DNA of 32,115 nt from Hellea sp. (lineage in GTDB: Bacteria; Pseudomonadota; Alphaproteobacteria; Caulobacterales; Maricaulaceae). Position 1 is the stretch's first letter. Each line of letters opens with the position of its first letter. The notes under the pieces are model-generated. The model saw only the letters and a list, made by a program, of their open reading frames with translations. It was not told the DNA's origin and searched no databases. Where the stretch lies: assembly GCA_023300105.1 (NCBI GenBank), contig JALZWM010000147.1:1-32115 (forward strand). Direction: 5' to 3'. The translations under genes were made by a program, and so were the position numbers. Positions 1 to 32,115 of this stretch are shown here, piece by piece.

Positions 1-747
1 AAGCAAGGCCAGAAATTTATTCACCCCGCCAGGAATAAAAACGGCGCGATTACGTTCGCAGGCCTCAACGGCCTGCTCAGCGCAGTCTTTGGCCTCCATA
101 AACATAAAGCTTGGTAATTTACTCACCGCGCTGCGAGTCCCGTTCACATCATGAAATTCTGTAAAAACAAACCCTGGACAGAGCGCGCTTACATGTACGC
201 CGCTCTTGCTCATTTCCATATTTAAGCTCTCAGAGAACTTTATTAGAAAACTTTTCACAGCCGCATAAAGTGTATGTCCGTTAGAGCCCGGTAAATGACC
301 CGCTAACGAAGCCACATTGATTATCCGTCCAAACCCATTTTCGGCCATAGCGGGCGCAAGTTTACGCGCCAGTTCGCAAGGCGCCGTTAGCATCAACTGT
401 ATGAAATTAGCATGGTCTTCCCATGAGCTATCAAAATAGCCACCTGGGTGCCCATAGCCTGCATTATTAACGAGGCCGTCTATATGTAGTTTTTTAGCCG
501 CCAAACGTTTCAAGAGCTGGTCCGTAGCGCCTGCGTCAAATAAATCCACGGAGAAGATGTGGCTAGTCGTTTCAAATTCTTTTTTAAGTTCCGTGGCCAA
601 AGCAATCATTGGTGCTTCGCGGCGCGCACACAACGCCAAGTCCCATCCACGAGCGGCATATTCACGGGCTATAGCCGCCCCTATGCCCGCAGATGCACCT
701 GTAATAAGGCAAACTGGTTTACGCCCTTTTTTGTCTATTTGGGTCAT
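1..747 (-). CDS. SDR family NAD(P)-dependent oxidoreductase, 3' end cut by window edge
   Basis: Reading the minus strand from an ATG at 745-747 gives 249 uninterrupted codons to the window edge, so the C-terminus and stop lie outside. The fold is a classical short-chain dehydrogenase: the cofactor-binding TGASAGIG is at residues 17-23, NNAGYG begins at about residue 94, the catalytic Ser lies in NVASLAG (about 147), and YAAVK (Tyr161, Lys165) is the YxxxK active site. The CPGFVFTEF stretch further on is also typical of SDRs. The Arg-rich turn after strand 2 (CARRE) suggests preference for NADP(H), which is an inference. The closest general type is the DltE/YqjQ-like SDR group; the substrate cannot be read from sequence. 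It is divergent from the fatty acid hydroxylase gene that starts at 855. Confidence 0.9.
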   Translation of the reverse strand, partial: MTQIDKKGRKPVCLITGASAGIGAAIAREYAARGWDLALCARREAPMIALATELKKEFETTSHIFSVDLFDAGATDQLLKRLAAKKLHIDGLVNNAGYGHPGGYFDSSWEDHANFIQLMLTAPCELARKLAPAMAENGFGRIINVASLAGHLPGSNGHTLYAAVKSFLIKFSESLNMEMSKSGVHVSALCPGFVFTEFHDVNGTRSAVSKLPSFMFMEAKDCAEQAVEACERNRAVFIPGGVNKFLALL

Positions 748-854
748 TACAGTCTCTCAAATAATTAAGATGCACCTTTGCGTATTTCTGATAACAAAGG
801 CAGTACTGATATGAAAGGCTTATCCTAAAGCCTAAGGAAAATTAGGCGAATGTC

Positions 855-1649
855 ATGTTAAATGAAACCTTCATACGGTTGAGTATATTTATCGGAGTCC
901 TCGTTATTTTCATCAGTTTAGAGGCTCTGTTTCCAAAAAAAAAACGTACGCAAGCACGCCGGAAACGCTGGATTACACATGCTTGTTTCACAGTGATTAA
1001 CACTGCTGCGCTTCGCCTCTTAGGTCCTATTGCCGCCTTATCCATAGCGAGTTGGGTTAACTTTCATAATATTGGGCTTTTTAACGCCACCGATTGGCCG
1101 CTTTGGTTAGAGGTTAGCTTAGCTTTTATTATTTTTGATTTTGCTATTTATCTTCAGCACGTCGTGACTCATAAAGTTCCCCTCCTGTGGCGATTACATA
1201 AGGTTCACCATTCAGATCGGGATTTAGATGCCAGCTCGGCCCTACGGTTTCATCCGTTAGAAATTATGCTCTCGATGATTTATAAATGCAGTCTTATTTT
1301 TCTTATTGGCCCCGCAGTTATCGCGGTACTTATTTTTGAAATTTTCCTCAATGCATCTGCTATTTTTAATCACGCCAATCTCACCCTACCATTTCGAATT
1401 GACCGTCTTATAAGGCTATTCATTGTAACCCCCGACATGCACCGCGTTCACCATTCTATTATCCCATCAGAAACAGATAGTAATTTTGGATTTAATCTCT
1501 CCATTTGGGATCGTATTTTTAAAACCTACAAAGCCCAACCCAAAGCGGGTCACACAGAGATGGTGATTGGTTTATCAGAACATCAAACAGATGCACCAAC
1601 GAGCCTTATTTGGAGCTTAAAGCTTCCATTTGCAAAACATCGGGATTAA
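855..1649 (+). CDS. Fatty acid hydroxylase / sterol desaturase family membrane di-iron protein
   Basis: This 264-residue integral membrane protein carries the histidine clusters of the fatty acid hydroxylase superfamily (Pfam PF04116): HVVTH at 102-106, HKVHH at 115-119, a lone His at about 173 (FNHAN) and HRVHH at 196-200. In this family the histidines bind a di-iron centre for O2-dependent hydroxylation or desaturation of lipids. Hydrophobic helices occur around residues 7-26, 45-68, 86-101 and 142-170. The ATG at 855 was chosen because it opens directly into the first hydrophobic helix; only a weak, distant Shine-Dalgarno (AAGGA near 834) precedes it. It is followed after 28 bases by lemA and may share its transcript. 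The actual lipid substrate is unknown. Confidence 0.85.
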   Translation: MLNETFIRLSIFIGVLVIFISLEALFPKKKRTQARRKRWITHACFTVINTAALRLLGPIAALSIASWVNFHNIGLFNATDWPLWLEVSLAFIIFDFAIYLQHVVTHKVPLLWRLHKVHHSDRDLDASSALRFHPLEIMLSMIYKCSLIFLIGPAVIAVLIFEIFLNASAIFNHANLTLPFRIDRLIRLFIVTPDMHRVHHSIIPSETDSNFGFNLSIWDRIFKTYKAQPKAGHTEMVIGLSEHQTDAPTSLIWSLKLPFAKHRD

Positions 1650-1677
1650 TTTATTCTGAGGTTATAAAGGAAATACT

Positions 1678-2235
1678 ATGCCTCTTCTTATCATATCTAT
1701 CCTGCTTGGTCTTATCGGTATTTGGGTTGCAGTCACATTCAACCAGTTAGTCAGTATGCGCCAGATGGCCGAAAACGGCTGGAGCGATATTGAAGTCCAG
1801 CTTAAACGCCGCGCTGACCTCATCCCACGTCTTGTCTCAACCGTTAAAGGCTATGCGGCGCATGAGAATAAATTATTTATTGATATCACCGAAAAACGCA
1901 ATCAAGCTCTCGCGGCAGGAAATAATCCTAAAACACGCGGCGCGGCCGAAGCTGCTCTCGCCCCGCCCATGGGACGCCTCATGGCGGTAGCTGAAGATTA
2001 CCCTGACCTGAAAGCCAGTCAAAATTTTCTCGATTTGCAAAATGAACTTGCAGACACAGAAGATAAAATTGAGATGGCGCGGCGCTTTTATAATGGCGCG
2101 GTACGGATCTTAAATATCAAAGTTCAATCCGTGCCATCAAATCTTGTCGCCGGTCCTTTGGGCTTTCGTCAACTCGGTTATTTTGAGATCGATATCGCAG
2201 ATGCAGTCGCTCCCAATATTGAGTTTAAAACATGA
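1678..2235 (+). CDS. LemA family protein
   Basis: This 185-residue protein has one N-terminal membrane anchor (about residues 2-22) and then a helical LemA domain. The segment NGWSDIEVQLKRRADLIPRL at about 38-57 is the family hallmark, followed by VSTVKGYAAHE; the C-terminal helix ends with RRFYNGAVRILNIKVQSVP and the usual GF..YFE-type ending. LemA proteins are membrane-anchored helical bundles of poorly known role, regularly found with DUF2207 or TPM-domain partners. The start has a good Shine-Dalgarno, AAAGGA, seven bases upstream. The stop overlaps the ATG of the DUF2207 gene by four bases (ATGA), which implies translational coupling and a shared function. Confidence 0.92.
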   Translation: MPLLIISILLGLIGIWVAVTFNQLVSMRQMAENGWSDIEVQLKRRADLIPRLVSTVKGYAAHENKLFIDITEKRNQALAAGNNPKTRGAAEAALAPPMGRLMAVAEDYPDLKASQNFLDLQNELADTEDKIEMARRFYNGAVRILNIKVQSVPSNLVAGPLGFRQLGYFEIDIADAVAPNIEFKT

Positions 2236-3941
2236 TCCGCATTCTTTTATCACTTTGCCTGAGCGTCTTATTTTTAAGCGGCGCGGCTTTAGCCGAAGAA
2301 AAAATAACATCCTATGAGGTCAACATAAATGTTCAACAAGATGCCGACTTTATTTTAACAGAAAAAATAAATGTCATTTCCGAAGGCCGTCAAATTCGGC
2401 GCGGTATCTTCCGTGACCTCCCGCGTTTCAAATTAGACGAAGGCGCGAAAATTCCTTACCAATATAAAATTTTATCTATCACTCGAAATGGAAACCCCGA
2501 GCCCTTTGCCAATAGTGATAGAGATAATGCGACACAAATCCGCATAGGTGACGCCGATTACTTTCTCCCGCGCGGCGCACATAATTACGTCATCACCTAT
2601 GAAGTGAAAAATGAGGTCCGTTATAATGAAAGTTTCGATGAGGTGTATTGGAATGCCATCGGTACATATTGGAATTTTCCAATGGATAAGGCCAACGCCA
2701 CAATCACCTTTCCTCAAGCAATCGTGCCGCTTGAATTAAATTGTTTCACGGGAAGGTACGGCGCAACTGAATCTAATTGCAAAATGTCCCGCAATGGTCA
2801 GAGCTTTTATATTGAAGCCTTGTCTTCATTAGGTCCACGTGAAGGCATGTCAGTCTCTATTAAGTTTGCCAAAGGCATCATCGACCCGCCCAGCCAAGAA
2901 GATAAAAAGATGTTGTGGTGGTTTAAAAATGGCGCGATTGCCCTGCTAGGATTTTCTTTGATTGGTCTTTTTGGGTATTATTATAGAGCCTGGAATAAAG
3001 TCGGGCGCGACCCTCAAAAGAAGCCTATTTTTGCACGTTACGGACCGCCAGAAGGTTATTCCCCTGCCGCAGTACATCAAATTTATTACAGAGGCCTGCG
3101 CGGCAACAAAGCCTTAATTTCCAGCCTCATCCATATGTCCGTCAATAAACATTTAGAGATGGAATCGTCAAAGTCCGAAACCAATATTCGTTATCTGGGT
3201 CAAAATAAAGACGATACATTACCTGTTGAGCAAGCCGCTTTGGTTCGCAAACTTTTTACGCGGCAGTCGTTTATTCACCTTGGAAAGACACCTAATATAA
3301 CCTTTACCTCTGCCTATACGTCCTTCAAGCGCATCGTATCAAAGACGTACGGACGCGACTATTTTCAATGGAACGCGCGTTCAAGTATTTTTGGAATTGC
3401 CTTAAGTGTTTTCAGTGTCGTTGCTGCCTTCACACAATTCTACGGTAATAATTCAGAGTATTTCTTTATCACCCTTGCCGTGCTTGCAGTCCTTAATTTG
3501 TTCTTTGTTTTTATCATGCCTGCGCCGACTAAAAAGGGACAAAAGATTAGATCTGAAATTGAAGGGTTTAAACTCTATTTAGAAACCGCAGAGAAAGGAC
3601 GCCTCAACGCTGAAAAAGATGTGCTCAGCGGCCGTGAACCCCCGATGACGACAGAGCGTTACGAGTCCTTTTTGCCTTATGCCATTGCCTTAGATGTTGA
3701 AAAGCCTTGGACCAAATACTTTGAAAAAATCCTGCCAGACGTTGCAAAATCTTACAGCCCAAGTTGGGGCTATATGCGCGGCGGCAATTATGGGTCTATA
3801 GGCGGCATTAACCGCGCGCTAGAATCAAACCTCAACTCAGGTGTTTCCCGCGCTATGCCGCAAAGCTCTAGCTCGTCCGGCGGCGGGGGCGGTGGATTTT
3901 CTGGCGGAGGCGGAGGCGGCGGAGGCGGCGGAGGTTGGTAA
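2232..3941 (+). CDS. DUF2207 domain membrane protein with glycine-rich tail
   Basis: This 569-residue protein begins with a signal peptide (about 1-21, ending in SGAALAEE). An extracytoplasmic beta-rich DUF2207 domain covers roughly residues 24-215 and contains the typical RGIFRDLPRF and YWNAIGTYWNFP segments. A transmembrane helix at about 232-250 follows, then a cytoplasmic region interrupted by two adjacent helices at about 385-435. The last 25 residues are almost only Ser and Gly and end in Trp, a tail often seen in this family and perhaps used for binding or secretion. It is translationally coupled to lemA, and LemA-DUF2207 pairs are widespread. Biochemical activity is unknown. The gene ends 22 bases from the convergent MscS gene. 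Confidence 0.88.
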   Translation: MIRILLSLCLSVLFLSGAALAEEKITSYEVNINVQQDADFILTEKINVISEGRQIRRGIFRDLPRFKLDEGAKIPYQYKILSITRNGNPEPFANSDRDNATQIRIGDADYFLPRGAHNYVITYEVKNEVRYNESFDEVYWNAIGTYWNFPMDKANATITFPQAIVPLELNCFTGRYGATESNCKMSRNGQSFYIEALSSLGPREGMSVSIKFAKGIIDPPSQEDKKMLWWFKNGAIALLGFSLIGLFGYYYRAWNKVGRDPQKKPIFARYGPPEGYSPAAVHQIYYRGLRGNKALISSLIHMSVNKHLEMESSKSETNIRYLGQNKDDTLPVEQAALVRKLFTRQSFIHLGKTPNITFTSAYTSFKRIVSKTYGRDYFQWNARSSIFGIALSVFSVVAAFTQFYGNNSEYFFITLAVLAVLNLFFVFIMPAPTKKGQKIRSEIEGFKLYLETAEKGRLNAEKDVLSGREPPMTTERYESFLPYAIALDVEKPWTKYFEKILPDVAKSYSPSWGYMRGGNYGSIGGINRALESNLNSGVSRAMPQSSSSSGGGGGGFSGGGGGGGGGGGW

Positions 3942-3963
3942 TCAACCCACCACTCAATCCAGC

Positions 3964-5604
3964 TTATTTAAGCAAACGCACTTCGGTTTGCGGTAATGGC
4001 ATCTTGATATTGTTTTTTTTCAAAATTCGCCAAACCATAAAATTCAAATCTGATGTAAATTTATTCGGGCCGTCATCAATACCTGAACACCAAAATTCAA
4101 CGGCAAATTCAATACCCGATTTCCCAAAGGCTCGTAATTCTAAGTCGGGCTCTTCGGGCTCTTGAAGCACACTTCGGTGACTTGAAATCTCAGGAATAAT
4201 AATGGCTTCAAGTTTATCGACATCGGTATCATAGGCCACTGTGAAATAAACCTCATATCTTTGGCGCGGGTCTTTGTGCGTCCAATTCTCATATGCATTT
4301 TCAATAAAAGTCGTATTTGGTACCATGATGTCTTTACCGTCAGTTGTTTCAACAACAGTCGAGCGCATATTAATCGCCTCCACAAAGCCTTCGCGTCCGT
4401 CTTCTAGGGAGACAAAATCACCAACGCGAACCGAGCGGTCAAACAAAATAATCATGCCTGAGACAAAATTCGCCGCAACGGGCTGTAGGCCAAGGCCAAT
4501 ACCCAAAGACATTGCCGATATAATCATCACAAGACCAGACATTGGAACTTTGGCCGCGCCCATAACCATGACGAAAATAATACCAAAGAGAAAGATTTGG
4601 AATATCTTTGAAACAACTTCAACGGTGCTACTATCAAGTGACTCTTGAGAGCGAATAGCCGTTTGACCTTTACTATTAAGGATTCCTCCAAGCTTAAAGA
4701 AGATTGACCCAAAAATACCTAATTGAACAACAGTCATTAAAGTAATTGGCGTATCGCCCATTTTCATTAACTCAGCCCCTTTCAGGAATCCTGTTAGATC
4801 ATCGAAATATCCAAACACCGCTAAAACAGCGAGTGGTATTAAAACCCACGTTGCAATTTTTCTTAAAAGTTCATTTGGAATAAAAGTTTTAATCGCCTTA
4901 TAAAGTAAGAAAACAACGGCGAGACCTTGCGCCAATTTAACAAGCCAATCTTGCCCCGCAACCGGGACAGCTTTCAAAACAGTTGCAAAGACGGCTAAGA
5001 GTAGAACCAAAATAGCGGCTCTTAAAAATTCACGCGAACGGTAAATATAATCACGGACGACTTTTAATTTCATTCCTTCAGCTGGAGCTTGGTTAAATAA
5101 AAATATTTTATTGCGAAGAGTCTTCGCAATGATTGGAGATAATACATAAGCGGCAACGATAGCACCGACTTGCGCCAAGAATGAGATACTCGTCAGCCAA
5201 CCTATAATTTTATCGACAATAGTTTTACCCAGCGCCTTAATCTCTTCGGCTGAGGTTGGGAAAAGGCTTTTCTTTGCGGGCACCTCGTCGCTTACGACGG
5301 CCAGTTCAGCCTCTTGTTTTTTCTTTTGCTCAGCAACAGCTTCAGCAATTGCTCGGTCAGCCTTTTCTCGTGCTTCCATCGCCTCAATAAGCGCCGGGTC
5401 ATTAAGGTCAATTATTTGAGAGTTAGCGGCGCTAGGCGTTATTTCTAGAGCCTCTTCAAGCACCTCGGTAGTTTCGGCGGTCTGTTGTTTTGATGCGTCA
5501 ACTTCAGCACTTTGCGAATAGGCTTGCTGGCCGATAAGAGTTAAGCACGCAAAACATAGTGTAAACATTATGCGAATAAGTATTTGGACTGAATGTTTCA
5601 TCAT
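3964..5604 (-). CDS. MscS-family mechanosensitive ion channel, long form
   Basis: This 546-residue protein has a signal peptide (about 1-30, ...QQAYSQS), a charged Ala/Glu/Lys-rich periplasmic region to about 120, and about seven membrane helices from about 135 to 390. The last helix and the following segment, GLQPVAANFVSGMIILFDRS, match the pore-lining TM3 and start of the MscS beta domain. VRVGDFVSLEDGREGFVEAI, RSTVVETTDGKDIMVPN and the C-terminal alpha/beta domain are canonical. MscS channels release osmolytes on hypo-osmotic shock. This is longer than E. coli MscS (286 aa) and resembles the YjeP/YbdG-type enlarged members. Two consecutive ATGs at 5604 and 5601 are possible starts, with a G-rich Shine-Dalgarno upstream. 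It is divergent from argG. Confidence 0.92.
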   Translation of the reverse strand: MMKHSVQILIRIMFTLCFACLTLIGQQAYSQSAEVDASKQQTAETTEVLEEALEITPSAANSQIIDLNDPALIEAMEAREKADRAIAEAVAEQKKKQEAELAVVSDEVPAKKSLFPTSAEEIKALGKTIVDKIIGWLTSISFLAQVGAIVAAYVLSPIIAKTLRNKIFLFNQAPAEGMKLKVVRDYIYRSREFLRAAILVLLLAVFATVLKAVPVAGQDWLVKLAQGLAVVFLLYKAIKTFIPNELLRKIATWVLIPLAVLAVFGYFDDLTGFLKGAELMKMGDTPITLMTVVQLGIFGSIFFKLGGILNSKGQTAIRSQESLDSSTVEVVSKIFQIFLFGIIFVMVMGAAKVPMSGLVMIISAMSLGIGLGLQPVAANFVSGMIILFDRSVRVGDFVSLEDGREGFVEAINMRSTVVETTDGKDIMVPNTTFIENAYENWTHKDPRQRYEVYFTVAYDTDVDKLEAIIIPEISSHRSVLQEPEEPDLELRAFGKSGIEFAVEFWCSGIDDGPNKFTSDLNFMVWRILKKNNIKMPLPQTEVRLLK

Positions 5605-5695
5605 AATCCCCCCGTTTTACGTAGTGTTATGCCAAAAAACTATCTTTTGTAAATCTTTTTGAGCTATATTCACTTTGTAATTTGGAGTTCTCAAA

Positions 5696-6919
5696 ATGGC
5701 TAAGCCCAAAAAAGTCGTCCTTGCCTATTCTGGCGGTTTGGATACATCAATCATTCTTAAATGGTTGCAAGAAGAAAAAGGCTGCGAAGTTGTTACCTTC
5801 ACTGCAGATCTTGGCCAAGGCGAAGAACTAGAACCTGCGCGCCGTAAAGCTGAGGCCTGCGGCGTCAAAGAAATTTTCATCGACGACCTCCGCGAAGAAT
5901 TCGTACGTGATTTCGTTTTTCCGATGTTTCGCGCCAATGCGCTCTACGAAGGATTGTATCTTCTGGGGACATCAATCGCCCGCCCGCTTATCTCTAAGCG
6001 GCAAATTGAAATCGCGCACATGGTCGGCGCAGATGCCGTTTGTCACGGCGCAACGGGTAAAGGAAATGATCAGGTCCGTTTTGAGCTTGCCTATTATGCT
6101 TTAGACCCAGACATTAAAGTTATCGCGCCTTGGCGTGAATGGGAATTGAACTCAAGAACTAAACTCATTGAATATGCTGAGAAACATAATATTGAGATCG
6201 CCACAGATAAGCGCGGCGAAGCCCCTTTCTCGGTTGACGCGAACCTACTGCATACTTCATCTGAAGGAAAAGCGCTTGAAGATCCAAATGAAGAAGCGCC
6301 AGAATTTGTTTACCAGCGTACCGTCAGCCCTGAAGCGGCACCTGACAAAGCCACATATATCGAAGTTGGATTTGAGCAAGGAGATGCTGTCTCTATTAAC
6401 GGCGATGAGATGTCACCTGCAACGCTCTTAACCAAACTCAATGAACTTGGTGGCGCGAACGGAATTGGTCGTTTGGACTTATTAGAGAATCGGTTTGTCG
6501 GGATGAAATCGCGCGGTATCTATGAGACGCCCGGCGGGACTATTCTTTTAATGGCGCATCGCGGTATTGAGCAAATCACAATGGATAAAGGTGCCATGCA
6601 TCTAAAAGATGAGTTAATGCCTAAATATGCCGAACTTGTTTATAATGGCTATTGGTACTCACCTGAGCGTGAAATGATTCAAGCCGCCGTTGATAAGAGC
6701 CAAGAACTTGTCACAGGTACCGTGCGTCTCAAACTTTATAAGGGCAATGTTGATATTGTCGGCCGTAAGTCACCTTATTCGCTCTACTCACAAGAACACG
6801 TGACCTTCGAAGAAGATGATGTTTATGATCAAGCCGATGCAGGCGGGTTTATTAAAATCAACGCCTTACGTTTACGTCTACTAAAGGCCCGCGACCGCAA
6901 AGCAGGACGTAACGTTTAG
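5696..6919 (+). CDS. argG: Argininosuccinate synthase
   Basis: This 407-residue enzyme joins citrulline and aspartate with ATP to make argininosuccinate, the penultimate step of arginine biosynthesis in the cytosol. The N-terminal PP-loop AYSGGLDTS (residues 9-17) binds [17 protein letters not shown] (about 118-131), APWREW and [12 protein letters not shown] are family signatures, and the length matches bacterial ArgG. The Shine-Dalgarno GGAG ends eight bases before the ATG. The gene is monocistronic: it is divergent from the MscS gene and is followed by a hairpin terminator at 6985-7014. A TATATT at 5665-5670 could be its -10 box, but no good -35 box is seen. Confidence 0.98.
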
Positions 6920-6984
6920 GTATTTAAAAAATCAGACATGAATTAATCGATTCATACATGATAAATCATTTAAAATTTTGATAA

Positions 6985-7014
6985 AGCGGGGGCCTTAAAG
7001 GCTCGCCGTTTTTT
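6985..7014 (+). terminator. Intrinsic terminator downstream of argG
   Basis: A GC-rich stem (left arm from 6985, GCGGGGGCC; loop TTAAA; right arm GGCTCGCCG with one bulged G and one G-U pair) runs directly into six Ts at 7009-7014. It lies 65 bases past the argG stop and just before the end of the convergent glutamine-rich gene. Confidence 0.75.
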
Positions 7015-7022
7015 CATTTTAC

Positions 7023-7667
7023 TTATTTATCCAATAGCATTTCATCCGTCAGCGCCATCATGCTGGTCTTGTCCCCTAACATGCCTTCTGACATTTGCAT
7101 CTCTGAAGTTAACTCGGGTACAGTTGAGATCGCGTTTAAGGGCGGCGTATCTCCACCTGAAAATAGCATTTTTCCTAGCGTCATCCCAAGAACACCCATC
7201 GCTAATCCAGCCATAAATATAATTGGCCTAGCAATCCCACTTGCCGTTGGCACGGCTTTCAATGTTGTACCCATTTGGCCTTGTCTCACGTGTTCGGGCA
7301 TTTGTGATTGGGGAATATAATGTTGCTGCAATTGAGGCTGGAATTGTTGTTGGTGCGTAGGTTGAAACTGCTGTGGTGGAGCGGGCTGAGCCTGTTGCGC
7401 TGGTGCCTGAATTTGCCCTTGATGTGGAACAACTTTTGGCTGTCGCGTATAAGGCTGCGCAGCATGCTGCTGAGGGACATGATGCTGAGAGCTTGGGCCA
7501 GCAGCATGTTTAGATTGAGGCGTAAGTCCTGCTGGAGGCGCATAAGGCTGAGGCTGTAATTGCTGAAGCGTTAGCGGGTGATGCGGAGCATCTATTGGCG
7601 CTGGAATTTGCATAGCTTTTTGCGCCATTTGTTGACGAAATTCTGCTGGATTGAACTCTTCAACCAT
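7023..7667 (-). CDS. Hypothetical glutamine/proline-rich single-pass membrane protein
   Basis: This 214-residue protein matches no family I recognise. Residues 1-31 form a short, mildly charged N-terminus. Residues 32-132 are strongly low-complexity, with about 30 Gln in 100 residues mixed with Pro, His and Ala. Residues 149-170 form one hydrophobic helix preceded by Arg147. The C-terminal 44 residues are acidic and rich in Met, Ser and Thr. The positive-inside rule places the Gln-rich region in the cytoplasm. The ATG at 7665-7667 has a GGGAGC Shine-Dalgarno six bases upstream. A CtrA-type box lies 54 bases upstream of the start. It could be a polar scaffold or envelope-tethered disordered protein, but nothing in the sequence proves this. 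Confidence 0.75.
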   Translation of the reverse strand: MVEEFNPAEFRQQMAQKAMQIPAPIDAPHHPLTLQQLQPQPYAPPAGLTPQSKHAAGPSSQHHVPQQHAAQPYTRQPKVVPHQGQIQAPAQQAQPAPPQQFQPTHQQQFQPQLQQHYIPQSQMPEHVRQGQMGTTLKAVPTASGIARPIIFMAGLAMGVLGMTLGKMLFSGGDTPPLNAISTVPELTSEMQMSEGMLGDKTSMMALTDEMLLDK

Positions 7668-7720
7668 AACTTGCTCCCTAAATTATAACCTCTAACTACT
7701 CTAATTTTTCTAAGATGCAC

Positions 7721-7737
7721 TTAATGCGGTGTTAACC
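7721..7737 (+). promoter_or_regulatory. CtrA-type binding box (TTAA-N7-TTAACC)
   Basis: TTAA at 7721-7724, seven bases, then TTAACC at 7732-7737 matches the full consensus of the alphaproteobacterial cell-cycle regulator CtrA. A GATTC (GANTC, CcrM methylation motif) follows at 7748-7752. The site sits between two divergent genes, 54 bases upstream of the Gln-rich membrane protein and 139 bases upstream of glutamate dehydrogenase. The pattern is direct observation; binding by CtrA is inferred. Confidence 0.55.
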
Positions 7738-7875
7738 AAGTTTTCAGGATTCGCGTCAATGGTAGTAGCAGAAGAAAATCTGTGCTGTTTAATCTATGAA
7801 AAAGAAAAGCTTTTCCTATTTTAAATAAATACCGACCCAATAAACATTCAGGATCAATAACCTGGCAGGAGACTA

Positions 7876-9300
7876 ATGATGAGTACATCATCGACGAACG
7901 AGCTTAAATTTCGCGATAGCGTTGACTTAATGTTTAATCGCGCCGCCAGTTTTATGGATATCTCTCCTAAACTCATTGAAAAGATACGCGTCTGTAACGC
8001 TACTTACACCGTACGTTTTGGGGTTAAACTTCGCGGAGAAGTCCACACATTTACCGGTTACCGCGCCGTCCATTCAGAACATAAAGAGCCCGTCAAAGGC
8101 GGCATTCGCTACTCGCTTGATGTGAACCAAGACGAAGTCGAAGCTCTCGCTGCCCTTATGACCTATAAAACAGCTCTTGTTGAAGTGCCTTATGGCGGCT
8201 CCAAAGGTGGTCTTTGTATTGACCCAAAAGCGTGGGACGAGGAGGAATTGGAACGTATTACAAGACGTTTCACGTTTGAGCTTGCCCGTCGCGACCTTAT
8301 CCATCCTTCATTAAATGTCCCTGCCCCTGATATGGGTACAGGCGAGCGCGAAATGGCGTGGATGATGGATGAATACCGCCGATTAAATAACACTAACATT
8401 GATAATATCGCCTGCGTCACAGGCAAGCCCGTTCATTTGGGCGGTATTGAAGGCCGTGTTGAAGCCACAGGGCGCGGCGTTCAATATGCGCTACAGGAAT
8501 TTTTTCGTCATAATGATGATAAGAAAAAAGCTAGCCTACGCGGTGAACTTGATGGCAAGAAAATCGTCATACAGGGCCTTGGAAATGTAGGCTATCATGC
8601 TGCAAAGTTCTTATCGGAGGAAGACGGCGCGAAAATTATTACGGTGATTGAACGTTTCGGCGTTGTGCGTAATCCCAAAGGTGTCAATATCGAAAAATTG
8701 AAGCAACATATGCTCTCAGGTGAACCGCTCGCTGACTTCCAAGGCGGAACAGTCACAAACCCTGACCCAACTGCCATTTGCGATGCATGTGATATTCTTA
8801 TCCCCGCAGCAATGGAAGCGGCAATCAATATGGATAACGCACATTCGATCAAAGCCAAAGTTATCGTCGAAGCCGCAAATGGCCCTGTCACGGCAAAGGC
8901 TGATAAAATTTTACGCGATAAAGGTGTTTTTATTATCCCGGATATGTATGCCAATGCAGGCGGCGTTACCGTCTCTTATTTTGAATGGGTCAAAAATATT
9001 GGCCACATCCGTTTCGGACGGTTACAACGCCGTAACCAAGAAGCTAAGAACCGTGAACTCATCGAGGCGCTTGAAACACAAGGTGGGTTAAAATTCACAA
9101 AGTCCTTTAAATCTGGCTTTATCGAAGGTGCAAATGAAATTGACCTCGTACGGGCAGGCCTCGATGATACGATGCGCGGAGCGTATGGTAACATAAAAGC
9201 CGCGTTGATAGCGAAACCAGAACTCGAAGATATGCGCACTGCAGCATTTTACGTGGCAATTTCCGATATCGCGTTACATTATAGAAGCATCGGTCTTTAA
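7876..9300 (+). CDS. Glu/Leu/Phe/Val dehydrogenase family, glutamate dehydrogenase
   Basis: This 474-residue enzyme is expected to interconvert glutamate and 2-oxoglutarate plus ammonium with NAD(P). PVKGGIRYS (about 72-80) and KTALVEVPYGGSKGG (98-112, catalytic Lys110) form the substrate site, and PAPDMGTGEREMAWMMDEY carries the conserved Asp. The C-terminal Rossmann domain starts with VIQGLGNVGYHAA, in the 230s. Length and motifs fit the hexameric bacterial GDH of Alphaproteobacteria. The Shine-Dalgarno AGGAG lies seven bases before the first of two consecutive ATGs (7876 and 7879). Cofactor preference cannot be settled by eye. The upstream region is shared with the divergent Gln-rich gene and holds the CtrA-like box, so cell-cycle control is possible. 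Confidence 0.93.
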   Translation: MMSTSSTNELKFRDSVDLMFNRAASFMDISPKLIEKIRVCNATYTVRFGVKLRGEVHTFTGYRAVHSEHKEPVKGGIRYSLDVNQDEVEALAALMTYKTALVEVPYGGSKGGLCIDPKAWDEEELERITRRFTFELARRDLIHPSLNVPAPDMGTGEREMAWMMDEYRRLNNTNIDNIACVTGKPVHLGGIEGRVEATGRGVQYALQEFFRHNDDKKKASLRGELDGKKIVIQGLGNVGYHAAKFLSEEDGAKIITVIERFGVVRNPKGVNIEKLKQHMLSGEPLADFQGGTVTNPDPTAICDACDILIPAAMEAAINMDNAHSIKAKVIVEAANGPVTAKADKILRDKGVFIIPDMYANAGGVTVSYFEWVKNIGHIRFGRLQRRNQEAKNRELIEALETQGGLKFTKSFKSGFIEGANEIDLVRAGLDDTMRGAYGNIKAALIAKPELEDMRTAAFYVAISDIALHYRSIGL

Positions 9301-9368
9301 CGCTAAGACGGGTTCTTAAAATCAATAATTTAAACACACAAGTCTGGCTTATCCTTTGCAATTCACCC

Positions 9369-9396
9369 TTGCTTTTTGGGGACTCCTCGCTATAGA
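9369..9396 (+). promoter_or_regulatory. Candidate sigma-70 promoter for rpmI-rplT
   Basis: TTGCTT at 9369-9374 and TATAGA at 9391-9396, separated by 16 bases, are a plausible -35/-10 pair. They place the transcription start near 9403 and leave a leader of about 105 bases before rpmI. The -35 box matches the consensus poorly, so this is a moderate call. Confidence 0.4.
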
Positions 9397-9402
9397 CCTT
9401 CA

Positions 9403-9486
9403 TCCCTTACTTGAGGGAGCAGCGTATTAGGCTAAAGGCATGCCTAAGCGCTCAAAAAGGCAGCTACCCATCTAGGTCTAGACGGG
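9403..9486 (+). promoter_or_regulatory. Hairpin-rich leader of the rpmI-rplT transcript
   Basis: Three stem-loops can be drawn in the presumed 5' leader: TCCCT/AGGGA at 9403-9418; a longer one at 9421-9452, in which AGCG pairs with CGCT and TTAGGC with GCCTAA around a nine-base loop; and CCC-TCTA/TAGA-GGG at 9467-9486 around GGTC. L20 represses its own operon through leader RNA in E. coli and Bacillus (established), so a similar role here is a reasonable inference. The structures were drawn by eye and no energy was computed. Confidence 0.4.
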
Positions 9487-9507
9487 CGGCATTATTAGGA
9501 GACCGAA

Positions 9508-9720
9508 ATGCCCAAAATGAAGACCAAGTCAGGCGCTAAAAAGCGTTTTAAACTGACCGCCAGCGGTAAGGTGAAAGCCGGACAAGCTGGAAAACAACAT
9601 GGTATGATCAAGCGTACCAATGACCAAATTCGTAAATTGCGCGGGACGACTGTCCTTTGTAAGCAAGATGCGAAAGTCATCAAGAAAAGCTACCTGCCCA
9701 ACGGCAGAAAAAAGAAATAG
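9508..9720 (+). CDS. rpmI: 50S ribosomal protein L35
   Basis: The 70-residue product starts [20 protein letters not shown], the L35 signature, and ends in a Lys-rich NGRKKK. It is a basic protein of the large ribosomal subunit. The Shine-Dalgarno TAGGAG is seven bases upstream of the ATG. It forms an operon with rplT, nine bases downstream. As is common in Alphaproteobacteria, infC is not adjacent. Confidence 0.98.
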
Positions 9721-9729
9721 GAGCGAGTT

Positions 9730-10107
9730 ATGTCACGTGTAAAACGCGGTGTCACCAAGCACGCCCGCCACAAAAAAATTATCGATGCAGCCAAGGGTTA
9801 CCGCGGCCGTCGTAAGAATACATTCCGTATTGCAAACCAAGCCGTCGAGAAGGCTGGTCAATATGCTTATATTGGTCGTAAACTAAAGAAACGCCAATTC
9901 CGCGCTCTTTGGATTCAGCGTATTAACGCTGCGGCTCGTCTTCATGGCATGACTTATGGACGTTTCATGGATGGCCTCAATAAAGCTGGTATTAGCTTGG
10001 ATCGTAAGGTTCTTGCGGATATGGCTGGTAACGAGCCAGAAGCTTTTAAAGCGCTTGTCGAAACAGCTAAAAAACACGCCTCAGCGCCGCATACTGTTAA
10101 AGCTTAA
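9730..10107 (+). CDS. rplT: 50S ribosomal protein L20
   Basis: This is a 125-residue protein of typical L20 length. It starts [20 protein letters not shown] and continues with [14 protein letters not shown] and [13 protein letters not shown], all L20 hallmarks. L20 binds 23S rRNA early in large-subunit assembly and represses its own operon in several bacteria. The spacer after rpmI carries TAGGAGCGAGTT, with the GGAG Shine-Dalgarno immediately after the rpmI stop codon. A terminator follows at 10127-10155. Confidence 0.98.
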
Positions 10108-10126
10108 GATTTCCAAAATAATTTAA

Positions 10127-10155
10127 ATGGCTCCTTTTTAAGGGGCTATTTTTTT
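10127..10155 (+). terminator. Intrinsic terminator of rpmI-rplT
   Basis: ATGGCTCCTT pairs with AAGGGGCTAT (two G-U pairs) around a short T loop and is followed by an uninterrupted run of seven Ts ending at 10155, twenty bases past the rplT stop. Confidence 0.8.
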
Positions 10156-10253
10156 GTTTAAAAATAAGACTCGTTTTTCATGAAAAGTTCTCTGTTGCAC
10201 GAGTTTCAATTATTCACGACCTTTATAAAGATCATGATTATAAAAACTAATAT

Positions 10254-10976
10254 TTACCGCTTTACCGCATAAAGTAGGTATTCATGATTACCTGAGCCCC
10301 CTTTAATGGGAGAGTCGCAGACGCCTTTAATGAGCCATCCTTGGGCTATAACCCAATCAGATACATTCTTTAAGGCTTGCTCCGACAGCGCTTCCGATTT
10401 CACCAAACCACCCTTCCCTATGCCAGTTTTCCCGACTTCAAATTGTGGTTTGACCAAGGTGATAAGCTCTGAGCCTGAAGCCGCGAGTTTCAACGGAATG
10501 TCCAAAACTTTTATCGCCGAAATAAAGCTTGCATCGCAGACAATGAGTTCTGGATATTTACCAAAATCCGCAGGGTCTAGGCTACGCGCATCTCGGGATT
10601 CCATTGAAACGATTTCAGGGATAGTTTTTAGTTTAGAATGCAACTGGCTATGGCCAACATCCACGGCATAAATTTTAGAACCCCCGCCCTGAAGCAATAC
10701 ATCAGAAAACCCGCCTGTTGACGCCCCGACATCGAGACATGTTTTACCCATTGGATTAACGCCAAACTCAGTCAATGCATGAGCCAGTTTAACGCCGCCG
10801 CGCGACACCCACGGATGTTCGTCAGTGGCCTCAATCGTTGCACCACCGGCAATTTTATCTGATGGTTTTTTGAGGGGTTTTCCGTCAACCTTAACGAGGC
10901 CCGCTTTTATCGCCGCCTGCGCCCGTGCACGGGATTCGTAGAACCCTTGCGCAGTGAGGTAAAGGTCAGCGCGCAC
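10254..10976 (-). CDS. tlyA: TlyA family rRNA (cytidine-2'-O)-methyltransferase
   Basis: This 240-residue protein has an N-terminal S4 RNA-binding domain (about 1-60: RADLYLTAQGFYESRARAQ, then IKAGLVKVDGK). An FtsJ-like Rossmann methyltransferase follows, with the SAM motif CLDVGASTGGFSDVLLQGG at about 80-98. KPQFEVGK and GGSGNHEYL near the end are typical. TlyA proteins methylate cytidine 2'-OH in 16S and/or 23S rRNA; the bacterial short and long types differ in targets, and the type here is not assigned. The start codon is GTG at 10974-10976, lying immediately after the dxs stop, so the two genes are translationally close. It is the last gene of the histidine phosphatase-xseB-ispA-dxs-tlyA run, an arrangement seen widely in Alphaproteobacteria. 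Confidence 0.92.
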   Translation of the reverse strand: MRADLYLTAQGFYESRARAQAAIKAGLVKVDGKPLKKPSDKIAGGATIEATDEHPWVSRGGVKLAHALTEFGVNPMGKTCLDVGASTGGFSDVLLQGGGSKIYAVDVGHSQLHSKLKTIPEIVSMESRDARSLDPADFGKYPELIVCDASFISAIKVLDIPLKLAASGSELITLVKPQFEVGKTGIGKGGLVKSEALSEQALKNVSDWVIAQGWLIKGVCDSPIKGGSGNHEYLLYAVKR

Positions 10977-10978
10977 GT

Positions 10979-12889
10979 CTAGGCGCGGAAGGCGTGTTCT
11001 GACAATTCTTGGCCGAGCACCTTAAAGACCGTTTCAACAATGCTATCGGCATCAAGGCCTGCTTGCTTATACATGTTGGCAGGTGTGTCTTGATCAATGA
11101 ATGTATCAGGCAAAGTCATAGTCCGTATTTTAAGCCCGCGGTCAAGGCGTCCCATATCTGAGAGCGCATGGAGAACAAAAGCGCCAAAGCCACCAACGGA
11201 GCCTTCTTCGATTGTGATTAAAACTTGGTGGTTATCTGCCAATTGTTTGACGAGGTCATGGTCGAGAGGTTTCGCAAAACGCGCATCCGCAACCGTCGCA
11301 GACAGGCCAAGTGTTTCAAGTTGCTGCGCGGCCATCATGGCTTCGCCGAGACGCGTACCATAAGAGAGCAGCGCGACTTGTGTGCCTTCTTTAAGAATAC
11401 GTCCCTTACCAATTTCAAGGACTTCAGGCTTTTCTGGAATTTCAATACCCGTGGCTTCACCTCGTGCATAGCGAAATCCCATAGGGCCTTCATTATAAGC
11501 CACAGAGGTCGCCACCATACGTGCAAGATCAGCTTCATCAGCCGCTGCCATCAAGACCATGTTTGGAAGACAGCCCATAAAGGCGATATCAAAAGCGCCC
11601 GCGTGTGTTGGGCCGTCCGCGCCGACAAGACCCGCGCGGTCCATCGCAAAGCGAACAGGCAGGTTTTGAATACAGACATCATGAACCACTTGGTCATAGC
11701 CGCGTTGTAGGAAGGTCGAATAAATCGCAGCAAAGGGTTTAAATCCGTCCGCAGCAAGGCCTGCCGCAAATGTCACAGCATGTTGCTCCGCTATGCCGAC
11801 ATCGAACATGCGGTCAGGGAAAGCCTCGCCAAAGATCTTCATGCCAGTTCCGCCTGGCATTGCCGCCGTTATGCCAACAATTTTATCATCCTTAGCGGCT
11901 TGTTTAGCAAGCTGTTGCCCAAAGACAGACGTATAGCTTGGCGCATTAGGAATGGATTTACTTTGCTCGCCAGTAACAACATTGAACTTTGACACGCCGT
12001 GATATTTATCAGCTGAATTTTCAGCAGGTGCGTAACCTTTACCTTTTTGCGTTACGACATGAAGCAGCACAGGGCCATCTTTCATTTTCTTTACATTTTC
12101 AAGCACGGGAACAAGCGCGTCAAGATCATGGCCATCAACAGGGCCAACATAATAAAAGCCAAGCTCCTCGAACCATGTGCCGCCCATGAACATACCGCGT
12201 GTATATTCTTCAGTTTTTCTAGCCGTGGATTTAATCGGGCGCGGCGCGTCTTTGACAACAGATTTCGCCATGCCGCGCAGAGCTTGATAACCGCCTGAGC
12301 TGACCATTTTAGAGAGCATATGACTCATCGCGCCAACAGGCGGTGCAATCGACATATCATTATCATTGAGAATAACGATTTGGCGCGAGTCAGTTGCGCC
12401 TGCATTATTCATGGCTTCATAGGCCATACCCGCCGTAATAGACCCATCGCCAATAACTGAAATAACGTGACCTTCTTTGCCCGCGAGATCGCGTGCTGTA
12501 GCAAAACCCATACCTGCTGAAATGGAGGTTGAACTATGAGCCGCGCCAAAGGGGTCATATTCAGATTCCGCGCGTTTCGTAAATCCAGAAAGCCCGCCAC
12601 CTTTGCGGATCGTGCGCATACGCTCGCGGCGGCCTGTTAAAACCTTATGAGGGTAACATTGATGTCCAACATCCCAAATCAGCTTATCGTCAGGCGTATT
12701 AAACACATGATGGATAGCGACAGTTAACTCAACAACACCAAGCCCAGCGCCCAAATGTCCACCCGTCACAGACACGGCATCAATGACTTCGGTCCGTACT
12801 TCGTCTGCAAGCTGCTTGATTTGCTCGCGGGTAAAATCACGTGTATCCGCAGGGATATTAACCGTGTCTAAAAGAGGCGTGTTTACCAT
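10979..12889 (-). CDS. dxs: 1-deoxy-D-xylulose-5-phosphate synthase
   Basis: This 636-residue enzyme condenses pyruvate and glyceraldehyde 3-phosphate with thiamine diphosphate, the first committed step of the MEP isoprenoid pathway; DXP also feeds thiamine and pyridoxal synthesis. The TPP/Mg motif begins [16 protein letters not shown] (about 147-162), [10 protein letters not shown] holds a conserved active-site His, and the central Pyr domain contains [19 protein letters not shown]. The length is that of normal bacterial Dxs. The start is ATG at 12887-12889 with only a weak AAAGAG upstream; the gap to ispA is 63 bases. It is co-directional with ispA and tlyA, so it probably shares the operon. 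Confidence 0.98.
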
Positions 12890-12952
12890 GCGTTTTGTTC
12901 TCTTTCTATATCCCCAGTTACCAAAACTGATTAACCAAGGTTGATTTGGTCT

Positions 12953-13843
12953 TTAATGCGACCGATGCAAGACAAAATCAACTGTATCACACAGAGTTTG
13001 TCCATCTTTTCCAAAAGGCTTAAGGTAACCTTTTGCCCTAGCCCCTAAATAGGCGGCTTTTTCTCTCGCTCCTTCAAGGCCCAAGATAGATACAAATGTG
13101 GCTTTCCCAAGGTTTTCATCTTTACCAACCGCTTTTCCAACAAGTTCAGCATCGCCTTCAACATCCAAAATATCATCTTTGATTTGAAAGGCGAGGCCCA
13201 TATCACGTGCGTAGTTCTTGAGGCTGTCATGTTGCGCTATGGACGCACCGCCCAACGATGCGCCAGCACTCACGGAATATTCAATTAAAGCTCCCGTCTT
13301 TAGTTCTTGAAGCTGCGTAATCAGCGCTTCATCACGGTCAGTCTCGGATACAGAGATATCAATAACCTGTCCACCAATCATCCCGTGCGCCCCGCCTGCT
13401 TTTGCGAGACCAGAAATAAGGCCTAGGCGAACATTGGCGTCACTATGCACAGCGTCCATCGCTAAAAGCTCAAAAGCATGTGTTAATAATCCATCGCCCG
13501 CTAAAACCGCCATGGCTTCATCATAGGCTTTGTGGACGGTTGGTTTTCCGCGCCTCACATCGTCATCATCCATACAGGGCAAGTCATCGTGAACGAGCGA
13601 ATAAACATGCAAGCATTCCAAGGCCGCAGCCGCAATAAAAACGCCCTCAGTTTCATTCCCTAGCATCCGTGCAGTCTCGACCATCAAGAACGGGCGTAAG
13701 CGTTTACCGCCCCCTAGGGCCGCGTAACGCATGGCTTCCATTATAACGGATTGATGTCCCGCAGGTTCAGGAAGCTGCGCCGCAAGAACCGTTTCCATCT
13801 GTTTGGCAACAGACGTTAATTGAATTGAGAAATCAGACGTCAT
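12953..13843 (-). CDS. ispA: Farnesyl/geranyl diphosphate synthase
   Basis: This 296-residue trans-prenyltransferase has both Asp-rich motifs: the first in LVHDDLPCMDDDDVRRGK (about 83-100) and the second in FQIKDDILDVEGDAE (about 220-235). GGGKRLRP (about 44-51) binds the diphosphate of IPP. The first motif has two residues between the Asp pairs plus a CM insertion, typical of bacterial type II FPP synthases, so farnesyl diphosphate is the likely product. I chose the ATG at 13841-13843; an upstream in-frame TTG at 13864 would add seven residues but lacks support. It sits between xseB (30 bases upstream) and dxs, so isoprenoid precursor supply is grouped. Confidence 0.95.
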   Translation of the reverse strand: MTSDFSIQLTSVAKQMETVLAAQLPEPAGHQSVIMEAMRYAALGGGKRLRPFLMVETARMLGNETEGVFIAAAALECLHVYSLVHDDLPCMDDDDVRRGKPTVHKAYDEAMAVLAGDGLLTHAFELLAMDAVHSDANVRLGLISGLAKAGGAHGMIGGQVIDISVSETDRDEALITQLQELKTGALIEYSVSAGASLGGASIAQHDSLKNYARDMGLAFQIKDDILDVEGDAELVGKAVGKDENLGKATFVSILGLEGAREKAAYLGARAKGYLKPFGKDGQTLCDTVDFVLHRSH

Positions 13844-13873
13844 TAAATCACCAGAAATAAGCAAGCAAAAGAC

Positions 13874-14113
13874 TTACGCGGCATCAAAGGGTTCTGTTGC
13901 AGTATTTCCTTTACCGTGGAGGACTATTTTATCCACTTTCATTTGTGCATCTTTTAACTTGCCTTCGCAATGCGCTTTTAATGTCGCGCCGCGTTGATAA
14001 ATCGTAATGCTCTCTTCGAGAGGCGCGTCGCCGCGCTCTAACTTTTCTACAATGCCTTCTAGCTCACGCAAGGCATCTTCGAAGCTCATATCTTTAATTG
14101 CGGCAGCAGCCAT
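13874..14113 (-). CDS. xseB: Exodeoxyribonuclease VII small subunit
   Basis: This 79-residue protein contains the XseB signature MSFEDALRELEGIVEKLERG, then APLEESITIYQRGATLKAHC. Several XseB subunits bind one XseA to form exonuclease VII, which degrades single-stranded DNA from both ends. XseA is not in the window. The ATG at 14111-14113 has a GGAGAA Shine-Dalgarno. It lies 14 bases after the histidine phosphatase stop and 30 bases before ispA, in the common xseB-ispA-dxs order. Confidence 0.95.
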   Translation of the reverse strand: MAAAAIKDMSFEDALRELEGIVEKLERGDAPLEESITIYQRGATLKAHCEGKLKDAQMKVDKIVLHGKGNTATEPFDAA

Positions 14114-14127
14114 TTTGTTCTCCGTAG

Positions 14128-14715
14128 CTATTTTGCTATATAATTTGAAGGCCGTTCAAGGCGGCGGTGACTCCAATGCAAGTCGCCATTTTGAGACTTA
14201 CATTTCCAACCGCGCTTCATGAGAGAGCCTTTAAGCATTCTATTAAACCAGCCATGGCCAGAAACATAAATAATTTTACCATCTTTTGCATGGTCAGCCA
14301 AGACATCGCACATCGCATTTGCACGGGCGCGGGCGTCGCCATGGGACTCCATCCCATCAGACCAACCACAATACCAAACAATCCGTGACCACGTCCCCCA
14401 ACTTTTCGGTCGAATTTTTAAAGGTCCTAAATATGGTGACGGCAAAGCCGCTTCGATTAATTCATCATATGTAAAATCAGGCGCACGGCCCGACGCAAGT
14501 TCAGCTGATTCTATAGCGCGGCGTAGGGAGCTGGAAATAACGACGTCAGCTTTCATCGTCCAAGTTTTGAGGCGTTTCGGTATTTTTTGCTCAGCTTCAA
14601 GACCGCCCTTATCATACTCTTTCCACCAGAGGCGGTACTCCCGCCACGTTAGCTTGACCTTGCGCGAAAGCGCGGGTTTGCCATGCCGGGCAATTATAAT
14701 GGTATCTATGCTCAT
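14128..14715 (-). CDS. Histidine phosphatase superfamily protein
   Basis: This 195-residue protein starts with IIIARHGKP, the RHG motif with the phospho-accepting His (about residue 11). SSSLRRAIESAE supplies the second conserved Arg, the acidic residue lies in DELIEAALPSP, and SGHGWFNRML holds the second catalytic His. This is the phosphoglycerate-mutase-like histidine phosphatase fold. Substrate cannot be predicted; the Trp-rich middle (WREYRLWWKEY, WSRIVWYCGW) suggests membrane or peptide proximity only loosely. It is 14 bases upstream of xseB and probably leads that operon. No signal peptide is seen. Confidence 0.88.
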   Translation of the reverse strand: MSIDTIIIARHGKPALSRKVKLTWREYRLWWKEYDKGGLEAEQKIPKRLKTWTMKADVVISSSLRRAIESAELASGRAPDFTYDELIEAALPSPYLGPLKIRPKSWGTWSRIVWYCGWSDGMESHGDARARANAMCDVLADHAKDGKIIYVSGHGWFNRMLKGSLMKRGWKCKSQNGDLHWSHRRLERPSNYIAK

Positions 14716-14859
14716 TGCGACGCGCTTTTGCCCTTAAATGATAAGCTATGTCTATAGGTTATCTTTTCAAATATTCGTCACTCTATTTTATTTACGAGCG
14801 ATTACCTTTTGAACGCAGGCTAATTAATCATCCCTGATACAAAGTGGATTCTCTGAGAC

Positions 14860-15546
14860 TTAAAGTTTTTTAAAAAACCGTCTTGGCGGGCAGAAGAACT
14901 CTTCGTCATCACAACAGGGCTTTGTTTGAACTAAAACACGCTTGGCTTCCCCGCGGATACTCTCGACTGGTACATAGCCAACGCCCCTGCTCGATTGAGA
15001 TATCCGACTATCCGTAGAATTGTCTCGGTTATCCCCCATCACAAAAACATGGCCTTCGGGCACATTAAAAATTTTCGTGTTGTCGAAGCCACTATCATCC
15101 GTTGTTTCGAAAATTAAGAAAGGTCGAGTTTTCTGATCGAATTTCTCTTCATAAATTTTTACAGCAATCGGCCGTCCAAACTGCTGCACCTTAACTTCAT
15201 CTTGCATCTGTCTTTCGATGATTGTCCCATTCAGATATAGCCTGCCTTTACGTATTTCGACCGTGTCTCCCGACAGGCCAATAACGCGCTTGATAAAGGC
15301 TAATTTCATTTTTCCATTTTTGAATACAACAATATCTCCGCGCGAAGGGGTTTTTTGACGCGAAAATGTGTACGCTAAATTAGAAACATACACATAGTCA
15401 CCCGTATTTAAAGCCGGAGCCATAGAGTCACTAGGAATTTTGGAAAGTCCACCAACAGGTCGTAACATCAGGATAAACAAAAAAACATTACATATGCCAA
15501 GCGTGATGGCAAAACCTATAAAACCTTTGAGCAATACTAACTTCAT
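14860..15546 (-). CDS. Signal peptidase I, second of a tandem pair
   Basis: This 228-residue type I signal peptidase has one N-terminal membrane helix (about 7-28), the catalytic serine box KIPSDSM (Ser41) and the catalytic lysine box FIKRVIGLSGD (Lys86), plus GHVFVMGDNRDNSTDSR (box E). SPases I cleave signal peptides of exported preproteins on the periplasmic side of the inner membrane. The C-terminus is unusual, with CCDDEEFFC followed by a basic tail. The ATG lies directly against the stop of the upstream copy (15547-15549), so the pair is translated together. Both copies are intact but clearly diverged, so they may have split substrates. Confidence 0.93.
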   Translation of the reverse strand: MKLVLLKGFIGFAITLGICNVFLFILMLRPVGGLSKIPSDSMAPALNTGDYVYVSNLAYTFSRQKTPSRGDIVVFKNGKMKLAFIKRVIGLSGDTVEIRKGRLYLNGTIIERQMQDEVKVQQFGRPIAVKIYEEKFDQKTRPFLIFETTDDSGFDNTKIFNVPEGHVFVMGDNRDNSTDSRISQSSRGVGYVPVESIRGEAKRVLVQTKPCCDDEEFFCPPRRFFKKL

Positions 15547-16332
15547 CTAGAGTTTTAACATAATGCGGCGCTTTGCGGGACAACGGAACTCATGTCCTTT
15601 ATTATCGATTTCTTTGGCGCAACGTTTAAACGAGAACATCATAAATTCAGCACGGCCAATCAAATGGGTTAGCGGAACAAACCCTGGCCCCTTATCGTCG
15701 CGGCTATCCGTTGAATTATCGCGATTATCCCCCATAAAAAAAACAGTTTCAGCGGGCATGATGAATTCTTTGGTATTATCTAAATGGCCCGTGTCTGTTT
15801 GTTCATAAATTAAATGGCTATTTTCTTCATCCGGCCATTGTTCACTATAAACATCGACTCCTTCCACATTGCCCCGATGCTCACGATATAGGAAATTATC
15901 AATTGGGTCTCGCGGGATTATAATATCATTTATAAATAACCGCCCACGGTACACTCTGATTTTATCTCCAGGCAGCCCCACCACGCGTTTAATCATAACC
16001 AAGTCGTTTTTAGGGTGACGGAATACGGCGACATCACCGCGCTCGGGCAGCTTGGATAATATTTTTCCTTCTTTCAAAAATGGTAATTTATGCAGGCCAA
16101 AGGGTGGGGAATGCCGTGAAAATCCATAAGCATATTTTGAGACATATAAATGATCGCCCACTTCTAAGGTTGGCAACATAGACTCTGAGGGTATTTTATA
16201 ATGGCCCCAAACAAAGGTCAAAAAGGTAAGCATAAAACAGGCTAATACAGCGAAAAACTTCACCTCAGACCATATGCGGCTGCTCAAACTAAGTTTAGCT
16301 TCAGGTTCAATATCAGATTTCTTTTTATCCAT
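15547..16332 (-). CDS. lepB: Signal peptidase I, first of a tandem pair
   Basis: This 261-residue signal peptidase I has a cytoplasmic N-terminus of about 22 residues and one membrane helix (about 24-43). The nucleophile is in KIPSESM (Ser51), the general base in MIKRVVGLPGD (Lys115), and MGDNRDNSTDSR is the conserved box. The PPFGLHKLPF insertion and longer N-terminus make it look like the usual alphaproteobacterial LepB, so I assign the symbol to this copy; that choice is an inference. It is divergent from the YceI lipoprotein gene, itself an SPase II substrate. The ATG is at 16330-16332. Confidence 0.93.
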   Translation of the reverse strand: MDKKKSDIEPEAKLSLSSRIWSEVKFFAVLACFMLTFLTFVWGHYKIPSESMLPTLEVGDHLYVSKYAYGFSRHSPPFGLHKLPFLKEGKILSKLPERGDVAVFRHPKNDLVMIKRVVGLPGDKIRVYRGRLFINDIIIPRDPIDNFLYREHRGNVEGVDVYSEQWPDEENSHLIYEQTDTGHLDNTKEFIMPAETVFFMGDNRDNSTDSRDDKGPGFVPLTHLIGRAEFMMFSFKRCAKEIDNKGHEFRCPAKRRIMLKL

Positions 16333-16406
16333 AATGCGCCAATGCCGCGATATGCAGGCTTTATCAAGTCTTTCATTCTTTAAATTTGGACAGTATTGTG
16401 CCCCGT

Positions 16407-17006
16407 ATGAAACATATATTGATATTCCTTTGTTTAGTTCTAACTGCTTGCGCCGCAGCGCCTGTTAAAATTGCCGGCGAAGCTCCCACAGGAAATTACA
16501 AGTTAGACCCAACTCATGCCAGCGTGACATGGTCACTCTCTCATGCGGGGCTCTCAAATTACACGGCTCGGTTTGATACTATAAGCGGAGCGCTCAATTT
16601 TAACTCCGCCTCACCTGAAGCCAGCACCGTCGATATTCGTATTGACTCAAGCTCAGTGAGTACAGGTCTTGATAAGTTTGATAATGAGCTCGCCACAAGC
16701 GGAAGTTTCTTTGATGCAGGCACATATCCGAGTATTCGCTTCGTCTCGACAGGCATCACTGTGACGGGCGAAGCCACAGGCATTATTACTGGTGACCTCA
16801 CCCTGAAAGGTGTAACCAAACCCTTGACGCTCGATACGGCCTTTAACGGCGCGGGGAAATCATTTGGGAACCCCGGTAAAACACTCGGGTTTTCGGCCAC
16901 AGGTAAATTCAACCGCTCTGATTTCAATATGGGTCATCTTGTAGCTTTCGGTATTGGAGATGAAGTCACATTAAAAATCGAAACAGAATTTAACGAAACA
17001 AGATAA
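16407..17006 (+). CDS. YceI family lipoprotein
   Basis: This 199-residue protein has a lipoprotein signal peptide (LVLTAC, Cys at about residue 15). The YceI beta-barrel domain then starts at GNYKLDPTHASVTWSLSHAG. It continues with the characteristic TGDLTLKGVTKPLTLDTAFNG and ATGKFNRSDFNMG. YceI-like proteins bind long isoprenoid or lipid molecules in a lipocalin-like barrel in the periplasm. The ATG at 16407 is preferred because it opens the signal peptide; an in-frame TTG at 16386 is unlikely. No clear Shine-Dalgarno is visible. The stop TAA shares its last base with the ATG of the next gene, implying coupled translation. Confidence 0.9.
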   Translation: MKHILIFLCLVLTACAAAPVKIAGEAPTGNYKLDPTHASVTWSLSHAGLSNYTARFDTISGALNFNSASPEASTVDIRIDSSSVSTGLDKFDNELATSGSFFDAGTYPSIRFVSTGITVTGEATGIITGDLTLKGVTKPLTLDTAFNGAGKSFGNPGKTLGFSATGKFNRSDFNMGHLVAFGIGDEVTLKIETEFNETR

Positions 17007-17653
17007 TGGCCACGGGAGCAAACACACACTCATTACCCCAGCTAATTGAGGCCTTACAGCAAGGCGGTATTGCTATTGTTCCGACAGAAACTGTTTATGG
17101 GTTGACCGCGCGGGCCGATAGAAAAAAATCAGTTGACCGTATTTATACCCTTAAAGGCCGAGGTTTTGAGAAGCCCTTAGCGCTCTGTGTTGAAAATTTG
17201 GATATGGCAAAAGCTTATGGACATATGAGCGGCCTTGCGGAAGAATTAGCTGCCGCCTTTTGGCCTGGCCCCTTGTCCTTAGTTGTTAAAGCCAAGGCGC
17301 TAAAAAGCGGCACGGTATTAGACCCCCGCCTTTACGGGAAAGATAAAGATGGTAATAAAACGGTTTCGCTCAGGTGCCCGCAATCTACGTGGTTAAGCGC
17401 AGTTAACGCCATGCCCTTAGCTCTCACAAGCGCGAACCTATCAGGACAACCCGACCCACTTAATGTCGATGACGCGACGGCAAGCTTGGGCGAAGGGGTA
17501 GATGTGATTCTTAATGGACCGCCCTGCGCTGTCGGTTTATCCTCAACAGTAATCGCCATTAATGGCCGCGAGGCAAGCATACTCCGCGCGGGTAGTTTGA
17601 CGCCCGAGGACTTTGTCTCTTTTAATATTCAAGGACGTGACTGGCATGCTTGA
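17006..17653 (+). CDS. tsaC: L-threonylcarbamoyladenylate synthase (YrdC/Sua5 family)
   Basis: This 215-residue enzyme makes threonylcarbamoyl-AMP from threonine, bicarbonate and ATP for the t6A37 tRNA modification. PTETVYGLTA (about 26-35), the K-G-R motif in IYTLKGRGFEKPLALCV, FWPGPLSLVVKA, SLRCPQ and ALTSANLSGQPDP form the YrdC fold and substrate pocket. It has the single-domain TsaC length plus a short C-terminal extension, shorter than Sua5. The ATG overlaps the YceI stop, and its own end overlaps the next gene by eight bases. The other t6A genes (tsaB, tsaD, tsaE) are not in the window. Confidence 0.93.
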   Translation: MATGANTHSLPQLIEALQQGGIAIVPTETVYGLTARADRKKSVDRIYTLKGRGFEKPLALCVENLDMAKAYGHMSGLAEELAAAFWPGPLSLVVKAKALKSGTVLDPRLYGKDKDGNKTVSLRCPQSTWLSAVNAMPLALTSANLSGQPDPLNVDDATASLGEGVDVILNGPPCAVGLSSTVIAINGREASILRAGSLTPEDFVSFNIQGRDWHA

Positions 17654-19031
17654 TCTGGATAAATTAAAGACCGCTTTACCTACGCAGAGCTGGACACAAG
17701 ACCCCGATATAATCGCGCCTCACTTGACCGAGTGGCGCGACAAATATCAAGGCCACACACCGTTAATGCTCACACCGCGCAACACAGCAGAGGTCGCTTT
17801 GGCGGTCAAAATTTGCGCGCAGCATAATATCAAAATCATGCCTCAAGGCGGGAATACAGGACTTGTTGGCGGTCAAACGCCTATGGGTGAGGTTTTACTC
17901 TCGACACGGAAAATGAATAAGCTGCGGGATTTAAATGCCGTAAATAACTCGATGATTGTCGAGGCGGGCGCGACCTTGCAATCCATTCACCGCGCGGCCG
18001 ATACGATAGAGCGAAAATTTCCACTTTTCCTCGCGTCCCAAGGATCTTGCACAATCGGCGGGAACCTTTCGACAAATGCGGGCGGCAATCATGTTTTAAA
18101 ATATGGCACAACAAAAGATTTAGTTTTTGGCGTTGAAGCTGTCCTCGCGAGCGGCGAAATTTATAACGGCCTGACAAGCCTACGTAAGGACAATACAGGC
18201 TATGACCTCTCACGTCTCTTTTTAGGCGCGGAAGGCACCTTGGGTATTATTACGGCGGCAAGCCTGAAGCTCTTTCCTAAACCCGGTTATATTCAACGCG
18301 CCATAGTAGGCGTCGATAATCCTACATCTGCCATGGCGCTTTTAGGACATTGCCGCGCAGGCGACGCGCTTTCTATGTTTGAAGTCATTCCGCATATTGG
18401 TTTTGAAGCTGTGGTGAATAATATGCCAAATCAACGCGATCCTTTCGCCAGCCCTCACCCTTGGTATGTTTTGATAGATTGGGACGTTGAAACCGAAGAA
18501 CTAGGCGCAAAACTCGCCCAAGCAAAACTCGCTAACGCCGTAGAGACAGGTATCATAAGAGACGCTGTGATTGCTCAAAATGAAACACAGGCCGCGCAGA
18601 TTTTATCCATTCGTGAAAATATGTCAGCAGGACAAAAGTTTCTCGGCGGCTCCATTAAGTTCGATATTACTGTGCCTCTGCAAACTATTCCCGAGTTTAT
18701 AAAAACGGCAGGAAAAAAGGTCGAGACTCTTATTCCCGGATGCCGCCCTGTCAGTTTCGGTCATTTTGGCGATGGTAATATTCATTATAATATCGCTCAG
18801 CCCTATGGAATGGATAAAGAAAAATTTCTAGGTAAGTGGCAAACTGTGTCAGAAGTCATCTTTGACACCGTAGACGCATTTGGCGGATCAATTTCTGCTG
18901 AGCATGGTATAGGCACGATGAAAAAAGAGGACCTCGTACGCCGCGCAGACCCCGTTAAACTCGCTATGCTTAAAACAATTAAGGTTGCTCTTGACCCTCA
19001 AAATATCATGAACCCACGTGTGATGATTTAA
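17646..19031 (+). CDS. FAD-linked D-2-hydroxyacid dehydrogenase (D-2-hydroxyglutarate/lactate type)
   Basis: This 461-residue protein of the VAO/PCMH FAD family has an FAD-binding domain with MPQGGNTGLVGGQTP, SQGSCTIGGNLSTNAGGNH and FLGAEGTLGIITAA. A C-terminal oxidase domain follows with the metal/substrate motif GHFGDGNIHYNI and SAEHGIGTMKK. Relatives oxidise D-2-hydroxyglutarate, D-lactate or glycolate and pass electrons to a quinone or ETF; the exact substrate is not resolved. The ATG at 17646 lies eight bases inside tsaC; an in-frame TTG at 17613 would add 11 residues and is less likely. It ends a tightly packed three-gene operon. Confidence 0.9.
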   Translation: MLDLDKLKTALPTQSWTQDPDIIAPHLTEWRDKYQGHTPLMLTPRNTAEVALAVKICAQHNIKIMPQGGNTGLVGGQTPMGEVLLSTRKMNKLRDLNAVNNSMIVEAGATLQSIHRAADTIERKFPLFLASQGSCTIGGNLSTNAGGNHVLKYGTTKDLVFGVEAVLASGEIYNGLTSLRKDNTGYDLSRLFLGAEGTLGIITAASLKLFPKPGYIQRAIVGVDNPTSAMALLGHCRAGDALSMFEVIPHIGFEAVVNNMPNQRDPFASPHPWYVLIDWDVETEELGAKLAQAKLANAVETGIIRDAVIAQNETQAAQILSIRENMSAGQKFLGGSIKFDITVPLQTIPEFIKTAGKKVETLIPGCRPVSFGHFGDGNIHYNIAQPYGMDKEKFLGKWQTVSEVIFDTVDAFGGSISAEHGIGTMKKEDLVRRADPVKLAMLKTIKVALDPQNIMNPRVMI

Positions 19032-19062
19032 GCACCCACAATTCAATTAGAAAATCTGAGAC

Positions 19063-19091
19063 TTGACGCCTCGCAGCTCCTCCCTTATATC
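19063..19091 (+). promoter_or_regulatory. Sigma-70 promoter for rpmE
   Basis: TTGACG at 19063-19068 and TATATC at 19086-19091 with exactly 17 bases between form a strong housekeeping promoter. The start of transcription would be near 19098, giving a leader of about 55 bases before rpmE. Confidence 0.7.
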
Positions 19092-19152
19092 GCGCCGATG
19101 AGCGGGGGACCACCTAAAGCAAACCCGTGACCAGAGGCTGAGGAGCCATAAA

Positions 19153-19374
19153 ATGAAAAAAGATACACATCCAGATTATCACATGATCAATGTTCAAATG
19201 GTTGACGGTTCGACTTACGAAACACGTTCAACTTATGGCAAAGAAGGCGATACACTCGTGCTCGATATTGACAGTAAAACACATCCAGCTTGGACAGGCG
19301 GCGACGCTAAGCTTATGGACCGCGGCGGACGCGTTTCACGCTTTAAGGACAAGTTTGCAGGATTTGGCGTTTAA
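19153..19374 (+). CDS. rpmE: 50S ribosomal protein L31
   Basis: This is a 73-residue L31 of the large ribosomal subunit. It begins [19 protein letters not shown] and ends [25 protein letters not shown], the alphaproteobacterial pattern. It has no cysteine at all, so it lacks the Cys zinc ligands of the C+ L31 type and should be zinc-independent. AGGAG lies seven bases before the ATG at 19153. It has its own promoter (19063-19091) and is followed by a strong terminator at 19394. Confidence 0.97.
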
Positions 19375-19393
19375 CGCACTTTCTACAATATAC

Positions 19394-19423
19394 AAAAAAG
19401 GCCTCCAAATGGGGGCCTTTTTT
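19394..19423. terminator. Bidirectional intrinsic terminator between rpmE and rcdA
   Basis: A near-perfect stem (GGCCTCC / GGGGGCC, one U-G pair) around AAAT is flanked by six As on the left and six Ts on the right. It can therefore end transcripts from both sides: rpmE on the plus strand and rcdA on the minus strand, whose stop is at 19464. Confidence 0.88.
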
Positions 19424-19463
19424 AGTGGAAATATCTCATTGGGTTTATTTGGTAACACCGCTC

Positions 19464-20033
19464 TTATTTCGTAAGAACTCTGCCAAAAGCCGCTTCAAGA
19501 CGGTTTATTTGATCCGCTACGGTATTACCGTCTTGTGCCGCAATCGACCCATATAAAGATCTATCCAAACGCGCAATACGTTCATAAAGCTGTTCAGAGC
19601 GCGCTAAGAGATCCAAAAGACGCGCGGGGAGTGCATAGGCATCTTTAGCAAGGTCAGAGAAGCTTAAACCTTCTCTTGCTTTCTTCTCTGCAACAAGACG
19701 ATATTTTTCCTGACGGGCTTCGGAAGATTTCATCTCTCCCTCTTTTAGTGCCCGTTGAACAAGTAACCAACTCGCAACTTGCATCAAGCGTGTTGTGAGC
19801 CGCATAGATTGACTCGCATATGTTAAAGCATCATTCCTGCCCAGTTTTTTGCTATCTTGACGCCCAGGTCCATCAAGATAAGCCGCTGTCTCCTCAACGA
19901 TGTCCATGCCTTCACGAAATGTCTTAGCAAAGAGTTCGGACTTCGTAAATTCTAAAAGACGCTCTTCCGCCTGAGGAGTCAAAGTGTCTAATCTTTTTGC
20001 TGTCTCCGAATCTGTATTATATATTGCGCTCAT
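19464..20033 (-). CDS. rcdA: RcdA-like cell-cycle protease adaptor (DUF1465)
   Basis: This 189-residue helical protein matches the DUF1465/RcdA family: AYLDGPGRQDSK, TYASQSMRLTTRLMQVASWLLVQRAL and DLLARSEQLYERIARLD are typical. In Caulobacter RcdA is part of the adaptor hierarchy that delivers CtrA and other substrates to ClpXP at the swarmer-to-stalked transition. I chose the ATG at 20031-20033 because GGGAAG lies six bases upstream; two ATGs at 20064-20066 and 20061-20063 are possible but have no ribosome site. It is downstream of, and in the same direction as, the DUF1192 gene, and is divergent from trcR. Confidence 0.85.
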   Translation of the reverse strand: MSAIYNTDSETAKRLDTLTPQAEERLLEFTKSELFAKTFREGMDIVEETAAYLDGPGRQDSKKLGRNDALTYASQSMRLTTRLMQVASWLLVQRALKEGEMKSSEARQEKYRLVAEKKAREGLSFSDLAKDAYALPARLLDLLARSEQLYERIARLDRSLYGSIAAQDGNTVADQINRLEAAFGRVLTK

Positions 20034-20132
20034 TATAATCTTCCCGGTTTCGATGCCCACCATCATGGGTGTTGTACTCGTGCTGTTAAGGTTTGCAAGC
20101 CTTAGGCCATCACAAGGTTCATCAAAGGTTAC

Positions 20133-20321
20133 TTATTTTTTCGGGACAAATAAGAGATTTGCGGAGGATAAATCACGCTTTTTCTTGAGTAATTCCACTT
20201 CTATGCGTTTAACCTCTTCTTGGAGTCGCGCGATACGCGTTTCGAGTTCCGTAACCGAAACACCGTAGAGGTCATCCCCTATTGAAAACTTTGTTTCGCT
20301 TTGATGCATATCATCATTCAT
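20133..20321 (-). CDS. DUF1192 family small coiled-coil protein
   Basis: This 62-residue protein has an N-terminal acidic stretch with IGDDLYGVSVTELETRIARL, the DUF1192 core, then a charged helix of heptad-like spacing (about 22-52) and a short basic tail. The start at 20319-20321 has GGGGAG six bases upstream; the ATG at 20348 is in frame but lacks one. DUF1192 genes are commonly next to rcdA in Alphaproteobacteria, which suggests a linked role, but no function is established that I know of. The gap to rcdA is 99 bases. Confidence 0.85.
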   Translation of the reverse strand: MNDDMHQSETKFSIGDDLYGVSVTELETRIARLQEEVKRIEVELLKKKRDLSSANLLFVPKK

Positions 20322-20350
20322 AACCATCTCCCCTACCGCATTAAACATAC

Positions 20351-20379
20351 TTGCAAATTATGATTAACCGTCTTATATC
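20351..20379 (+). promoter_or_regulatory. Candidate promoter upstream of trcR
   Basis: TTGCAA at 20351-20356 and TATATC at 20374-20379 are separated by 17 bases. The spacer contains TTAACC (20364-20369), a CtrA half-site; the matching half (GCAA at 20353-20356) is poor. The start of transcription would be near 20386, about 100 bases before the trcR ATG and upstream of a terminator hairpin. Confidence 0.5.
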
Positions 20380-20420
20380 ATAGATATCGCGTAGGAAACG
20401 AGGGTTTTCAACCGACAATG

Positions 20421-20443
20421 ACCCCGCTAAGCGGGGTTTTTTT
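20421..20443 (+). terminator. Terminator/attenuator in the trcR leader
   Basis: CCCCGC-TAA-GCGGGG followed by seven Ts is a textbook intrinsic terminator. It lies only 45 bases upstream of the trcR start, with no upstream plus-strand gene to terminate for over 1 kb. A second perfect hairpin (AATGGCA-TAAC-TGCCATT) follows at 20444-20461. Either a short RNA of about 58 bases ends here, or trcR is controlled by attenuation. Confidence 0.75.
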
Positions 20444-20487
20444 AATGGCATAACTGCCATTTATAAAAGGCTAAAGAGAGGCCCGTT

Positions 20488-21165
20488 ATGACACAGATAT
20501 TAATGCCGAAAGCAACGGCTGTTTGGCTCATTGATAATACAGGCATGACTTTCAAACAAATCAGCCAGTTTTGTTCGCTACATATTCTAGAGGTCGAAGG
20601 TATTGCAGACGGCGATGTTGCTGCAGGTATCCGCGGAGCGGACCCCATTGCCAATGGTCAAGTTAGCCGCGAAGAAATTGAAAAAGCGGAAAAAGACAAA
20701 AATTACGCGATGAAGCCCAATATTTTCGACAGCGATAAGCTAGCGCCTAAAAAAGGGAAGAAAAAAGGTCCTCGCTATACACCACTCTCCCGTCGTCAAG
20801 ATCGTCCTGACGCGATTGCTTGGATTGTCCGTAATCACCCTGAAGTTTCAGATGCACAAATTTCAAAACTTGTCGGAACAACAAAACCAACAATCAATTC
20901 TATTAGAGAACGTACACATTGGAAAATAAGTACAATTAATCCAACTGACCCCGTCTCATTAGGGTTATGTTCGCAAATCGATTTAGATGGGCTCGTAAAA
21001 AAAGCGGCTGAGAAAAAAGCTAAACAAGATGCTAAAATAGCAAAAGAAACAGGCCAACCCTTAAAATCAGTTGAAGATGCTACCGCTCAAGTACCTGCGC
21101 CAGAAGAACCAAAAACTGAGCATACACTTGAGAGCCTCTTTAAGCCCTCTGAACCAAATAGCTAA
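20488..21165 (+). CDS. trcR: Cell-cycle transcriptional regulator TrcR (DUF1013)
   Basis: This is a 225-residue DUF1013 protein. The N-terminal half begins MPKATAVWLIDNTGMTFKQI with an HTH-like region (about 4-60). A second DNA-binding-like segment follows: RPDAIAWIVRNHPEVSDAQI, then SKLVGTTKPTINSIRERTHW (about 105-145), with the look of a helix-turn-helix (VGTTKPTINSIR). NPTDPVSLGLCSQIDLD is a family hallmark, and the tail is Lys/Ala- and acidic-rich. Alphaproteobacterial annotation names this family the cell-cycle regulator TrcR; its regulon is poorly known. AGAGAGG lies six bases before the ATG. It is divergent from DUF1192-rcdA and sits behind a terminator-like hairpin. Confidence 0.88.
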   Translation: MTQILMPKATAVWLIDNTGMTFKQISQFCSLHILEVEGIADGDVAAGIRGADPIANGQVSREEIEKAEKDKNYAMKPNIFDSDKLAPKKGKKKGPRYTPLSRRQDRPDAIAWIVRNHPEVSDAQISKLVGTTKPTINSIRERTHWKISTINPTDPVSLGLCSQIDLDGLVKKAAEKKAKQDAKIAKETGQPLKSVEDATAQVPAPEEPKTEHTLESLFKPSEPNS

Positions 21166-21171
21166 TCACTG

Positions 21172-21210
21172 AAAAAGCCTAACTTTAGTGTACTCTAAAT
21201 TAGGTTTTTT
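21172..21210. terminator. Bidirectional terminator between trcR and the convergent SDR gene
   Basis: GCCTAA-C-TTTAG pairs with CTAAATTAGG (one bulged C) around TGTACT, flanked by a run of As on the left and six Ts on the right. It lies within seven bases of the trcR stop and six of the SDR stop, so it probably serves both. Confidence 0.85.
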
Positions 21211-21215
21211 CTAAG

Positions 21216-22016
21216 TTATCTCTCTCTGCGCGGCATGGTGTAGTTTAATGCCAACCGCCCACCGTCGACATAGATACATTGTCCTGTAATATAGCTTGAA
21301 TCTTCAGACGCTAAAAAAGAGGCCACGCTTGCAACCTCATCAGGTAAAGCAACACGCCCCATAGGGGTACGCGCATGTATTCCGTCCAACTTATCACCAG
21401 ATACCTCCGCCAACATATCCGTCTTCACTGAGCCAGGGCCAATCGCATTAACGCGTATACCATATGGCGCCAGTTCAATCGCCATAGCCTTCGTCATTTG
21501 CAGCAACCCGCCTTTAGAGATGGTATAAGCCAAATAATCAGCTATCGCGACAGTATCATTAATTGAAGACATATTGATAATTACATATGGCCTTTCTGTG
21601 AGATGAGAACGATCATCACGAGTCTCAATCTCAGCCACCATATGTGTAGCAACAGCTTTAGAAACTAAAAACGCGCCGCGTAAGTTCACCGCCAAAACAC
21701 GGTCAAAATCAGAAACGCTCAAATCAAGTGATCCACCTTTCAAGGCGATACCTGCATTATTAATCACGCCATCCAAACGTTCAAAAGCTGCCAATGAATT
21801 CGCAATTAAATTATGAACTTCCAGTTTATCGGAGACATCACACTCAACGCTAATGGCGCGATCTGGACCAAAACCAATATCTGCAAGGGCGCTCTCACAC
21901 GCTGCGCCGTCCATATCTGACAGTACAACTCGGTGACCATCTTCGAGTAGGCGGCGCGCACAGGAAAAACCTATACCACGCGCGGCACCTGTCACTATAA
22001 AAACACGTTCAGACAT
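21216..22016 (-). CDS. SDR family NAD(P)-dependent oxidoreductase (FabG-like)
   Basis: This 266-residue classical SDR has the cofactor motif VTGAARGIG (8-16), VINNAGIA (about 86-93), the catalytic Ser in NMSSIND, and the YTISK active site (YxxxK) followed by MAIELAPYGIRVNAIGPGSVKTDM. The C-terminus SSYITGQCIYVDGGR is standard for 3-oxoacyl-ACP reductase/glucose dehydrogenase-like members. Asp after strand 2 (LSDMDG) points to NAD(H) over NADP(H), an inference. The substrate is unknown. It is a stand-alone gene with AAGAG upstream of the ATG at 22014-22016, ending at the terminator it shares with trcR. Confidence 0.9.
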   Translation of the reverse strand: MSERVFIVTGAARGIGFSCARRLLEDGHRVVLSDMDGAACESALADIGFGPDRAISVECDVSDKLEVHNLIANSLAAFERLDGVINNAGIALKGGSLDLSVSDFDRVLAVNLRGAFLVSKAVATHMVAEIETRDDRSHLTERPYVIINMSSINDTVAIADYLAYTISKGGLLQMTKAMAIELAPYGIRVNAIGPGSVKTDMLAEVSGDKLDGIHARTPMGRVALPDEVASVASFLASEDSSYITGQCIYVDGGRLALNYTMPRRER

Positions 22017-22116
22017 AATACTCTTTCATTTAAGAAACTTGATTATGTCATAACAATATGACGGAGTAAAACATTCCTAACTTTTAGGTTAGTTTAGAGT
22101 CTAGATTGAGGAACTG

Positions 22117-22287
22117 TCAGCCTGTAGCCGACAACTGTTTAATTTCTTCTTTGAGAGACAGCTTTTGTCTTTTTAGATCTGATATTCGCAAATGATCGGG
22201 GACCAGACTTCGCATTTCTTCTTTAATGCGTGCGTCCAACTCTGCATGTTTAACTGTTAAAGTATCCAAGCGAGCCGATTTTGCCAT
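22117..22287 (-). CDS. YdcH/DUF465 family small protein
   Basis: This 56-codon gene is easily missed. Read from the ATG at 22285-22287 the product starts MAKSARLDTLTVKHAELDAR and ends LKRQKLSLKEEIKQLSATG. The pattern L..KH.ELD..I, then LKRQKL.LKEEI, is the DUF465 helical hairpin. A strong GGAGGTG Shine-Dalgarno stands directly upstream. DUF465 proteins are small coiled-coil proteins of unknown function, common in Alphaproteobacteria. A second family member is divergent, 98 bases away. Confidence 0.85.
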   Translation of the reverse strand: MAKSARLDTLTVKHAELDARIKEEMRSLVPDHLRISDLKRQKLSLKEEIKQLSATG

Positions 22288-22349
22288 TCACACCTCCATA
22301 ATTAAGACTTGATGTGTAACACAAAGTTTAGCCTAAGTCATTACTCTCC

Positions 22350-22378
22350 TTGCGAGAGCGGTTTCGCTATCGTAGAAT
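22350..22378 (+). promoter_or_regulatory. Candidate promoter giving a leaderless DUF465 transcript
   Basis: TTGCGA (22350-22355), 17 bases, then TAGAAT (22373-22378; five of six matches to TATAAT). The expected start site, six to eight bases downstream, falls at 22384-22386, that is, on the ATG at 22386. No Shine-Dalgarno precedes that ATG, which agrees with a leaderless mRNA. Confidence 0.5.
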
Positions 22379-22385
22379 ACGGTTT

Positions 22386-22610
22386 ATGAGCGATGAACAA
22401 CAAAGCAAAGAGATAAACAAAATTGAACTCATTGAGATTCTGACGGGTTTAAAATTCGAACATAGAAGTATTGATAATGAGATCAATGCCGTCACCGAAA
22501 CCGGCGTTGCTGACATGTTGAAAGTCAGGCGTATGAAGAAAATAAAGCTTTCAATCAAAGATAAAATTGCCTTTATCGAAAACCAACTCACCCCCGATAT
22601 TATTGCTTAA
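22386..22610 (+). CDS. YdcH/DUF465-like small protein, probably leaderless
   Basis: This 74-residue helical protein follows the DUF465 pattern: LKFEHRSIDNEINAV, then VRRMKKIKLSIKDKIAFIEN. Compared with its divergent neighbour it has an 18-residue N-terminal extension rich in Glu, Lys and Gln. I chose the ATG at 22386; the frame is open a little further upstream but has no initiation signals, and the promoter boxes lie exactly there. It ends two bases before the convergent diguanylate cyclase stop. Function is unknown. Confidence 0.78.
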   Translation: MSDEQQSKEINKIELIEILTGLKFEHRSIDNEINAVTETGVADMLKVRRMKKIKLSIKDKIAFIENQLTPDIIA

Positions 22611-22612
22611 TA

Positions 22613-23245
22613 TTAGCTTTTAGACCTAGTAGATTTTTTTGATATATACATAGCCCGATCCGCGCGTGCTAATATTTGATCAGGCGTGTCTGCTGGTTCA
22701 CAAGGCGCTATACCCCAAGCCGTCGTAATATTAATGTCACCTGTTGGCATTTCAACCTTTTGCTCAGATATACGGCATGCCAAAGTCGAAGCCTTCGCAT
22801 GTGCTGTCCGAGTGTCTGTTTTGAAAAGCAATACTCCGAATTCATCACCGCCAAGACGTGCGACCATGTCACAATCTCTAACGCCATTGAGTAAAACTTC
22901 TCCCGTTTTACGCAAAAATTCATCGCCAATACCGTGACCAAATCTATCATTGATTGATTTGAAGTCATTCAAATCAAAAAAGATTATAGAAGACAACATG
23001 TCATAGCGTGCCATGACTGTTTGTGCGCGAGATAATTCGCGCATAAATGCACGGCGATTGTAAACTGGCATTAGCGGGTCAGTGTCAGCCGCGCGTTCCA
23101 AGTCTAAGACGCGTAGACGCAAGCGTGTGATTTCAGCACTCATATATTCGTTTTCTGACACAAGATCAGAATCTAATGAATTGGGCCTATCTAGAGTACG
23201 AGTAGCACTTGTTTGCAGTAATGTAGAAACGCGTGAAGTGGCCAT
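22613..23245 (-). CDS. Diguanylate cyclase (GGDEF domain)
   Basis: This 210-residue protein has an N-terminal helical, probably coiled-coil segment (about 30-52: NEYMSAEITRLRLRVLDLER) and a complete GGDEF domain (about 53-205). DPLMPVYNRRAF opens the domain, FDLNDFKSINDRFGHGIGD binds substrate, and the active site LGGDEF is intact. RDCD lies five residues before GGDEF, matching the RxxD inhibitory I-site, so feedback inhibition by c-di-GMP is likely. No sensor or membrane segment is present, so it is cytoplasmic and probably dimerises through the N-terminal helix. It makes c-di-GMP from two GTP. A CtrA-like box (TTTA-N7-TTAACC, minus strand) lies at 23311-23327. Confidence 0.93.
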   Translation of the reverse strand: MATSRVSTLLQTSATRTLDRPNSLDSDLVSENEYMSAEITRLRLRVLDLERAADTDPLMPVYNRRAFMRELSRAQTVMARYDMLSSIIFFDLNDFKSINDRFGHGIGDEFLRKTGEVLLNGVRDCDMVARLGGDEFGVLLFKTDTRTAHAKASTLACRISEQKVEMPTGDINITTAWGIAPCEPADTPDQILARADRAMYISKKSTRSKS

Positions 23246-23310
23246 GTGAATACCTAGTTATTATCAAACCTTTGTAGCTGAAGTGACGTTAAAAAAGCTG
23301 AAACCATCTC

Positions 23311-23327
23311 GGTTAAGAAAAGGTAAA
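23311..23327 (-). promoter_or_regulatory. CtrA-like box upstream of the diguanylate cyclase (one mismatch)
   Basis: On the minus strand this reads TTTA, seven bases, TTAACC: one mismatch from the full CtrA consensus, 66 bases before the diguanylate cyclase start and 100 bases before purE on the other strand. Binding is inferred only. Confidence 0.3.
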
Positions 23328-23362
23328 AATCCAGGCGGAATGTATTTTTGATAAATTAAAAT

Positions 23363-23390
23363 TTGACGCAATGATTTAAGGCGATATTAT
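23363..23390 (+). promoter_or_regulatory. Sigma-70 promoter for purEK
   Basis: TTGACG (23363-23368), 16 bases, TATTAT (23385-23390) is a close match to the housekeeping consensus. Transcription would start near 23397, about 29 bases before purE. No purine riboswitch-like structure was recognised in this short leader. Confidence 0.7.
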
Positions 23391-23425
23391 GTATTGCTTT
23401 CTAGTGGACCTTACGGAAAGTAATC

Positions 23426-23908
23426 ATGGCAACCTTTATAGCTATAATAATGGGATCGACCTCAGACTGGCCGACCATGAAACACGCAGCAGACATATTA
23501 GACACGCTAGAAATTTCTTATGAGAGTAAAGTTGTTTCGGCTCACAGAACACCTGATCGTCTCTATGATTTTGCTAAATCTGCTAAAGATACAGGCTATA
23601 AAGTTATAATCGCAGGCGCAGGCGGCGCAGCACATCTTCCTGGCATGACCGCCTCAATGACGCAACTCCCTGTTTTAGGCGTCCCGATTGAAAGTAAAGC
23701 CTTGTCAGGCATGGATAGTCTGCTTTCAATCGCTCAAATGCCAGGGGGCGTACCTGTAGGGACTTTAGCCATAGGGAAGTCAGGCGCAAAAAATGCGGCG
23801 CTTCTGGCGGCTTCAATATTGGCTTTATCTGACGATAAAATTGCAGCAGCCTTGAAAGCTTGGCGCGCAGAGCAAACAGCTTCCGTCGCAATTGACCCGG
23901 TTAGTTAA
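23426..23908 (+). CDS. purE: 5-(carboxyamino)imidazole ribonucleotide mutase
   Basis: This is a 160-residue class I Pur[17 protein letters not shown] (about 9-24), [13 protein letters not shown] (with the catalytic His) and [14 protein letters not shown] are the conserved stretches. It converts N5-CAIR to CAIR in de novo purine synthesis. GGAAAG upstream is the Shine-Dalgarno. The stop is immediately followed by the purK ATG, so the two enzymes, which act one after the other, are translated from one message. Confidence 0.98.
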
Positions 23909-24985
23909 ATGCCATCAACACATCAATCACCGCTTCAGCCAGGAAGTACAATTGGAATATTGGGTGGTGGACAATTAGGCCGCATGTTAAACTTAGCCGC
24001 GGCACGGCTTGGCTTTCACTGTCATATTTTTGATCCAGAATGGGCTAGTCCTGCTGCTAAAGTTGCTCAGTTTGAAACCAACGCGAAATATGAAGACATA
24101 AACGCCGTATTGAATTTTGCTAAAACTTGCGATATCGTCACCTATGAATTTGAAAATGTTCCAAGCCTAACCGCAAAAACAGCAGGAAGTGCGGCTCCGC
24201 TTCACCCCGGCGCACGGGCGTTAAATGTTGCTCAAGACCGCCTAACCGAAAAAAACTTTATTCAAAACGAAGCCAAAGTTCCCGTCGCACTTTTTCAAAG
24301 CGTCGACTCAGTGCATGAACTTCGCCGAGCTATAAAAAAGCTTGGTTTGCCCGCTGTTCTAAAAACACGCCGTATGGGGTATGACGGCAAGGGTCAGTTC
24401 ATTCTAAACTCTGAAGAAGATATAGAACCCGCATGGGCCGCTATGCAAAACGCGCCAGCTATTTTAGAGCAATTCGTTGACTTCAAACGTGAAGTTTCTG
24501 TAATAGCAGCCCGTAGTACCACGGGCGAAATCGCGGCCTACCCTTTAATTGAGAACCAGCATAAAAATCACATCCTCCATACGAGCACAAGCCCAACAAC
24601 TGGCGATGATGGCCGAGCCCAAGCTCTAGCTATTCAAATCATGAATTCATTGAGTTATGTCGGCGTGATGGCAACTGAATTTTTTGAATTGCACGATGGA
24701 AGTCTTGTCGTAAATGAAATTGCACCGCGTGTTCATAATTCAGGTCACTGGACTCAAAATGCTGGGTGCGTCGATCAATTTGAACTTCATATCCGCGCCA
24801 TTGCAGGCTGGCCTTTGGGGAAAACACAGCCAAAACATAAAATGCAGATGACCAACCTTATCGGAAATGATATAAATAGCTTGCCGATTTATGCAAAAGA
24901 AAAAGATTGCTTTATTCACCTCTACGGAAAGAAGGATATCAAGGCGGGCCGTAAAATGGGACACATAAATCGTATTATTGTATAA
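23909..24985 (+). CDS. purK: 5-(carboxyamino)imidazole ribonucleotide synthase
   Basis: This 358-residue ATP-grasp enzyme converts AIR, bicarbonate and ATP to N5-CAIR. The N-terminal GSTIGILGGGQLGRMLNLAA (about 12-31) is the PurK Rossmann-like motif. LPAVLKTRRMGYDGKGQF is the ATP-grasp hinge, ILEQFVDFKREVSVI lies in the ATP site, and EIAPRVHNSGHWTQNAG holds the metal ligands. It starts without any gap after purE. The stop codon is part of the strong terminator hairpin that begins at 24985. Confidence 0.97.
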   Translation: MPSTHQSPLQPGSTIGILGGGQLGRMLNLAAARLGFHCHIFDPEWASPAAKVAQFETNAKYEDINAVLNFAKTCDIVTYEFENVPSLTAKTAGSAAPLHPGARALNVAQDRLTEKNFIQNEAKVPVALFQSVDSVHELRRAIKKLGLPAVLKTRRMGYDGKGQFILNSEEDIEPAWAAMQNAPAILEQFVDFKREVSVIAARSTTGEIAAYPLIENQHKNHILHTSTSPTTGDDGRAQALAIQIMNSLSYVGVMATEFFELHDGSLVVNEIAPRVHNSGHWTQNAGCVDQFELHIRAIAGWPLGKTQPKHKMQMTNLIGNDINSLPIYAKEKDCFIHLYGKKDIKAGRKMGHINRIIV

Positions 24986-25021
24986 ATAGCAGCATTAATA
25001 ATACATATTAATGCTGCTATT
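24985..25021 (+). terminator. Terminator hairpin of purEK
   Basis: A perfect 16-base-pair stem (24985-25000 with 25006-25021) closes on the five-base loop ATACA and is followed by TTTATTATT. The stem starts at the last base of the purK stop. The T tract is interrupted, but the length of the stem makes termination or 3'-end protection likely. Confidence 0.8.
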
Positions 25022-25082
25022 TTATTATTCATTACAAGTAATTTAATCGCGCCGCCTCTTTAAAATATGTATATTGCGCAAG

Positions 25083-25994
25083 ATGAAGAGAGACCTTGTA
25101 TTTAAAATTGCGATATTATCGCTCGTGATGACGATCACCTCTTTGCCGGCACAAGCCCAGATTAGGGTTGATGCACGCATCCATTCCTCTTCTGGCTCTT
25201 GCTCTCAATGTGACCTTTCAAATAAACGCATGAATGGTGTTAAACTTAAAAATGCCAATTTTTCAGGGTCAAGTTTTAATAATTCAAATCTCTCCGGCGG
25301 TAACTTTGATGGATCAAACCTTACAGGCGCGCATTTTAGAAAAGCGCTCATGTATAAAATTGAGGGTGATAATGTAAATTTGAATGGCGCCAACCTCGCT
25401 GACGCGACCTTGACTGAAGCAAACCTAGGCAACTCTGTTTTCATCGGGACAGACTTTAAACGTGCCGATTTAACGCGAGGAAAATTTAAAGGCGGAGATT
25501 TTCGTAAAACCTCTTTTGAGCGTGCGATAGCTTCGGATGTCAATTTTGAAAATACGAATTTTACGGATGCAAATCTCGATCACATTAATTTACATAATGC
25601 CAATTTAAAGGGCGGACAGTTTAAAAACGTTACATTTGGCAATGCTGTATTGCTCGAGGCCAGCCTTGACGGTGCTAATTTATCTGATGCCAATATGGCT
25701 CAAGTCCAAGGCTTGAAACAAGATCAACTCGATACCGCTTGCGGTAATGCTAATACTCGCCTCCCCTTTGGACTTTCAGTTCCTTATTGCGAAGGCACGT
25801 TGACGGTAGAATCTGAGCATGGCCATGATAATATGGACCCACAACTTGCTAAAGCCGCAAAACGGCTTGACCGCGCAATTGGCGATCTCGAAACTATTTT
25901 AAAAGCAACACCAAAAGATAATCGTAAGCTACGCCGCAAGCTTCAAAGCATTCATTCCGACCTTGTGAGTTCTAAGCGCGCAATAGAGCGCTAA
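25083..25994 (+). CDS. Exported pentapeptide-repeat protein
   Basis: The 303-residue product has a signal peptide (about 1-26, cleavage near LPAQAQ). A CSQCDLS motif then starts a long run of A(D/N)LXX-type pentapeptide repeats (about 42-215: NANFS, NSNLS, GANLA, EANLG, RADLT, NANLK, GANLS and others), expected to form a right-handed quadrilateral beta-helix. ACGNANTRLP followed by PYC is a C-terminal cap pattern seen in other alphaproteobacterial pentapeptide proteins. The last 60 residues are a charged helix without repeats. The function of such secreted members is unknown. The ATG at 25083 has no clear Shine-Dalgarno; a TATATT at 25070-25075 could mean a leaderless message, though no -35 box was found. 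It is convergent with aspS, three bases away. Confidence 0.88.
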   Translation: MKRDLVFKIAILSLVMTITSLPAQAQIRVDARIHSSSGSCSQCDLSNKRMNGVKLKNANFSGSSFNNSNLSGGNFDGSNLTGAHFRKALMYKIEGDNVNLNGANLADATLTEANLGNSVFIGTDFKRADLTRGKFKGGDFRKTSFERAIASDVNFENTNFTDANLDHINLHNANLKGGQFKNVTFGNAVLLEASLDGANLSDANMAQVQGLKQDQLDTACGNANTRLPFGLSVPYCEGTLTVESEHGHDNMDPQLAKAAKRLDRAIGDLETILKATPKDNRKLRRKLQSIHSDLVSSKRAIER

Positions 25995-25997
25995 ACT

Positions 25998-27833
25998 CTA
26001 AACTTTAGGGTCAACGGGCACCAATTTCAGGTTCAGCTCTTTCAATTGCTTATTATCGACTTCCGCTGGCGCGTTCATCATCAAATCTTGCGCTTGACCG
26101 TTCATCGGGAAGAGAATCACGTCGCGAATTGTATTCGTACCCGCGAGCAACATAACAATACGGTCAACACCTGGCGCAATACCCCCATGGGGCGGCGCGC
26201 CGAATTTAAACGCATTGATCATACCAGCAAATTTATCTTCAACGACCTCTGGGCCGTAACCTGCAATATCAAACGCCTTATACATAACGTCAGCTTTATG
26301 GTTTCTGATAGCGCCTGAGGATAGCTCTACGCCGTTACAAACAATATCATATTGATACGCAAGGATATCAAGTTGCTTTTCAACAGTGTCAGCTTCTTCA
26401 AGGACCTGCATCGCCGTTTTACCTTCTGGCGCTTGCGGCATAGAGAACGGGTTATGTGAGAAATCAATTTTTTTATTATCTTCGTCCCACTCATACATTG
26501 GGTAATCAATAACCCAGCAGAATTTGAAAACGCCGTCAGGAATCATGTCCAAATCAGCGGCAACTTTATTACGCGCCGCGCCCGCGAGTTTATAGGCAGG
26601 ACCTGTTTTACCCGCAGAGAAGAAAATACCGTCGCCAGCTTCGAGACCCATTTTTTCTAGAAGCGCTTTAAGATGCGTTGGTTCAAAATTCTTAAGAACA
26701 GGGTCTTGTGAATCAACACCCCCACCCTCGGCTTCTTTAAGACGTGCATAGCCAAGTCCAGGCATTTGCATTTCTTTCTTCGCCCATTTGTCCATATTAT
26801 CAAAGAACTTGCGTGACTTATTTGCCGCCGCGCCCTTAGCAGGAATAGCAATAACTTTACCGCCGCCGCCTGTAATTTTAGCGAAGATACCAAAGCCCGT
26901 TTTAGACTCGTCCGTAAAAAACTCCGACACATCCGTTAACTCAAAAGGAATGCGCAGGTCAGGCTTATCCGAGCCATATTTTTCCATAGACTCTTTATAA
27001 GGAATACGTGGGAAGGGCGTTTGGACTTCGCGGCCATCAGCGAATTCTTCAAACACGCCAGCCATAACAGGCTCAATCGCTTGAAAGACATCTTCTTGTG
27101 TGACGAAACTCATTTCGACATCGAGTTGATAAAACTCACCCGGTGAGCGGTCAGCGCGTGCATCTTCGTCCCGGAAACAAGGCGCGATTTGGAAATAACG
27201 ATCAAAGCCCGCAACCATAATCAATTGTTTAAATTGCTGCGGCGCTTGTGGAAGCGCGTAAAATTTACCGGGATTCAAACGTGACGGTACTAAAAAGTCG
27301 CGCGCGCCTTCAGGCGAGCTAGCTGTTAAGATCGGTGTTTGAAATTCTGTAAAGCCTTGACTAATCATACGGCTACGCAGGGAATTAATCACCTGACCGC
27401 GCATGATGATGTTCTTGTGCAAAGTCTCGCGGCGCAGGTCGAGATAACGATGCTTCAGGCGAATTTCTTCAGGATAGTCCTGCTCACCAAAGACTGGGAG
27501 CGGAAGTGACGCGGCTGCGCTCTCAATAATCATCTCGTCAGCACGAAGTTCAACCTCACCAGTCCCGATGTCGCTATTAATAGCTTCGCCGTCGCGTGCC
27601 AAAAGTTCGCCTGTGACTGTTATAACTGATTCGGACGGACAGCGCTTTGCCGCTTCATAAAACTCAGCAACAGGATAGACTACAATTTGGCTAATGCCAT
27701 AATGATCGCGCAAGTCAATAAAAAGAGCATTTGCATGCTCACGTTTACGATGCACCCAACCGGATAGTTTCACCGTCTGTCCGACATTTTCCTTACGTAA
27801 TTCGCCGCAAGTATGACTACGATAAGCGTGCAT
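25998..27833 (-). CDS. aspS: Aspartate-tRNA ligase
   Basis: This 611-residue bacterial-type AspRS charges tRNA with aspartate. Order of domains: an OB-fold anticodon-binding domain (about 1-105, [20 protein letters not shown]), class II motif 1 near [11 protein letters not shown], motif 2 with [19 protein letters not shown], a central GAD insertion, and motif 3 [16 protein letters not shown]. The length matches bacterial enzymes with the GAD insert. Many Alphaproteobacteria use a non-discriminating AspRS with GatCAB; whether this one does cannot be seen here. AGGAG lies seven bases before the ATG, within a perfect inverted repeat at 27839-27857. Confidence 0.98.
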
Positions 27834-27838
27834 TATAA

Positions 27839-27857
27839 GCTCCTAAAATATAGGAGC
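27839..27857 (-). promoter_or_regulatory. Inverted repeat covering the aspS ribosome binding site
   Basis: On the minus strand GCTCCTA-TATTT-TAGGAGC is a perfect seven-base-pair inverted repeat whose right arm contains the aspS Shine-Dalgarno AGGAG. A possible promoter lies just upstream: TTGACT (27880-27885), 16 bases, TAATTC (27858-27863). If that promoter is right, the start site is near 27851 and the left arm would be mostly untranscribed; then a DNA operator or readthrough from folE is the better explanation. Confidence 0.45.
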
Positions 27858-27909
27858 GAATTAGCTTAATGGGCGGTTAAGTCAAGTCTCACGTCAGGAA
27901 GAGTAGCTC

Positions 27910-28458
27910 TTAATCAACCAAGCGGAAAAATTCCGCGCGTTGATCAGCTTGATGAAACTTACCTGAAAGAGCGGAACTGATCATGCGGTGCGGTGTTTTA
28001 ATACCGCGCATAGTCATACATAAATGTTCACCTTTTGCCATAACAGCAACGTCTTCTGTTCCAAGTGCTTTCTTAAGCTCATTGGCAATGTCAGACACCA
28101 GCTGTTCCTGTAGCGTTAATTTATGCGCATGTTTATGGGCTATTCGTGCAAATTTCGAGAGGCCTAAAACTTTATCATCTGCAATATAGGCAACAGAAAC
28201 ATCACACCAGAACGGCAGCATATGATGTTCGCACATGGACCAGACACGCATGCCTGTGACGGCAACCATTTGGTTATGCGATACGGATGAAAAAGTCGTA
28301 TCGAGCTTGCCTGGCTCATATTCAATAAAGTCTCGCCAGAAGTTGGCTATGCGCCGCGGGGTTTCTTTAAGGCCCTCACGCGTTGGGTCTTCACCCAAGG
28401 CTTCGAGCAGTTCAGAAACAAGGGATTTAACTCGGGCATGGTCTATTTTTTTTGTCAT
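27910..28458 (-). CDS. folE: GTP cyclohydrolase I
   Basis: This 182-residue enzyme opens GTP to 7,8-dihydroneopterin triphosphate, the first step of folate synthesis, and can also feed queuosine. DPTREGLKETPRRIANFW is the N-terminal signature. MCEHHMLPF and EHLCMTMRG supply the zinc Cys and His ligands, and KVLGLSKFARI is the core. Length is normal. The region around VTGMRVWSMCEHHMLPFWCD differs from the common I.FYSMCEHHLLPF version and looks like a divergent FolE subgroup (from memory, not a search). The ATG is at 28456-28458. It may share an operon with DUF1499 upstream (66 bases) and aspS downstream (76 bases). Confidence 0.95.
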   Translation of the reverse strand: MTKKIDHARVKSLVSELLEALGEDPTREGLKETPRRIANFWRDFIEYEPGKLDTTFSSVSHNQMVAVTGMRVWSMCEHHMLPFWCDVSVAYIADDKVLGLSKFARIAHKHAHKLTLQEQLVSDIANELKKALGTEDVAVMAKGEHLCMTMRGIKTPHRMISSALSGKFHQADQRAEFFRLVD

Positions 28459-28524
28459 GATGGTTCTTTATATTATAACGCAGTTCAAAATTTATACGTA
28501 GCCACTATAAATAGCGATTAATTA

Positions 28525-28944
28525 TTAAGATAGGTTTGTGCGAATGTTTTCAACGCGTTTACGATTCATGCCACGGTCTGAATAACCTACGCGCGATGCC
28601 GAACGGACATGCCAAACATTGTCTTTATAATGACGAATTTCGACATCATCGACAAATTTGAAAAGCTTGGACATATAAGTCGCCGACAGATAGCTATCAG
28701 TTTCTGATGTTATGGTTCCACCCGTGACCGTTATCGCATTTTTAATTGCCGATAAGGACCCATTAAGCGGCGCAATTTTCTTTTCAGGTTGCACATCAAT
28801 TTCGGATGAGACGCAATTGGGCGCTGTCGCAGGCTCTGCAAGATGCCCATCCACAAGACCTTTGGCTTTGCCCTTTTGAGATTTCAACCCCAGAAGAAAA
28901 AACAGCGCGCATATCGCGAGAATTACAAAAACGAAAAACTTCAT
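28525..28944 (-). CDS. DUF1499 domain protein, membrane-anchored
   Basis: This 139-residue protein starts with a hydrophobic anchor (about 1-20, FFVFVILAICALFFLLG). The DUF1499 domain begins at APNCVSSEID and continues with YLSATYMSKLFKFVDDVEIR and VRSASRVGYSDRGMNRKRVE, the strongest family stretch. DUF1499 proteins are widespread in Proteobacteria and plants, mostly extracytoplasmic here, with no known activity. It starts 10 bases after the stop of the upstream hydrolase gene, so the two are probably co-transcribed. Confidence 0.88.
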   Translation of the reverse strand: MKFFVFVILAICALFFLLGLKSQKGKAKGLVDGHLAEPATAPNCVSSEIDVQPEKKIAPLNGSLSAIKNAITVTGGTITSETDSYLSATYMSKLFKFVDDVEIRHYKDNVWHVRSASRVGYSDRGMNRKRVENIRTNLS

Positions 28945-28954
28945 TATGGCTAAC

Positions 28955-29989
28955 CTAATTAAAAATTATTTGAGACATGTAATCATCATACCACGTGGGT
29001 CCCGTCAAGCTTTGGAAGAAACCATTATGCCCGCCGTGGTCATGAATGATGAGCTGCGCATTATCATTCAGGGTCAGTGTTTTAATATCTTCCACCGGAA
29101 TAATGCCGTCATCACGTGACGTAATCAGGCTTATTGGGACGGGACAATATTCCAAATCATGCGGGTCAACGCGGTAGGCTTTAAAATAGGTCTCCATATC
29201 AGGATATTTAGAATGAATAGGAATAAGCTTACTTGTGATGCTCAGCACTTTGCGCTCGGACATGATATGGTTGAAATCATAAATATCAGGATAAAGCGCC
29301 TGCTTCTTACGCAGCGAGGCCGTCCATTTTTTAAGAAAATAACGACGGTATAACCACGTCTTATCAATGAGCGGGGCCGCGCCCCATGGGTCAACAACGG
29401 GGCTGATAGCGAAAATATGTTTAAGATTTTTTATTGTGAGATCACGCAGTGACCGTGCAATCCGTAATGAGAAATTACCACCCAGCGAAAACCCAGCGAT
29501 ATGAACGGGCGCGCCGTCTGCAAGATCAGCCGCTTGTTTAACCGCGTCAAAAACCTCATTAAATAATGTCGAGAAAAACAGACCTTCATTCAGGTCATGA
29601 CTATTCCCGTGATCGCGGTAATTCAGCCGAAAGACCGAAGCCCCTTGGTTATACATGCGCCGCCCGCAGGCCACGACATAAGTACTGTCTTGGCTCCCCT
29701 CCCATCCATGGAGTAAAATCACCAAGGCTTTGTTTTCAGGGTTAGGTGAATAGCTCCCCTTGAGACGCACCCCGTCTTCGCACTCTATTATATGGTCTTG
29801 AGCAACGTCCAGCATCGGATTCTTACCGCGCTTACGGAACTTGAAGCTCGCCAAGGCCGTTTGCACGAGTGACGGCCGCAGCCAGAAAGGCGGGTTAAAC
29901 GGCCGGACATCAGTCAATGGAGCATCAGGCGAGGTTTCACCTAACGCGGTGTCTAGCCCAGATATATCGTCTTGCGAATTCATATGCAT
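28955..29989 (-). CDS. YheT-like alpha/beta hydrolase
   Basis: This 344-residue protein (from the ATG at 29987-29989) belongs to the YheT/EMB8 alpha/beta hydrolase group. FNPPFWLRPSLVQTALAS (about 30-47) opens the family. The oxyanion segment is LVILLHGWEGS, the nucleophile elbow HIAGFSLGGNFSLRIA, the acid SRDDGIIP, and the catalytic His is in HDHGGHNGF. Substrate is unknown; some relatives act on lipid or polyester. Start choice is uncertain: ATG at 29983, ATG at 29989 and a TTG at 30004 are all in frame, and no clear Shine-Dalgarno is seen. It heads the minus-strand run DUF1499-folE-aspS and is divergent from the lipoprotein at 30033. Confidence 0.85.
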   Translation of the reverse strand: MHMNSQDDISGLDTALGETSPDAPLTDVRPFNPPFWLRPSLVQTALASFKFRKRGKNPMLDVAQDHIIECEDGVRLKGSYSPNPENKALVILLHGWEGSQDSTYVVACGRRMYNQGASVFRLNYRDHGNSHDLNEGLFFSTLFNEVFDAVKQAADLADGAPVHIAGFSLGGNFSLRIARSLRDLTIKNLKHIFAISPVVDPWGAAPLIDKTWLYRRYFLKKWTASLRKKQALYPDIYDFNHIMSERKVLSITSKLIPIHSKYPDMETYFKAYRVDPHDLEYCPVPISLITSRDDGIIPVEDIKTLTLNDNAQLIIHDHGGHNGFFQSLTGPTWYDDYMSQIIFN

Positions 29990-30032
29990 TAGGTGGCTTG
30001 CCAAGCCTAGAAAATCAATCCTAAAAAACGTT

Positions 30033-30662
30033 ATGACTCAGTTCAAAAAAATATCCCTGTTATGCTTAGGACTTTTACTTACAGGGTGCGCAACCTTAGA
30101 ACTCGGCACAGCTTATTCTCTGGCAACACTTTCGCCAACAGAGATTGATCCGCGCACGGGACGCATCGCGATATTATGGCCTGAAACTTTCACCCATTAC
30201 CGCGCGCCTTTTACAGAATTTAAAGCCGTAAAAGACGGAGCCGTTCAACTCGAAGGTGAGTTTAAATTCATCACGGACCCAGACAGCGTCAATTTTGTTC
30301 CCCGCAATCCAAAAGAGCTTGGCGAGCTTATCGTCTACGCCGTAGACGAAAGCCAATTTCCCCTCGCCTATAAAGCCCAAGATGTTCTGCGCGATCAAAA
30401 GAAAACAGATAAATTCTTCGGCGGCTCTGATTGGGATGTCACCACCCATACAGATTTTAGCTTCACCGTCGAGAAAGAGGCTTACTTGGCTTATTGCGCC
30501 GGCAAAGAAGAGCTCGACATTTCAATTTGGGTCAAAGCAAACGCAAATAAACCCTTCCAACGCCTTGTCGACGATAAAGGCATCGATAAATTTTTATCGG
30601 GACAGTTAAAAGGCGATTGCAAAAAACCTGAGACGAATTTGATTACGCCGACAAAAAATTAA
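30033..30662 (+). CDS. Hypothetical lipoprotein
   Basis: The 209-residue product starts MTQFKKISLLCLGLLLTGCA; LLLTGC is a lipobox with Cys at residue 19, so it is probably lipid-anchored after SPase II cleavage. The mature part is beta-rich by eye, with no domain I recognise. It has two further cysteines (in AYCAGK and GDCKKP) that might form a disulfide in the periplasm. An upstream in-frame extension of 64 residues exists but would bury the signal sequence, so I chose the ATG at 30033. No Shine-Dalgarno is evident. Its stop overlaps that of the convergent GIY-YIG gene. Confidence 0.75.
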   Translation: MTQFKKISLLCLGLLLTGCATLELGTAYSLATLSPTEIDPRTGRIAILWPETFTHYRAPFTEFKAVKDGAVQLEGEFKFITDPDSVNFVPRNPKELGELIVYAVDESQFPLAYKAQDVLRDQKKTDKFFGGSDWDVTTHTDFSFTVEKEAYLAYCAGKEELDISIWVKANANKPFQRLVDDKGIDKFLSGQLKGDCKKPETNLITPTKN

Positions 30663-30964
30663 TACACTAAATTTTTAATCGTTAAATCTTCCCAATTTGG
30701 GTTTTGGTCTTCGATTAATTTATCTTTCCAATCACGCTTCCAACGTTTGAGACGTTTCTCACGGGTAATCGCGTCGTCAACATTATCATGATGTTCAAAG
30801 TAAACGAGCCGCGTGATATTATATTTCTTAACGTGCTTAGACCCAACACCAGATTTATGTTCAGACACGCGCTGAATGAGGTCGTTGGTAACACCGATGT
30901 AGATTGGGCCGCGCGGCGTGGTCGCCATGATGTAAACGAAGTAAGTTTTAGTATTAAAGGTCAA
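30659..30964 (-). CDS. GIY-YIG nuclease family protein, TTG start
   Basis: This 101-residue single-domain GIY-YIG protein (UPF0213/YhbQ-like) has YFVYIMATTPRGPIYIGVTN (GIY-YIG strands), the Arg helix NDLIQRVSEHKSG, YNITRLVYFE, and the Glu-bearing helix AITREKRLKRWKRDWK. Such stand-alone proteins are common in Alphaproteobacteria, probably DNA-repair or accessory nucleases. The start must be TTG at 30962-30964, because no ATG precedes the first GIY strand; a GGGGGAGAG Shine-Dalgarno stands just upstream. Three REP-like palindromes follow at 30998-31172. Confidence 0.88.
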   Translation of the reverse strand: MTFNTKTYFVYIMATTPRGPIYIGVTNDLIQRVSEHKSGVGSKHVKKYNITRLVYFEHHDNVDDAITREKRLKRWKRDWKDKLIEDQNPNWEDLTIKNLVY

Positions 30965-30997
30965 AACTCTCCCCCTCTGTTATCCTAGCCTTGAGCT

Positions 30998-31065
30998 GGT
31001 CCCGGATTAAATCCGGGATGACATTATATGAACATCTGTCATCCCGGCCTTGCGCCGGGACCGAC
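30998..31065. repeat. Pair of inverted REP-like palindromes
   Basis: Two related palindromes are placed head to head: CCCGGAT-TAA-ATCCGGG (31001-31017) and TCCCGGC-CTTGC-GCCGGGA (31042-31060). Each carries GTCATCCCGG on one side and GGGACC on the other, in opposite orientation. Short intergenic repeats of this GTCATCCCGG type are common in Alphaproteobacteria. They lie in the 215-base gap between the GIY-YIG gene and pccA and could act as transcript ends or nuclease barriers. Confidence 0.75.
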
Positions 31066-31146
31066 ATAGTAACGATGAAATCTACTGTACAAGTTAAGTG
31101 ATTGTTTCTCAGCGAGTACGAAACTTACACTCTCTATGTGGGCACA

Positions 31147-31174
31147 TGGTCGGTCCCGCGTCAAGCGCGGGGTG
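31147..31174. repeat. Third REP-like palindrome
   Basis: TCCCGCG-TCAAG-CGCGGGG is a variant of the preceding pair, with GGTC flanking on the left. GTCGGTCCC at 31149-31157 is a perfect nine-base inverted repeat of GGGACCGAC at 31057-31065, so the second and third elements bracket the 83 bases between them. It lies six bases downstream of the pccA stop. Confidence 0.65.
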
Positions 31175-31179
31175 CAATA

Positions 31180-32115
31180 TTAGGTGATTTCAAATTCCAT
31201 AATAACTTCATCCACCGCGAGGTTATCGCCCGCTTCGCAATTGACCTTGGCGATGATGCCCTTTTTTTCAGCGCGTAATGTGTTTTCCATTTTCATGGCT
31301 TCGACAATAGCGAGGGCTTGGCCGTCTTGTACTTCGTCGCCTTCTTTGACTAAGACCGAAACGATGACGCCGGGCATTGGGCAAAGTAATAAGTTCGACG
31401 TATCGGGCGCGGTTTTAATCGGCATTAATTTCGCTAGCTCCGCTCCGCGCGGAGTCCTAACAGCGACTTTAAACTTACAGCCTCTATGCCAAACTGTATA
31501 ACCTTCGGCGCATTTGCGGGCTTTGAAATTAAAACTCTCATTATCAACAAAGGCGCGCACGAGCGGCATTCCTGGTTTCCAACTGGACAGGACTTCCATT
31601 TCAATCTTGGCTGTATCATCACCGGAGTTATCCATAACGATGGTGCGAAGCCCTTGTTCGCCGTTGATATCGGCGGTGTAATGCGTATCGCCAATTTGCC
31701 CACTTCTTATTGTAACGGCCCACTCATCGGGGATATGGCGTTCATGATTATGCAGCGCGCCAGAAATATCAGCGTTACGGTGCTCGGAGATATCATGCAT
31801 GAGCGCGCAGACCGCCGCGATTTTACGTGTATGCCCAAGATTGACTTCAGCCCCTTCAAAGCCGTCAGGATATTCATCCGCGATAAAGGCCGTGGTAATA
31901 TCACCGCGAATAAAGCGGTCATGATCATAAACAGCTTGGAGGAAAGGAATATTATGTCCAATGCCGTCCAGCTCGAACTCATCAAGAGCATGGCGCATTG
32001 TACTAAGCGCGACATTACGGTCCTTGCCCCAAGTACAAAGCTTAGCAATCATCGGGTCGTAATACATCGAGATTTCGCCGCCTTCATAAACGCCTGTATC
32101 ATTACGAATGATTGA
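31180..32115 (-). CDS. pccA: Propionyl-CoA carboxylase alpha subunit, C-terminal part (5' end outside window)
   Basis: The minus strand is open from the right edge of the window without a start. The first visible residues, NDTGVYEGGEISMYYDPMIAKL, belong to the end of the biotin carboxylase domain. A BT linker domain follows. The C-terminal biotinyl domain has the motif EAMKMEN (biotinylated Lys) within EGDEVQDGQALAIVEAMKM. The stretch with EFELDGIGHNIPFLQAV and TTAFIADEYPDGF is most like alphaproteobacterial PccA, which carboxylates propionyl-CoA to methylmalonyl-CoA with PccB. A 3-methylcrotonyl- or acetyl-CoA carboxylase subunit is less likely. About 312 residues are present, roughly half of the usual length. 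Confidence 0.92.
   Translation of the reverse strand, partial: SIIRNDTGVYEGGEISMYYDPMIAKLCTWGKDRNVALSTMRHALDEFELDGIGHNIPFLQAVYDHDRFIRGDITTAFIADEYPDGFEGAEVNLGHTRKIAAVCALMHDISEHRNADISGALHNHERHIPDEWAVTIRSGQIGDTHYTADINGEQGLRTIVMDNSGDDTAKIEMEVLSSWKPGMPLVRAFVDNESFNFKARKCAEGYTVWHRGCKFKVAVRTPRGAELAKLMPIKTAPDTSNLLLCPMPGVIVSVLVKEGDEVQDGQALAIVEAMKMENTLRAEKKGIIAKVNCEAGDNLAVDEVIMEFEIT

Follow-up and report, generated by a model that had tools for sequence, protein, structure and literature searches.

A conserved terminator hairpin and 5' helix in the predicted leader of trcR in Hellea and related Caulobacterales

Introduction

The closest described systems to the locus reported here are leader RNAs of other alphaproteobacteria. 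UpsM precedes mraZ and the dcw genes in Rhodobacteraceae (Rhodobacter), and read-through of its terminator was measured at about 1 in 100 (PMC5089854). In Sinorhizobium, the terminator in the metA leader limits the gene without a predictable antiterminator (PMC9373788). TrcR of Caulobacter crescentus is reported as RNA-polymerase-associated in passages of two papers that cite Delaby 2021 (PMC12864828, PMC10754441), and belongs to the same protein family (PF06242) as the trcR product analysed in this study. No description of leader control of trcR, or of how TrcR itself is controlled, was found in the literature searched, to which the TrcR discovery paper (Delaby 2021) did not belong.

The stretch of DNA analysed (32,115 nucleotides in full; referred to as the window) was from a Hellea-like genome (order Caulobacterales), the nearest named relatives of which are Hellea, Litorimonas, Algimonas, and Robiginitomaculum. 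Its GTDB family (f1; hereafter the family) also includes Maricaulis, Marinicauda, and Hyphobacterium, and many of the relatives compared were metagenome assemblies. Nearly all genomes other than G426 gave one TrcR match; G426 gave two (contigs C58 and C56), which may reflect either a duplicate of the gene or contamination of the assembly (5%).

Organization of the trcR locus

The following features were assigned in the window:

20133 to 20327, minus strand: gene for a DUF1192 protein (64 aa), the divergent neighbour upstream of trcR
20351 to 20379, plus strand: leader/trcR promoter, with -35 element TTGCAA (20351 to 20356), a 17-nt spacer, and -10 element TATATC (20374 to 20379)
20386 to 20443, plus strand: predicted short leader RNA, about 58 nt long, between the predicted transcription start and the end of the T-run
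20387 to 20415, plus strand: P1, the 5' hairpin, with core GGAAAC/GUUUUC at 20394 to 20409
20420 to 20443, plus strand: P2, an intrinsic terminator with an 8-bp stem, 3-nt loop, and 7 T
20476 to 20481, plus strand: GAGAGG, a Shine-Dalgarno-like sequence of trcR
20488 to 21165, plus strand: trcR coding sequence (225 aa; PF06242 TrcR, hmmscan E value of 3e-62)

The next gene beyond that for the DUF1192 protein, upstream of trcR, encodes a DUF1465 protein. The preliminary description of this DNA had noted that no plus-strand gene lies upstream of the terminator, and we agree: P2 terminates no upstream gene because the DUF1192 neighbour is divergent. The leader DNA of trcR was present as a single copy in the genome.

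The promoter-like pair previously proposed at 20351-20379 was found there, and its -35 type was kept in relatives. Since its score against the consensus (8/12) was below the threshold of 9, this promoter was missing from the promoter scan of the window. A -35 element of the C-TTG[CT] type was found at the right place upstream of P2 in 32 of the 34 clade leaders, compared with 13% in shuffles; its usual distance to P2 was about 69 nt. From the spacing to the -10 element, transcription of the leader is predicted to start at approximately 20386. Neither a full CtrA site (1/34 leaders) nor a CcrM site (GANTC; 8/34 leaders) was retained as a part of the promoter.

An intrinsic terminator ahead of trcR

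The P2 hairpin, GACCCCGC-TAA-GCGGGGTT, occupies 20420-20438 and the T-run 20437-20443. A terminator located 45 nt before the ATG of trcR, as had been proposed, was thus present and was also conserved in the family. A loose terminator scan of the window yielded 14 sites against 12.1 in shuffles, and because this was no better than chance, a strict rule was adopted and applied to 21 stretches (432 kb) of the window genome and related genomes. By this rule, terminators were rare, with 36 counted over both strands. Of the 80 genes whose neighbour is divergent, just 3, trcR among them, carried one on their own strand between -130 and 0 relative to the start. Elsewhere in the window, a 17-bp AT-rich hairpin with a T-rich tail was observed at 24984-25022, right at the stop of a purK-like gene.

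The bases following the T-run, typically AATGCCTnAATTT, also trail other terminators in these genomes, and P2 was marked as a terminator because its tail matches these genome-typical tails. The same likeness accounts for the tempting conserved ATG after the T-run (AATGCC): a small ORF starting there was rejected, the ATG being terminator sequence and no start codon. The motif TTTAAT, as a promoter lying inside the terminator, was judged by eye only, the scored range being too short to include it, and was not retained.

The preliminary description had staked its proposal on conservation of the hairpin in relatives. Each of the 35 family genomes with an identified trcR had, ahead of this gene, a GC hairpin followed by a T-rich tail (31 strict, 3 relaxed, and 1 with a bulged stem). 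The distance from P2 to the ATG was approximately 21-78 nt in the family and just 27-32 nt in several Hellea leaders. The sequence of the stem varied while pairing was kept; among 18 distinct leaders, one pair was found as C-G, G-C, and A-U, and two-sided change in P2 was limited to this pair.

A second conserved part: the 5' hairpin P1

P1 had been overlooked in the preliminary description. Nearly every leader contained a hairpin between the predicted start and P2, with a different sequence each time. Against dinucleotide shuffles, the mean z-score of the P1 region was -2.33 (34 leaders), while that of the region 40 nt further upstream was -0.35; the reverse complement of the P1 region also folded fairly well (-1.66; 34 leaders). 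In the window, the leader at 20386-20443 had a predicted folding energy of -22.8 kcal/mol (z of -3.38 against shuffles). Since the sequence of P1 was saturated with change, its alignment in the clade was difficult, and 21 Maricaulis-type leaders, which align well at both the start (AAATC) and the linker (GTCGG), were used as the covariation set. In these leaders, 96.6% of the cells in the P1 and P2 helices jointly were paired, and 41 two-sided changes were counted (13.2 in shuffles and 10 or fewer in slid versions); five of the six P1 pairs showed two-sided changes. Within the window's own genus, the change in P1 was one-sided only (A-U/G-U), and the strong claim of covariation belongs to the Maricaulis-type leaders, whose compensatory changes indicate that P1 is an RNA helix under selection. 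Taken together, the alignments identify the promoter, P1 (as a helix), and the P2 terminator as conserved parts of the leader.

A stable GC hairpin with a T-run thus lies between a promoter and the start codon, as in a leader terminator of the UpsM kind. The leader terminator probably yields a short structured RNA and throttles trcR. The promoter about 100 nt ahead of trcR would drive a short leader containing first P1 and then P2; transcription would start at around 20386, P1 would fold as it emerges, and P2 would form next. Most polymerases would halt at 20441-20443, freeing a structured transcript about 58 nt long. The trcR mRNA would be the product of the fraction that reads through, by which the terminator would throttle trcR, as for UpsM and mraZ, and the level of read-through may be constant or may depend on a factor that acts on RNA polymerase. 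We infer the start site, termination, read-through, and throttling from this arrangement. The preliminary description had offered either attenuation or an RNA of about 58 bases, both of which follow from the same anatomy, a leader terminator on the transcription path of trcR. That terminator stands and the RNA of about 58 nt is predicted, while the classical switch was not borne out (see below).

The released RNA may instead be the main product, that is, a trans-acting small RNA whose gene precedes trcR, read-through into trcR being a by-product. This is possible, albeit unlikely. Two stable hairpins, an own promoter, and the single genomic copy would suit such an RNA, as would the linker GTCGGAAGCCCAAG, well conserved in Maricaulis, and leader RNAs for which action in trans is assumed or considered possible have been described in other alphaproteobacteria (UpsM, PMC5089854; RZ/RA1, PMC9373788). 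However, there was no conserved unpaired seed across the family, substitutions had saturated P1 and the linker within the clade of the window, where structure alone was kept, and the leader was always tied to trcR.

Hairpins before trcR in other bacteria

In Caulobacteraceae, Hyphomonadaceae, and Phycosocius, a P2-like hairpin, GCCCGGCC-GAAA-GGYCGGGC, was found at the same place, followed by about 7 bases and then GTTTC. It lies at the predicted 5' end of the trcR mRNA, directly downstream of the -10 element, and mostly lacks a T-run; leaders L028, L031, L058, and L069-L108 (Caulobacteraceae/Hyphomonadaceae) had it with no terminator tail. The hairpin before trcR in C. crescentus is GCCCGGCCGAAAGGCCGGGC. 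When a covariance model of this hairpin was applied to Caulobacteraceae and Hyphomonadaceae genomes, trcR was the best site (approximately 40-63 bits), and other sites scored about 36 bits or less; one outlier of 48 bits, in the Maricaulis-type genome G018, was apparently a bidirectional hairpin. A repeat element was rejected as the source of the leader hairpin, with trcR scoring best in this order-level model and the leader DNA being single-copy.

Because these Caulobacteraceae and Hyphomonadaceae hairpins have no T-run, termination may not be the only or first role of the P2 hairpin. An alternative reading is that P2 is mainly a hairpin of the trcR mRNA, common to Caulobacterales and serving 5'-end stability or protein binding, to which the T-run of the window's family is secondary. 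The GNRA-type loop, the spacing of about 7 bases, and GTTTC at the predicted mRNA 5' end, together with the top rank of trcR in those genomes, are consistent with it, and the G-U pairs and GNRA-type loops suggest an RNA rather than a DNA operator. We nevertheless consider it doubtful: the hairpin of the window's family looks in every respect like a terminator, down to its genome-typical tail, and the homology of the two types is based on their position and one short motif. The TrcR tree favoured neither a gain of the T-run in the window's family nor its loss elsewhere.

Outside Caulobacterales, a strict terminator was found in 1 of 63 regions upstream of trcR, far upstream and placed as for the preceding gene. 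In leaders L230-L240 (family f42, with a TrcR of the MTQILMPKA type), the ribosome site was closely preceded by two hairpins, GGTCAAG..CTTGACC and GACGGGG..CCCCGTT, which had no T-run and were altered yet paired in a second genus. In the trcR leaders of two other alphaproteobacteria (L081 and L190), the -10 element was closely followed by the same CGGCCCCTCAGTGAGGGGCCG hairpin.

A possible promoter after the terminator

If trcR had a second promoter after the terminator, P2 would end a separate short RNA, or an antisense RNA to the DUF1192/DUF1465 genes, and insulate trcR. In the window, TTTTAA-16-TATAAA lies between the T-run and the ATG; its TATAAA (20462-20467) speaks against the leader-terminator reading, has a weak -35 element, and could give a trcR start at approximately 20474. 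In another leader (L018), TATAAT was found in this interval. On the other hand, most of the 34 leaders had no candidate there, only four showing a promoter-like pair of 8/12 after the T-run, and the conserved promoter sits upstream of P2. The distances of 27-32 nt between P2 and the ATG in several Hellea leaders leave little room for another promoter, as do gaps of 28-34 nt in relatives. We therefore regard this explanation as quite improbable, and prefer P2 as a terminator within the trcR leader.

Switch models

In the preliminary description, GGGT at 20402-20405 was proposed to pair with ACCC at 20421-20424 and exclude the terminator stem, and an 11-codon ORF (ATG at 20418, TAA at 20451-20453) to melt it upon translation. 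Both are present in the window at these positions, but neither was conserved. In the closest relative, L003, the GGGT run is replaced by GAGTGTT and the ATG by ATA; L008 has no such run, and most relatives have lost the ATG, an ORF from an ATG through P2 being found in only 14 of the 34 leaders. The ATG in the window is not preceded by a Shine-Dalgarno sequence. Furthermore, a conserved antiterminator was not supported because the leader was complementary to the P2 arm to no greater degree than shuffled leaders were (mean z of -0.24 in 34 leaders and -0.14 in 21 leaders); in Maricaulis, pairing between the P2 arm and GTCGG was likewise no better than in shuffles. The second perfect hairpin described at 20444-20461 was seen in the window, but was broken in L003 and absent where the gap from P2 to the ATG was 27-29 nt, and was set aside as local to the window genome. 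A classical attenuator, whether based on hairpins that exclude each other or on translation of a leader ORF, is, accordingly, highly improbable.

A search of the leader against Rfam found no family or riboswitch above the curated score, and the best sub-threshold matches reached 13-21 bits against gathering scores of 56-99.

Discussion

On the preferred reading, the trcR leader is a novel example of a familiar type of RNA element and has no Rfam family. Since TrcR is reported to associate with RNA polymerase, feedback of TrcR on its own terminator is a natural idea: TrcR would set the read-through of its own leader terminator, and P1 would be the part of the RNA sensed by the TrcR-polymerase complex. 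Autogenous loops through the transcription machinery occur in some termination and elongation factors. We put forward this extension tentatively, and consider it improbable. Independently of it, the conserved leader terminator is a concrete and easily tested control point for a polymerase-associated cell-cycle regulator, and the leader represents a new family of structured RNAs in Caulobacterales. With the two-hairpin leaders of family f42, structured leaders of trcR may extend beyond this order. The position that holds a terminator in one family holds a hairpin of non-terminator type in Caulobacter-like bacteria, in which genetics is easy.

Comparison with known leader RNAs

TrcR of C. crescentus is the product of a gene preceded by the Caulobacteraceae hairpin without a T-run, unlike that of the window's family. 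In ribosome-mediated (trp-type) attenuators, a terminator is located before the first gene, as at trcR; however, the trcR leader differs in having no conserved leader ORF or antiterminator. RA1 and RZ of metA and metZ in Sinorhizobium meliloti (PMC9373788) are small RNAs produced by leader terminators, like the predicted trcR leader, but carry SAM-II riboswitch aptamers, whereas the trcR leader has no Rfam match. The trcR leader is not UpsM itself, being shorter (about 58 versus 206 nt) and preceding trcR instead of mraZ/dcw. The terminator of UpsM lies 84 nt before mraZ, and the trcR leaders comprise approximately 58-80 nt with two hairpins; the gene and family differ, no shared sequence was shown, and UpsM has been measured whereas the trcR leader is predicted. 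In spite of these differences, a riboswitch-like alternative pairing is unconserved in both, and both precede a conserved cell-division or cell-cycle gene. The own promoter, intrinsic terminator in the leader, short RNA, and expression of the gene via read-through in UpsM (PMC5089854) form a layout to which that predicted for trcR is alike.
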